DNA of 52,702 nt, from assembly GCA_947457845.1 (NCBI GenBank), contig CANGXM010000002.1, forward strand, positions 1 to 52,702. Direction: 5' to 3'. A program made the position numbers and the translations under genes. Under the pieces are notes generated by a model, which was not told where the DNA came from, ran no database searches, and worked only from the letters and a program-made list of their open reading frames with translations. This stretch comes from Rhodospirillales bacterium. GTDB lineage: Bacteria > Pseudomonadota > Alphaproteobacteria > Azospirillales > Azospirillaceae. Positions 1-52,702 of the stretch are shown one piece after another. How positions within the stretch are numbered: the stretch's first letter is position 1; each line of letters starts with the position of its first letter.

Positions 1-272
1 ACCGGGCGGCCGGCGGACACCGACCCCAGGGCGCGCAGGTCGGCACCCGTCAGGACCGCGACGACCCCCGGCTCCGCCAGCGCGACCGCCGTGTCCACGG
101 CCCGGATGCGGGCATGGGCGTGGGGCGAGCGCACGAACACCGCGGCCAGCGCCCCCTCCGGCCGGACGTCGTCGCCGTAGCGGCCCGTTCCGCGCAGGAA
201 GGCGTCATCCTCGACCCGACCGGTCCAGGGGTGATGGTGCGCGGCGTCCGCGCTCGGGGCGTGCGTCGTCAT
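1..272 (-). CDS. Xanthine dehydrogenase family molybdopterin-binding subunit, N-terminal part
   Basis: Cut by the window edge; only about the first 90 residues are visible. They carry the N-terminal signature of CoxL/XDH large subunits: GRVEDDAFLRGTGRYGDD followed by FVRSPHAHARI and VVAVLTGADL. Family members are Mo-cofactor hydroxylases that work with FeS and FAD subunits; those partners are not in this window. It starts at an ATG about 45 bases after the FAH-family gene on the same strand, so it is probably the third gene of the gentisate operon. It may hydroxylate an aromatic or N-heterocyclic precursor that feeds the ring-cleavage genes; that role is inference from position. The substrate cannot be read from this fragment. 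Confidence 0.8.
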   Translation of the reverse strand, partial: MTTHAPSADAAHHHPWTGRVEDDAFLRGTGRYGDDVRPEGALAAVFVRSPHAHARIRAVDTAVALAEPGVVAVLTGADLRALGSVSAGRP

Positions 273-316
273 GGCGGGGCCTTCGGCGAGGGATCGGCGG
301 GGGACGGCGGCCGGCG

Positions 317-1174
317 TCAGCCCTCGCCCACCAGGACCGTCATGCTGCCGATGGACGGGATGGTCGCGACCATCACGTCGCCGGGCATGACCGGCGAGAC
401 GCCCTCGGGCGTGCCCGTCATCAGCATGTCGCCCGGATGGAGGGTGTAGAACGCGGTCGCGAACTCGATCAGCTCCGCCACCGACAGCACGAGGTCGCGG
501 GTGTTCGCGTTCTGGCGCGTCTGGCCGTTGACCTCGATCGTCAGGTCGACGTCGGTGGGGTCCGCGATCTCGTCCGCGGTCACCATCCACGGGCCGAAGA
601 CCGTGTAGCCGTCGATCGACTTGCGGAAGCTCCGCTCCTCCGGCCCGCGCACCGTCATGTCGAGGCCGATGCAGTAGCCGGCCACGTAAGACAGCGCGTC
701 CTCCTTGCGGACCTTGTTCGCGGTGCGGCCGATGACGGCCACCAGCTCCACCTCGTGGTCGGTGCGCCGGTCGGGGAAGCGCACGCCGACCGTGCCCGAC
801 GCGCCGATGACCGAGCTGGTCGCCTTGAGGAACAGGCCGGCCCGCTGGATGGCGTGGATCTGGTTGCCGTGGTGCAGCGCCGCGTCGGCGTGCACCTCGT
901 CCAGGTGCTTCTTGTAGTTCACCGGGGCGGCGACGATCTTGCCGGGGTTCATGACCGGCGGCAGGAGGCGCACCCCGTCGACCGGCCGGCCCGGGGCGGC
1001 GTCGGCCGCCGCCTCCAGCAGCGGGCGGAACTCCGCCAGCCGCTCGATCAGCAGGTCGTGCCGCGGGAAGGGCGGGCGGACGGCGGGCAGGCGGTCGAGC
1101 ACCGACGTCACGTCGTGAACCCTGTCGCCCCGGACCACGCCCAGGCGATCGTCGTCGAACCGGCAGATCCTCAT
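317..1174 (-). CDS. Fumarylacetoacetate hydrolase family protein (probable fumarylpyruvate hydrolase)
   Basis: A 285-residue soluble hydrolase. The FAH-fold metal site is visible: DHEVE supplies Glu141 and Glu143, and GLDMTVRG supplies Asp172. The C-terminal block FYTLHPGDMLMTGTPEGVSP is typical of the family. It follows the gentisate dioxygenase by 17 bases and is surely cotranscribed with it. In gentisate pathways the ring-cleavage product maleylpyruvate, or its isomer fumarylpyruvate, is split by an FAH-family enzyme to pyruvate plus fumarate or malate, and that is the most likely job here. No maleylpyruvate isomerase is visible, so direct maleylpyruvate hydrolysis is possible. A GAGG ribosome site lies just ahead of the ATG. 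Confidence 0.88.
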   Translation of the reverse strand: MRICRFDDDRLGVVRGDRVHDVTSVLDRLPAVRPPFPRHDLLIERLAEFRPLLEAAADAAPGRPVDGVRLLPPVMNPGKIVAAPVNYKKHLDEVHADAALHHGNQIHAIQRAGLFLKATSSVIGASGTVGVRFPDRRTDHEVELVAVIGRTANKVRKEDALSYVAGYCIGLDMTVRGPEERSFRKSIDGYTVFGPWMVTADEIADPTDVDLTIEVNGQTRQNANTRDLVLSVAELIEFATAFYTLHPGDMLMTGTPEGVSPVMPGDVMVATIPSIGSMTVLVGEG

Positions 1175-1191
1175 GGTCCCTCGTCCCTTCT

Positions 1192-2256
1192 TCAGGCGGC
1201 CCGGCGCTCGTCGCGCCAGAGCCCCAGCTTCTCCTGCACCACCCGGTCGGACACCATGAACAGCGTGCAGTCGCTGTCGGCCGTGAGCGTCCGCCACGTC
1301 CAGTTTGGCATCACGAACACGTCCTTCGGCCCGAACGCGGTCCGCCGGCCGCCGACCTCGAACGACCCCGTGCCCTCGATCGCGGTCACGATGATCCCGT
1401 CGGTCGAACGCACGGGCGCCGTCGTGAAGCCCGCGGGCAGGTGGGTCATCCACGGCGCCATCGTCGGCATGGCCCAGCCGCCGTCGATGGGGTTGGCGTA
1501 GCGCAGGGTGTGGCCCCAGTGCGGGTCCGCCGGCCCGGCCTTCGCCAGCGCCAGCAGCGCCTCGCGCGTCCGGTCGTAGGGATAGTTGAAGATCGGCGAG
1601 GTGAGGCCATAGGGGCTCTTCGCGTCGATCGGCAGCAGACCCGACCCCCATCGCGCCAGCGCGTCGCCCTCCGGGCGGCTCACCGACTGGCGGTCGGCGT
1701 TGTGGTGCTCCGAGAAGGCACCCTCCAGGAAGGCGACGATCGGCACGTCCAGCACGTCGAGCCAGAGCATCGGCCCGTCGGTCTCGTTCACGTGGTCGTG
1801 CCACGCCCACGACGGGGTGGTGACGAAGTCGCCCGGCCGCATCCGCGTGCGCTCGCCGTTCACGTTGGTGTAGGCGCCGTCGCCCTCCAGCACGAAGCGG
1901 AGCGCCGACTGGGTGTGCCGGTGCGCGGGTGCCACCTCGCCCGGAAGCACCATCTGCACGCCGGCGTAGAGGGTGCCGGTCGCGCGGGACTGGCCCGGGA
2001 AGGCGGGGTTCTCGAGCACGAGGACGCGACGCTCCGCCTCCTCCGCCGTCAAGAGCGCCCCGGCCTCGGCCATGCACGCCCGAACCTCGGCCCAGCGCCA
2101 CAGGTGCGCCGCCATCTTCGGCTTCGGCTCGGGCGGGACGAGGCCGCGCAGCACCTCCCACAGCGGGGCGAGCGAGCGCGGCGCGATCTTGTCGTAGAAC
2201 GCCTGCCGACGCGCCCGGGTCTCCGCGTCGACGGGTGCGGCCTGGTGCTGGTCCAT
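1192..2256 (-). CDS. Gentisate 1,2-dioxygenase (bicupin)
   Basis: A 354-residue protein of normal length for the family, with two cupin domains. The N-terminal cupin has the Fe(II) site: His112 and His114 in PAHRHTQSALRFVLEG, and His153 in the WAWHDH block that follows PGDFVTTPSW. The second cupin, from about residue 270, has degenerate ligands, as is usual. The family opens the ring of gentisate (2,5-dihydroxybenzoate) or similar 1-hydroxy-2-carboxy aromatics to maleylpyruvate-type products. It heads a minus-strand operon with an FAH-family hydrolase, and an IclR regulator is divergent. A 1-hydroxy-2-naphthoate or salicylate 1,2-dioxygenase is the main alternative. Confidence 0.88.
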   Translation of the reverse strand: MDQHQAAPVDAETRARRQAFYDKIAPRSLAPLWEVLRGLVPPEPKPKMAAHLWRWAEVRACMAEAGALLTAEEAERRVLVLENPAFPGQSRATGTLYAGVQMVLPGEVAPAHRHTQSALRFVLEGDGAYTNVNGERTRMRPGDFVTTPSWAWHDHVNETDGPMLWLDVLDVPIVAFLEGAFSEHHNADRQSVSRPEGDALARWGSGLLPIDAKSPYGLTSPIFNYPYDRTREALLALAKAGPADPHWGHTLRYANPIDGGWAMPTMAPWMTHLPAGFTTAPVRSTDGIIVTAIEGTGSFEVGGRRTAFGPKDVFVMPNWTWRTLTADSDCTLFMVSDRVVQEKLGLWRDERRAA

Positions 2257-2306
2257 CGCGTCCTCCCTCGTCGCGGGCTGCGCCGCGGTTCCGTGCGTCG
2301 CGCGGC

Positions 2307-2335
2307 AAGTTATCGGCTTGCGGCGGCACGGTCAA
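2307..2335 (-). promoter_or_regulatory. Predicted sigma70 promoter of the gentisate dioxygenase operon
   Basis: Read on the minus strand, a -35 box TTGACC (2335-2330) is followed after exactly 17 bases by TAACTT (2312-2307) as -10. The dioxygenase ATG lies about 50 bases downstream. The IclR-type dyad sits about 15 bases upstream of the -35 box, a position suited to activation. Confidence 0.5.
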
Positions 2336-2349
2336 TCGAGCATCCTCCC

Positions 2350-2370
2350 GATTGTCGGCATACGACAATC
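2350..2370. promoter_or_regulatory. 21-bp inverted repeat, probable IclR operator
   Basis: A perfect dyad, GATTGTCG-GCATA-CGACAATC, with 8-base arms and a 5-base centre. It lies between the divergent dioxygenase and IclR genes, 3 bases before the IclR start codon and about 15 bases upstream of the dioxygenase -35 box. This geometry would let one dimer or dimer pair activate the catabolic operon and shut off its own gene. The dyad is directly visible; binding by the adjacent IclR protein is inference. Confidence 0.65.
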
Positions 2371-2373
2371 CGG

Positions 2374-3216
2374 ATGGCATCCTTGGAACCGGCGGCGGCG
2401 ACGGACCTGCGCGAGGAGGGATCGGGGTCGAGCGGGGACAAGCTCCTGCTCGCGCTGCGCCTGTTCACGCCCGACCGCCCGGTGTGGTCCGTCGAGGCGA
2501 TCGCCGGGGCGCTCGCCGTCTCGCTGTCGACCGCCTACCGCTACGTCCGCAGCCTCGTCGGCGCGGGGCTGCTCGACCCGGTGGACGGGCAGGGCGGATA
2601 CGTGCTGGGGCCGGCGGTGATCGAGTTCGACCGGACGATCCGCCTCAGCGACCCGGTGCTGCGCGCGGCGCTGCCGTCGATCCGCTGGCTCGCCCGGCAG
2701 CTGGACGGGCGGTCCACGCTGCTGCTCTGCCGGCTCTACCAGGACACGGTGATGTGCATCCATCAGGAGCGCCCCGGCGACCGGGCGCCGCTGGTGAGCT
2801 ATGAGCGCGGGCGCCCGATGCCCATGTTCCGCGGCGCCGCGTCGAAGGCGATCCTGGCGCACCTGCCGCCGCGCCAGCTCCGCCGGATCCACCGGCGTTT
2901 CGCCGACGCCATCGCCGACGCCGGCCTCGCCGGCGGCTGGGAGGCGTTCCGCGACGGGCTCGCGGCGATCCGCAAGTCGGGGGTCTGCGTCGCGGCGGGC
3001 GAACTCGACCCCGGGGTGGTCGGGATCGCGGCGCCGGTCTTCGCGGCCCCCGTCCCCGCGACAGGGCGGCAGGTGCTGGGCAGCCTCAGCATCGCCCACC
3101 CCGGGCCGCTGGACGAGCCCGCGCTCGCCCGCACCGTGGGTCTCCTCAACGCGGCGGCGCGGGAGATCGACGCCGCCATCCGCGTCGCGGTGGACGGGCG
3201 GGCCGGCCACGCCTGA
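2374..3216 (+). CDS. IclR family transcriptional regulator
   Basis: A 280-residue protein with an N-terminal winged HTH at about residues 38-80 (WSVEAIAGALAVSLSTAYRY, then a wing ending GGYVLGPAV) and a C-terminal IclR effector domain with the conserved SYERGRPMPMFRGAASKAIL block. IclR proteins commonly sense aromatic pathway intermediates and control divergent catabolic operons. The ATG chosen is the first that gives a complete HTH; it directly follows a 21-bp inverted repeat, so the mRNA leader would be very short and autoregulation likely. It probably controls the divergent gentisate operon. No in-frame alternative start with a better ribosome site was seen. Confidence 0.88.
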   Translation: MASLEPAAATDLREEGSGSSGDKLLLALRLFTPDRPVWSVEAIAGALAVSLSTAYRYVRSLVGAGLLDPVDGQGGYVLGPAVIEFDRTIRLSDPVLRAALPSIRWLARQLDGRSTLLLCRLYQDTVMCIHQERPGDRAPLVSYERGRPMPMFRGAASKAILAHLPPRQLRRIHRRFADAIADAGLAGGWEAFRDGLAAIRKSGVCVAAGELDPGVVGIAAPVFAAPVPATGRQVLGSLSIAHPGPLDEPALARTVGLLNAAAREIDAAIRVAVDGRAGHA

Positions 3217-3258
3217 TCGCCGTCCGACCCCCCTTTCGCGCCGCCGCGGACCGGGCTA

Positions 3259-3993
3259 ATGCTGGACATTCGGATTCCAGGTGGCTGCGGGTCGCGATCG
3301 ATGGTGGACATCGTTGAGACGGAGGTCGGGACGGCGGAGGGGCCGGAGCCCGCGACGGGGGCGGCCGACACCGCCTATCGCTGGATCCGGCGCGCCATCC
3401 TGTCGGGCGCGTTCCGGTCGGGCGACAAGCTGTCGGAGAAGCTTCTGGCCGAGCGGATCGGCGTGAGCCGGACGCCGGTGCGCGAGGCGCTGGCGCGTCT
3501 CGGCAGCCAGGGCCTCGTGGTGCTGGAGCACTACCGGCGCGGTTTCGTCGCCCGCTTCACGCCCGAGGACGCGCAGGAGATCCTGCGCCTGCGCGCCCTG
3601 CTCGAAGGTCACGCGGCCGAGCGGGCGGCGACGCGCATCGGCGCCGAGGACCTCGACCGGCTCGACCATCTCCAGGACCGGATGGAGCGGGCCTACGCCG
3701 AACTCGGCTACGCCCGCTACCTGCCGCTGTTCGAGGATCTGAACGCCACCTTCCACGCCATCATCGCCACGGCGGCCGACAGCCCGCGGATCCAGCGGAT
3801 CTTCGAGACGAACCTGGAGCTTCCGGCCGTCGGGCTCTCCCTCTACCGCGAGGCGGACGACCCGCGCACCGTCCGCTCGCTGGCCCAGCACCGGGAGATC
3901 ATCGCCGCCCTGCGCGCCCGGAACCCGGAGTGGGCGCGCCACGCCATGTCGGCTCATTTCCTTTGCCTCCTGCTGGCGCCCGACGGTGCGTGA
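3259..3993 (+). CDS. GntR family transcriptional regulator, FCD domain
   Basis: 244 residues. The winged HTH lies at about residues 40-100 (KLSEKLLAERIGVSRTPVRE, then GLVVLEHYRRGFVARF). An all-helical FCD ligand domain follows, with the usual metal-binding histidines (NATFHAII, LAQHREII and the C-terminal HAMSAH). FadR/VanR-type regulators respond to organic acids and related metabolites. An in-frame ATG at 3301 is an alternative start; neither start has a strong ribosome site. It lies 116 bases ahead of the hydrolase/LLM/SDR cassette on the same strand and is its most likely local regulator. Confidence 0.88.
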   Translation: MLDIRIPGGCGSRSMVDIVETEVGTAEGPEPATGAADTAYRWIRRAILSGAFRSGDKLSEKLLAERIGVSRTPVREALARLGSQGLVVLEHYRRGFVARFTPEDAQEILRLRALLEGHAAERAATRIGAEDLDRLDHLQDRMERAYAELGYARYLPLFEDLNATFHAIIATAADSPRIQRIFETNLELPAVGLSLYREADDPRTVRSLAQHREIIAALRARNPEWARHAMSAHFLCLLLAPDGA

Positions 3994-4109
3994 GGGCGCT
4001 TCCCCTGGCCGCATCGACAAGGCCGCCGCTTCAGAAAAGGCATACCAAAGCCGGGGTCGGCTGCGTTAACCTGTCGGCAAACAAGAAGCACTCCGGGAGT
4101 GAACGCCGA

Positions 4110-4895
4110 ATGGCATACAAGGAAACGGTCGAAACCATCGCCGGCTGTCGCACGCGCGTCATGCGCGGCGGCACGGGCGAGCCGCTCCTCTTCCTGCACG
4201 GGGCGAGCGGGGCGCCCGTCTGGCTGCCGTTCATGGACATGCTGGCCGAGCGCTTCGACGTCATCGTGCCCGAGCATCCGGGTTTCGGCGGGAGCGACGA
4301 TCCCGAGTGGCTCGACAATCTCGCCGACCTCTCCTTCTTCTACCTCGACGCGATCGACCATTTCGGGCTCGACCGCCTTCACCTCGCCGGAACGTCGCTG
4401 GGCGGCTGGATCGCGGCGGAACTGGCGGTGCGGGACTGCCACCGCCTGCGGAGCCTCACCCTGGTGGCGCCGGCCGGCATCCATGTGAAGGGCGTGAAGA
4501 AGCCCGACATGTTCATGTGGTCGCCGGAGGAGACGATCCGGCGCCTCTATTTCGACAAATCGATCGCCGAGCGGATCATCCCGACCCTGCCGACGGACGA
4601 GGCGGGCCAGCTCGTCCTCTTGCGCAACCGGCTCGCGACGGCCAAGCTCGGCTGGAGCCCGCGGATGTACAGCCCGCATCTCCACAAGTGGCTGCACCGG
4701 ATCGCCACCCCGACCCTCGTCCTCTGGGGCTCGGAGGACGAGCTGCTGCCCGCCGCCTACGGTCCCGCGTGGCGGGACCTGATCCCCGGCTCGCGCCTCG
4801 TCGTGATCGGCGAGTGCGGGCACCTGCCGCACGTCGAGAAGGCGTCCGCCTTCGTCGGCGCCATGACCAGCTTCATCCGGGAGGTCGCGCCATGA
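4110..4895 (+). CDS. Alpha/beta fold hydrolase
   Basis: 261 residues, a single alpha/beta-hydrolase domain with a complete triad: Ser96 in the GTSLGG elbow, Asp210 in WGSEDELLP and His238 in GECGHLPH. The oxyanion loop is FLHGASG. There is no signal peptide, so it acts in the cytoplasm on an ester, lactone or C-C bond; the substrate is not evident. The ATG has GGGAGTGA about 10 bases upstream. Its stop overlaps the next start (ATGA), so it is translationally coupled to the LLM oxidoreductase. The pairing suggests that a monooxygenase product, such as a Baeyer-Villiger-type ester, is hydrolysed here; this is inference. Confidence 0.88.
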   Translation: MAYKETVETIAGCRTRVMRGGTGEPLLFLHGASGAPVWLPFMDMLAERFDVIVPEHPGFGGSDDPEWLDNLADLSFFYLDAIDHFGLDRLHLAGTSLGGWIAAELAVRDCHRLRSLTLVAPAGIHVKGVKKPDMFMWSPEETIRRLYFDKSIAERIIPTLPTDEAGQLVLLRNRLATAKLGWSPRMYSPHLHKWLHRIATPTLVLWGSEDELLPAAYGPAWRDLIPGSRLVVIGECGHLPHVEKASAFVGAMTSFIREVAP

Positions 4896-6061
4896 AGTTC
4901 TACTTCATGCATCTGATGCCGTACGCGGATCTGGATCTCGACTACGACCAGAAGCACAACTCGGCCTGGGTCACACTGCCCAACGACTATTACGACCCCA
5001 GGAAGGGCCACGCGCTCTACAACCGGTATCTGGACGAACTCGAACACGCCGACGTGCTGGGCTTCGACGGCGTGTGCGTGAACGAGCACCACCAGAACGC
5101 CTATGGGCTGATGCCCGTCCCCGGCGTGATGGCCGGCGCGCTGGCCCGCCGGACGAAAAACTGCAAGATCGCCGTCCTCGGCCGCGCGTTGCCGCTGCTC
5201 AACAACCCGCTGACGGTGGCGGAAGAGTTCGCGATGCTCGACACCATCACGGGCGGGCGGCTCATCGCCGGCTTCGTGCGGGGCATCGGGGCCGAGTACC
5301 ACGTCTTCGGCGCCAACCCGGCGGAGAGCCACGACCGCTTCCACGAGGCGCACGACCTGATCGTGCAGGCCTGGACCCAGCCGGGCCCGACCAGCTTCGA
5401 GGGCAAGCACTATCACTTCCAGTACGTGAACCTCTGGCCGAAGTGCTTCCAGAGCCCGCGGCCGCCGATCTGGATCCCGTCGCAGGGCTCGTCGGAGACG
5501 ATCGAGTGGGCGGCCCATCCCGACCGCCGCTACACCTATCTCCAGACCTTCACGCCGGCGGCGATGCTGGCGAAGTACATGCAGATGTACAAGGAGGTGG
5601 CCCGCCGCTACGGCTACGAGGCGACCGAGGACCAGCTGGGCTGGTCGGTGCCCGTCTACGTCGCCGAGACCGACGAGATCGCGCGGCGCGAGGCGAAGGA
5701 GCACATCGAGAACTTCCTGAACAAGTTCCTGCGCATGCCGCGGGAGATGCTGCTGCCGCCCGGCTACCTGTCGCTGAAGTCCATGATGGGCGTCATGAAG
5801 GCCAAGGGCTCGATCGGCATGCGGCAGTCGATCGACGACGTGATCGACAAGGGGATGTTCATCTGCGGCGGCCCGGCGACGGTGCGCGAGAAGCTGGAGG
5901 AGTACCAGTCGCAGATCGGTTTCGGCCACCTGCTCTCGATGCTCCAGTTCGGCACGCTGCCGGCGGAGCTGACGAAGAAGAACATGGAGATCTACGCCAA
6001 CGAGGTGATCGCGCCGCTGCGCGCCGGGCGGGCGTCGACCGCGAGGGCGGCGGCGGAGTAG
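4892..6061 (+). CDS. LLM class flavin-dependent oxidoreductase
   Basis: 389 residues with the bacterial luciferase-like TIM barrel. Recognisable blocks are FDGVCVNEHHQNAYGLMP near residue 60, RALPLLNNPLTVAEEFAMLD, and GGRLIAGFVRGIGAEY. The C-terminal region has the IFICGGP-like MFICGGPATVREKLEEY segment. Such enzymes use FMNH2 or F420; an alphaproteobacterium normally implies FMN, with a separate flavin reductase. It overlaps the hydrolase gene by 4 bases and is followed by an SDR after 32 bases. It is likely the oxygenating step of a small catabolic cassette. The substrate cannot be named from sequence alone. Confidence 0.88.
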   Translation: MKFYFMHLMPYADLDLDYDQKHNSAWVTLPNDYYDPRKGHALYNRYLDELEHADVLGFDGVCVNEHHQNAYGLMPVPGVMAGALARRTKNCKIAVLGRALPLLNNPLTVAEEFAMLDTITGGRLIAGFVRGIGAEYHVFGANPAESHDRFHEAHDLIVQAWTQPGPTSFEGKHYHFQYVNLWPKCFQSPRPPIWIPSQGSSETIEWAAHPDRRYTYLQTFTPAAMLAKYMQMYKEVARRYGYEATEDQLGWSVPVYVAETDEIARREAKEHIENFLNKFLRMPREMLLPPGYLSLKSMMGVMKAKGSIGMRQSIDDVIDKGMFICGGPATVREKLEEYQSQIGFGHLLSMLQFGTLPAELTKKNMEIYANEVIAPLRAGRASTARAAAE

Positions 6062-6093
6062 GGGCGAACAAAGAGTTTGGAGGGGGCAACGCC

Positions 6094-6918
6094 ATGAAGG
6101 ACCTCGAAGGCCGGGTGGCGTTCGTCACCGGTGGCGGGTCGGGCATCGGGTCGGGCATGGCACGGCGCCTCGCCGCGGCGGGGGTGAAGGTCGCCGTCGC
6201 CGACATCCGCACGGAGCCGGCCGCGGCGGTCGCGTCCGAGATCGTGCGGGCGAACGGCGCCGCGATCCCCGTGCAGGTCGACGTCTCCGACCGCGCCTCG
6301 GTCGAGGCGGCCGCCGCCGAGGTGCTGGAGGCGTTCGGCCGGGTCGACATCCTCTGCAACAACGCCGGCGTCGCCATGCACGGCGTGCCGGTGGAATCGG
6401 TGCCGCTGGCCGACTGGGACTGGGTGATCGGCGTCAACGTCTATGGCGTGATCAACGGCATCCAGGCGTTCCTGCCGCACATCCGCGCCCACGGGAAGGG
6501 CGGGCACGTCGTGAACACCGCGTCGATCGGCGGGCTGCAGGTGAACCCGTCCTTCCTGACCGGGCCCTATTCGATGACCAAGTACGCGGTCGTCGCCCTG
6601 TCGGAGGCGCTGGCGAACGAGCTGGCCGACACGACGATCGGCGTGTCGGTGCTCTGCCCGGCGGCGGTGCAGACGGGCATCCACCTTTCCGGCCGCGCGC
6701 GACCGGACCGCCTCGGCGGGGCGGTGGAGCGGCCCGAGAACCACTTCATGGGCGAGCTGATCAAGGACGGGCTGACGCCCGACACGGTCGGGAACGAGGT
6801 CGTCCGCGCCATCCGCGACCGCCGTTTCTGGATCTTCCCCCATGCGCAGACGCGCCAGTGGGTGGAGGCCCGCCACGCGCGGATCCAGGCGGGCTACGAT
6901 GCGATGGGGCCGGGGTGA
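6094..6918 (+). CDS. SDR family NAD(P)-dependent oxidoreductase
   Basis: 274 residues. The Rossmann motif TGGGSGIG is near residue 13, followed by CNNAGV, the catalytic Ser in NTASIGG and the YSMTK Tyr/Lys pair. Asp at the end of beta-2 (VAVADIR) favours NAD(H). The ribosome site GGAGGGGG is strong and well placed. It is third in the cassette with the alpha/beta hydrolase and LLM oxidoreductase, and probably oxidises or reduces an alcohol/ketone intermediate. A CCCTCTCC-type palindrome directly downstream, ahead of a convergent gene, may end the transcript. Confidence 0.88.
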   Translation: MKDLEGRVAFVTGGGSGIGSGMARRLAAAGVKVAVADIRTEPAAAVASEIVRANGAAIPVQVDVSDRASVEAAAAEVLEAFGRVDILCNNAGVAMHGVPVESVPLADWDWVIGVNVYGVINGIQAFLPHIRAHGKGGHVVNTASIGGLQVNPSFLTGPYSMTKYAVVALSEALANELADTTIGVSVLCPAAVQTGIHLSGRARPDRLGGAVERPENHFMGELIKDGLTPDTVGNEVVRAIRDRRFWIFPHAQTRQWVEARHARIQAGYDAMGPG

Positions 6919-6943
6919 GGGTGGGGCCGGGGAGCGGTTTCCG

Positions 6944-6989
6944 CTCCACCCCCTCTCCCTGTCCCCCTCCCCGGGGTGGAGAGGGGGGC
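6944..6989. repeat. CCCTCTCC-type palindromic repeat, copy A
   Basis: A GC-rich palindrome between the convergent SDR and aldo-keto reductase genes. Arms CCCCCTCTCC (6949-6958) and GGAGAGGGGG (6978-6987) are perfect complements. The first 22 bases are identical to the copy at 32357. It could serve as a bidirectional terminator, although no T-run follows. Confidence 0.7.
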
Positions 6990-7010
6990 CGCCGTCCCGA
7001 CCCCCGCCCC

Positions 7011-7964
7011 TCAGCCCGTCGCCCCCGCCGCGTCCAGCCGCGCGATCGTGGCGGCGTCCAGTTCCAGCCGCATCGCCCCGATCAGCTCGTCGAGCTGGGC
7101 CGGCGTCGTGGCGCTGGCGATGGGGGCGGTGATTCCGGGCCGGGCCATCAGCCAGGCGAGCGCCACCTGCCCCTGCGTGGCCCCCTTTTCCGCGGCGACC
7201 GCGTCCAGCGCCGCCAGCACGCGAAAGCCGCGGTCGTCGAGGAAGGGCGCCACGCCCTTGCCGCGCGGACTCTTCGACAGGTCGGCCTCGGACCGGTACT
7301 TGCCGGTCAGGAACCCGCGGGCGAGCGACCAGTAGGTGATGACGCCCAGCCCCTCCGCCCGGCAGAGGTCCTCGAGCGGTCCCTCGTAGTCGGAGCGGTT
7401 GTAGAGGTTGAAGTGCGGCTGGAGGGTCTCGTACCGCGGCAGCCCCTCGCGCGCCGCGACGTCCAGCGCCTCGCGCAGGCGGGCGGCGCCATGGTTCGAC
7501 GCGCCGATCGCCCGCACCTTCCCCTCCCGGATCAGGTCGGCGTAGACGGCGAGCGTATCGGCGATCGGCGTGTCCGCGTCGTCCACGTGGGACTGGTAGA
7601 GGTCGACGTGGTCGGTCCGCAGCCGGCGCAGCGACGCCTCGATCGCCGACCGGACGTAGGCCGGCTTCAGCCCCTTCATTCCCGGACCCATCTCGTGCCC
7701 GACCTTGGTGGCGATCGTCACGTCGGCCCGGCGCTTCCGGCCGGCGAGCCAGTCGCCGAGGATCGTCTCGCTCTCCCCGCCCCGGTTGCCCGGGACCCAG
7801 GCGGAATAGACGTCGGCCGTGTCGATGAAGGTCAGGCCCGCGTCGACCATGCGGTCGAGCAGCGCGTGGGAGGCGGCGGCGTCCACGGTCCAGCCGAACA
7901 CGTTCCCGCCGAAGCAGAGCGGCGGCACCGGGATCCCGGTCCGGCCGAGGAATCGCGTCGTCAT
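7011..7964 (-). CDS. Aldo/keto reductase
   Basis: 317 residues with the AKR (beta/alpha)8 fold. The tetrad is present: Asp and Tyr in FIDTADVYSAW, Lys in TIATKVG, and His in DLYQSHVDD. The cofactor segment near the C-terminus (IASATTPAQLDELI) fits NADP(H). The ATG at 7964 has GGAG 9 bases upstream and gives the usual MTTRFLGRTG start; an in-frame start 12 codons earlier is less likely. It is convergent to the SDR and divergent from the first HAAT transporter operon. It resembles YghZ/Gpr-like general reductases; the substrate is unknown. Confidence 0.88.
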   Translation of the reverse strand: MTTRFLGRTGIPVPPLCFGGNVFGWTVDAAASHALLDRMVDAGLTFIDTADVYSAWVPGNRGGESETILGDWLAGRKRRADVTIATKVGHEMGPGMKGLKPAYVRSAIEASLRRLRTDHVDLYQSHVDDADTPIADTLAVYADLIREGKVRAIGASNHGAARLREALDVAAREGLPRYETLQPHFNLYNRSDYEGPLEDLCRAEGLGVITYWSLARGFLTGKYRSEADLSKSPRGKGVAPFLDDRGFRVLAALDAVAAEKGATQGQVALAWLMARPGITAPIASATTPAQLDELIGAMRLELDAATIARLDAAGATG

Positions 7965-8115
7965 CGTCGTCGCTCCGTGCGCTGGGGAACTGGCATGCAA
8001 TCGTCCGGCTTCACTTACAGGGTCCGCCCGCCCCTCGGAAGGCCCGAGGACGAGGGCGGCGCCGGGCCGGCGCGGCGTGGGTGTAGGCCCTTTATTGTCG
8101 GTCCCGACCCATGTA

Positions 8116-8132
8116 TTTGTTCTTCAAACAAA
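8116..8132. promoter_or_regulatory. 17-bp inverted repeat ahead of the HAAT binding-protein gene
   Basis: TTTGTT-CTTCA-AACAAA, with perfect 6-base arms, is an AT-rich island in a GC-rich leader. It ends 4 bases before the GGGAGG ribosome site and 20 bases before the start codon. A possible -10-like TTTATT lies just upstream at 8091. It may be an operator or a translation-control hairpin. Confidence 0.35.
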
Positions 8133-8152
8133 ATCCGGGAGGAACCTCGAGC

Positions 8153-9328
8153 ATGTTGAGACGCACCCTGTTCGGCACGGCGCTGGCCGCCACCCTGGCC
8201 GCCGCGGGCGCGGCCCAGGCCCAGCAGACGCTGAAGATCGGCGTGATCCTGCCCTATTCGGGCCAGTTCGCCGACCTCGCGACCCAGCTCGACAACGGCA
8301 TCAAGCTCTACGTGCAGCAGAACGGCGACACCGTCGCCGGCCGCAAGATCGAAATCGTGCGCAAGGACGTCGGCGGCATCGCGCCCGACGTGGCCAAGCG
8401 CCTCGCCCAGGAACTCGTGGTCCGCGACCGCGTGGACGTGCTCGCCGGCTTCGCGCTGACGCCGAACGCCATGGCCGCCGGCGACGTGTCCGAGCAGGCG
8501 AAGAAGTTCATGGTCGTCATGAACGCCGCGACGTCGATCATCACGACGAAGTCGCCCTTCATGACCCGCACCTCGCTGACCACGCCGCAGCTGAACGACA
8601 CGCTGGGCAAGTGGGTGGCGAAGAACGGCGGCAAGCGCGCCTTCACCATGGCCAGCGACTACGGCCCCGGCCACGACGGCGAGCAGGCCTTCCAGAAGGC
8701 CTTCCGCGAGGCGGGCGGCGAGATCGTGGGGGCCGTGCGCATCCCGGTCGAGAACCCGGACTTCTCCGCCTTTGTGCAGCGCGCCAAGGACAGCGGCGCC
8801 GACGTCGTCTACGTCTGGGTTCCGGGCGGCGCGCAGCCGGCGGCACTCGGCAAGGCGCTGGCGGAGCGTGGCCTCGCCAACACCGGCGTCAAGATCGTCG
8901 GGCAGGGCGAGCTGACGAGCGAGGAGGCGCTGAAGAGCATGGGCGATGCCGGGCTCGGCATCATCACGGCCTTCAACTACGACTACACCCACGACAGCGC
9001 GAAGAACCGCGACTTCGTCACGGCATACCGCCGGGCCTACAACCGAAATCCCGACCTGTTCTCGGTCGGCGGCTACGACGGCATGCACGTGATCTACGAG
9101 GCGGTGAAGAAGGCTGCCGGCCGCACCGACGGCCAGGTGCTGATCGACGCGGTCAAGGGCATGGCGTGGGAGAGCCCGCGCGGTCCGGTCTCCATCGACG
9201 CCGAGACGCGCGACATCATCAACACCGTCTACATCCGCCGCGTCGAGCGCCGGAACGGCGAGCTGGTGAACGCCGAGATCGACAGGGTCGAGCGGGTGAA
9301 GGACCCCGTGAAGGCCGCGATGCGCTGA
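8153..9328 (+). CDS. ABC transporter substrate-binding protein, HAAT family (first liv-type cluster)
   Basis: 391 residues. A Sec signal peptide ends at AQAQ (about residue 22-24), followed by the type-I periplasmic fold starting LKIGVILPYSGQFADL. Family members deliver amino acids, amides, urea or aromatic acids to the LivHMGF complex. The chosen ATG has GGGAGG upstream and makes a proper signal peptide; an ATG 42 bases earlier does not. Two permease and two ATPase genes follow on the same strand. The intergenic gap after it (168 bases) holds strong hairpins, which could lower downstream expression relative to this abundant component. Confidence 0.9.
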   Translation: MLRRTLFGTALAATLAAAGAAQAQQTLKIGVILPYSGQFADLATQLDNGIKLYVQQNGDTVAGRKIEIVRKDVGGIAPDVAKRLAQELVVRDRVDVLAGFALTPNAMAAGDVSEQAKKFMVVMNAATSIITTKSPFMTRTSLTTPQLNDTLGKWVAKNGGKRAFTMASDYGPGHDGEQAFQKAFREAGGEIVGAVRIPVENPDFSAFVQRAKDSGADVVYVWVPGGAQPAALGKALAERGLANTGVKIVGQGELTSEEALKSMGDAGLGIITAFNYDYTHDSAKNRDFVTAYRRAYNRNPDLFSVGGYDGMHVIYEAVKKAAGRTDGQVLIDAVKGMAWESPRGPVSIDAETRDIINTVYIRRVERRNGELVNAEIDRVERVKDPVKAAMR

Positions 9329-9336
9329 TCGGGGGC

Positions 9337-9446
9337 GTGCGATCGTCCTCGTCGTTCGACGGGCCCGGGACGCGGACGATCGCACCGATTTCGCCATGGG
9401 GCGCCGACGTCGACGGCGCCCCATGCTGAGCCTGTCGAAGCACGAG
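9337..9446. repeat. REP-like double hairpin between binding-protein and permease genes
   Basis: Two adjacent palindromes. The first has 12-base perfect arms, GTGCGATCGTCC (9337-9348) and GGACGATCGCAC (9374-9385). The second has 11-base arms, ATGGGGCGCCG (9396-9406) and CGGCGCCCCAT (9414-9424). A TGAGCCTGTCGAAG motif follows, a sequence often seen in proteobacterial intergenic repeats. The placement after the first gene of a transport operon matches REP elements that stabilise the upstream mRNA. Confidence 0.65.
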
Positions 9447-9496
9447 GCGCCGCACCCCGTCCGGATGGTCTCCCCGCTCAGGAACGTCCCACCCGC

Positions 9497-10360
9497 ATGC
9501 TCACCACCCTCGCAGGCGTGCTGTTCGACGGCTTCGCGTACGGCATGCTCCTCTTCCTGATGTCGGTGGGGCTGTCGGTCACGCTCGGCCTCATGAACTT
9601 CACCAACCTCGCCCACGGTTCCTTCGCGATGCTGGGCGGGTATGTCGTGGTCGTGCTGACCGAGCGGGCGGGCTGGCCGTTCCTCGCCACGCTCCCTGCC
9701 GCCTTCCTGATCACCGCCGCCGTCTCCGTCGTGTTCGAGCGACTGCTGTTCAGCCGCTTCTACCGGCGCAGCGAACTCGACCAGGTGCTCGTCACCATCG
9801 GCCTCGTCTTCATGGCCACCGCGGCGGCCGCCTATCTCTTCGGGACCGTGCAGCAGCCGGTGCAGGTGCCGTCGTTCCTGCGCGGCGCCTGGAACGTCGA
9901 GGGGGTGAGCATCGGCGTCTACCGCACCTTCCTGATCGCGGTGGCGGTGGTGATCGCGGTCGTCCTCGTGGTGGGCCTGGAGACGACCCGCCTCGGCCAG
10001 CAGATCCGCGCCGCGGTGGACAACCAACGCATGGCGCGTGGCCTCGGCATCGACGTGGACAAGGCGTTCGCGCTCACCTTCGCGGTCGGCTCCGGCCTCG
10101 CCGGGCTGGGCGGCGGGCTCGCGGTCGAGTGGGTGGGCCTCGATCCCGCCTTCGGCCTCCACTTCCTCGTCTACGTGCTCATCGTCGTCTCGATGGGCGG
10201 CCTCGGCTCGATCGGCGGATCCTTCGCCGCCGCCGTGCTGATCGGCGTGGGCGACATGGCCTGCAAGTATTACGTGCCCGAACTGGGCGCGTTCCTGATC
10301 TACGCGCTGATGGTGCTTTTGCTGTTCCTGCGCCCGCAGGGCCTGTTCGGGAGGCGTTGA
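9497..10360 (+). CDS. Branched-chain amino acid-type ABC transporter permease, LivH-like
   Basis: 287 residues, a multispanning inner-membrane protein of normal LivH length. The N-terminus shows the family pattern (GLMNFTNLAHGSFAMLGGYV) and the EAA-like loop contains AAVDNQRMARGLGIDVDKAF. It ends with the LivH hallmark FLRPQGLFGRR. It pairs with the LivM-like permease, which starts 3 bases after its stop. The substrate is set by the binding protein and is unknown. Confidence 0.9.
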   Translation: MLTTLAGVLFDGFAYGMLLFLMSVGLSVTLGLMNFTNLAHGSFAMLGGYVVVVLTERAGWPFLATLPAAFLITAAVSVVFERLLFSRFYRRSELDQVLVTIGLVFMATAAAAYLFGTVQQPVQVPSFLRGAWNVEGVSIGVYRTFLIAVAVVIAVVLVVGLETTRLGQQIRAAVDNQRMARGLGIDVDKAFALTFAVGSGLAGLGGGLAVEWVGLDPAFGLHFLVYVLIVVSMGGLGSIGGSFAAAVLIGVGDMACKYYVPELGAFLIYALMVLLLFLRPQGLFGRR

Positions 10361-10363
10361 GCG

Positions 10364-11365
10364 ATGACCGGTGCTGTCGTCCGCCCCCTTCCCGATCCGC
10401 ACGCCTTCCTCGCGCGCCGCGCGCGCTGGAGCGCGCCGGAGATCCTGTTCTGGCTCTCCACGCTGCTGCCCTTCTGGCTTTTCCCCGACTATCTGTCGCT
10501 GGCCAGCCAGATCGCGGTGTGGGCGCTGTTCGCCATCTCGGTCGACCTGATCCTCGGCTATGCGGGCATCGTCACGCTGGGCCACGCCGTCTTCTTCGGC
10601 ATCGGCGCCTACACCGCCGGCCTTCTGGGCAAGCACGGGTGGGGCGAGCCGTTGAGCGGCCTGCTCATCGCGGCCACGGCCGCCGCCGCGGTCGGCTTCC
10701 TCATCAGCTTCTTCGTCGTCCGCGCGCGCCATCTGGCGCTGCTGATGATCACGATCGGCATCGTGTTCATGGCGCGCGAGGCGGCGAACGCGCTCCACTG
10801 GATCACCGGCGGGTCGGACGGGCTGCAGGGCATCCGCATCGACCCCGTGCTCGGCCGGTTCGAGTTCGACCTGTGGGGCACGACCGCCTATGGCTATGCG
10901 CTCGCCGTGCTCTTCGTCGCCTTCGTCTTCTGCCGGCGACTCGTCAACTCGCCCTTCGGCCTCGCGCTGCAGGGCATCCGCGAGAACCCGACGCGCATGC
11001 TCGCCATCGGTTCGCCGATGCGTTGGCGGCTCCAGCAGGTGTTCACCTTCTCCGCCGGCCTCGCCGGGCTCGCCGGCGCGGTGCTGGCCCAGACGACGGA
11101 GACCGTCTCCCTGGAGTCGCTCGGGTTCCAGCGCTCGGCCGACGTCGTCATCATGCTCATCCTCGGCGGCACCGGCCGGCTCTACGGCGGGATCCTCGGT
11201 GCCGTCATCTTCCTCGTCGCGCGCGACCAGCTGTCCGACGTCAATCCGCGCTACTGGTACTTCTGGATCGGGATGCTGCTGATCGGCGTCGTGCTCTTCA
11301 TGCGCGACGGCCTCCTCGGCGGGCTTTCCCGCCTCTGGGACCGCGTGCGGGGGAGGGGTGCATGA
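10364..11365 (+). CDS. Branched-chain amino acid-type ABC transporter permease, LivM-like
   Basis: 333 residues with a family-typical hydrophobic core. The opening signature is DLILGYAGIVTLGHAVFFGI, and the coupling-loop region reads LQGIRENPTRMLAIG. It forms the membrane channel with the LivH-like subunit. Its stop codon overlaps the start of the first ATPase gene by 4 bases (ATGA), which implies coupled translation within the operon. Confidence 0.9.
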   Translation: MTGAVVRPLPDPHAFLARRARWSAPEILFWLSTLLPFWLFPDYLSLASQIAVWALFAISVDLILGYAGIVTLGHAVFFGIGAYTAGLLGKHGWGEPLSGLLIAATAAAAVGFLISFFVVRARHLALLMITIGIVFMAREAANALHWITGGSDGLQGIRIDPVLGRFEFDLWGTTAYGYALAVLFVAFVFCRRLVNSPFGLALQGIRENPTRMLAIGSPMRWRLQQVFTFSAGLAGLAGAVLAQTTETVSLESLGFQRSADVVIMLILGGTGRLYGGILGAVIFLVARDQLSDVNPRYWYFWIGMLLIGVVLFMRDGLLGGLSRLWDRVRGRGA

Positions 11366-12153
11366 CGATCGCGCTCTCCACCGACGGGCTGGCCAAGAGC
11401 TTCGGCTCGCTGGCGGTCACCCGGCAGGTGTCGATCAACGTCCCGCAGGGCGGCCGGTTCGCCCTCATCGGCCCGAACGGCGCCGGCAAGACGACGCTCA
11501 TCAACCTGATGACCGGGCTTCTGAAGCCGGACGGCGGGCGCATCCTGCTGGGCGGCGAGGACATCACGGCCGCCCCGGCGGCGGCGCGGGTCAAGCGCGG
11601 GCTCGTCCGCACCTTCCAGATCAACACCCTCTTCCTCAACCTGACCCCGCTGGAGGCGGTCACGCTGGCGGTGTGCGAGCGGCGCGGCATCGCGGGCCAT
11701 GCGTGGCGCACGGTCGGCGCGCACAGGGATGCGGTCGACGAGGCGTTCGCGATCCTGACCTCGCTGCGCCTCGGCCACGACTGCCTGCGCCTCACCCGTG
11801 AACTCGCCTACGGCCAGCAGCGCCTCTTGGAGATCGCGCTGGCGCTGGCGACGAAGCCGCGCGTGCTGCTGCTGGACGAGCCCGCGGCGGGCGTGCCCCG
11901 GGACGAGAGCGCGGAGCTGTTCTCCGCCATCGCCGCCCTTCCGTCGGACGTGACCGTGCTGTTCATCGAGCACGACATGAACCTCGTCTTCCGCTTCGCC
12001 AGCCGCATCATCGTGCTGGTCGCGGGCGGCGTCCTGACCGAGGGGACCCCGCAGGAGATCGGCGCCGATCCCCGGGTGCGGGAGGTCTATCTGGGCAACC
12101 GGGGCCATCTGCCCGCGACGGGCTCCGTCGGTGGGGGGCACGCCCATGGCTGA
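11362..12153 (+). CDS. ABC transporter ATP-binding protein, LivG-like
   Basis: 263 residues. Walker A is GPNGAGKTT (about residue 36) and Walker B is VLLLDEPAAG. The signature reads LAYGQQR, a common LivG variant of LSGGQ. The long insertion after the Q-loop (RTFQINTLFLNLTPLEAV) is typical of LivG rather than LivF. The C-terminus ends in a Gly/His-rich tail. It overlaps its neighbours on both sides, by 4 and 8 bases, within the transporter operon. Confidence 0.9.
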   Translation: MTIALSTDGLAKSFGSLAVTRQVSINVPQGGRFALIGPNGAGKTTLINLMTGLLKPDGGRILLGGEDITAAPAAARVKRGLVRTFQINTLFLNLTPLEAVTLAVCERRGIAGHAWRTVGAHRDAVDEAFAILTSLRLGHDCLRLTRELAYGQQRLLEIALALATKPRVLLLDEPAAGVPRDESAELFSAIAALPSDVTVLFIEHDMNLVFRFASRIIVLVAGGVLTEGTPQEIGADPRVREVYLGNRGHLPATGSVGGGHAHG

Positions 12154-12871
12154 GACGCTGCTCTCCGTCCGCGACCTGCGCGCGGGCTACGGCGACGCGG
12201 TCGTGCTCGACGGCGTCTCCTTCGACGTCCCGGCCCACGGCGCGCTGGCGGTGCTGGGGCGCAACGGGGTGGGCAAGTCCACGCTGCTGCTGACCATCAT
12301 GGGGTTCACCCGGGTCGGGCGCGGGTCGATCCACTGGCGCGGGCAGGACGTCACCCGCATGGCGCCGCACAAGCGGGCCCGCCTCGGCCTCGGCTGGGTC
12401 CCGCAGGAGCGCGAGGTGTTCCCCTCCCTCACGGTGGAGGAGAATTTGACGGTGGCCGCGCGCCCCGGGCGTTGGGACACGGACGCCATCTGGCGCACCT
12501 TCCCGCGTCTGCGGGAACGGCGGGGCAACAAGGGCAACCACCTGTCCGGCGGGGAGCAGCAGATGCTCTCCATCGCCCGCACGCTGATGACCAACCCCGA
12601 CATCCTGCTGCTGGACGAGCCGCTGGAGGGCCTCGCCCCCATCATCGTCGAGGAGCTGGCCGCCGGCATCCGCCGGATGGCGACGGAGGAGGGGATGGCG
12701 ATCGTGCTGATCGAGCAGCACGCCGACGTGGCGCTGGGCCTGACCGACGAGGCCATGGTGATCGAGCGCGGCGTGATCGCCCACCGGGGCCGATCGGCCG
12801 ACCTTCTGGCCGACCACGCGACGCTCGACCGCTACATCGGCCTCAAGATGGCCGAGGACGACGGGATCTGA
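12146..12871 (+). CDS. ABC transporter ATP-binding protein, LivF-like
   Basis: 241 residues. Walker A is GRNGVGKST, the signature is LSGGEQQ and Walker B is ILLLDEPLEGLAP, all typical of LivF. The ATG at 12146 lies inside the end of the LivG-like gene with a GGTGGGG ribosome site before it. It is the last gene of the first HAAT operon; a G-rich stretch and a convergent alcohol dehydrogenase gene follow. It hydrolyses ATP as a heterodimer with the preceding subunit. Confidence 0.9.
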   Translation: MAETLLSVRDLRAGYGDAVVLDGVSFDVPAHGALAVLGRNGVGKSTLLLTIMGFTRVGRGSIHWRGQDVTRMAPHKRARLGLGWVPQEREVFPSLTVEENLTVAARPGRWDTDAIWRTFPRLRERRGNKGNHLSGGEQQMLSIARTLMTNPDILLLDEPLEGLAPIIVEELAAGIRRMATEEGMAIVLIEQHADVALGLTDEAMVIERGVIAHRGRSADLLADHATLDRYIGLKMAEDDGI

Positions 12872-12902
12872 GGGGGGGGGGCGGAAAGCCCTGCCCACGC
12901 CC

Positions 12903-13979
12903 TCAGAACGTCAGCACCGCCTTCACGGTCCGCCCCGCCTCGCCGTCGGCCAGCGCGTCGGCGATCCGGTCGAAGGGATAAACCGTCACCAGCCGGTCGA
13001 ACGGGAACCGCCCGGCCATGAACAGGTCGACCAGCATCGGGATGAAGACGTCCGGGTTGCTGTCGCCCTGGGCGATGCCGCGGATCGACCGGCCGCCCAG
13101 CAGCGGCCGCACGCTCACCGACAGCTCCCGCCCGTCCCAGGGTCCCGTGACGAACCCGCAGGCACCCCGCGGCGCCAGCACGTCGATCGCCTGCCGCATG
13201 ACCGGCAGGGCGCCCGTGGTGTCGAGCGCGCGGTCGACGCCGCGGGGCAGCAGCGCCGTCACCGCCGAGCCGGTCGGATCGTCGCCCGCGAGGATCGTGT
13301 CGGTCGCCCCCAGGTCGCGGGCGAGGTCGAGGCGGGCCGCGATCCGGTCCACCGCCACGATCCGCGCCGCACCGGCGAGCCGGGCCGCCATCACCGCGCT
13401 GAGACCCAGGCTTCCCGCGCCGAAGACCGCGAGGCTCATCCCCGGCCGCACGGCGAGGTCGTTGAGCACGGCGCCCGCGCCCGTCTGGATCCCGCATCCC
13501 AGCGGCCCCAGCATCGCGAGCGGCGCGTCGGCGCGCACCTTCACCACGTTGCGCTCGGTCGCGATCGCATGGGTGGCGAAGGACGACTGGCCGAAGAACC
13601 CGCCCGCCACCGCCCCCTCGGCCGACGTCAGGTGCCCGTGGGCGCACAGGAAGTTCAGCGCGTACTGCCGGTCGCAATAGGCGGGGTGCCCGTCGCGGCA
13701 GCCCGCGCAGGCGCCGCAGGACGCGAAGGTCAGGACGACCGGGTCGCCCGGCGCCACCTTCGTCACCGCCGTCCCCACGCTCTCCACGACGCCCGCGCCC
13801 TCGTGGCCCAGCACGACGGGGCGGGGGACCGGGCTGCCGGCGCCGGCGGCCTTCAGGTCGGTGTGGCAGACCCCCGTCGCCACCATCCGCACCCGCACTT
13901 CGTGCGGCCCCGGGGCGGCGATGGTCAGCCGGCGCAGCGTCGGCGTCGCGTCGGCGAAGACGGCGGCGAGGATGTCCAT
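12903..13979 (-). CDS. Zinc-dependent alcohol dehydrogenase (MDR family)
   Basis: 358 residues. Catalytic zinc ligands are Cys in TGVCHTD, His in LGHEGAG and Cys in LGCGIQTG. The structural zinc site CGACAGCRDGHPAYC is complete. The Rossmann motif GAGSLGLS is followed by VAVDR, whose Asp predicts NAD. It resembles aryl-alcohol/benzyl-alcohol dehydrogenases (XylB type). It is divergent from the SDR at 14048, with 68 bases between them, and convergent with the HAAT operon. It may act on a substrate or product of either neighbour. Confidence 0.88.
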   Translation of the reverse strand: MDILAAVFADATPTLRRLTIAAPGPHEVRVRMVATGVCHTDLKAAGAGSPVPRPVVLGHEGAGVVESVGTAVTKVAPGDPVVLTFASCGACAGCRDGHPAYCDRQYALNFLCAHGHLTSAEGAVAGGFFGQSSFATHAIATERNVVKVRADAPLAMLGPLGCGIQTGAGAVLNDLAVRPGMSLAVFGAGSLGLSAVMAARLAGAARIVAVDRIAARLDLARDLGATDTILAGDDPTGSAVTALLPRGVDRALDTTGALPVMRQAIDVLAPRGACGFVTGPWDGRELSVSVRPLLGGRSIRGIAQGDSNPDVFIPMLVDLFMAGRFPFDRLVTVYPFDRIADALADGEAGRTVKAVLTF

Positions 13980-14047
13980 TCGTCAGGGTCCCTGCTAATG
14001 ATGGGACGACCATAGACCGAACAGGCATTCCGGGGGGAGACCGCACG

Positions 14048-14842
14048 ATGGCCATCGACCTTTTCGACCTGTCCGGCCGCGCCGCCTTCGTCACCGGCGG
14101 GGCCAGCGGCATCGGCCTTGCCATCGTCGAGGCGATGCTGGAGCACGGCGCCGCGGTGACGGCGGCCGACCGGGACGAGGCGGCCCTCGCGGCGCTCGCC
14201 GAACGGCTGGGCGCCGAGGCGGGGTCGCGGCTGCGCACCGCGACGGTGGACGTCACCGACCGCGCCGGCCTCGACGCGGCGGTGGACGCCGCCGTCTCGG
14301 CCCACGGGCGGCTCGACGCGATGTTCGTGAACGCGGGCGTGACGGCGGGGCCCAGCTTCTCCTCGCCGGAGGGGCGCCTGACCGCGATCACGCAGGAGCG
14401 GTGGGACGCCTCGATGGCGGTCAACCTCGGCGGCGCCTTCGCCACCATGCAGGCGGCCGCCCGCCACATGATCCGCCAGGGGGGCGGGCGGATCGTGGTG
14501 ACGACGTCGGTGTCCGGCCTGCGCACCTCTCGCGTCTCGGGCTACGCCTACGGGGCGGCCAAGGCGGGGCTCGTCAACCTCGTGCGGCAGGCGGCGCTGG
14601 AACTCGGCCCCCACGGGATCAACGTCAACGGCATCGCGCCGGGCTTCATCTTGACCAACATCGCCGGCGGTCGGCTGAAGCGCGACCAGGCGCTGGCGGC
14701 GGAGATGGTGCGCCTCGTGCCGCTCGGCCGCCTCGGCCAGCCCGCGGACCTGAAGGGCCTCGCGGTGTTCCTCGCCGCCCCCGCCTCGGCCTACGTGACG
14801 GGCACGGTGGTTCCCATCGACGGCGGGTTCGCGGCGACCTGA
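14048..14842 (+). CDS. SDR family oxidoreductase
   Basis: 264 residues of classical SDR. TGGASGIG lies near residue 16, then VNAGVT, a catalytic Ser in TTSVSGLR and YGAAK, ending in the usual VTGTVVPIDGGFAA. Asp after beta-2 (AADRDE) favours NAD(H). A strong GGGGGGAG ribosome site precedes the ATG. It starts the plus-strand run that continues with the creatininase-like and GGT genes; the 97-base gap to the next gene makes a shared transcript likely but not certain. Confidence 0.88.
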   Translation: MAIDLFDLSGRAAFVTGGASGIGLAIVEAMLEHGAAVTAADRDEAALAALAERLGAEAGSRLRTATVDVTDRAGLDAAVDAAVSAHGRLDAMFVNAGVTAGPSFSSPEGRLTAITQERWDASMAVNLGGAFATMQAAARHMIRQGGGRIVVTTSVSGLRTSRVSGYAYGAAKAGLVNLVRQAALELGPHGINVNGIAPGFILTNIAGGRLKRDQALAAEMVRLVPLGRLGQPADLKGLAVFLAAPASAYVTGTVVPIDGGFAAT

Positions 14843-14939
14843 CGCGGGCCGCCGCGGTCTCGGCATCGGCCTCGCCGCCCCTTTCCCCACAGGCGCGGTG
14901 GTGCCATCCTGCCGGCCCTGCCGAAACGAGGTCCATCCG

Positions 14940-15761
14940 ATGGTCGCCGTCACCACCCCGAAGGTCCACATGGGAACCCTGACGGGCGGGGAGGCGCGGG
15001 GGATCCTCGGCCTGAACCCCGTGATCCTGATCCCGCTGGGCAGCCACGAGGACCAGGGGCCGCACGCGCCCATGGGCGACCACATCCTGGCGGCGGCGAT
15101 CGCCGAGGCCGCCGCTCTCAGGGCGACGGCGCTGGGCACGCGTACGCTCGTCGCCCCGCTGGTGCCCTTCGGCGCGGCGGACTGGTTCGGCTCCATGCCG
15201 GGGGGCATCGCGCTCTCGCACGCGACGTTCAAGGACCTCGTGGGCGACATCGTCGGCTCGCTCCACCGCAACGGGCTGACGCGCCTCGTCTTCGTCAACG
15301 GCCACGGCGGGAACGCCGGCCCGCTGCTGGAGGTCGCGCGCCGGGTGCGGCAGGAGACGGGCCACCTCGTCCCCGGCCTCTATCTCTGGAAGATCGCCTA
15401 TGCCCTCCTGCCGGGCATCGTGGGGGCTGAAGCCGCGCGCAAGGTGTCGGGCCACGGCGCCGACCCGCTGACGAGCCTCGGCCTCCACCTCGTCCCCGGG
15501 ATGATGCGCCCCGACCTCGTGGCCGCGCCGGAGCCCTACAAGCCGGACCGGCTGCTCGACCTGCCCGTCTCCGGCATGGGCGCGCTCTCGTTCGACGGGG
15601 CGGAGGTGACCGTGCCCCACGACTACGACGAGGTGTTCACCCGGGGCGTGGGCCTGGGCGATCCGCGCCTTTCCTCGGCCGAAACCGGGGCGGCGCTGGC
15701 GGAGAGGCTGGCGGACGTCGTGGCCCGCTTCGCCGTCCATTTCGCCGGGAAGGTCGCCTGA
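14940..15761 (+). CDS. Creatininase family protein
   Basis: 273 residues. The metal-binding blocks of the family are present: GSHEDQGPHAPMGDHI near residue 35 and VFVNGHGGNAG near residue 120. The third conserved block, usually HAG-x-x-E-T-S, reads GHGADPLTS here, so the expected Glu is not where it normally sits. Family members are Zn/Mn amidohydrolases, including creatinine amidohydrolase and formamide hydrolases of riboflavin or mycofactocin pathways. The stop shares a base with the start of the GGT gene (TGATG), so the two are coupled. Creatinine itself is an unlikely substrate, as no creatinase or sarcosine gene is near. Translation from the ATG at 14940 has ACGAGG upstream. Confidence 0.85.
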   Translation: MVAVTTPKVHMGTLTGGEARGILGLNPVILIPLGSHEDQGPHAPMGDHILAAAIAEAAALRATALGTRTLVAPLVPFGAADWFGSMPGGIALSHATFKDLVGDIVGSLHRNGLTRLVFVNGHGGNAGPLLEVARRVRQETGHLVPGLYLWKIAYALLPGIVGAEAARKVSGHGADPLTSLGLHLVPGMMRPDLVAAPEPYKPDRLLDLPVSGMGALSFDGAEVTVPHDYDEVFTRGVGLGDPRLSSAETGAALAERLADVVARFAVHFAGKVA

Positions 15762-17416
15762 TGCCCGCCGCCCCCTTCGTGCTGGAGAAGCGGTCCGCCA
15801 CCGGCTCCCGCGGGATGGTCGTCACCAACCACCCGCGTGCCTCCGCCGCGGGGGCTGAGATCCTGCTCGCCGGCGGCAACGCGATCGACGCGGCGGTCGC
15901 GTCGCTGTTCGCCCTGACGGTGGTCGAGCCGATGATGGTCGGGGCACTCGGCGGCGGCATCGCGCACGTTCGGCTGGCCGACGGCACCCACCGCATCCTC
16001 GACGGGCTGTCGACAGCACCCGGCGCCTGGCGCGACGACCTGCTGGAGGTGCTGCCCGGCGACCTGCCCAGCGCGCGCGACACCAAGGACCGGCGCAACG
16101 TGGTCGGCGGCCTCGCGGTCGCGGTGCCGGGTGCGCTGAAGGCCTGGACCGAGGCGCTCGCCCGCTGGGGGACCATGCCGCTGGCCGACGTGGTCGACCC
16201 CGCGGTGCGCCTCGCCGAGCGCGGGTTCACGGTCGGCCACTATCTGGCCGACTGCGCGACCGACACCGCCGCCGACCTCGCCCGCGACCCGGGCCTCGCG
16301 GCTCTGTTCCTGCCGGACGGCGCGCCCATCCGGGCCGGGGCCCGGCTGGTGCAGGGGGCCTACGCCGGCGCGCTGCGGATGATCGCGCGGGAGGGGGCGG
16401 CGGCGCTCTACGGGGGCGCGCTCGGCCGGCAGTTGATCGACCGTCTTTCGGCCGACGGCGGCGTGATGGCGATGGCGGACCTCGCGGCCTATGCGACCGT
16501 CGAGCGGGAGCCGATCGTGGGGACCTATCGCGGTCATCGGGTGATCGGCCCGCCGCCGCCGGCCTCGGCCGGGGTCCACATCGCGCAGATGCTGAACATC
16601 CTCGAAGGGTTCGACCTCGGCCGCATGGGCTTCGGCTCGGCCGACGCGGTCCACCTCCTCGCCGAGGTGCTGAAGATCGCCTTCGCCGACCGGGCCGTGG
16701 CGACCGCCGACCCCGCCTTCGTCGACGTGCCGGTCGCGCGCCTGACCTCCAAGTCCTACGCCGAGGAGCGCCGCGCCGCCCTCGCGCTGGACCGCGCGCA
16801 GGCCTGGGGCCCCGGCCTGTCGCGGCCGGAGAGCGCCGACACCACCCACCTGACCGTCGCCGACGCCGACGGCAACGTCGTCGCCGCGACCCAGACGATC
16901 AACGGCCTGTTCGGCGCCTGCGTGCAGGTGCCGGAGACCGGGATGCTCGCCAACAACTACATGTACAACTTCGACCCGCGGCCGGGCCGCGCGCTGTCGA
17001 TCGAGCCCGGCAAGCGCTGCTTCACCTCCATGGCGCCGATGATGGTGACGACGGATGGCCGCCTGCGCCTGGCCCTCGGCCTGCCGGGCGGCCTTCGCAT
17101 CTTCCCCTCGGCGTTGCAGGTGATCCTCAACGTGCTCGACCACGGCATGACCCCGCAGGAGGCCGTGGAGGCGCCGCGGGTCTGGACCGAGGGCGGGCCG
17201 CTGGAGGTGGAGCCCGCGATCCCCGACGCGGTCGTCGCCGAGTTGACCGCACGCGGCCACACGGTCAAGCGCGTGCCCCGCATCGCCGGCGGGACGGGGG
17301 CCGTCGCCTTCGATCCCGACGGCACGCTGACCGGGGCCGCCTGCTGGCGGGCCGACGGGCACGCGGTCGGCGTCTCCGGCGGGTTCGCCCGCGCCGGCAT
17401 CCGCTTCTCGATCTGA
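15761..17416 (+). CDS. Gamma-glutamyltransferase family protein (Ntn hydrolase)
   Basis: 551 residues. The N-terminal domain has GMVVTNHPRASAAGAEILL and GGNAIDAAVA; the autoprocessing/nucleophile site is Thr361 in ADTTHLTVADADGN; the C-terminal motifs are GKRCFTSMAPM and LPGGLRIFPSALQ. Precursors of this family self-cleave before the nucleophile Thr into two subunits. No signal peptide is visible, so it is probably cytoplasmic, unlike the periplasmic E. coli Ggt. Cytoplasmic relatives remove gamma-glutamyl or related acyl groups from amines and amides. It is coupled to the creatininase-like gene and lies 6 bases before a 2-hydroxyacid dehydrogenase gene, suggesting one amide-breakdown operon. 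Confidence 0.88.
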   Translation: MPAAPFVLEKRSATGSRGMVVTNHPRASAAGAEILLAGGNAIDAAVASLFALTVVEPMMVGALGGGIAHVRLADGTHRILDGLSTAPGAWRDDLLEVLPGDLPSARDTKDRRNVVGGLAVAVPGALKAWTEALARWGTMPLADVVDPAVRLAERGFTVGHYLADCATDTAADLARDPGLAALFLPDGAPIRAGARLVQGAYAGALRMIAREGAAALYGGALGRQLIDRLSADGGVMAMADLAAYATVEREPIVGTYRGHRVIGPPPPASAGVHIAQMLNILEGFDLGRMGFGSADAVHLLAEVLKIAFADRAVATADPAFVDVPVARLTSKSYAEERRAALALDRAQAWGPGLSRPESADTTHLTVADADGNVVAATQTINGLFGACVQVPETGMLANNYMYNFDPRPGRALSIEPGKRCFTSMAPMMVTTDGRLRLALGLPGGLRIFPSALQVILNVLDHGMTPQEAVEAPRVWTEGGPLEVEPAIPDAVVAELTARGHTVKRVPRIAGGTGAVAFDPDGTLTGAACWRADGHAVGVSGGFARAGIRFSI

Positions 17417-17422
17417 GCCCTC

Positions 17423-18418
17423 ATGACGACCGCGAACACGACCGCCACGAACAGCTGGACGATCGTCGTCCTCGACCCGATCCCGCCCGCCCGTGCCGAG
17501 CAGCTCCGCGGGCTCCTTCCCCCCGGCTTCGCCCTCACCCACGGGACGGCGCGGGGCGACGAGCATCTGAAGGCGATCATCGCGGAGGCGGACTTCGCCA
17601 TCGCCGGGCAGGTGGCCGTGTCGGCCGACGTGTTCCGCGCGGCGAAGCGGCTGAAACTGCTGCACAAATGGGGCGTGGGGGTCGACAACATCGACGTGGC
17701 GGCGGCCGGAGCGCTCGGCATCAAGGTCGCGCGGACGACCGGGGCCAACGCCGTGCCGGTGGCGGAATTCACCCTCGGCCTGACGATCGCGGCGCTGCGC
17801 AACCTCGCGGCCGGGCACGCCGAACTGCGGGCCGGGCGCTGGCGAAGCCCGGCGATCGCGCGCGACCCCTACATGCTGTCGGGCAAGACCGTCGGCATCG
17901 TCGGCATGGGGGCCATCGGGCAGGCTTTTGCGCGGCTGCTGAAGGGCTTCGGCTGCCCGGTCCTCTACACCAAGCGGACGCCGCTCGACCCGGCGGCGGA
18001 GGCGGCGCTGAACGCGCGGCGCGTCGAGCTGCCCGAACTGCTGGCGACGGCGGACGTCGTCTCGCTCCACTGCCCGCTGACGCCGGAGACGACGAACCTG
18101 ATCGACCGCGCGGCGCTGTCGCGGATGAAGCCGACCGCCGTGCTGGTCAACGCCGCCCGGGGCGGGGTGGTGGTGGAGGCGGACCTCGCCTGGGCCCTGG
18201 AGACCAAGGTGATCCTCGCCGCCGCCACCGACGTCTACGCCGAGGAACCGCTGCCGCCCGGCGACCCGCTGCTGGCCGTCGACGGCCTCGTCACCACGCC
18301 CCACCTCGCCGCGCTGGCGGTCGACACGTTCGAGCCGACGGTGCGGCGGATGTTCGATAACATGCGCCGCGTGGCGGAGGGCCTGCCGGTGCCGGAGCGG
18401 GATCTCGTCGGGGGGTGA
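17423..18418 (+). CDS. D-isomer-specific 2-hydroxyacid dehydrogenase
   Basis: 331 residues. The substrate-binding loop is KWGVGVDNID. The Rossmann motif is GMGAIG (161-166). The Arg-Glu-His set is present in NAARGG, DVYAEEPLP and TTPHLAAL. The residue at the end of beta-2 that normally is Asp for NAD is replaced in LYTKRTP, which has Thr, Lys and Arg, so NADP(H) is more likely. It may be a glyoxylate/hydroxypyruvate-type reductase or a D-3-phosphoglycerate dehydrogenase paralogue. It lies 6 bases after the GGT gene, in the same operon. Confidence 0.88.
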   Translation: MTTANTTATNSWTIVVLDPIPPARAEQLRGLLPPGFALTHGTARGDEHLKAIIAEADFAIAGQVAVSADVFRAAKRLKLLHKWGVGVDNIDVAAAGALGIKVARTTGANAVPVAEFTLGLTIAALRNLAAGHAELRAGRWRSPAIARDPYMLSGKTVGIVGMGAIGQAFARLLKGFGCPVLYTKRTPLDPAAEAALNARRVELPELLATADVVSLHCPLTPETTNLIDRAALSRMKPTAVLVNAARGGVVVEADLAWALETKVILAAATDVYAEEPLPPGDPLLAVDGLVTTPHLAALAVDTFEPTVRRMFDNMRRVAEGLPVPERDLVGG

Positions 18419-18506
18419 GCGCGGGGCGGCGGTCGCCGCCTCGCGGCCGGTGACGCCGGTCGCTCGGGCCTGTACCGTCCCGCCGAAGACCCCAGAGAGG
18501 TGACCC

Positions 18507-18962
18507 GTGACCGGCGCCGCCGCCCCCAACACGATCCCGTGGCCGCCGATCCTCTATGCCGGTTCGGCCGCCGCGGCCGTGGTCGCCGGACTGCTGGCGC
18601 CCCTCGACCCCGGCATGGCGTCGACCGCCGGCTGGGGGATCGTCGCGCTCGGGTTCGGGCTCGACGTCTGGGCGATGGCGACGATGGCGCGGGCGCGGGC
18701 GAACATCCTGCCGCACCGGGCGGCGACGGTGCTCGTCACGCACGGCCCGTTCCGCCTGTCGCGCAACCCGATCTATGTCGGCAACACGGTCGTGCTCGCC
18801 GGCCTCGCCCTCGCGGTCGGGAACCTCTGGTTCCTGCCGGCCGCCGCGGTCGCCGCCCTGCTCACGCAACGGCTCGCCATCGTGCGCGAGGAGGCCCACC
18901 TCGCCGCACTCTTCGGGGACGAATGGACGGCCTATGCCGCGCGGACGCGGCGGTGGCTATGA
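18507..18962 (+). CDS. Isoprenylcysteine carboxylmethyltransferase family protein
   Basis: 151 residues with three or more membrane segments (about 15-33, 42-60 and 95-122). The SAM-binding C-terminal half carries the ICMT/PEMT signature: HGPFRLSRNPIYVGN, then EEAHLAALFGDEWTAYAARTRRW. The start is GTG at 18507 with AGAGAGG upstream. Bacteria lack prenylated CaaX proteins, so these small inner-membrane methyltransferases act on unknown lipids or small molecules. It lies 88 bases after the dehydrogenase and 31 before a Rid-family gene. Confidence 0.82.
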   Translation: MTGAAAPNTIPWPPILYAGSAAAAVVAGLLAPLDPGMASTAGWGIVALGFGLDVWAMATMARARANILPHRAATVLVTHGPFRLSRNPIYVGNTVVLAGLALAVGNLWFLPAAAVAALLTQRLAIVREEAHLAALFGDEWTAYAARTRRWL

Positions 18963-18993
18963 TGGCGGCCCGTCCGTCGATCGAGGTGTCGCC

Positions 18994-19470
18994 ATGTCGT
19001 CGCTTCCCCCGGGCCCCGAGGCCCGTCTCGCCACCTTCGGCCTCGTCCTGCCGCCGGTGCCGCGGCCGGTCGCCCGCTACGTCCCGTTCCGGCTGGTGGG
19101 ATCGCTCCTGTTCCTGTCGGGACAGGGGCCGGTGCGCTCGGACGGGAGCGTGATCGAGGGGCGGGTCGGCGAGGCCGTATCGGTCGACGACGCCCGTGCC
19201 GCCGCAAGGCTCACCGGGCTGAACCTGCTGGCGGCCACGCGGGACGCGCTGGGGTCGCTCGATCGGGTGGCGTGCTTCGTGAAGCTCCTCGGCATGGTCA
19301 ACGCCGTCCCGGGCTTCCGCGATCACCCGCGGGTGATCGACGGATGCTCGGAGCTGCTGGTCGACCTCTTCGGCGAGGACGGGCTGCACGCCCGCTCGGC
19401 CGTGGGCATGGGCTCGCTGCCCATGAACATCCCGGTCGAGATCGAGGCGATCGTCGCCGTGAGGGATTGA
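18994..19470 (+). CDS. RidA family protein (long, YjgH-like clade)
   Basis: 158 residues. The core has LLFLSGQGPV and the C-terminal SAVGMGSLPMNIPVEIEAIV block. The catalytic Arg of enamine/imine deaminases is present at position 134 (HARSAV). Archetypal RidA releases ammonia from reactive enamines made by PLP enzymes; the longer clade is less studied. It follows the methyltransferase closely. A second Rid gene of a different clade lies about 1.3 kb downstream, suggesting that imine chemistry is part of this region's pathway. Confidence 0.86.
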   Translation: MSSLPPGPEARLATFGLVLPPVPRPVARYVPFRLVGSLLFLSGQGPVRSDGSVIEGRVGEAVSVDDARAAARLTGLNLLAATRDALGSLDRVACFVKLLGMVNAVPGFRDHPRVIDGCSELLVDLFGEDGLHARSAVGMGSLPMNIPVEIEAIVAVRD

Positions 19471-19650
19471 GGGCGCGGTCCCCCGGCCCGTCCTTCGCCC
19501 GGGCGTCCGTCCACTCATCGTCCCGCCGCTCCCGTCCGTCGTCCGCGCGGCGCCGCAGCGCCCGCGCGCGCCCTTGGCGGGGGCGGCGTACGGCCCACAT
19601 GTCAGGTCCTTCGGCCACCGCGGCCGTCGCGCCCCCCGCCCGAGCCGTCC

Positions 19651-20778
19651 TTGACCGTCCCGCCCCCCGATCCGACCGCAGTCCCCCCCGCCGCCCGACG
19701 CCGACCGACGCGGCGGGGACTGTTCGCGTCGCTCGCGGCGCTCCCCCTGCTGGGAGCCTGCGCCGGGCTGCTGCCGGGGCGGGGCAGCGCCTACTACGAC
19801 GGCCCCGCCACCGATCATTTCGACGGGCGCCGGTTCTTCAATCCCGGCGGGGAGGCGCCGCGGAGCTTCGTGCAGCTCCTGCAATGGCAACTGGGCGAGA
19901 CGGCCGAGGCCTGGCCCGACGCGGTTCCGAGCCCCTTTCCGCCCGACCGCCCGCCGGCCCGGGTGGACGGCGGGGCCGTGCGCGTCTCCTTCGTCGGCCA
20001 CTGCACCTTCCTGATCCAGGGCGGCGGGCTCAACCTGCTGACCGACCCCGTGTGGTCGGAGCGGGCGAGCCCGTTCTCCTTCACCGGTCCGCGCCGGTAC
20101 AACCCGCCCGCCATCGCGTTCGACGACCTGCCGCCGATCGACGCCGTGCTGCTCTCCCACGCGCACTACGACCACCTCGACGTCGCGACGCTGGAACGGC
20201 TGTGGCGGCGCGACCGGCCGCTGGTGGTCACGCCGCTGGGCAACGACGCCATCGTCCGGGCGAACCACCCCGACGAGCGGATCGTCGCCGCCGACTGGGG
20301 CGACACGGTCCCGCTGGGCCGCGGCGCGACCGCGACGCTGGAGCCCGTGCACCACTGGTCCGCCCGTGGGGTGACCGACCGCAACCACGCGCTCTGGGCC
20401 GGGTTCGTGGTCAAGGGGCTCGGCCTCGACCTCTTCTTCGCCGGCGACACCGGCTTCGACGGCGGCCGGCCGTTCCGCAACGTGGCGGCGCGACACGGGC
20501 CCCTCGACCTCGCGCTGCTGCCCATCGGCGCCTATGAGCCGCGCTGGTTCATGGCGGCCCAGCACATGAACCCGGAGGACGCCGTCGCGGGGTTCGGCCT
20601 TCTGGGCGCGCGCAACGCGCTGGGTTATCACTGGGGCACGTTCCGGCTGACCAACGAGGGGGCGGAGCGGCCGGTGACCGATCTCGCGGCCGCGCTCGAG
20701 GCGGCGGGAACCGATCCGGCGCGCTTCCTCGCGGTGCGGCCGGGACAGGTGTGGACGGGCGGGGCCGGCGTCGGCTGA
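19651..20778 (+). CDS. MBL fold metallo-hydrolase, probable lipoprotein (UlaG/NAPE-PLD-like)
   Basis: 375 residues if the TTG at 19651 is used; no ATG precedes the signal sequence in frame and no clear ribosome site is seen, so the start is uncertain. The N-terminus has twin arginines (RRRPTRRGLF), a hydrophobic stretch and a lipobox LLGAC, pointing to an exported lipoprotein, possibly through Tat. The zinc-site motifs are complete: SHAHYDHLD, VHHW, FAGDTGFDG and GYHWGTF. Relatives include N-acyl-phosphatidylethanolamine phospholipase D and UlaG-like enzymes. It sits between two Rid genes and may be functionally independent of them. Confidence 0.85.
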   Translation: MTVPPPDPTAVPPAARRRPTRRGLFASLAALPLLGACAGLLPGRGSAYYDGPATDHFDGRRFFNPGGEAPRSFVQLLQWQLGETAEAWPDAVPSPFPPDRPPARVDGGAVRVSFVGHCTFLIQGGGLNLLTDPVWSERASPFSFTGPRRYNPPAIAFDDLPPIDAVLLSHAHYDHLDVATLERLWRRDRPLVVTPLGNDAIVRANHPDERIVAADWGDTVPLGRGATATLEPVHHWSARGVTDRNHALWAGFVVKGLGLDLFFAGDTGFDGGRPFRNVAARHGPLDLALLPIGAYEPRWFMAAQHMNPEDAVAGFGLLGARNALGYHWGTFRLTNEGAERPVTDLAAALEAAGTDPARFLAVRPGQVWTGGAGVG

Positions 20779-20802
20779 CGCCCGCGGCAGGGGAGGGGAA
20801 CC

Positions 20803-21204
20803 ATGGAACCGTCGCGCTGGACGATCAGCACCGGCTCGGTGTTCGAGGAGATGGCGGGCTATTCCCGTGCGGTGGTGGACGGGGACTGGGTCTTCGTCTC
20901 GGGCACGGCGGGCTACGACTTCGCCACCCGAACCATCGCCGACGACGCGGCTGAACAGACCCGCCAGGCGCTGCGCACCATCGCCGACACCCTGGCCAAG
21001 GCCAAGGCGACCCTGGCCGACGTCGTCCGGGTGCGGGTCTACGTCAGCGACCGGGCGCACGTCGGCCCGGTCTCGGCCGTGCTGGGCGAGACGTTCAAGG
21101 ATCCCCGGCCGACCAACACCACCATCGTCTGCGGCTTCGCGATGCCCGAGATGATGGTGGAGCTGGAGGTCACCGCGCTCGCGCGGGGGCGCGCCACGCG
21201 CTGA
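20803..21204 (+). CDS. RidA family protein lacking the catalytic arginine
   Basis: 133 residues with the Rid fold (VDGDWVFVSGTAGYD, then a central helix, then MVELEVTALARG). Aligning the final E-[LI]-E strand with archetypal RidA puts Asn105 of PTNTTIV where the catalytic Arg should be. Rid clades without this Arg lack the classic imine deaminase activity and occur in catabolic operons with unknown roles. It ends 114 bases before the second HAAT transporter operon on the same strand. A GGGGAGGGG ribosome site precedes the ATG. Confidence 0.85.
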   Translation: MEPSRWTISTGSVFEEMAGYSRAVVDGDWVFVSGTAGYDFATRTIADDAAEQTRQALRTIADTLAKAKATLADVVRVRVYVSDRAHVGPVSAVLGETFKDPRPTNTTIVCGFAMPEMMVELEVTALARGRATR

Positions 21205-21268
21205 GCGGGTGCGCGGTTTTTCCCTACAGGACAAAGGGTTGTGACCGAACCCGCTTCACAGCCGAGCA

Positions 21269-21301
21269 CCTGTGTGGTCTAACAGGCGCCGTATACAGTT
21301 A
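21269..21301 (+). promoter_or_regulatory. Promoter-like region of the second HAAT operon
   Basis: A small inverted repeat CCTGT (21269-21273) / ACAGG (21282-21286), with an 8-base centre, is followed by TATACA at about 21292, a fair -10 box. The first ATPase ATG is at 21319. The region is less GC-rich than its surroundings. No good -35 box was seen, which would fit an activated promoter. Confidence 0.3.
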
Positions 21302-21318
21302 GCCGATGTGCGGGGTTC

Positions 21319-22077
21319 ATGCTGGAGCTGCGGGGGGTCGTCCGGTCGTTCGGGAGCATGAACGCCGTCGATGGCGTCGACCTGACGGTCGGCGCGGGAA
21401 CGATCACGGGCCTGATCGGACCCAACGGCGCGGGTAAGACGACGCTGTTCAACATCGTCGCCGGGACGCTGCCGCCGACCGCAGGGACCGTCTCCTTCCG
21501 CGGCACGCGCATCGACGGGCAGACGCCCGACAGGATCTTCCGCCTCGGCCTCGCCCGCTCCTTCCAGATCCCGCGCCCCTTCGCCGGCATGACGGTGCTG
21601 GAGAACGCGATGCTCGTGCCCGTCGGCCAGGCGGGCGAGCGGTTCTGGAACAACTGGTGGGCGGGTGGCCGGGTCCGTTCGGAGGAGCGGCGCGCGCGGG
21701 AGCGGGCGGCCGAGGTGCTCGCCTTCTGCGGCCTCGCCGACAAGCGGGGCGACCTGGCCGGGACCCTCTCGGGCGGCCAGCAGAAGCTGCTGGAACTCGC
21801 CCGCGTCCTCATGGTCGACCCGGCGATGATCCTCCTGGACGAGCCGGCGGCGGGCGTGAACCCGACGCTGCTGGAGACGCTGATCGAGAAGATCGTCGCG
21901 CTCAACGCGCGGGGCGTCTCCTTCCTCGTGATCGAGCACAACATGGACATGGTGATGCGCATCTGCCGGCCCATCGTGGTGATGGCGCAGGGCCGGGTGA
22001 TCTTCGAGGGCGAGGGCGACGCGGTGCGCGCCGACCCGCGGGTGGTCGACGCCTACCTGGGGGACGTGGGGGCATGA
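21319..22077 (+). CDS. ABC transporter ATP-binding protein, LivG-like (second cluster)
   Basis: 252 residues. Walker A GPNGAGKTT, signature LSGGQQK, Walker B ILLDEPAAGVNP, and the LivG-type loop RSFQIPRPFAGMTVLENAM with a WAGGRVRSEERRARERAAE insertion. The terminal YLGDVGA is typical of LivG. It opens the second HAAT operon, in which the ATPases come first and the binding protein last, the reverse of the first cluster. A pair of palindromic repeats separates it from the LivF-like gene. Confidence 0.9.
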   Translation: MLELRGVVRSFGSMNAVDGVDLTVGAGTITGLIGPNGAGKTTLFNIVAGTLPPTAGTVSFRGTRIDGQTPDRIFRLGLARSFQIPRPFAGMTVLENAMLVPVGQAGERFWNNWWAGGRVRSEERRARERAAEVLAFCGLADKRGDLAGTLSGGQQKLLELARVLMVDPAMILLDEPAAGVNPTLLETLIEKIVALNARGVSFLVIEHNMDMVMRICRPIVVMAQGRVIFEGEGDAVRADPRVVDAYLGDVGA

Positions 22078-22105
22078 GGGGCGGGCTTCGGTGCGGGCGG
22101 CGAGA

Positions 22106-22206
22106 CCCCCTCTCCCCCGTCCCCTCCCCCCGGGGGGGGGAGGGGAGTTCGCTTGACGCCGCGTCCCCTCTCCCCCCCGGGGAGAGGGACAGGGAGAGGG
22201 GGGCCA
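22106..22206. repeat. CCCTCTCC-type palindromic repeats, inverted pair B
   Basis: Two GC-rich palindromes in head-to-head orientation within the LivG/LivF gap. The second has perfect 10-base arms CCCTCTCCCC (22166-22175) and GGGGAGAGGG (22179-22188), followed by a GGGAGAGGGG tail. The first is a C-rich/G-rich hairpin around 22121-22145. The arrangement mirrors the pair at 32357-32462. Confidence 0.7.
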
Positions 22207-22231
22207 CGGCGCGGATGCCGGGCATCGCCCC

Positions 22232-22963
22232 ATGACCGCCCCCCGCCTCACCGCCACCGGCGTCGTCGCCGGCTATGCGCCCAACCTGCCGATCGTGCAG
22301 GGCGTCTCGGCGACCGTTTCGCCGGGCGAGGTGGTCACCATCGTCGGGCCGAACGGCGCCGGCAAGTCCACGTTCCTCAAGGCGCTCGCCGGCCTCACCC
22401 GCATCGAGGGCGGCTCGGCCACGCTGGAGGGGCGGGAGATCCTGGGGCGGCCGGCTGACGCGCTGGTGCGCGCCGGCCTCGCGTTCGTGCCGCAGACCGG
22501 CAACGTCTTCGCCACGCTCACCATCCACGAGAACCTGATGGTGGGCGCGCATACGATCCGCGGCCCGCTGAAGGAGCGGCTGGAGCGCGCCTACGCCCTC
22601 TTCCCGCCGTTGGCGGCGAAGCGGGGGCACAAGGCGCGCACGCTCTCCGGCGGGCAGCGGCAGATGCTCGCCATCGCGCGGGCCCTCATGACGGAGCCTT
22701 CGGTGATCATGCTGGACGAGCCGACGGCGGGCCTCGCGCCCAAGGTGGTGGGGGAGGTGTTCGAGGATCTCCGCCGCCTCGCCGAGGGCGGCATGGCCGT
22801 GCTCCTGGTCGAGCAGAACGCCAAGGCGGCGCTGCGCATGTCCGACCGGGGCTACGTGCTGGCGCAGGGGGTGAACCGGTTCGAGGGACGGGCGGCCGAC
22901 CTGCTGGCCGATCCCGAGGTGGTCGCCGCCTTCCTCGGCGGGCACGGGGGAGGGAGGCACTGA
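22232..22963 (+). CDS. ABC transporter ATP-binding protein, LivF-like (second cluster)
   Basis: 243 residues. Walker A GPNGAGKST, the LivF-type RAGLAFVPQTGNVFATLT loop, signature LSGGQRQM and Walker B IMLDEPTAGLAP. It partners the LivG-like ATPase at 21319. Its TGA shares a base with the ATG of the LivH-like permease, so translation is coupled. The 154-base gap upstream is almost filled by a pair of palindromic repeats. Confidence 0.9.
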   Translation: MTAPRLTATGVVAGYAPNLPIVQGVSATVSPGEVVTIVGPNGAGKSTFLKALAGLTRIEGGSATLEGREILGRPADALVRAGLAFVPQTGNVFATLTIHENLMVGAHTIRGPLKERLERAYALFPPLAAKRGHKARTLSGGQRQMLAIARALMTEPSVIMLDEPTAGLAPKVVGEVFEDLRRLAEGGMAVLLVEQNAKAALRMSDRGYVLAQGVNRFEGRAADLLADPEVVAAFLGGHGGGRH

Positions 22964-23859
22964 TGCTGGGACAGGCCATCGCCGACGGCGTGCTGACGGG
23001 TGCCATCATCGCGCTGGGCGCCATCGGCGTCTCGTTCGGGCTGCAGATCCTGCGGTTCGCGAACTTCGCCCATTCCGAACTCCTGACCTGGGGCGCCTAC
23101 ATCGCCCTCGTCGTCGTCGCCTTCGCCGGGCCGGGCACGCCCACGGGCCCGCTCTCCTTCGGCTGGCAGATGATGGCGGCGATGGCCGTCGCGGCCGTGC
23201 TGACGGGCCTGCTCGCGTGGGTGATGGACCAGCTGGTCTTCCGCCGGCTCAGGAACCAGGGCGCGCATCCGCTCAGCCTCGTCTTCGCCGCCTTCGGCGC
23301 GGCGCTGGTCATGCGCTATGTCGTGGTGCTGATCTGGGGGCCGGGAACGCACTTCTACACGCGCGAGCTTCAGTTCGCGGTCGAGGTGCTGCCCGGCATC
23401 CGCATGCTGCCCGACCAGATCTTCGTGCTCGCGCTCACGCTGGCGGTGGTGGTCGCGCTGCACCTGTTCCTCACCTACAGCCGCACCGGCATGGCCATGC
23501 GCGCGATGGCGGAGAGCCCGGCGCTCGCCAAGGTCTGCGGCGTGAACGTGGAGGGCGTGACCCGCTGGACGTGGATCCTGTCGGGGGCGCTGGCCGCCGT
23601 CGCGGGCACCTTCCTCGGCCTGTCGCCGCAGGTGCATCCCGAGATGGGGTTCAGCCTGCTGCTGTCCCTGTTCGCCGCCGCCATCCTGGGCGGGGCGGGT
23701 TCGCTTCCGGGGGCGGTGATCGGCGGGCTGCTCGTCGGGCTCGCGGAGAACGTGTCCGTCCTGTTCGTGGATCCCGGCTACAAGGGTGCCATGCCCTTCC
23801 TCCTCCTCCTCGCGGTGCTGTTCGTGCGCCCGCAGGGCCTGTTCGGGGAGAAGCAATGA
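22963..23859 (+). CDS. Branched-chain amino acid-type ABC transporter permease, LivH-like (second cluster)
   Basis: 298 residues, about eight membrane segments. The N-terminal ALGAIGVSFGLQILRFANFA and SELLTWGAYI blocks, the AMAESPALAKVCGVNVEGV coupling loop and the end FVRPQGLFGEK are all characteristic. It joins the LivM-like subunit, whose start overlaps its stop by 4 bases. Sequence divergence from the first LivH-like protein suggests a different substrate rather than a recent duplication. Confidence 0.9.
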   Translation: MLGQAIADGVLTGAIIALGAIGVSFGLQILRFANFAHSELLTWGAYIALVVVAFAGPGTPTGPLSFGWQMMAAMAVAAVLTGLLAWVMDQLVFRRLRNQGAHPLSLVFAAFGAALVMRYVVVLIWGPGTHFYTRELQFAVEVLPGIRMLPDQIFVLALTLAVVVALHLFLTYSRTGMAMRAMAESPALAKVCGVNVEGVTRWTWILSGALAAVAGTFLGLSPQVHPEMGFSLLLSLFAAAILGGAGSLPGAVIGGLLVGLAENVSVLFVDPGYKGAMPFLLLLAVLFVRPQGLFGEKQ

Positions 23860-24806
23860 TCGGCCTCGTCTCCTACCTCGTCTTCTTCCTCTGCATCGTG
23901 CTGATCCTGGGCGTCATCACGCTCGGGCTGAACCTGCAGTGGGGCTCCACGGGCCTGTTCAACGCCGGCATCGTCGGCTTCTACGCGATCGGTGCCTACA
24001 CCCACGCCATCGTCACCGCGGCGCCCAAGGCGGGCATGATCGCCAACATGGGCCTGCCGTGGATCGCGGGCGTCGTCGCGGCGATGGCGGCGACGGCGCT
24101 GGTCGCCTGGATCGTCGGGCTCGCGACCATCCGCCTGCGCGGCGACTATCTGGCCGTCGCCACCTTCGGCATCGCGACGACGATCCAGCTCCTGACCCAC
24201 AACCTCGAGCCGCTGACCGGCGGCTCGCACGGCTTCTCGGGCATTCCGCGGCCGCTGTTCGACGTTCTGGGCTCGCCCTTCGCCTTCAACCTCTTCTATC
24301 TCGGGCTGCTCGCCTGTGTGGTGGCGCTGGTCTATTGGGCGCTGGAGCGGATGGTGCGTTCGCCCTGGGGACGCGTGCTCCGCGCGATCCGGGAGGACGA
24401 GACCGCGGCGGTGGCGCTGGGGAAGAGCGCCACGCGCTTCCGGCTGGAGGCGTTCGTCGTCGGATCGACGCTGATGGGCCTCGCGGGCGCGCTCTACGTC
24501 AGCTTCATCGGCTTCGTCAGCCCGTTCGACTTCGTGCCCATCCTGACCTTCCAGATCTGGGCGATGGTCATCATCGGCGGCAGCGGCAACAACCGCGGCG
24601 CCCTGCTGGGCGCGCTGGTCGTCTGGACGATCTGGGCGGCCACGGGCATCGCCGTCACCAAGTTCGTGCCCGTCGCCTACGCGGCGCAGGGCGGCGCGGT
24701 GCAGGTCATCCTGATCGGGCTCCTCCTCGTGCTGGCGCTGCTGTTCCGCCCCCGCGGCCTGATCGGCGAGGCGGCGCAGGTCTCGCGGCACGCGGAGAAG
24801 GGGTGA
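23856..24806 (+). CDS. Branched-chain amino acid-type ABC transporter permease, LivM-like (second cluster)
   Basis: 316 residues. It opens with a membrane helix and the LNLQWGSTGLFNAGIVGFYA block of LivM proteins; the coupling loop reads VLRAIREDETAAVALGKSA, and the C-terminus LLFRPRGLIGE is conserved. It forms the permease heterodimer with the preceding gene product. It is followed after 71 bases by the binding-protein gene, which seems to have its own promoter. Confidence 0.9.
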   Translation: MIGLVSYLVFFLCIVLILGVITLGLNLQWGSTGLFNAGIVGFYAIGAYTHAIVTAAPKAGMIANMGLPWIAGVVAAMAATALVAWIVGLATIRLRGDYLAVATFGIATTIQLLTHNLEPLTGGSHGFSGIPRPLFDVLGSPFAFNLFYLGLLACVVALVYWALERMVRSPWGRVLRAIREDETAAVALGKSATRFRLEAFVVGSTLMGLAGALYVSFIGFVSPFDFVPILTFQIWAMVIIGGSGNNRGALLGALVVWTIWAATGIAVTKFVPVAYAAQGGAVQVILIGLLLVLALLFRPRGLIGEAAQVSRHAEKG

Positions 24807-24815
24807 GGTCGCGCG

Positions 24816-24844
24816 TTGACAGCCCGCGGCGGGCGCTCGACCAT
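24816..24844 (+). promoter_or_regulatory. Predicted sigma70 promoter for the second HAAT binding protein
   Basis: A consensus -35 box TTGACA (24816-24821), a 17-base spacer and GACCAT (24839-24844) as a weak -10 lie in the short gap between the LivM-like and binding-protein genes. The start codon is about 34 bases downstream. This would allow extra synthesis of the binding protein. Confidence 0.5.
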
Positions 24845-24877
24845 TCGGCAATGACGCAACGGACGGGGAGAACGGTG

Positions 24878-26158
24878 ATGAGTGTTCACAAGATGCTGGC
24901 GGCGCTGGCGGGGGGCGTGGCCCTCACGGCGCTTCTGTCGGTGGGCGGCGCCGGGACGGCGCAGGCGCAGGGCGTGGCCTGCCCGGTGAAGATCGGCGGC
25001 ATCCTGCCGCTGACCGGCTCGATGGCCCCGATCACCAAGAAGATCGCGGAATCGGCGCAGCTCGCGGTCGAGCACATCAATGCCGGCGGCGGCGTGAAGG
25101 GCTGCCCGGTGCAGCTCGTGCTTCGCGACGACCAGGGCCAGCCGACGGTCGGCGTCGACGCCGCCAAGTACCTCGTCGAGGTCGAGCGCGTGCCCGCCAT
25201 CACCGGCACCATCTCGTCGGGCGTGACGGGCCCGATCATCGCGTCGGTCACCGCGCCGTCGCGCGTGGTGCAGATCAGCTGCTGCTCGACCGCCAGCGCC
25301 TTCACGCTGGACGGCCGCAGCCAGGGCTACTTCTTCCGCACGCTCCCGACCTCCAAGACGCAGGCCTTCGCGACCGCGTCCGAGATCGCCAAGCGCGGCC
25401 TGAAGAAGACGGCCATCATCTACGTCAACACCGACTTCGGCATCGACATGACGCGCTTCGTGAAGGAAGCGCTGCCGAAGCTGGGCGGTGAGATCACGGC
25501 CGAGGTGGCCTACAACGACAACCAGCCCTCCTACCGTGCCGAGGTGCAGCGCGCGCTGGCCGCGCGGCCGGAATCGCTGCTGCTGATCGGCTTCCCGAAG
25601 GACGCGGTGACGATCGTGCGCGAGTGGCTGTCGCTCGGCGGCTCGCCCAAGATCGCGCTCAACAACTCCATGCGCGTGAAGGACTTCGTCGACGGCGTCG
25701 GCGCGCGTTTCCTGAACGAGGCGTTCGGCATGGACAACGCCCAGGTCCAGGGCCCGACGGTGGACGCCTTCAACCAGGCCTTCCTGGCGAAGTTCGGCTA
25801 CGACAGCCAGGGCCCGGGCGTGCACACCCAGTATGACGCGGTGATGGCGATCGGCCTCGCGATGAATATCGCCAAGGACCTGACCGGCCCGTCGATCAAG
25901 GACGCGGTCCGCCAGATCCACGCCGCGGGTGGTGCGACGGTCGGCACCGGCCCGGACGAGTTCCGCAAGGCGGTCGGCCTGATCCGCGAGGGCAAGGCGA
26001 TCAAGTACCACGGCGCCACCGGCCCACTGGAGTTCGACGCCAACGGCGACGTGACCGGCCCGGCGCTGGTCTGGAAGATCACCAACGGCGAGATCCTGGT
26101 CGACTACACGATCTCGATCGAGGAGATGCAGGCCCTGTTCAAGAAGGTCGAGGGCTGA
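24878..26158 (+). CDS. ABC transporter substrate-binding protein, HAAT family (second cluster)
   Basis: 426 residues. The signal peptide ends near AQAQG (about residue 30), then the type-I fold begins PVKIGGILPLTGSMAP. Paired cysteines (ACP, GCP, SCCS) may form disulfides. The ATG at 24878 has GGGGAG upstream and gives a compact signal peptide; an ATG at 24851 is in frame but would lengthen the N-region. It binds the substrate in the periplasm for the LivGFHM-like complex encoded just upstream. The ligand is unknown; the amidase and Rid genes nearby hint at an amino acid-like or amide compound. Confidence 0.9.
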   Translation: MSVHKMLAALAGGVALTALLSVGGAGTAQAQGVACPVKIGGILPLTGSMAPITKKIAESAQLAVEHINAGGGVKGCPVQLVLRDDQGQPTVGVDAAKYLVEVERVPAITGTISSGVTGPIIASVTAPSRVVQISCCSTASAFTLDGRSQGYFFRTLPTSKTQAFATASEIAKRGLKKTAIIYVNTDFGIDMTRFVKEALPKLGGEITAEVAYNDNQPSYRAEVQRALAARPESLLLIGFPKDAVTIVREWLSLGGSPKIALNNSMRVKDFVDGVGARFLNEAFGMDNAQVQGPTVDAFNQAFLAKFGYDSQGPGVHTQYDAVMAIGLAMNIAKDLTGPSIKDAVRQIHAAGGATVGTGPDEFRKAVGLIREGKAIKYHGATGPLEFDANGDVTGPALVWKITNGEILVDYTISIEEMQALFKKVEG

Positions 26159-26172
26159 GCACGGCGCGGCCG

Positions 26173-26212
26173 GCCCTCTCCCGCCCCTCTCCCACGCCGT
26201 GGGAGAGGGGAC
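26173..26212. terminator. CCCTCTCC-type palindromic repeat, copy C, at the end of the second HAAT operon
   Basis: A perfect 13-base stem, CCCCTCTCCCACG (26184-26196) and CGTGGGAGAGGGG (26198-26210), with a single-base centre, 25 bases after the binding-protein stop. An extra CCCTCTCCC half-unit precedes it. No T-run follows, so it is terminator-like or an mRNA 3'-end stabiliser rather than a classic intrinsic terminator. Confidence 0.6.
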
Positions 26213-26230
26213 GCGGACGGCGATCGATGC

Positions 26231-26431
26231 GTGAGGGGTCACATCTGCCATCGCGACCGGGCCGACCGGTCGTTGCTGCACGGGATCGACATCCTCGCGA
26301 CGGTCGTCGAAATCAGCGAGGAGAAGAAGGCCGGCATCCTCAACTGGTTCGGCGATCACGAGCGCTTCGGCCTTCAGACCGCCGAAGCGAACCGCCAGTT
26401 CGGCCCGCGTCCCATCAAGCCCGGGGCCTGA
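26231..26431 (+). CDS. Small hypothetical ORF, possibly a gene remnant
   Basis: 66 codons from a GTG. From about residue 20 on, codon use matches the neighbours (most third positions G or C), so this is likely real or recently real coding sequence. The 5' part borders the palindromic repeat and has no evident ribosome site, so an upstream part may have been lost. The segment KKAGILNWFGDHERFGLQTAE loosely resembles the first RNA-binding strand of cold-shock proteins (K-x-G-x-x-K-W-F...GFG), but the rest of that domain is absent. No function is assigned. Confidence 0.35.
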   Translation: MRGHICHRDRADRSLLHGIDILATVVEISEEKKAGILNWFGDHERFGLQTAEANRQFGPRPIKPGA

Positions 26432-26437
26432 TCCCCC

Positions 26438-27304
26438 TCACCCCAACCCCATCTGCCGCAGCACCGCCGTGTGCAGCGGGGCGCCCGGCTTTCCGAACGC
26501 GCCGGTGAGGATGTCGACGTGGTGGGCCTGCGCCACGACGTGCAGGTCGACCGGGTTGCCGGCCGCCGCCCACGCCCGGGCGTAGTCCAGCGACTGGTCG
26601 ACGAACTCCTGCGTCTCCGCCCCGCCCACCGCCACCACCAGCGGCGCGGCGCCCGACGGCACCGCCTTCCGCGGCGACAGCGTCGCCACCTCGTCGGCCG
26701 TGAAGTCCAGCGGATCGCGCAGGACCGACAGCGGGACCGGCGTCAGGTCGAACACGCCCGAGATCGCCACCCCGCCCTTCACCGCTCCCGCCGGGATGCC
26801 GGCCGCCGCCTGCCGGGCGGGGTCGAGGGCCAGCGCCGTCAGGTGCCCGCCGGCCGAGTGCCCCGAGACGTGGATGCGCGCCGGATCGCCCCCGTGCTCG
26901 CCCGCGTGGCGCGCGACCCAGGCGATCGACGCCATCACGGCGTCGGCGATCGTGCCGAGTCGGACGGAGGGGATCAGCGGATAGTCGATCACGGCCACCA
27001 GCGCCCCCGCCGGCGCATAGGCGCCGCCGACGAAACTGAAGGTCGCCGCGTCCAGCGCCTTCCAGAACCCGCCGTGGATGAAGAGAAGGACGGGGGCCGG
27101 CCCCGACCCGGCGGGCGGCAGGAACAGGTCGAGCGTCGCCTCCGGCCCGGGGCCGTAGGGGACCTTCAGGCGGTTGGGCACGCGGGCGCGCGCCTCGGCC
27201 GAGAGGTCGAGCCGTCGCTGCATCGCCGCGGGAAGGTCGCGGGCGGTGTCGAGCGAGAACTGGGCGTCGAGCGCCGCCCGGTCATTGTAGTGTCGCCAGA
27301 GCAT
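26438..27304 (-). CDS. Alpha/beta hydrolase, kynurenine formamidase/BD-FAE-like
   Basis: 288 residues from the ATG at 27304; a GTG 15 bases upstream is an alternative start. The N-terminal YNDRAALDAQFSL pattern is typical of formamidase-like esterases. The oxyanion motif is FIHGGFWKALD, the nucleophile Ser is in GHSAGGHL, an acidic residue lies in GGAETQEFVDQS and His in QAHHVDIL. These proteins hydrolyse N-formyl or ester bonds in small molecules. It is convergent with the small ORF and divergent from the SRPBCC gene. Confidence 0.85.
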   Translation of the reverse strand: MLWRHYNDRAALDAQFSLDTARDLPAAMQRRLDLSAEARARVPNRLKVPYGPGPEATLDLFLPPAGSGPAPVLLFIHGGFWKALDAATFSFVGGAYAPAGALVAVIDYPLIPSVRLGTIADAVMASIAWVARHAGEHGGDPARIHVSGHSAGGHLTALALDPARQAAAGIPAGAVKGGVAISGVFDLTPVPLSVLRDPLDFTADEVATLSPRKAVPSGAAPLVVAVGGAETQEFVDQSLDYARAWAAAGNPVDLHVVAQAHHVDILTGAFGKPGAPLHTAVLRQMGLG

Positions 27305-27357
27305 CCCCCATCGTGGCACCGTTCCGGCCCACGGTGAAGCGCCCGGATCCGACGCCC

Positions 27358-27810
27358 ATGCCCGATCCCTTCCGCCTGTCCCACGTCGCCACCGTCCGCG
27401 TCGCCGCCCCGGCCGCGGCGGTCTTCGCCTTCATGACCGATCCCGTGGCGCTGGGCGGCTGGTCGCTCGGCTGCATGGATACGCGGCCCGACCCCGCGGC
27501 GGGCCCGGCGGTCCACACGGGCCGCTCGCTCTACGACGGCGGGCAGGGCTGGTTCGCCATCGACGCCGATCCCGCGCGCCTCGTGGTCGACTATCGCCTC
27601 GGCGCGCCGCCCGCCCTCGTGCCCCGCATCAGCGCGCGGGTGGTTCCGGGCCCCGTGGTCGGGGAGGGCGAGGGCGCGTGCCTCCTGACCCTGGTCGCCT
27701 GGCGGACGGCGGGCATGGACGACGACCGCTGGGCGCGGCTGTGCGCGGCCCACGAGGCCGAGGTCTGGCTGATCAAGGCGCAGGTCGAGAGCGGCCACCG
27801 GCCCGGTTGA
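27358..27810 (+). CDS. SRPBCC (START-like) family protein
   Basis: 150 residues. It begins with HVATVRVAAPAAAVFAFMTD, the first strand and helix of the SRPBCC/polyketide-cyclase fold; the middle reads GWFAIDADPARLVVDY and a long C-terminal helix ends the domain. Such folds bind hydrophobic ligands or act as accessory factors (CoxG, Aha1, cyclases). No catalytic residues can be assigned. It is divergent from the formamidase-like gene with 53 bases between the starts; an in-frame ATG 45 bases upstream is possible but would overlap that promoter region. Confidence 0.7.
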   Translation: MPDPFRLSHVATVRVAAPAAAVFAFMTDPVALGGWSLGCMDTRPDPAAGPAVHTGRSLYDGGQGWFAIDADPARLVVDYRLGAPPALVPRISARVVPGPVVGEGEGACLLTLVAWRTAGMDDDRWARLCAAHEAEVWLIKAQVESGHRPG

Positions 27811-27883
27811 TCGCGCGGTGGACGGCATCGATCGCCCAAGTCGTGAGCACTCGCAATCATCCCCTTGCTTGCTCTCGGCACGC

Positions 27884-27913
27884 TTGCATCAATTTTCATC
27901 ATTTTTCTATGGT
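27884..27913 (+). promoter_or_regulatory. Predicted promoter of the DUF1028/peptide transporter operon
   Basis: In an AT-rich island, TTGCAT (27884-27889) and TATGGT (27908-27913) are separated by 18 bases, giving a plausible -35/-10 pair about 77 bases ahead of the DUF1028 start codon. No other good promoter was seen before the six-gene run to 34356. Confidence 0.45.
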
Positions 27914-27989
27914 GCACACACGCCGGGTCTTGCCGATCCGTGCGGAGCGCTACTTGGTAAGGCCAATTCGCGAACGGAACCCGCGTGCC

Positions 27990-28718
27990 ATGACCTGGTC
28001 CATCGTCGCCCGTGATGCCTCGACCGGCGCCTTCGGCGTCGCCGTCACCACCAAGGCCTTCGCCGTGGGCGCTCTGTGCCCCTGGGTGTCGAGCGGGGTC
28101 GGCGCCGTCTCCACCCAGGCGCTGGTCAACCAGACCTACGGGCCCCGCGGCCTGCGCCTGTTGGGCGAGGGGGTGCCGGCGAACGACGTGCTGGGCCTCC
28201 TGCTGGCCGCCGACGACGGCCGCGACCATCGGCAGGTCCACGCGATCGACGCCGCCGGCCGGATCGCCCAGCATACCGGCGCCGCATGCGGCGACTGGGC
28301 CGGGCATCTGGCGGAGCCGTCGCGGCACGTCTCGGTCGCCGGCAACCTGCTGGCCGGGCCGCAGGTGGTGGCGGACACGCTGGCCACCTATCTCGACAAC
28401 CTCGACCGGCCGTTCGGCGAGCGCATGATGCTCGCGCTGGAGGCCGGGCAGCGGGCGGGCGGCGACAAGCGCGGGCGCCAGTCGGCGGCCATGCGCATCC
28501 ACACGACCGCGGAGTACGCGGACCTCGACCTCCGGGTCGACGACCACGAGGTTCCGCTGGTCGAGCTGCGCCGGCTCTGGGAGATGAGCCAGGGCCGCCC
28601 GAAGATCTTCCGCAGCTTCCTCGCCACGAAGGCGAACCCGGCGGGCGTCTTCGACCGCGCCGTCATCGACGCGGCGATCGCCGACTGGGAAGCGGCACAG
28701 GCGGCGGCCGCGAAATGA
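27990..28718 (+). CDS. DUF1028 domain-containing protein
   Basis: 242 residues covering the whole DUF1028 domain. The N-terminal [20 protein letters not shown] and [13 protein letters not shown] blocks and the [12 protein letters not shown] block are characteristic. The family is predicted to have an Ntn-hydrolase-like fold, and no activity is firmly established to my knowledge. No signal peptide is seen. Its stop overlaps the next ATG by 4 bases, coupling it to the peptide-transporter ATPase. The coupling suggests that it processes something imported by this transporter, perhaps a peptide or amide; this is inference. Confidence 0.85.
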
Positions 28719-29716
28719 ACGCACTGTCGACCGGGCCACTGCTGGAGGTGCTGAACCTCCAGACGCACCTCCACACGCCGAACGGCGTCATCCGCGCCGT
28801 GGACGGCGTGAGCGTCTCGGTCGAGGCCGGGAAGACGCTCTGCGTCGTCGGCGAGAGCGGGTGCGGGAAGTCGGTCACGGCCCTCTCGATCATGGGCCTC
28901 GTGCCCAGCCCGCCGGGGCGGATCGTGGGGGGCCGGATCCTGTTCGAGGGGCGCGACCTCCTCACCATGCCGAAGGACGATCTGGCGGCCATGCGCGGCG
29001 ACCGCATCGCCATGATCTTCCAGGAGCCGATGACCAGCCTGAATCCCGCCTTCACAATCGGCGACCAGATCGCCGAAGGGGTGCGGCGGCACCGGGGCGG
29101 GACGAAGGGTGCCGCGCGGGAACGGGCGCTGGAGATGCTGCGCCGGGTGAAGATCCCGGCGGCCGAGAAGCGGCTCGACGCCTATCCGCACCAGATGTCG
29201 GGCGGGATGCGCCAGCGGGCGATGATCGCGATGGCGCTGGCCAACGACCCCCGCCTGCTGATCGCCGACGAGCCGACGACGGCGCTCGACGTCACCATCC
29301 AGGCGCAGATCCTGCGCCTCGTCCGCGACCTCCAGCGCGAGACGGGAACGGCGATGATCCTCGTCACCCACGACCTCGGCGTGGTGGCGGAGGTGGCCGA
29401 CACGGTTGCCGTCATGTACGCCGGGAAGGTGGTGGAGATCGGCCCGGTGCGGCAGGTCTTCGAGGATCCGCAGCATCCCTACACGCTGGGCCTGATCGGC
29501 TCGCTCCCCTCGCTCGGCCGGCGCGAGGGGCGGCTGTCCGCGATCCCGGGCACGGTGCCCCCGCCCCACCTCTGGCCCGCGGGCTGCCGCTTCTCCACCC
29601 GCTGCCCCTTCGCCGACGCCCGCTGCCGGTCGGACGCGCCGCCGCTGGTCGAGATGGTGCCCGGCCATTCGGTCGCCTGCCACAAGGCGCCGGTCGAGAT
29701 CGGGGCCGCCGCATGA
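28715..29716 (+). CDS. Dipeptide/oligopeptide ABC transporter ATP-binding protein (DppD/OppD type)
   Basis: 333 residues. Walker A GESGCGKS, signature MSGGMRQR, Walker [13 protein letters not shown], and the H-loop [11 protein letters not shown]. The C-terminal oligopeptide/HPY extension has the Cys pattern [14 protein letters not shown]. It forms the ATPase heterodimer with the following gene product, whose start overlaps its stop (ATGA). It belongs to the DUF1028 operon. Confidence 0.92.
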
Positions 29717-30825
29717 CCGACGACACGATCATCGAGGCCGTGGGGCTGGAGAAGCGGTTCGGCGGCGCGGCGCGGTCCTTCTTCGGCAAGCCGACCGTGG
29801 TGCGCGCGGTCGACGGCGTCTCCTTCCGCGTGGCGCGGGGCGAGACCTTCGCCATCGTCGGGGAGAGCGGGTGCGGCAAGTCCACGCTCGCCCGCCTGCT
29901 GCTGCGCCTGATCGAGCCCTCGGCCGGCGACGTGATCTACGCCGGGCGCAGCGTCACCGCCGCGAGTCCGTCGGAGTTGCGGGCGCTGCGCCGCGAGATG
30001 CAGATCATCTTCCAGGACCCCTATTCCTCGCTGAACCCGCGCATGACGGTGGGGCAGCTGATCGCGGAGCCGATCGCGCTGCACGGCGTCGCCAGGGGGG
30101 CGGCGGTGCGGGAGCGGGTGGCGGAGATGCTGCGCCTCGTCGGCCTGCTGCCCGAGCACGCCGAGCGCTACCCGCACGAATTCTCCGGCGGCCAGCGTCA
30201 GCGCATCGGCATCGCCCGCGCGCTCGCCTCCGGCCCGAAGCTGGTGATCGGCGACGAGCCGGTGTCGGCGCTGGACGTCTCGATCCGCGCGCAGGTCATC
30301 AACCTGCTGGAGGATCTGAAGGCGCGGCTCGGCCTGACCCTCATCCTCGTCGCCCACGACCTCGCCGTCATCCGCCACACGGCCGACCGGGTCGCGGTCA
30401 TGTATCTGGGCGAGATCGTGGAGCTGGCGCCAACCGACGGCCTCTACGATACGCCGATGCACCCCTACACCCGGGCGCTGATGCAGGCGATCCCGGTGCC
30501 GCGGCCGCCGGTCGAGGGGCAGGCGCGGACCAAGCCGCTGCTGGAGGGCGACCCGCCGTCGCCCGCGAACCCGCCGTCGGGCTGCCGTTTCCACACCCGC
30601 TGCCCGCACGCCCGGCCGCGGTGCCGGACGGAGCGGCCGGCGCTGCGCTCGGTTCGGCCGGGCCAGTCGGCCGCGTGCCATTTCGCCGAAGAGATCGCCG
30701 CTGCCGAGACGGCGGCCATCGCCCTTCCGCCAGCCAGCGACGCCCTGCGCCGCCGGCTGGCGCTGTTCGCGGCCGCGCAGGCCGCCCCGTCACGAGCGAC
30801 ATCCGCAAAGGAGGCACCGAGATGA
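29713..30825 (+). CDS. Dipeptide/oligopeptide ABC transporter ATP-binding protein (DppF/OppF type)
   Basis: 370 residues. Walker [10 protein letters not shown], the DppF-type [20 protein letters not shown] loop, signature FSGGQRQR, Walker [13 protein letters not shown], and the C-terminal [14 protein letters not shown] extension. An Ala-rich tail of about 35 residues at the C-terminus is unusual for the family. It overlaps both neighbours by 4 bases. It is the second ATPase of the peptide importer. Confidence 0.92.
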
Positions 30826-32333
30826 AGACGAAGATCGCGTTCGCGGCGGCGCTGCTGGCCGCCACGGCGGCGTTCGCCCCGCAGGCGTTCGCACAGCAGT
30901 CCGTTCTCCGCATCGGCCTGCAGGAGGATCCGGACATGCTGGATCCCCACCGCGCCCGCACGTTCGTCGGCCGCATCGTCTTCAAGGGCCTGTGCGACAA
31001 GCTGCTGGACATCGATCCGGAGCTGAAGCTGGTCCCGCGGCTGGCGACCGAGTGGTCGTTCAGCGGTGACGGGCTGACGCTGACCATGAAGCTGCGCGCC
31101 GGCGCGAAGTTCCACGACGGGGCGCCGATCAACGCCGCGGCCGTGAAGGCGAACGTCGACCGCGCGCGCACCCATCCCGAGAGTCTGCGCCGCTCCGAGG
31201 TGGCCTCGGTCGCCGAGGTCACGGCCGTCGACGACCTGACGGTCGCCTTCAAGCTGCGGAACCGCGACGCGACGCTCCTGAGCCAGCTGGCCGACCGCGC
31301 CGGCATGCTGTTGTCGCCCGCCTCGCTCGACGGCGACGTCGCGACGCGGCCGGTGTGCTCGGGCCCCTACCGGTTCGTCGAGCGGGTGCAGAACGACCGC
31401 ATCGTGCTGGAGCGGTTCGCCGACCATTGGGAGGCGCAGAACTACGCCTTCGACCGGATCGTCTACCGCGCCATCCCCGACACGACGGTGCGCCTCGCCA
31501 ACCTGCGCTCGGGCGAACTCGACATGATCGAGCGCCTCGCCGCGACCGACATCAAGTCGGCCCAGGGCGACCGGAACCTGCGCGTCGTCTCGACGCCGGG
31601 CATCGGCTATCAGGGCGCGATGCTGAACCACAATCACGGCGACGCGTCGAACAACCCGTTCGGCAAGGACAAGCGGGTCCGCCAGGCCCTGTCGCTCGCC
31701 CTCGACCGGGACGTGATCAACCAGGTCGTCTTCGAGGGCACGCACCCGCCGACGAACCAGCCCTTCCCCTCGGCCAGCCCCTACTTCGTCAAGGAGATCG
31801 AGGTTCCCAAGCGCGACGTGGCGAAGGCCCGGGCGCTGCTGCGCGAGGCGGGCGTCACCACGCCGCTGAAGCTCGACATGATGGTCACCAACAACCCGGT
31901 CGACGCCCAGCTGGGCCAGGTGATCCAGGCGATGGCGGCCGAGGCCGGCTTCGACCTCCAGCTCCGCTCGATGGAGTTCGCGACCCAGCTGCGCGAGAGC
32001 CAGCAGGGCCGGTTCCAGATCAGCCGCGTCGGCTGGTCGGGTCGCATCGACCCGGACGGCAACATCCACCAGTTCGTGACCGTCGGCGGCGGCCAGAACG
32101 ACGGGCGCTACGCCAATCCCGAGGTCGACCGGCTGCTGAACGAGGCGCGCACGGTCTACGACTTCGCCGAGCGCAAGAAGCTCTACGACCAGGCGATCCG
32201 GATCATCACCGACGAGGTGGCGCTCCTGTATCTCTACAACCAGCCCTGGTACTTCGCGCTGCGCACCAACGTCAGCGGCTTCACCGTCAGCCCGGACGGC
32301 ATGATCCGGCTGGCGGGCATCAGGAAGCAGTAA
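30822..32333 (+). CDS. ABC transporter substrate-binding protein, peptide/opine/nickel family (SBP_bac_5)
   Basis: 503 residues. A Sec signal peptide ends at AFAQ (about residue 24), followed by the cluster C fold. The family blocks EDPDMLDPHRA, the SGPYRFVE motif and KRVRQALSLALDRD are present. It captures a peptide-like ligand for the DppBCDF-type complex encoded around it. The ribosome site AAGGAGG is near-perfect, and the ATG overlaps the previous stop, so the binding protein is likely the most strongly translated gene. The gap after it holds an inverted pair of repeats that may dampen downstream genes. Confidence 0.92.
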   Translation: MKTKIAFAAALLAATAAFAPQAFAQQSVLRIGLQEDPDMLDPHRARTFVGRIVFKGLCDKLLDIDPELKLVPRLATEWSFSGDGLTLTMKLRAGAKFHDGAPINAAAVKANVDRARTHPESLRRSEVASVAEVTAVDDLTVAFKLRNRDATLLSQLADRAGMLLSPASLDGDVATRPVCSGPYRFVERVQNDRIVLERFADHWEAQNYAFDRIVYRAIPDTTVRLANLRSGELDMIERLAATDIKSAQGDRNLRVVSTPGIGYQGAMLNHNHGDASNNPFGKDKRVRQALSLALDRDVINQVVFEGTHPPTNQPFPSASPYFVKEIEVPKRDVAKARALLREAGVTTPLKLDMMVTNNPVDAQLGQVIQAMAAEAGFDLQLRSMEFATQLRESQQGRFQISRVGWSGRIDPDGNIHQFVTVGGGQNDGRYANPEVDRLLNEARTVYDFAERKKLYDQAIRIITDEVALLYLYNQPWYFALRTNVSGFTVSPDGMIRLAGIRKQ

Positions 32334-32356
32334 GGCGGACGACGCGTTTCGCGCTG

Positions 32357-32462
32357 CTCCACCCCCTCTCCCTGTCCCTCTCCCCGGGGGGGAGAGGGAA
32401 CGCTGCTTCGAGTTTTCTCCCCTCTCCCCCCCGGGGAGAGGGGGCGGGGGAGAGGGGGGACG
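32357..32462. repeat. CCCTCTCC-type palindromic repeats, inverted pair D
   Basis: Two hairpins in head-to-head orientation. The first has 11-base arms TCCCTCTCCCC (32375-32385) and GGGGAGAGGGA (32389-32399); the second has CCCCTCTCCCC (32419-32429) and GGGGAGAGGGG (32433-32443). The two units are near reverse complements over about 40 bases, so they can also pair with each other. They occupy the binding-protein/permease gap, as REP pairs often do. Confidence 0.72.
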
Positions 32463-32512
32463 CCGCCGCGGACCTCCCGTCGCCGCCGCACCCCTGACCC
32501 CGGTTCCCCGCC

Positions 32513-33457
32513 ATGTGGACCCTCATCGCCCGCCGCGTCCTGATCGCGATCCCCACGGTGATCCTGGTCTCGATGTTCGTGTTCGGGCTCCAGCACGCGC
32601 TGCCCGGCGACCCCATCCTGGTCATCGCCGGCGAGGAGCGCGACCCCGAGGCGATCGAGCGCCTGAAGGAGATCTATCGCCTGAACGATCCCGTGCCGGT
32701 CCAGTACGTGGCCTGGGTCGGGCAGGCGCTCCAGGGCGATTTCGGCCGGTCCATGCGCACGGGCGAGCCGGTGTCGAAGCTGATCGTCCAGAAGCTGCCG
32801 GTGACGATCCAGCTGGCCGTCGCCTCCATGATCTTCGCCCTCGCCATCGGGCTTCCGGCGGGGATCCTGGCGGCGGTGCGCAAGGGCACGGCGGTCGACT
32901 ACGCCGCCAGCGCGGTGGCGCTCTCCGGCCTGTCGATCCCGAACTTCTGGCTCGGGATCATGATGATCCTGTTCATCTCGGTCGAACTCCGCCTGCTTCC
33001 GGCGTCGGGCTACGTGCCCTTCTTCGAGGACCCGGTGGGCGCGATCGAGACGCTGATCATGCCGGCCTTCGTGCTGGGCGGCGGCCTCGCCGCCACCATC
33101 ATGCGCCACACCCGCTCGGCCATGCTGGAGGTGCTGCGCGCCGACTACATCCGCACGGCGCGCGCCAAGGGCCTCGACGAACGCGTGGTGATCAACAAGC
33201 ACGCGCTCGCCAACGCGCTGGTGCCGGTCATCACGCTCTCGACCCTGCTGTTCGGCCAGCTCCTCGCCGGTGCCGTGCTGACCGAGCAGGTGTTCACCAT
33301 CCCCGGCTTCGGAAAGCTGATCGTGGACGCGGTCTTCAACCGCGACTACGGCGTCGTGCAGGGGGTCGTGCTCTGCACCGCCATCGGGTTCATCTTCATG
33401 AACCTGCTCGCGGACGTGCTCTACATCGTCGTGACCCCGCGCCTGAGGACCGGCTGA
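32513..33457 (+). CDS. Dipeptide/oligopeptide ABC transporter permease (DppB type)
   Basis: 314 residues, six membrane segments. Family hallmarks are the N-terminal IARRVLIAIPTVILVSMFVF, the QHALPGDP motif, and the EAA-loop YIRTARAKGLDERVV. It is separated from the binding-protein gene by 179 bases of repeats, and its stop shares a base with the next start. It forms the channel with the DppC-type subunit. Confidence 0.92.
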   Translation: MWTLIARRVLIAIPTVILVSMFVFGLQHALPGDPILVIAGEERDPEAIERLKEIYRLNDPVPVQYVAWVGQALQGDFGRSMRTGEPVSKLIVQKLPVTIQLAVASMIFALAIGLPAGILAAVRKGTAVDYAASAVALSGLSIPNFWLGIMMILFISVELRLLPASGYVPFFEDPVGAIETLIMPAFVLGGGLAATIMRHTRSAMLEVLRADYIRTARAKGLDERVVINKHALANALVPVITLSTLLFGQLLAGAVLTEQVFTIPGFGKLIVDAVFNRDYGVVQGVVLCTAIGFIFMNLLADVLYIVVTPRLRTG

Positions 33458-34356
33458 TGACCGACGCCCAGACCGCCGCCCCCACGGCCGACGCCGCCGT
33501 CCGCGCCGCCGAGGCCCTGCCGCCCAGGCGCAACCGCGTGCTGGCCAAGCTGCTCGCCAACCGCATGGCGCTGATCGGCGGCGGCATCGTGCTGACGTTC
33601 GTCCTGCTCGCGGTCTTCGCGCCGCTGATCGCGCCGTACGACCCGATCAAGACGAACTTCCTCGCGATCCGGCGGCCACCGTCCGAACTCTACTGGCTCG
33701 GGACCGACGAACTCGGCCGCGACATCCTCTCGCGCCTCCTTCATGGCGCCCGCGCATCGCTGGCGGCGGGCGTGTTCTCGGTCTTCATCTCGGTCGCGAT
33801 CGGGGTGCCGGTCGGGCTCATCGCCGGCTGGGCCGGCGGCTGGGTCGACGCGATCATCTCGCGGATCACCGACGCGCTGCTCGCCTGCCCCTTCCTGATC
33901 CTCGCCATCGCCTTCGCGGCCGTGCTGGGGCCGTCGCTGACCAACGCGATGATCGCCATTGGCCTGTCGGCGGTGCCGATCTTCGTGCGTCTCGCCCGCG
34001 GGCAGGTGATCGCGGTGCGCAACGAGGACTTCGTGGAGGGGGCCCGCGCCGTCGGCTTGCCCGGCCCCGTCATCCTCGCCCGCCACGTGGCACCGAACGT
34101 GCTGCCGCCGATCCTGGTGCAGGCGACACTGACGATCGCGGAGGCGATCATCGCCGAGGCGTCGCTCTCCTTCCTCGGCCTCGGGCAGCAGCCGCCGTCC
34201 CCCTCCTGGGGTTCGATGCTGAACGCGGCCAAGAACTTCCTCGATCAGGCACCCTGGATGTCCCTGTTCCCCGGGATCGCGATCTGCCTCGTCGTGCTGG
34301 GCTTCAACCTGCTCGGCGACGGGCTGCGCGACGCGCTGGATCCGAAGGAGAACTGA
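33457..34356 (+). CDS. Dipeptide/oligopeptide ABC transporter permease (DppC type)
   Basis: 299 residues. The cytoplasmic N-terminus is followed by NRMALIGGGIVLTFVLLAVF, the family motif LGTDELGRDILSRLLHGAR, the EAA-loop EDFVEGARAVGLPG and the ASLSFLGLG-QQPPSPSWG segment. It completes the peptide importer and ends 20 bases before a convergent gene. No clear terminator was seen in the short GC-rich gap. Confidence 0.92.
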   Translation: MTDAQTAAPTADAAVRAAEALPPRRNRVLAKLLANRMALIGGGIVLTFVLLAVFAPLIAPYDPIKTNFLAIRRPPSELYWLGTDELGRDILSRLLHGARASLAAGVFSVFISVAIGVPVGLIAGWAGGWVDAIISRITDALLACPFLILAIAFAAVLGPSLTNAMIAIGLSAVPIFVRLARGQVIAVRNEDFVEGARAVGLPGPVILARHVAPNVLPPILVQATLTIAEAIIAEASLSFLGLGQQPPSPSWGSMLNAAKNFLDQAPWMSLFPGIAICLVVLGFNLLGDGLRDALDPKEN

Positions 34357-34376
34357 CCCGGCGCCGGCCGCCGCCG

Positions 34377-35069
34377 TCAGGCGAGGTCGAACAGCGTCGG
34401 GAAGGCGTGCATGTCGTCGAAGGTGCAGAAGGACGGCACGGGGAATTCGAAGACCGGTGCCGCCTCCAATAGGTGGGCGGTCGCCGCGCCGCAGACCTCG
34501 GCCATCGCCCTCTGTTCGTCCGGGGTGAGCCAGTCGATCTGGTAGCCGAGCGTCAGGTGGAACCGGTAGCCGAGGTGCACCGGCACCCGCAGGCCGAGCA
34601 CCGCCGACAGGCGATCGCGCAGCGTGCGCAGGCGCAGGTGCTCCTCCGGGTCCGCCGGCTCCAGCGTCACGCCGAGGAACCCGCCGTGGACGGCGATCAC
34701 CCCGCCGACCGCCACCCGGATCGGCGCCGTGATGCCGAACCGCACCGCCCGCAGCCGGGCGGCGAACAGGTCGGTGCAGGCCGCGAGCGGCGCGTCGAGC
34801 GGCAGGTCCGCCGGCCAGCGGACGGGATCGCGGATCTGGTCGCACGCCCCCTCGAATATCGTCATGTGCCAGGACGAAGGCGGCAGCAGCGCGTGCCGGC
34901 GGGCGGGCAGGGCCGCCAGCCGGTCGTACACCCGCATCAGCGCCGTCCGTGCCGGCCCGTCCGCGGGCAGGTGGCAGACGATCGTGTTGCCCGGGAAGGC
35001 CCGGACCGACCCGTCCGCGTGGAACTTGCGTCCCACGTCGGCCGGGGGTGGCGGCGCGTGGCCGTCCAT
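34377..35069 (-). CDS. DUF1868 domain-containing protein, 2H phosphoesterase-type
   Basis: 230 residues. It has the two H-x-T motifs that define the 2H phosphoesterase superfamily, His68-Met-Thr70 in PSSWHMTIFEG and His171-Leu-Thr173 in YRFHLTLGYQ, about 100 residues apart as expected. Superfamily members cleave or ligate cyclic phosphodiesters (2',3'-cyclic or similar). The ATG at 35069 shares a base with the stop of the TIM-barrel gene (TGATG), so translation is coupled; it is the last gene of the ugp operon. By position it may open a cyclic or glycerol phosphodiester brought in by UgpBAEC. That substrate is inference; the fold assignment is well supported. Confidence 0.82.
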   Translation of the reverse strand: MDGHAPPPPADVGRKFHADGSVRAFPGNTIVCHLPADGPARTALMRVYDRLAALPARRHALLPPSSWHMTIFEGACDQIRDPVRWPADLPLDAPLAACTDLFAARLRAVRFGITAPIRVAVGGVIAVHGGFLGVTLEPADPEEHLRLRTLRDRLSAVLGLRVPVHLGYRFHLTLGYQIDWLTPDEQRAMAEVCGAATAHLLEAAPVFEFPVPSFCTFDDMHAFPTLFDLA

Positions 35070-35977
35070 CAGGCGTCCGCGAACCGGGCCTCGGCCATGA
35101 GCGACCGCGTCGCCGCGAGGCACTCTTCGGCCGCGTACCAGTAGCGCGACTTCAGCTCGATGTTGAAGACGGTCCCCTGCGGGAAGGTGCAGCGGGCCAT
35201 GACCGCCGACCAGGGGAGCGAGCCCCAGCCGACCGGCATGTGCAGGTCGCCGTTGCCGAAGGCGAGGCGCTCGCCGTCGGTGAAGGCCCAGATGTCGTCG
35301 ACCCGGCCGAAGCTGTCGTGGACGTGCAGATGGCGCGAGAGCGGGGCGAGTGCCGCCACCTCGGACAGGAAGTCGCCGCCGGTGTTGGCCATCTGGAGGT
35401 AGGCGTGGCTGAAGTCGAGCGTCGCCGCCACCGACGGGTGGTCGATCCGGCGGAGCTCCGCGGCCAGCCGGCTGGGCAGGCCCGCGTGCACGCTGCCATC
35501 GAAGTCGCTGAAGATATTCTCGACGCAGAGCACGACGCCGTGCTGGCGCGCGAAATCGCCGGCGATCGACAGCTGCTCGCGCTGGCGGGCGTAGGCGTCC
35601 TCGACCAGCGGCGCCGACATCGTCGGGTACATCCCGTTGTGGATCACGTAGTTGACCGCGCCCACCTCGGCCGCGACCTCGACCGATGCCTTCAGCACCT
35701 CCATGTGCCGGGCCAGACGCTCCGGCCGGTCCATGAGATTGATGTTGAGCGGGCCGTGGACCGTGAGCGCGACGGACCGGCCGGCGCAGGCGCGCTTCAG
35801 CGCGTCGAGCTGCGGGCGGCGGATGCGGGCGCCGATCACGATGTCCATGTCGTAGGTCGGCAGCTCGATCGAGCCGACGCCCAGCGCCTCGATCATGTCG
35901 AGTTCGGCGCCGAGGTCGGACAGGTCGGGGGCGCGCTTGTGGGCGGACAGGCCGGGACCGATCGCGTGCGGGGTCAT
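35069..35977 (-). CDS. TIM-barrel metal-dependent protein (sugar phosphate isomerase/epimerase family)
   Basis: 302 residues of the AP-endonuclease-2-like TIM barrel. Candidate metal ligands are His74 (TVHGP), His113 (VIHNG), Glu153 (CVENI), Asp188/His191 (TLDFSHAY), His220 (HLHVHDS), Asp244/His246 (GNGDLHMPVGWG) and Glu274 (NIELK). The rich ligand set would suit a di- or trinuclear centre, as in phosphodiester-cleaving relatives, as well as in sugar epimerases. It lies 29 bases after ugpC and is coupled to the 2H phosphoesterase gene. It occupies the slot where ugpQ often sits, so a phosphodiesterase role is a real alternative to isomerase. Confidence 0.82.
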   Translation of the reverse strand: MTPHAIGPGLSAHKRAPDLSDLGAELDMIEALGVGSIELPTYDMDIVIGARIRRPQLDALKRACAGRSVALTVHGPLNINLMDRPERLARHMEVLKASVEVAAEVGAVNYVIHNGMYPTMSAPLVEDAYARQREQLSIAGDFARQHGVVLCVENIFSDFDGSVHAGLPSRLAAELRRIDHPSVAATLDFSHAYLQMANTGGDFLSEVAALAPLSRHLHVHDSFGRVDDIWAFTDGERLAFGNGDLHMPVGWGSLPWSAVMARCTFPQGTVFNIELKSRYWYAAEECLAATRSLMAEARFADA

Positions 35978-36006
35978 GGGCGGATGCTCCGGGTGCGGGG
36001 AGAGGA

Positions 36007-37113
<1,107 letters not shown>

Positions 37114-37142
37114 CGACGGCTCCTTGGGATCGGATGGGACGG

Positions 37143-38036
37143 TCATTTGTCGGTGTTGACGAGGCCGCGGACGAAGTAACCCTGCATGAAGATCACGACG
37201 AGGAGCGGCGGGATCATGACCAGCAGCGTCGCCGCCATGGCCTCGTTCCAGATCGGCGGCTGTCCGAACAGCGGGCCGGGGACGATCTTCTTCAGCTGCA
37301 TGGTCGCGGTCGCCATGTCCTGGTCGGTGACGACCAGCAGCGGCCAGAGGTACTGGTTCCAGGCGTAGACGAACATGATGGTCGCGAGTGCCGCCATGTT
37401 CGTCTTCGACAGCGGGATCAGCACCTCGAGGAAGAAGCGGATGGGTCCGGCGCCGTCCATCTTCGCCGCCTCGGCCAGCTCGTCCGGGATGGTCAGGAAG
37501 AACTGCCGGTAGAGGAAGGTGCCCGTCGCCGTGGCGACCAGCGGCAGGATCAGGCCCGTGTAGGTGTTCAGGAGGTTCACCTCGGGCACGAACAGCGGCA
37601 GGCCGAGGAAGTCCAGGATCGTGCGGAAGGGGCTGAGCGTGTCGGCCACGACCGCGTAGGTCGGGACGATGCGGACCTCAAGCGGCAGCATCAGCGTGAT
37701 GAAGATCAGCCAGAAGAAGACCATCCGCAGCCTGTACTTGAAGTAGACGATCGCGAAGGCGGACAGCGCGGCGATGACGATCTTTCCGGCCGTGACGCCG
37801 ACGGCGACGATCAGGCTGTTGATCATCTTCGCGCCGAAGTCGGCCTTCTCCCAGACCCGGGCGTAGTTCTCGAAGAACTGGTCGCCGGGCCACAGCGGCA
37901 TCGGCACCATGTTGACCGTGCGGAAGTCGTGGGTCGACGCGATGAAGACGACCGCAATGGGCAGCACCGCCACCACCACGCCGATGAGCATGATGACGTG
38001 CGTGATCGCGTTCAGGATCGGGGTGCGTTCGATCAT
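37143..38036 (-). CDS. ugpE: sn-Glycerol-3-phosphate ABC transporter permease UgpE
   Basis: 297 residues, six membrane segments. The start [19 protein letters not shown] and the [18 protein letters not shown] region match E. coli UgpE layout, and the EAA loop reads [18 protein letters not shown]. It forms the channel with UgpA, whose stop lies 7 bases upstream. The UgpC start follows after 29 bases. Confidence 0.88.
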
Positions 38037-38043
38037 CGCCGCC

Positions 38044-38928
38044 TCACTTGTAGTGGATCTTCCGCTCGACGAAGCGGAACTGGATGAAGGTCAGGCAGAC
38101 GACGAGCGTCATCAGCACGATCGACTGGGCGGCGGCCATCGAATAGTCGAGCGCCTTGAACCCGTCGGAATAGATCTTGAAGACCATCAGGTCGGTCGCG
38201 CGGGCGGGGCCGCCGCCCGTGGTGATGTCGACGATGCCGAAGCTGTCGACGAAGGTCTCGGTGATGTTGATGACCAGCAGGAAGAAGAAGGTCGGCGCCA
38301 GCAGCGGCAGCTGGATGTCGAACACCCGGCGCACCACGCTCGACCCGTCCATCGCCGCCGCCTCCAGCAGCGAGCGCGGGATCGACTGCAGCCCGGCCAG
38401 GAAGAAGATGAAGTTGTAGGCGACCATCTTCCACGAGTTGGCGAAGACGATCAGCGCCATCGCGTGCCCGCCGTTCACCGCCGGGTTCCACAGCCCCGGG
38501 AAGGCGTCGTTCAGCGCCGCCATGAATCCGGCCTGGGGCGCGAAGATGAAGCGGAAGGCGAGGCCGACCGCGGGGGCCGCGATCGCGTAGGGCCAGAAGA
38601 GGACGAAGCGGTAGGTGCGGTAGCCGGTCAGCTGTCGATCCACCGCCACCGCCAGCACCAGCGACATGACGATCGAGAGCGTGGTCGACGCGACCGCGAA
38701 GAGCACCGACACCTGCACCGAGTTCCAGTAGACCCGGTCGGCGAAGATCTCGCGGAAGTTCTGCAGCCCCACCCACTCGTTCACGCCGCCGAAGGGCGGC
38801 TGTGTGGTGAAGGCCCAGTAGAAGGCCTGGCTTGCGGGCCAGTAGAAGAAGACGAAGACCAGAAGCATCTGCGGCGCGATCAGGGCGCCCGCGAGCCAGA
38901 GGCTCTTGAAGGTGACGCGCTTGTCCAT
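38044..38928 (-). CDS. ugpA: sn-Glycerol-3-phosphate ABC transporter permease UgpA
   Basis: 294 residues. Strongly UgpA-like along its length: LIAPQMLLVFVFFYWPA at the start, WKMVAYNFIFFLAGLQSIPR with the EAA loop LLEAAAMDGSS, the TGGGPARATDLMVFKIYSDG segment, and the C-terminal FIQFRFVERKIHYK. Six transmembrane helices are expected. It is preceded by ugpB with a 70-base gap and followed by ugpE after 7 bases. Confidence 0.9.
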   Translation of the reverse strand: MDKRVTFKSLWLAGALIAPQMLLVFVFFYWPASQAFYWAFTTQPPFGGVNEWVGLQNFREIFADRVYWNSVQVSVLFAVASTTLSIVMSLVLAVAVDRQLTGYRTYRFVLFWPYAIAAPAVGLAFRFIFAPQAGFMAALNDAFPGLWNPAVNGGHAMALIVFANSWKMVAYNFIFFLAGLQSIPRSLLEAAAMDGSSVVRRVFDIQLPLLAPTFFFLLVINITETFVDSFGIVDITTGGGPARATDLMVFKIYSDGFKALDYSMAAAQSIVLMTLVVCLTFIQFRFVERKIHYK

Positions 38929-38998
38929 GCCCAGCCGATCCTGCCGCGTAAGGGAACGGCGGGGGCGCCGGGGCGCCCCCGCCGGTGACGGGAGCCGA

Positions 38999-40339
38999 TC
39001 AGGGCAGCTGGCGGCCGCGCATGGTCTGCTCGAAGCGGCGCAGGATCTGGTTGCCGCGGGCGGCCGCGTCGTCCAGGGCGACCTGCATGTCCTTGCGGCC
39101 GGTGAAGGCGGCCTCCAGCTCCGAGCGGATCTCCGCGCGGATCTGGGTGAAGTTGCCCAGCCGGATGCCACGCGACAGCGGCGAGGGCGGGGTCGCGGTC
39201 AGCGACTGGATGGCCAGTTCGCGGCCGGCGAACTTCGGGTTGTTGTAGAACCCGACCTCGTTCAGAAACTTGAAGGCGCTGTTCGTGATCGGGATGTAGC
39301 CCGTCACGGTCGACATCCACAGCGCCTCGTCGGCCTTGGCGATGAACTGGAGGTAGGCCGCAGCCGCCTCGTATTCCTGCTGGCTCTTGCCGGACATGAT
39401 CCAGAGCGACGCGCCGCCGACCAGCGAGTTCTGCCGCGTGAAGCCCTCGTAGACCGGGAGCATCGCGAGGCCCCAGTTCAGGGTCGGGACCGCAGTCGCC
39501 TGGACGACGCCGTGGCTGGCGACCGAGGACAGGAAGGAGGCGCAGGAGCCGTCCGAGAAGGCCTGCAGCGCGGTCTTGCCGACCTGGGCCGTCTGGATGC
39601 GGGCGACGCCCTCGTCCAGCAGCTTCTTCCAGTCCTTCATGTAGTCGGCGAACTTGGTCTTGTTGAAGACCAGCTCGGCGTCGAGACCGTCATAGCCGTT
39701 GTTCTTGGTCGCGATCGGCTGGTTGTGGATGGCGGAGAACTGCTCCAGCGGCATCCAGGTGTCGTAGTCGAAGGCGAAGGCGCACTCGACGCCCGCGGCC
39801 TTCATCTTCCGCAGGTCGCCGAACCACTCCTCGATCGTCGCCGGGGCGGTCGTCTTGCCGATCTTCGCCCAGGCGTCCTTGTTCCAGTACATCAGCGCGG
39901 TCGAGCTGTTGTACGGGAAGGACCACATGTCGCCCTTCGAGGTCGCGTAGTAGTTCGCGACACCCGGGAAGTAGTCCTTCCAGTCGACGTTCAGCTTGAA
40001 GTCGTCGACCAGCTTGTTGGCCGGATAGATCGCGCCCGACAGCATGAAGTTCACGGTGCCGGCGTCGTAGATCTGGACCAGCGTGGGATGCTGGCGCGAC
40101 CGGTAGGCCGCGATCGTGTTCTGCTCGGCCGTGTCGTAGCCGCCCTGGCCGACGCAGACCGCCTCGTACTTCGTCTGGCTCTCGTTGAAGCGCTTGCAGT
40201 GCGCCTCCATGATCTCGCCGAGCTGGCCGGTCAGACCGTACCAGTAGTCGAACTTGATCCGGTTCTGCGCTTCGGCGGAGCCGGCCGACGCCAGGGCGAG
40301 CAGCGTGGCCGCACCGGCGAAGAGGGACTTGATCTGCAT
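38999..40339 (-). CDS. ugpB: sn-Glycerol-3-phosphate-binding periplasmic protein UgpB
   Basis: 446 residues. A signal peptide ends at AEAQ (about residue 25). Collinear UgpB features are GQLGEIMEAHCKRFNES, TLVQIYDAGTVNFMLS, KNNGYDGLDAELVFNK, GGASLWIMSGKS, TGYIPITNSAF and the C-terminal IRLGNFTQIRAEI with RGNQILRRFEQ, each with a clear counterpart in E. coli UgpB. Members bind glycerol-3-phosphate and often glycerophosphocholine or other glycerophosphodiesters. It is the first gene of the operon. A Pho-box-like element lies about 70 bases upstream, which fits induction by phosphate starvation. Confidence 0.9.
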   Translation of the reverse strand: MQIKSLFAGAATLLALASAGSAEAQNRIKFDYWYGLTGQLGEIMEAHCKRFNESQTKYEAVCVGQGGYDTAEQNTIAAYRSRQHPTLVQIYDAGTVNFMLSGAIYPANKLVDDFKLNVDWKDYFPGVANYYATSKGDMWSFPYNSSTALMYWNKDAWAKIGKTTAPATIEEWFGDLRKMKAAGVECAFAFDYDTWMPLEQFSAIHNQPIATKNNGYDGLDAELVFNKTKFADYMKDWKKLLDEGVARIQTAQVGKTALQAFSDGSCASFLSSVASHGVVQATAVPTLNWGLAMLPVYEGFTRQNSLVGGASLWIMSGKSQQEYEAAAAYLQFIAKADEALWMSTVTGYIPITNSAFKFLNEVGFYNNPKFAGRELAIQSLTATPPSPLSRGIRLGNFTQIRAEIRSELEAAFTGRKDMQVALDDAAARGNQILRRFEQTMRGRQLP

Positions 40340-40393
40340 CGGGGGGTTCTCGTCGTCGATGTCGGGACCCGCGGGCTCGGCCGCGGCGGCCTT

Positions 40394-40428
40394 GCTATCG
40401 CAGACGAGCGATGACGGCCCGGTGACGG
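40394..40428 (-). promoter_or_regulatory. Pho box-like direct repeat and -10 upstream of ugpB
   Basis: Read on the minus strand, CCGTCAC (40428-40422), four bases CGGG, then CCGTCAT (40417-40411): two 7-base repeats at the 11-base period of PhoB sites (consensus CTGTCAT-N4-CTGTCAT). After another 11 bases comes GATAGC (40399-40394), a weak -10 at the position used in Pho promoters. The ugpB ATG is about 55 bases further on. Confidence 0.6.
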
Positions 40429-40524
40429 TTTGTTAACCCCACCGGGAACATTGGATTGGCGATCTGTTGCGGCGCGGTGACGGATCGGTGTCGCGGGCGG
40501 GCGGAGACGCTTCCGGACCCCGGA

Positions 40525-41010
40525 TCAGCGGGCGTTCCGGTGGTCGGCCGGCCGGTCGAAGGCGCCCCGCCAGAGGCCGCGCCGCGCCTGCCGCGCCGTC
40601 GCCTCCTCCGCCGCGTAATGTCCGTGGGAATAGGTCGGTTCGTCGATCGCGAGGCCGGCGGCCACCATCGCCGCCCCGAGATCCCGGTCGCCGGATCGGC
40701 AGAGGGCGACGACCCTGCCGCGGTGCGTCCCGCGCACCGTGCAGACGACCGTTCCCGAGCCCGCCAGCGCCTGCAGGAGGAGGCGGCTGCGCCGGCCGCA
40801 GTCCCAGGCCGGCTCGACCGCGTCGCCCCGGCACGTCTGGGTCAGTTCTGGCGCGTCGATGCCCCAGAGCCGGACGGTGCGCCCGTCGACGATCAGCGTG
40901 TCGCCGTCGATCACCCGCTCGACCGGGCCGGCGAGGGTCTCGGCCGCGGCGACTCCGCAGGCGAGAAGGAGGACGGCGGACAACGGCGCGACGAGGCGGA
41001 GCGCGGACAT
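40525..41010 (-). CDS. Thermonuclease (SNase) family protein, secreted
   Basis: 161 residues. A signal peptide (hydrophobic core LSAVLLLACGVAAA, cleavage near AAAE) precedes one SNase OB-fold domain. Catalytic elements are the VIDGDTL metal loop, VRLWGIDAPE (Arg and Glu) and the second Arg in THRGRVVALC. Two extra cysteine pairs may form disulfides in the periplasm. It probably degrades nucleic acids outside the cytoplasm, which could release phosphate near the ugp operon, although no Pho box of its own was seen. Its stop lies 185 bases upstream of ugpB. Confidence 0.85.
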   Translation of the reverse strand: MSALRLVAPLSAVLLLACGVAAAETLAGPVERVIDGDTLIVDGRTVRLWGIDAPELTQTCRGDAVEPAWDCGRRSRLLLQALAGSGTVVCTVRGTHRGRVVALCRSGDRDLGAAMVAAGLAIDEPTYSHGHYAAEEATARQARRGLWRGAFDRPADHRNAR

Positions 41011-41227
41011 CGCGCCGAGTGTGGGGATCGAATCACTTAGAAACCATCAGTAATTGAATCGATCGATCCGTCACCGCCGTGCGGCGATCGCCGTCTTGAT
41101 CGGCCGACCCGTTTCGTCCTCAATCGGCGTCGGCGGCTGGGACGGCGGATGCGGCTGGGGACATGGCGGACGGCTCACCGGCGATCGATCGGAGCGGCGC
41201 GCTCGCGGCCCGGCTTCGGGGTGCCTC

Positions 41228-42211
41228 GTGACGACGGCGGGGGGGCGGGAGCCCGATGCGGGCGGGATGCTCGACGTCGGCGACGGGCACCGCCTCGCCT
41301 GGACCGCCGTCGGTCGGGCGGACGGCCTGCCGGCGCTGGCGCTCCACGGCGGCCCGGGGGCGGGGTCCTCTGCCACCACCCGCGGCCGATTCGATCCTGC
41401 GGTCTGGCGCCTCGTGCAGTTCGACCAGCGCGGCTGCGGGCGGAGCGTGCCGCACGCCGCGAACGCAGAAGCCGACCTATCGACCAACACGACCGCGCAT
41501 CTGATCGCCGACATCGAGCGGCTGCGCGACCATCTCGGCATCGAGCGCTGGATGGTCCACGGCGGGTCGTGGGGTTCCACACTCGCGCTGGCCTACGCGC
41601 AGCGCCATACCGACCGGGTCTCCGGCCTCGTGCTGGCCGCGACGGTGACCACGGGCCAGGCCGAGGTGGCGTGGATCGTCCGCGGCGTCGGTCGCCTGTT
41701 CCCCGAGGCGTGGGAGCGATTCGTCGCCGGGGTGCCCACAGCGGCGCGCGACGGCGACCTCGCCGACGCCTACCACCGCCTCCTGATGGACCCGGACCCG
41801 GCGGTCCACGACAGGGCGGCGCGGGACTGGTGCGACTGGGAGCAGGCGGTCGTGGCGCTGCAGCCGGGCGTGCCGGCGCATCCACGCTGGGCCGATCCGC
41901 GCTTCCGCCTCGGCTTCGCGCGGCTCGTCACCCACTATTGGCGCAACGCCGGCTTCCTGGAGGAGGGGGCGTTGCTGCGCGACGCCCCGCGCCTCGGCGG
42001 GATTCCCGGGATCCTCGTCCACGGCCGTCTCGACCTCGGCAGCCCCCTCGACGTGCCCTGGTGGCTCGCCCGCGCGTGGCCGGGGGCCGAGCTGCGCATC
42101 GTGGAGGGTGCGGGACACGACACCCGCGACGCCGGCATGCCCGAGGCGCTGGCGACGGCGGTGGCGGACATGGCGGAACGCCTCACTCGAACCCGCCGTC
42201 CACCCCGATGA
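41228..42211 (+). CDS. pip: Prolyl aminopeptidase
   Basis: 327 residues from GTG at 41228, giving a normal length; the reading frame stays open further upstream but without family-like sequence. The N-terminus has the MLDVGDGHRLAW strand. The oxyanion motif is HGGPGAGSS, then FDQRGCGRS. The nucleophile Ser lies in GGSWGS, the acid in HGRLDLGSP and His in EGAGHDTRD. These cytoplasmic serine peptidases remove N-terminal proline from peptides. Its 3' end overlaps the convergent SDR gene by 29 bases. The 217-base gap upstream holds an AT-richer stretch near 41030-41060 that may contain promoters for this and the divergent nuclease gene. Confidence 0.82.
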   Translation: MTTAGGREPDAGGMLDVGDGHRLAWTAVGRADGLPALALHGGPGAGSSATTRGRFDPAVWRLVQFDQRGCGRSVPHAANAEADLSTNTTAHLIADIERLRDHLGIERWMVHGGSWGSTLALAYAQRHTDRVSGLVLAATVTTGQAEVAWIVRGVGRLFPEAWERFVAGVPTAARDGDLADAYHRLLMDPDPAVHDRAARDWCDWEQAVVALQPGVPAHPRWADPRFRLGFARLVTHYWRNAGFLEEGALLRDAPRLGGIPGILVHGRLDLGSPLDVPWWLARAWPGAELRIVEGAGHDTRDAGMPEALATAVADMAERLTRTRRPPR

Positions 42212-42932
42212 ACTGGCCGGTGATCGAGCGCGCCGCGTCGGAGGCTAGGAAGAGGACGGTGGCCGCGATCTCCTCAGGCTCCACGAAGGCGCCGGTCGCC
42301 GCGCGGGCGAGATAGCGCGCCTCGGCGGCGGCGCGGTCGAGGCCGTTGGCGGCGGCGAAGGCGGTCAGAACCCGGTCGATCCGCTCCCCGCGGACGGAGC
42401 CCGGCAGGATCGCGTTCACGCGGATGCCGTCGCGCCCCACCTCGCGCGCCAGCGTCGCGGTCAGGCCCAGCAGGCCCCATTTCGACGCGGTGTAGGGGCT
42501 GCGGTCCGGCGTGCCGAGGCGGGCGGCGACCGACGCCATGTTGACGATCACGCCCCCGCCGGCCGCCTTCATCCTCGGCACCATGGCGCGGCAGGCGACG
42601 AAGGGCGCCGTGAGGTTGACGGCCAGCACCTCGCCCCAGGCGTCGACCGGCATCGCCTCGACCGGCAGGGTCGGCCCGGCGATGCCGCCGTTGTTGACCA
42701 GCAGGCGGCACGGCCCCGCCGCCTCGACCAGCGCCGTCACCGCGTCGGCGTCGCGCAGGTCGCAGGCGATCCACCGGGCGCCGAACTCCTCCGCCCGGGC
42801 GGCGCCGTCGCTTCCGGGCAGGTCGGACAGCACCACCTCCCACCCCTCGGCCCGCAGCGCCCGCACGATCGCGAGGCCGATGCCCGCGGCGGACGCCGTG
42901 ACCAGCGCGCGGCGGGGGGCGCCTTCGGTCAT
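42183..42932 (-). CDS. SDR family oxidoreductase (TRAP operon)
   Basis: 249 residues. TASAAGIG near residue 12, then VNNGGI (the usual NNAG has Gly in place of Ala), Ser in MASVAAR, YTASK, and the terminal ITGQFIGVDGGF. The Asp at the end of beta-2 (VVLSDLP) indicates NAD(H). Its ATG overlaps the DctM stop by 4 bases, so it is the last gene of the dehydratase/TRAP operon. It may oxidise the imported hydroxyacid or sugar acid. The 3' end runs 29 bases into the convergent prolyl aminopeptidase gene. Confidence 0.88.
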   Translation of the reverse strand: MTEGAPRRALVTASAAGIGLAIVRALRAEGWEVVLSDLPGSDGAARAEEFGARWIACDLRDADAVTALVEAAGPCRLLVNNGGIAGPTLPVEAMPVDAWGEVLAVNLTAPFVACRAMVPRMKAAGGGVIVNMASVAARLGTPDRSPYTASKWGLLGLTATLAREVGRDGIRVNAILPGSVRGERIDRVLTAFAAANGLDRAAAEARYLARAATGAFVEPEEIAATVLFLASDAARSITGQFIGVDGGFE

Positions 42933-44233
42933 TGGGCCATCAGCGCGGGCAGGAAGGTGATCACGCCCGGCAGCAGGATCATCAGGCTGATCCGCGCGAT
43001 GTCGAGCACGATGAACGGCACGATGCCCCGGTACACGGTCCCGAGCGGCAGGTCCTTCACCACGGTCGTGATGATGAAGAGGTTGAGCCCGACCGGCGGC
43101 GTGATGAGGCCCAGTTCCGCCACCATCACCACGATGATGCCGAACCAGATCGGGTCGTAGCCGAGCGCCGTCACCACGGGAAAGAAGATCGGCACCGTCA
43201 GGAGGACCATCGGCAGGCTCTCCATGAAGGTGCCGAGGATCACGTAGACGACGAAGATCATGTAGATGATCGCGAGCGGCGGCAGCCCCGACTGGTCGAT
43301 CAGCGCCGAGAGCGCCTTGGGAAGCCCGATCAGGTTCATGAAGTTGGAGAACAGCAGCGCGCCCACCAGCACGAAGAACAGCGCCGCCGTCATGGTGACG
43401 GTCTCGAGCAGGGAGGCGGTCAGGGTCGCCCGGTCGAGCGCGCGACGCCACAACGTGAGCAGCAGGGCGCCGAACGCCCCGACGCCCGCGGCCTCGGTCG
43501 CGGTGAAGACCCCGAGGTAGATGCCGCCGATCACCGTGACGAACAGGACGAGCAGCGGCCCGTTGCTGGCCAGCGCCGCCCGCCGCTCGGGCCACGCCAT
43601 CCGCGCGGCGGCCGGTGCCGCGGCCGGGTTCCGGTGCGCGATGGCCGAGATCAGGCCCATGTAGAACAGGATCGCGATGATCCCCGGCACGATGCCCGCG
43701 ATCATCAGCTGGCCGACGTCGGTGCCCGTCGCGATGCCGTAGAGCACCATGATGACCGACGGCGGGATCAGGTTGCCGAGGCAGCCGCCCGCCGCCACCG
43801 ACGCGCTGGCCAGCGTGTCGGCGTAGCGATAGCGCCGCATCTCCGGCATCGCGACCTTGGCCATGGTGGCGGCCGTCGCGATCGAGGAGCCGGAGACGGC
43901 CGAGAACATGCCGCAGGCGACGACGGTCGCCATCGCGAGCCCGCCCTTCCGGTGCCCCAGGAAGGCGTGGCAGAGCCGGTACATGTCCTCCGACATGCGC
44001 GCGCGGGTGATCAGCGCGCCCATCAGGATGAACATCGGCACCACCGACAGCTCGTAGCTGGTGGTCTGGTTGAAGGCCAGCTGGCCCAGGATGCCGAAGG
44101 CCGTCCGCTCGCCGTAGACGAGCCAGATGCCGCCGAGGCCGGTGACGATCAGCCCGAACGCGATGGGCATGCCGCAGACGATGAAGACGCCCATGGCGAG
44201 GAACGCCAGCCCCGCCATTTCCCAAACGCCCAT
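42929..44233 (-). CDS. TRAP transporter large permease (DctM type)
   Basis: 434 residues with about twelve membrane segments. Family hallmarks include SSIATAATMAKVAMPEM, GGCLGNLIPPSVIMVLYG and the C-terminal LGLITPPVGLNLFIITTV. It is the Na+-coupled translocation subunit. The ATG at 44233 has GGAGGGG upstream, better than the adjacent in-frame GTG. It lies 34 bases after the small-permease gene and overlaps the SDR start. Confidence 0.92.
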   Translation of the reverse strand: MGVWEMAGLAFLAMGVFIVCGMPIAFGLIVTGLGGIWLVYGERTAFGILGQLAFNQTTSYELSVVPMFILMGALITRARMSEDMYRLCHAFLGHRKGGLAMATVVACGMFSAVSGSSIATAATMAKVAMPEMRRYRYADTLASASVAAGGCLGNLIPPSVIMVLYGIATGTDVGQLMIAGIVPGIIAILFYMGLISAIAHRNPAAAPAAARMAWPERRAALASNGPLLVLFVTVIGGIYLGVFTATEAAGVGAFGALLLTLWRRALDRATLTASLLETVTMTAALFFVLVGALLFSNFMNLIGLPKALSALIDQSGLPPLAIIYMIFVVYVILGTFMESLPMVLLTVPIFFPVVTALGYDPIWFGIIVVMVAELGLITPPVGLNLFIITTVVKDLPLGTVYRGIVPFIVLDIARISLMILLPGVITFLPALMAQ

Positions 44234-44267
44234 CACCCCTCCGTGCCCGCGGGCTGCCCGGTCGTCC

Positions 44268-44765
44268 TCACATGTCCTCCTGCACGCCCACGCGCAGCGA
44301 CCGGCCGCGCGCGGCGTTCCACGCCGCCAGGAGGAAGGCGAAGGCGGCGAGGCCGACCAGCACCGCCATCGCCATACAGACCATGCCCTTGGGGATGCGG
44401 AGCTCCATCGTCACCTCGCCGAAGCGGACGAGCCGGTCGCCGTAGAGCCACATCCGCCACGCCATCAGCCCGCACACCGCAGCACCCAGAAGGTCGAACG
44501 CCACCGCCAGCACCCGGCGCACGGCACCGGGCATCCGGTCGAACAGGATCGCGTCGACCACGTGCTCGCGCCGGAGCGTCACCAGCGGCAGGGCGCCGAA
44601 CACCAGAAGCCCCATCGCCATCTCGGTCAGCTCGAACGCCCCGCGGATCGGGCTGTTGAAGACGTAGCGCCCGAGCACGTCGGCGAAGGTGAGCGCCATG
44701 ACGAGGCCCGCGATCGCCCCGGCCGCCACGGCCAGCGCGAGGAACAGGCGGTCGATCAGGACCAT
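44268..44765 (-). CDS. TRAP transporter small permease (DctQ type)
   Basis: 165 residues, four predicted membrane helices. The conserved region VLGRYVFNSPIRGAFELTEM after the first helix, and the FGALPLVTLRREHVVDAIL segment, are typical of DctQ. It pairs with the DctM subunit encoded downstream. It lies 22 bases after the binding-protein gene. Confidence 0.9.
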   Translation of the reverse strand: MVLIDRLFLALAVAAGAIAGLVMALTFADVLGRYVFNSPIRGAFELTEMAMGLLVFGALPLVTLRREHVVDAILFDRMPGAVRRVLAVAFDLLGAAVCGLMAWRMWLYGDRLVRFGEVTMELRIPKGMVCMAMAVLVGLAAFAFLLAAWNAARGRSLRVGVQEDM

Positions 44766-44787
44766 GCGGGCGGGCCTCGGCGGACGC

Positions 44788-45834
44788 TCAGGGAACGTTC
44801 ACCACCTTCTCCGCCCGGTACTGCTGGGCCATGGCGCGGGCGTAGGCGAGGATCTCGTCGCCCGGCAGGTTGCGCTTCCTCGCCTCGGCCAGCCACTCCT
44901 CCTCCAGCACCTTCAGGCGCTCGCGGATCTTGGCGACCTCGGCGTCGGCCATGGTCACGAACTGGACGTTGCGCGCCTCGAGCGCCTTGCGGCCGAGCGT
45001 GTCGCCGTTCGTCCAGGCCCAGCCGGCCATGGTGGCGATCGCCATGCCGGAGTGCTTGTTCACCGCCGCCTTCTGCCGGTCGGTCAGGCCGTTCCAGGTC
45101 CGCTCGTTGAAGGCGAGCCAGAAGGTGTCGGTGTAGAGGCCCGGGTTGATCGCGGTGGTCGAGCGGATGGCCGGGGTGATGTTGAAGAAGGCCACCGATT
45201 CCAGCGGGAAGGTGATGCCGTCGGCCACGCCGCGCGCCATCGCCTGCTGCGCCTCGGTCGGCGGAACCTGCACCGGCGTGCCGCCCAGCGCCTGGACGAT
45301 GCGGCCGGTGACGTTGCCGCCCACGCGGATCTTCTTGCCGGCCATGTCCTCGACCGTGCGGATCGGGTCGCCGCGCATCGAGATGTAGGGGATGGAGTGG
45401 ACCCACAGGCCCACGACCTTGGCGCCCTTGTGCTCGCCGTACCGCTCGCCGTAGCGCTCGTAGGTGGCCCAGGCCGCCGCGGCACCCGCCCACGGGTCGG
45501 GCGAGGCGAAGGGCAGGTCCATCACCTGGGTCATGGTGAAGCGGCCCGGGTTGTGGCCCGAGACGCCGTAGCCCACGTCGAGGGCGCCGTCGATGACGAG
45601 GTCGAAGGTCGCCGGCGGCGGGCCGAGCGCGCTCGTCATGATTTCGAACTTCAGTTCGCCGCCCGTCTCCGTCTCGATCGCGCGCGCCCAGGGCTCGATG
45701 ATGCCCTTCACGATCAAATGGTGCATCGGCAGCCAGTTGCCGACGCGGATCGTCTTCTGCTGCGCCTCGGCCGGCGTCGCCCCGCCGATCGCCAGCGCCA
45801 CCGCCGCCGCGGCCAGTCCCAGTGCCAGTCTCAT
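44788..45834 (-). CDS. TRAP transporter substrate-binding protein (DctP type)
   Basis: 348 residues. A signal peptide ends at AEAQ (about residue 24). The TRAP-SBP signature includes the conserved Arg segment (GKKIRVGGNVTGRIVQALGG, where an Arg usually binds the substrate carboxylate) and GVADGITFPLESV. TRAP systems mostly carry carboxylates. GGGAGAGGG precedes the ATG; an upstream in-frame start would spoil the signal peptide. It follows the beta-hydroxyacid dehydrogenase gene by 48 bases. With the dehydratase this suggests sugar acids or hydroxyacids as ligands. Confidence 0.9.
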   Translation of the reverse strand: MRLALGLAAAAVALAIGGATPAEAQQKTIRVGNWLPMHHLIVKGIIEPWARAIETETGGELKFEIMTSALGPPPATFDLVIDGALDVGYGVSGHNPGRFTMTQVMDLPFASPDPWAGAAAAWATYERYGERYGEHKGAKVVGLWVHSIPYISMRGDPIRTVEDMAGKKIRVGGNVTGRIVQALGGTPVQVPPTEAQQAMARGVADGITFPLESVAFFNITPAIRSTTAINPGLYTDTFWLAFNERTWNGLTDRQKAAVNKHSGMAIATMAGWAWTNGDTLGRKALEARNVQFVTMADAEVAKIRERLKVLEEEWLAEARKRNLPGDEILAYARAMAQQYRAEKVVNVP

Positions 45835-45882
45835 GGTCCCTCTCCCGTCCTTAGTCCCGTCGTCGTGCACCCGGCGCCCTTG

Positions 45883-46764
45883 TCACAGCGGCGCCTTTTC
45901 CGTGAGCCGGTAGATCGCCAGCGCGTCGATCCCGTCGCCGCCGCGTGCGGCCAGAAGGCGGAACGCCTCCGCCGCCAGCGAGGCGTAGGGCACCGGCGTG
46001 CCCGTCCGCCGCGCGAGGTCGCGCACGCTGTCGAGATCCTTAAGCATCGTGTAGGCGTGCCCCAGCGGCGGGTCGAACCGGCCCTCCACCATCCGCGGCA
46101 CGAAGAGCTGCAGCGGCTTGGAATCCGCGAACCCGCCGGCCAGCGCCTCCGGCAGGCGGCCGGCGTCGATCCCGGCGTCGGCCGCGAGGCGCACGGCCTC
46201 GGCGATCACCGCCATGGTGCAGCCGACGATCACCTGGTTGCAGAGCTTCGTCGTCTGCCCGGCGCCGATGGGGCCCATGCGGGTGAAGCGGGCGGCCATG
46301 GCGAGGACGAAGGGACGCACCCGTTCGACGACCGCGTCCTCACCGCCCGCCATGATGGCGAGCGTGCCCTGTTCGGCCCCCGGCACCCCGCCGGAGACCG
46401 GGGCGTCGACCCAGTCCATCCCGCAGGCGGCCTTCAGCCGGGCGGCGAAGATCTTCGTCCGCTCCGGGTCGATGGAGGAGAAGTCGACCAGCACCTTGCC
46501 CGCCGACCCGCCCGCGGCGATCCCGTTCGCGCCGAAGACCGCCGCCTCGACCGCGTCGCCGTCGGTCAGGCACAGGAAGACGATGTCCGCCCGCCGGGCG
46601 ACGTCCGCCGCGTCCGCCCCCTCGGCGGCGCCCTTCGCCAGCGCCGGCTCGATCTTCGCCCGGGTGCGGTTCCACACCGTCACCGAATGGCCGGCGGCGA
46701 GCAGCCGCAGCGTCATCGGCAGGCCCATCAGCCCGATGCCGACATAGCCCAGCGCGGCGCTCAT
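45883..46764 (-). CDS. NAD(P)-dependent beta-hydroxyacid dehydrogenase (3-hydroxyisobutyrate/tartronate semialdehyde reductase family)
   Basis: 293 residues. The N-terminal Rossmann motif [12 protein letters not shown], the substrate loop [17 protein letters not shown], the catalytic Lys in GQTTKLCNQ and the second-domain segment [13 protein letters not shown] are all family-typical. The VWNRTR segment at the end of beta-2 (Asn/Arg) suggests NADP(H). Its start overlaps the dehydratase stop by 4 bases. The pair fits oxidation or reduction of semialdehydes in sugar-acid breakdown, for example 2-hydroxy-3-oxopropionate reductase. Confidence 0.88.
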
Positions 46765-48479
46765 GCCTCGTCCCCGTAGGAGAAGCGGGCGCCGCCCGCG
46801 TGGGTCACAGCCCCCTTGTTGGCCGGCCCGACCAGTGCGGCGAACTTGGCGAGCGCGCCCGACGGGTGCTTGGGCGGGCGCGGGGTCCAGGCGGCGCGGC
46901 GGCGCTCCAGTTCGGCCGGGTCGACCTTGAGGTCGATCGTGCGCGCCGCCCCGTCGATGCGGATCGTGTCGCCGTCCCGCACCAGCGCCAGCGGCCCGCC
47001 GGCCGCGGCCTCGGGCGAGGCGTAGCCGATGCACATGCCCCGCGTGGCGCCCGAGAAGCGCCCGTCGGTCAGCAGCGCCACCGCCTCGCCCATCTTCTGC
47101 CCATAGATCAGCGCGGTCAGGCCCAGCATCTCCGGCATGCCGGGGCCGCCCTTCGGCCCCTCGTGCCGGACGATCAGCACCTCGCCCTCGCGATAGCTGC
47201 GGGCGTGGACGCAGGCGACCGCGTCGGCCTCGCTCTCGAACACCCGCGCCGGCCCCTCGAACACCACCTGCTTCAGCCCCGCGACCTTCAGCAGCGCGCC
47301 GTCGGGGCAGAGGTTGCCCTTGAGCACCACCACGCCGCCCGTGGGCAGGATGGGGTTCTCCACGGGGCGGATCACGGTGCCGTCGGGCGCCGGGGCGTCG
47401 GCCACCGTCTCGGCCAGGGTCCGGCCGGTGACGGTCAGGATGTCGCCGTGGATGTGGCCGCTTTGAATCAGCGCGCGGATGACCGTCGCCGCCCCGCCGA
47501 CCCTGTGCACGTCGACCGCGTGGAAGGCGCCGCCCGGCCGCAGGTTGCCGATCAGCGGCGTGCGGCCCATCACCCGTTCGGCGTCGTCCAGGTCGAAGGC
47601 GATCCCCGCCTCGTTGGCGATGGCGCACAGGTGCATGGCGGCGTTGGTCGACCCGCCGGTCGCCGCGACGATGGCGCAGCCGTTCTCGATCGCCTTGCGG
47701 GTCACGATCTCGCGCGGGCGGGGGCCGCCGCGCATCAGGATCTCCATCGCCAGCGTCCCCGCCCGCCGGGCGAGGCCGGCGCGGGCCGTGTGGACGCCGG
47801 GCATCATCGCCGAGCCCGGCACCGCGATGCCGATCGCCTCGGCCACCATCGCCATGGTGTTGGCGGTGAACTGGCCGGCGCAGGCGCCCGCCGTCGGCTT
47901 GCACGCCATCTCCAGTTCGCGCAGCGTGGCCTCGTCCATCTCCCCGGTCATCACGGCGCCCACCGCCTCGTAGGCGTCGAGCACCGAGACGTCGCGCCCG
48001 CGCCAGCGGCCGGGAAGCGCGCTGCCGCCGTAGAGGAAGACCGACGGCACGTCGCAGCGGACCATGGCCATGATCACGCCGGGCAGCGTCTTGTCGCAGC
48101 CGCCCAGCCCCACGAGCGCGTCGTAGGCGTGGCCGTGGACCACGGCCTCGATCGAATCCGCGATGATCTCGCGCGAGACGAGGGAGAACTTCATCCCCTC
48201 GTGGTTCATGCCGATCCCGTCGGAGACGGCGACGGTCGTGAACTCCCGCGGGGTGCCGCCGGCCTCGGCCACGCCCTGCTTCGCGGCCTCGGCCTGCCAG
48301 GCGTGGGTCATGTTGCAGGGCGTCGTCTCGCCCTTCATCGACACCACGCCCACCATCGGCTTCGCGATGGCCGCGTCGTCGAGGCCCATCGCCCGCATGA
48401 ACGCCCGGTGGGGCGTGCGGTCGATGCCGTCGGTCGTGATGCGGGACCGCAGCTTCCGCGTCGATGTACCGTTGGACAA
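46761..48479 (-). CDS. IlvD/Edd family dehydratase (dihydroxy-acid or sugar-acid dehydratase)
   Basis: 572 residues from the TTG at 48479, which gives the usual short lead before [10 protein letters not shown]; longer in-frame TTG/GTG starts up to 48548 would run over a palindromic site. The FeS-cluster cysteines are present in [20 protein letters not shown] and [10 protein letters not shown]. The C-terminal [19 protein letters not shown] block is characteristic. The family includes IlvD (branched-chain amino acid synthesis), Edd and aldonate dehydratases. Linkage to a TRAP importer and a beta-hydroxyacid dehydrogenase favours a catabolic sugar-acid dehydratase over biosynthetic IlvD. Confidence 0.85.
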
Positions 48480-48539
48480 GGGCTGCCGATCCTCGAAAGC
48501 GTGCCGGGCGGGCGCACGATACGATGTCACGCTCCCGCC

Positions 48540-48551
48540 CGTTTGCAAACG
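48540..48551. promoter_or_regulatory. 12-bp palindrome upstream of the dehydratase/TRAP operon
   Basis: CGTTTGCAAACG, a perfect palindrome, lies in the 97-base gap between the MetE-like and dehydratase genes, about 61 bases upstream of the TTG start. It has the size and look of a core operator for a dimeric regulator. No regulator gene is adjacent, so the binding factor is unknown. Confidence 0.35.
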
Positions 48552-48576
48552 CCCGATGCGGAACCCGCCGCCGGCC

Positions 48577-49620
48577 TCAGAACGCCGTCGGGGCGCCCTT
48601 CGCCACCTCGGCCCGCATGATCCGCGCGCCTTCCACCATCGCCTTCATCTTCCCGAATGCGACCTCGCGGGGCAGGTACTTCAGCCCGCAGTCGGGTGCG
48701 ACCACGATGTCCTCGGCCGCCACGAATTCCAACGCCCGGCGGATGCGCCCGGCCACCGTCTCCGCCGTCTCGATCGCCATGTCGGACAGGTCGAGCACGC
48801 CCAGCATGATCTTCTTGCCCTTCAGGTCGGCCAGCACCGCGCAGTCCAGGTTCGACTGCGCCGTCTCGATCGAGACCTGATGGCAGGAGCAGCCCGCCAT
48901 CTGGGACAGGAAGGAATAGCCGGTCGGCCGCTCGTGGATGATCGCGGCATAGCCGAAGCAGATGTGGACCGCCGTCGTGCCCGTGATCCCGTCGAGCGCC
49001 ACGTTCAGCGCCTTCAGCCCGTACTCCTCGGCCTTCTTCGGCCGGGCCTGCATGTAGGGCTCGTCGATCTGGACCACGTCGGCCCCGGCGGCGAACAGGT
49101 CGCGGATCTCGGCGTTGACGGCGACGGCGTAGTCCATCGCCGCCTCTTCGTCGGTCTTGTAGAAGTCGTTCTGCGCCTGCTGCGACATGGTGAAGGGGCC
49201 GGGGACGGTGATCTTCACCATCCGCGTGGTGTTCTTCTTGAGGAACAGCAGGTCGTCCACCTCGACCGCGTGCTTGCGGCGGATCTTGCCCGTGATGCGT
49301 GGCACCGGGTTCGGGTGGCCGGAGCGGTCGAGCGCCGTGCCCGGGTTGTCGATGTCGACCCCCTCGAGCGCGGTCGCGAAGCGGTTTGAATAACTTTCGC
49401 GCCGGATCTCGCCGTCGGTGACGATGTCGAGGCCCGCGTCCTCCTGTGCCTTGATGGCCATGAGCGTCGCGTCCTCCTGCGCTTCGGCGAGGAACGCCTC
49501 CGGCACGCGCCACAGCTCCCGCGCCCGAACGCGCGGCGGGAACCGGCCGGCCAGCTTGTTGCGGTCGATCAGCCACTCGGGCTGGGGATAGCTGCCGACG
49601 AGGGTGGTCGGGAACATCAT
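48577..49620 (-). CDS. MetE C-terminal-domain-like methyltransferase (cobalamin-independent methionine synthase family)
   Basis: 347 residues, a single TIM barrel corresponding to the catalytic half of MetE; full MetE is more than 700 residues. All four zinc ligands are identifiable: His219 and Cys221 in VHICFGY, Glu252 in QVSIET and Cys311 in PDCGLK. The VQIDEPYMQ and GSYPQPEWL blocks are also conserved. Stand-alone forms of this kind act as methyltransferases or in unrelated catabolic steps; the methyl donor and acceptor are not clear. It lies 97 bases upstream of the dehydratase operon on the same strand, and the 211-base gap ahead of it contains an imperfect dyad near 49671-49690. Confidence 0.85.
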
Positions 49621-49670
49621 GGCGTCTTCGTCTCCTCCGGGGCGCTCGTTCGGACCATGGCGGTGGCCGG

Positions 49671-49690
49671 TTGCATACCATCGGTACCAA
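49671..49690. promoter_or_regulatory. Imperfect dyad ahead of the MetE-like gene
   Basis: TTGCATACCATCGGTACCAA has symmetrical ends (TTG...CAA) and a partly symmetrical core. It lies about 50 bases upstream of the MetE-like start codon, in an otherwise featureless 211-base gap. It resembles TTGGTA-type sites of FCD-GntR regulators only loosely. Confidence 0.25.
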
Positions 49691-49831
49691 GGCCCGCGCC
49701 GTCCGTCGACCCCCGACCGTCGACCCCCGCCCCCCGCCGGTCCCTCGGCGGACCCGGATCACGCTCTCCCGCTCGATGTCGGGGTGCGCGGCGCCCTGTT
49801 GGTGCGGGTCGGGGCGTTCGCTCCCGTTCCC

Positions 49832-50572
49832 TCACCGCCCTCCGGCCAACCGGTCCGCGAGCCGCCCGGGCAACCCGGCCTCCCGGATCTTGCGCGCGGT
49901 CGTGCCGTGGTCGTAGGGCACGCGGACCATCGTGATCGTCCCCGCCCCGGTGTCCAGGAGACCGAAGCACGCGGCGGGGTTGCCATCGCGCGGCTGGCCC
50001 ACCGCCCCCACCACCGCCACGTGCCGGCAAAGCGCGGACAGGGGCGCCGGCTCGTCGTCGATCGGTCGGAAGAGGAACGGCCGGCGGTCGGGCAGGGCGT
50101 CGAAGATCGCGGGCACGTGGGTGTGGCCGCACACGACGGTCCCCGCCGCCGTCGCCGCGAGGCAGCGCTGCGCGGCGCCGACGTCGATGACGTAGTCCCA
50201 GCTCTTCGGGCGGGCGGCGCTCGCGTGGACGAACAGCACGCCCTCCGCCTCCGCCGTCATGGGGAGGGCGGCGAGGAAGGCGAGGTGGTGGGGCGCGAGG
50301 CGGGTCCGCGTCCAGCGGATCGCCTCCTCCGCGGCCGAGACCATGTCGCCGCCGCCCGCCACCGCCGCCTCGTCGTGGTTGCCCATGAGGCAGACGGCCC
50401 CGTCCTCCACCAGCCGGGCGACCGTTTCCGTGGTGAAGACCGGGTCGGGGCCGTAGCCCACCACGTCGCCGAGGACCATGATCCGGTCGGGCGCGAGGGC
50501 GCGGACGGCGGCCAGCACGGCCTCGGTCGCCTCCCGGTTCGCGTGCAGGTCGGTCAGGACGGCGATCCGCAT
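49832..50572 (-). CDS. Metallophosphoesterase (calcineurin-like)
   Basis: 246 residues with all dimetal-site motifs in order: TDLHAN (residue 8 on), GDVVGYGPDP, GNHDEA, FVHAS and GHTHVPAIF. It matches the compact bacterial class related to diadenosine tetraphosphatases and YfcE/ApaH-like phosphodiesterases. No signal peptide is seen, so it acts in the cytoplasm. It is divergent from the iron/phosphonate-type transporter at 50727. The ATG used gives the canonical MRIAVLTDLHAN start; the upstream in-frame extension is not conserved in type. Confidence 0.87.
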   Translation of the reverse strand: MRIAVLTDLHANREATEAVLAAVRALAPDRIMVLGDVVGYGPDPVFTTETVARLVEDGAVCLMGNHDEAAVAGGGDMVSAAEEAIRWTRTRLAPHHLAFLAALPMTAEAEGVLFVHASAARPKSWDYVIDVGAAQRCLAATAAGTVVCGHTHVPAIFDALPDRRPFLFRPIDDEPAPLSALCRHVAVVGAVGQPRDGNPAACFGLLDTGAGTITMVRVPYDHGTTARKIREAGLPGRLADRLAGGR

Positions 50573-50726
50573 GGGACGCCCAGAGTGCCCCACCGCAGAC
50601 GTCCGCGACAACAATTCCCCCAACGGGCGTGCGTCTTTTCGGTGCAACCCGAATGAAACAAAACTGTCTCCTTCCCGGCACGTCCGCACCATAATGTCCG
50701 TGGTCCCAATCCCAGGAGGCGTCCCG

Positions 50727-51713
50727 ATGAAGTCCTTCCTCGCCGGTGCGATCGGCGGTCTCGCCCTCGCGGTCGCGGCCACCGCGCCCGTGGCCCAGGC
50801 CCAGAACCGGCCGGTCGTCGTCTACACGGCCTTCGCCGACGGCGTGAACGCGCTGGCGGCGGCCTACAAGGCGCAGACCGGTACAGAGGTGCAGGTGGTG
50901 GCCGCCGGTTCCGGCGAGCTCGTCCGCCGCGTCCAGGCCGAGAGCGCGCGCCCGCTGGGCGATGTGATCGTCTCGGTCGGCGGCGAGGCGATCGACGCGG
51001 CACCCCAGCTGTTCGCCCGCTACGAGCCGGCCGGGGCCGACAGGATCCTGCCGTCGATCCGGGTCAGCCAGAACTGGATCCCCTTCTCGGTCACCTTGTC
51101 GACGACGGTCATGGTGAACACCCGCCTCGTCCCGGCGAACGAGATCCCGACCACCTGGCGCGAGCTGGCCGATCCCAAGTGGAAGGGCAAGATCGCCTTC
51201 GCCGGCGCCGACCGCTCGGGCTCCGCTCTGCAGCAGCTGATGCAGATCCTCCACGTCTTCGGCGAGCGCGAGGGGTGGGACCTGTTCGGCAAGATGTTCG
51301 ACAACTTCGTCGTCACCGGCAGCTCCGGTGCGGTGCCCCGCGGCGTCGCCCAGGGCGAATACGCGATCGGCCTGACGCTGGAGGACTTCGCCCAGCGCTT
51401 CATCGACGGCGGGTCGCCGGCCCAGATCGTCTACCCGCGCGAGGGCATCTCCTTCGCCGCCGACGCCATGGCCCTGATCGCCAACGGCCCGAACGCGGAC
51501 GGCGGTCGCCGCTTCCTCGACTTCGTGGCCTCGCCCGCCGGGCAGGAGATCATCGTCAAGCAGTTCGGCCGCCGGCCGATCCGCTCCGACGTCGCCGGCC
51601 CGGCGAACGCCCGCCCGGCCGACCAGCTTCCGGTCAACAACTTCACCGTCGAGTGGAGCAACGCCAACAACAAGCCGATCCTCGACCGCTACAACCGGCT
51701 CGCCCGCCGGTGA
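50727..51713 (+). CDS. ABC transporter substrate-binding protein, ferric iron/2-aminoethylphosphonate type
   Basis: 328 residues. A signal peptide ends at AQAQ (about residue 28), then VVVYTAFADGVNALAAAYKAQTG opens the FbpA/AfuA-like fold. Other family features are PTTWRELADPKWKGKIAF and a C-terminal QEIIVKQFGRRPIRSD segment. Ligands in this family include Fe3+, thiamine, polyamines and aminoethylphosphonate; sequence alone does not decide. AGGAGG precedes the ATG. The stop overlaps a GTG start of the ATPase gene by 4 bases. A CATAAT box at about 50690 may be the -10 of its promoter. Confidence 0.88.
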   Translation: MKSFLAGAIGGLALAVAATAPVAQAQNRPVVVYTAFADGVNALAAAYKAQTGTEVQVVAAGSGELVRRVQAESARPLGDVIVSVGGEAIDAAPQLFARYEPAGADRILPSIRVSQNWIPFSVTLSTTVMVNTRLVPANEIPTTWRELADPKWKGKIAFAGADRSGSALQQLMQILHVFGEREGWDLFGKMFDNFVVTGSSGAVPRGVAQGEYAIGLTLEDFAQRFIDGGSPAQIVYPREGISFAADAMALIANGPNADGGRRFLDFVASPAGQEIIVKQFGRRPIRSDVAGPANARPADQLPVNNFTVEWSNANNKPILDRYNRLARR

Positions 51714-52702
51714 CCGCAGGCGCGATCGACGCCGCGCCCGCCCACCTCCGGGTGGCGGGCGTGGCGAAGCGGTTCGGGGACTTCACCGCACTCGGCGGCG
51801 TCAACCTGACGGCCGGGCGCGGTGAACTCGTCACCCTGCTGGGTCCGTCCGGCTGCGGGAAGACCACGCTGCTCCGCGTGGTCGCCGGCTTCCTCGAACA
51901 GGATGCCGGCACCGTCGTCGTCGGCGGCCGGACCCTGGACGGGGTTCCGCCGCACCGGCGGAACTTCGGCATGGTGTTCCAGAACTACGCGATCTTCCCG
52001 CACCTGTCGGTCGCCGACAACGTGGCCTACGGCCTCGCACCCCGCGGCATCCGCGGGTCGGACGCTCGGGTGCGTGTGCGGGCGGCGCTCGAGCGCGTGC
52101 GCCTCGGCGCGCTGGCCGACCGCTTTCCCGACGCCATGTCGGGCGGGCAGAAGCAGCGCGTGGGCCTCGCCCGCGCCATGGTGATCGAGCCCGAACTCCT
52201 CCTGATGGACGAGCCGCTGTCGAACCTTGACGCCAAGCTGCGGGTGGAGATGCGCTCCGAGATCCGGCTGATGCAGCGCGACCTCGGCATCACCACGCTC
52301 TACGTCACCCACGACCAGGAGGAGGCGCTCGCCATCTCCGACCGGGTCGCGGTGATGGAGAAGGGCGCCATCCGGCAGGTGGCCGACCCCCGCACGATCT
52401 TCGAGGACCCCGCCCACGCCTTCGTCGCCGACTTCATCGGCAGCTGCAACTGGTTCGACGGGCGGCTGGACGGCGGAACGGTGACGCTGGCGGGCGGGGC
52501 GCGCGTGCCGCTGCCCGGCTCGGCCGCCGTCTCCGGCGCCGTCCGGGTCGCGGTCCGGACCGAGGACCTGCGCCTCGCCGAACCGGCCGAGGACGCGCCC
52601 GCGATCGCCGGGCGGATGCAGCTCGCGAGCTTCCTGGGCACCCGCACCCGGGCGAGCGTCCTGCCCGACGCGGGGGGCGCCCCGATCGAGGCCGACCTGC
52701 CG
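51710..52702 (+). CDS. ABC transporter ATP-binding protein (FbpC/PotA type), 3' end outside window
   Basis: 331 codons visible, with no stop before the window end. It starts at GTG, overlapping the binding-protein stop (GTGA). Walker A GPSGCGKTT, the NYAIFPHLSVADNVAYG Q-loop region, signature MSGGQKQR, Walker [13 protein letters not shown] and the H-loop YVTHDQEEA are present. A C-terminal TOBE-like domain begins near residue 240 (FIGSCNWFDG). The gene order binding protein-ATPase predicts that the permease gene or genes follow beyond the window. Confidence 0.9.
   Translation, partial: MTAGAIDAAPAHLRVAGVAKRFGDFTALGGVNLTAGRGELVTLLGPSGCGKTTLLRVVAGFLEQDAGTVVVGGRTLDGVPPHRRNFGMVFQNYAIFPHLSVADNVAYGLAPRGIRGSDARVRVRAALERVRLGALADRFPDAMSGGQKQRVGLARAMVIEPELLLMDEPLSNLDAKLRVEMRSEIRLMQRDLGITTLYVTHDQEEALAISDRVAVMEKGAIRQVADPRTIFEDPAHAFVADFIGSCNWFDGRLDGGTVTLAGGARVPLPGSAAVSGAVRVAVRTEDLRLAEPAEDAPAIAGRMQLASFLGTRTRASVLPDAGGAPIEADLP

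Follow-up and report, generated by a model that had tools for sequence, protein, structure and literature searches.

A predicted Pho box ahead of a ugpB-like transporter operon in a member of the Azospirillaceae

Introduction

An operon that would be annotated as merely 'UgpB-like' in a Rhodospirillales bacterium (family Azospirillaceae; assembly GCA_947457845.1) raises the questions of which signal switches it on and what its transporter carries. In the window, by which the whole analysed stretch of 52,702 nucleotides is meant, a first-pass annotation had placed a Pho box ahead of ugpB and predicted control by phosphate starvation. The element is read here as a functional PhoB operator that would switch on ugpBAEC and the two genes downstream, with a probability of about 0.85; PhoB binding, activation, a phosphate response and a single six-gene transcript are all predicted from sequence. 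The Pho box reading draws on the matrix score, the rarity of a strict pattern in the genome, the phasing of a third half-site, the boxes before a second ugpB and before pstS, and conservation before orthologous genes. The genes of the operon are the following:

38999..40339, minus strand: ugpB-like substrate-binding protein of 446 aa, from a sister clade of canonical UgpB (ATG at 40339)
38044..38928, minus strand: ugpA-like permease (start MDKRV set by likeness to MEKRV of orthologues; scan used 38044-38952)
37143..38036, minus strand: ugpE-like permease (NCBIfam)
36007..37146, minus strand: ugpC-like ATPase (NCBIfam)
35069..35977, minus strand: TIM-barrel protein starting 29 bp after ugpC, with weak NCBIfam resemblance
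34377..35069, minus strand: 2H-phosphodiesterase (DUF1868; PF08975, 119 bits), start inferred (scan used 34377-35123)

The element and its position

The region upstream of ugpB contains the following features:

40411..40428, minus strand: Pho box core CCGTCAC CGGG CCGTCAT (direct sequence, shuffles and genome patterns)
40394..40399, minus strand: candidate -10 GATAGC, 11 bp after the core, matching TATAAT at 3/6 positions
40429..40439, minus strand: adjoining weak 11-bp unit GGGTTAA CAAA with an A-rich spacer, the best full-matrix register
40477..40483, minus strand: third half-site CCGTCAC, lying 55 bp before the first core unit and in 11-bp phase with it
40472-40466, minus strand: weaker in-phase flank CCGCAAC, at -133 from ugpB
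40494-40488, minus strand: weaker in-phase flank GCGACAC, at -155 from ugpB
40525-41010, minus strand: nuclease-like gene upstream of ugpB (Pfam PF00565)

A Pho box is defined, in the available part of PMC4415409, as two 11-nt direct repeats, each with seven conserved and four less conserved bases. The core accords with this two-repeat definition at 11 of 14 conserved positions; on the minus strand, CCGTCAC starts at 40428 and CCGTCAT ends at 40411, 72-89 bp before ugpB, and the order is GGGTTAACAAA, CCGTCAC CGGG CCGTCAT, CGCTCGTCTGC (11 bases) and GATAGC. The repeats, their 11-base period and their coordinates are thus exactly as first annotated, and GATAGC likewise lies where it had been placed, 11 bases past the core (40399-40394). 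The gap between ugpB and the staphylococcal-nuclease-like gene on the same strand, which ends at 40525 (PF00565), measures 185 bp.

The core may belong to a longer array. Half-sites at -144, -89 and -78, the three best on the promoter strand, all fall in a single 11-bp phase (p about 0.007, 5000 shuffles); with the top four half-sites, three are in phase (p 0.028), and with the top five, four are (p 0.003). Since further half-sites lie in phase, the operator may exceed the 18-base core, as in the multi-box ugp promoter of Escherichia coli.

As independent evidence for a promoter, GATAGC was set aside as near chance by itself: shuffles give a 3/6 match to TATAAT at exactly 11 bases in 3.7% of cases, and at a spacing of 9-12 in 13%. 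Its one support is the ugpB promoter on contig 21 of the same genome where, by eye, CCATCAC is followed after 11 bp by GATAAG, a spacing identical to that in the window. Several close orthologues carry, also by eye, a GCTAGC- or GATAGG-like word ~8 bp past the last unit, so the spacing from core to -10 is not strictly conserved. GATAGC is compatible with a promoter, not evidence for one.

Predicted mode of control

Under low phosphate, PhoR would phosphorylate PhoB. Phosphorylated PhoB would occupy the direct repeats of the core (40428-40411) in head-to-tail fashion at their 11-bp period; the unit at 40439-40429 probably lengthens the bound stretch, and the half-site in phase at 40483-40477 probably assists. 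In E. coli, PhoB stands in for the -35 element of its promoters. Bound PhoB would in the same way replace the -35 element here and recruit RNA polymerase to the poor -10, which lies about 11 bp further on. This would switch on ugpBAEC and the two downstream genes of phosphodiesterase-like families.

The best-surviving alternative, though an unlikely one, is that PhoB binds the box but adds little control, and that the operon depends mainly on carbon signals or on transcription running through from the nuclease-like gene upstream (40525-41010). According to the accessible text of the sources, the E. coli ugp operon has a second, CRP-type promoter (PMC4415409) and many intragenic PhoB sites of E. 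coli are inert (PMC10294691). The window site, however, is intergenic, correctly oriented and at promoter spacing, and the nuclease-like gene ends 185 bp upstream.

The match compared with chance

Mismatch counts and matrix seeding used CTGTCATnnnnCTGTCAT, which we take to be the E. coli PhoB consensus. The PhoB matrix was learned from 30 pstS upstream regions (one from this genome and 29 from relatives), with training seeded by that assumed consensus and with no ugpB sequence used; a clear box, scoring >21, is present in 29 of the 30 training promoters, L132 falling below. Chance was gauged with dinucleotide shuffles of the 185-bp intergenic region, on both strands for the matrix. The 11/14 consensus match was equalled by 9 of 3000 shuffles. 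Without its spacer positions, the pstS matrix gives its best score, 16.3, at the core CCGTCAC-CGGG-CCGTCAT, a value reached by 6 of 20000 shuffles. With the spacer included, the best score is 7.4, one unit upstream at GGGTTAACAAACCGTCAC (reached by 82 of 20000 shuffles), and the core's own register scores 5.9. On all three measures the element stands above chance.

The full-matrix value of 7.4 is far below those of the genome's own pstS (23.6) and of the contig-21 ugpB (17.0); the pool for full-matrix comparison comprised 211 kb of the genome, rich in loci chosen by consensus and with some sequence present twice, such that rates from it are upper bounds. The low score arises because the A-tract seen in pstS boxes is missing from the core spacer, CGGG, two spacer positions of the pstS matrix carrying about 2 bits each. 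The A/T-rich spacer of the relatives' pstS boxes is absent from the core, and only the adjoining unit has CAAA. The CGGG spacer lowers the score without excluding the site, since the four spacer bases are the less conserved ones in the available definition (PMC4415409).

Across the genome, a search allowing three or fewer mismatches to the consensus finds 65 places in 4.17 Mb, or ~0.003 per 185 bp, compared with 35 for the reversed control, so that about half of these loose matches are expected by chance; the exact 18-mer, at three or fewer mismatches, recurs at 33 places including the window site, compared with six for the reversed pattern. The strict pattern SYGTMAYNNNNSYGTMAY, drawn up after the window, contig-21 ugpB and pstS boxes were known, has 12 matches (11 places), these three among them, compared with none for its reversed control. 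Matches to the consensus with two mismatches number seven genome-wide, and one of these (contig 21:7906-7923) stops 58 bp short of the start codon, ATG, of the second ugpB:

L047 (G000 contig 21:3000-12000), 4896-8982: second, canonical ugp operon with a multi-unit Pho box

Its box reads CCTTCAC-GAAA-CCGTCAT-GGTT-CTGTAAT-TTCC-CCATCAC, with GATAAG 11 bp later. The genome's own pstS promoter holds three units in register, GTGTCAT CGAA CCGTAAC ATCC CGGTCAC.

Eight strict-pattern places besides pstS and the two ugpB genes were examined, with some of their neighbours profile-scanned. At contig 35:9243-9271 (L138, 1501-1529), three in-phase PhoB units precede a choice-of-anchor I family gene, and on their other side lies a divergent gene for a binding protein with weak likeness to phnS2 (121 bits, cut-off 393); this site is likely another Pho promoter. 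At the remaining seven places the neighbours are not clearly phosphorus genes; C39 falls within a 784-aa frame, and open frames are overlapped by C19, C76 and C140.

Conservation before orthologous genes

The orthologue set comprised 26 window-type loci: the window, 24 loci from one scan of genome contigs (which gave 25, the fragment L105 being dropped) and G006. For each, 200 bp upstream were scored on both strands against 300 shuffles, with p<=0.05 as threshold. With the full matrix, 16 of 26 promoters pass (the window, L081, L082, L084, L085, L087, L088, L090, L091, L092-L097 and G006), amounting to 16 of 19 non-rhodobacterial and 0 of 7 rhodobacterial loci; the misses are L083 (0.053), L086 (0.100), L089 (0.870) and all seven Rhodobacterales. 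These rows are not independent, as L083-L086 and L091 are nearly identical and the six Rhizobium-type rows likewise. The spacer-free matrix passes 21 of 26 (misses L089, L091, L102, L104 and G006), yet four of its five rhodobacterial passes fall on a minus-strand GTGTC...GACA, which resembles an inverted repeat rather than a Pho box.

The GTGTC...GACA element recurs 75-81 bp before the ugpB-like gene in six of seven Rhodobacterales (L098-L103), at the near-constant position where the others have Pho units, and is perhaps a site for another regulator.

Orientation varies among the passing loci. The best full-matrix site points away from ugpB in L081, L094, L096 and L097; that of L081 is directed at a divergent gene of the endo/exonuclease/phosphatase family, and in L096 the next upstream gene is on ugpB's own strand. 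In the Rhizobium-type rows (L092-L097, 91-145 bp before the ugpB-like gene), one box at about -91 faces ugpB and another, at about -127, is on the other strand. The leading units share one phase in five of the six orthologues examined (L082, L083, L088, L090 and L091, with L096 the exception). A comparison set of 28 further ugpB promoters from relatives was drawn from the search that also gave G006; at p<=0.05 the full matrix passes 24 of them, the spacer-free matrix 11. By the full-matrix test, the box is conserved upstream of the orthologues, with L083, L086, L089 and the Rhodobacterales as exceptions.

These results bear on the improbable alternative that the CCGTCA repeats are a chance product of a GC-rich genome and that the operon uses another promoter. 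The modest full-matrix score and atypical spacer favour it, as do the 33 places resembling the 18-mer (6 reversed) and the 65 near-consensus places (35 reversed). Against it, only 0.03%, 0.3% and 0.4% of shuffles do as well on the three measures, and intergenic position, 11-bp phasing, orthologue conservation and the paralogous promoter would all have to be coincidence. Taken at the level of sequence, the Pho box is genuine, if slightly weak, and the transporter that it precedes is Pho-linked.

The regulator in the genome

The genome encodes a PhoB on contig 61 (351 bits, cut-off 296), at the end of a block ordered phoR-pstS-pstC-pstA-pstB-phoU-phoB, in which phoB, phoR and pstS were profile-scanned and pstC, pstA, pstB and phoU were named by eye from their translations. 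PhoR scores 315 bits, under its cut-off of 334, and its gene is cut by the contig end. A genome search with TIGR00975 gave no PstS match, and the contig-61 PstS reaches 135 bits with TIGR02136, under the cut-off of 207; its name is owed mainly to its place between phoR and the pst-like genes. A second PstS-like protein (G000 contig 25:4370-5368) is 51% identical to the contig-61 copy.

The OmpR/PhoB family binds direct repeats of similar period, which favours the idea that a different response regulator of the family, answering to another signal, uses the repeats. Although six further matches in the genome cover almost the full length of the PhoB model, this idea is highly improbable: the matrix was built from pstS promoters, and a site of this type also precedes the genome's own pstS and canonical ugpB.

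The transporter and its substrate

The transporter itself departs from canonical Ugp. The window UgpB and UgpA fall under their NCBIfam equivalog cut-offs (331 vs 411 and 289 vs 335 bits), while UgpE and UgpC are above theirs; the contig-21 copy passes with both UgpB (497) and UgpA (375), and its UgpB is 36% identical to that of the window. The first-pass annotation had also taken the box as independent support for the Ugp assignment. So far as the broad class is concerned, a CUT1 importer that is Pho-linked and takes up a phosphorus compound, this is right; it does not extend to canonical Ugp, of which the operon is a divergent sister and whose cut-offs its UgpB and UgpA do not reach. A 100/100 branch splits the 26 window-type from the 11 canonical proteins in a tree of all 37, for which the tree tool warned of long branches meeting; ten of the 28 comparison ugpB loci also entered the tree and the pocket check.

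For Phaeobacter UgpB, the available part of PMC12718374 reports Glu88, Trp188 and Trp191 as pocket residues. In this numbering, which is followed below, Glu88 becomes Asp and Trp188 becomes Tyr, Phe, Ile or Pro in all 26 window-type proteins (the Trp188 column being less certain in the Rhizobium-type rows and G006, which have an insertion beside it), whereas both are kept in all 11 canonical proteins. The window protein has Asp92, Tyr192 and Trp195 in place of the three, keeping one. The equivalents of Trp191, Gly303, Arg393, Tyr64 and Ser143 are kept in 37/37 proteins. The phosphate-coordinating Tyr64, Ser143, Ser266 and Tyr342 correspond to Tyr68, Ser145, Ser271 and Tyr348 of the window protein; the Ser266 column, where the alignment is unsure, holds Ser, Thr, Glu or Gly within the clade and is variable among canonical rows too.

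The window type occurs at >50% identity in one of 98 other related genomes (G006, 58%), and proteins from Hyphomicrobiales and Rhabdaerophilum reach 75-79% identity to the window UgpB, the 79% being that of a Hyphomicrobiales protein; the type thus appears patchy in its family, perhaps through loss or transfer. No description of the UgpB sister clade was found in the literature searched by titles and abstract openings, with most subscription journals outside reach.

Neighbouring genes bear on the substrate. The window's TIM-barrel protein reaches 32 bits with the NCBIfam model of the phosphodiesterase CbiR (cut-off 105) and 20 bits with endonuclease IV; its homologues adjoin the operon in L081 and L089 and match Pfam PF01261. 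The ATG of the 2H-phosphodiesterase (35069) overlaps the TIM-barrel stop. Elsewhere, type I phosphodiesterases (L088, L090), endo/exonuclease/phosphatase-family proteins (L092, L095 and, divergently, L081) and PhnM (L082; above two NCBIfam subfamily cut-offs, below the equivalog ones) are found. A phosphorus-related neighbour was thus found at 7 of 26 loci (the window, L081, L082, L088, L090, L092 and L095), a count that is not a rate, as most other neighbours were unscanned. Because several unrelated families acting on phosphodiesters or phosphonates lie beside one transporter clade, these neighbours suggest that the substrate is a phosphodiester.

Close to the element, on the minus strand of the window (42929-48548), TRAP transporter-like genes (DctP, DctQ and DctM-like) were recognized by eye from translations, and beside them genes resembling short-chain dehydrogenases, hydroxyisobutyrate dehydrogenase and dihydroxy-acid dehydratase, also by eye.

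A tentative broader reading, put at somewhat less than even odds, is that the clade forms an alphaproteobacterial importer in its own right, Pho-regulated and sister to Ugp, whose pocket has been remodelled to take glycerophosphodiesters or some other bulky phosphodiester instead of glycerol-3-phosphate. The operon would then supply intracellular phosphodiesterases (the CbiR-like TIM barrel and the 2H enzyme in the window; type I or endo/exonuclease/phosphatase-family enzymes in some relatives), and in genomes like that of the window PhoB would control both Ugp types. Should the pocket and the enzymes encoded nearby be true to what they suggest, the clade would import phosphodiesters, for example those released from membrane lipids. 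The bare 'UgpB-like' annotation becomes a testable phosphate-starvation operon, and one genome can hold a pair of ugp-type operons, both preceded by a Pho box, with binding proteins that differ in the pocket.

Comparison with known systems

The UgpB of Mycobacterium tuberculosis presumably resembles the window clade at the two altered pocket positions, with Asp at one and a residue other than Trp at the other. It is distant from the window UgpB (53 bits, over residues 15-184 only), and no claim of family is made. It is described as a glycerophosphodiester binder in the accessible part of PMC8603345. The canonical proteins of E. coli (4AQ4, 281 bits by phmmer) and Phaeobacter (9LFF, 286 bits) are closer: the window protein keeps their equivalents of Tyr64, Ser143, Trp191, Gly303, Tyr342 and Arg393, but its clade has Asp at Glu88 and Tyr, Phe, Ile or Pro at Trp188 throughout.

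The box itself resembles those of the 30 alphaproteobacterial pstS promoters in having CTGTCAT-type units in an 11-bp register, but has CGGG in its core where they have an AA-rich spacer. Among characterized systems, the E. coli ugp promoter has multiple Pho boxes (PMC4415409) and ugpBAECQ is PhoB-activated (PMC10294691), in the available text of each. The window operon is like ugpBAECQ, so described, in having more than one direct-repeat Pho box ahead of it, and differs in the GC-rich spacer of its core and in a binding protein from the sister clade. A phosphodiesterase gene, that of UgpQ, is part of the E. coli operon; the genes downstream of ugpC in the window encode a TIM-barrel protein and a 2H-phosphodiesterase. 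The box is of an ordinary, textbook kind, and the notable part is the transporter it is predicted to drive, which is sister to Ugp and altered in its pocket.
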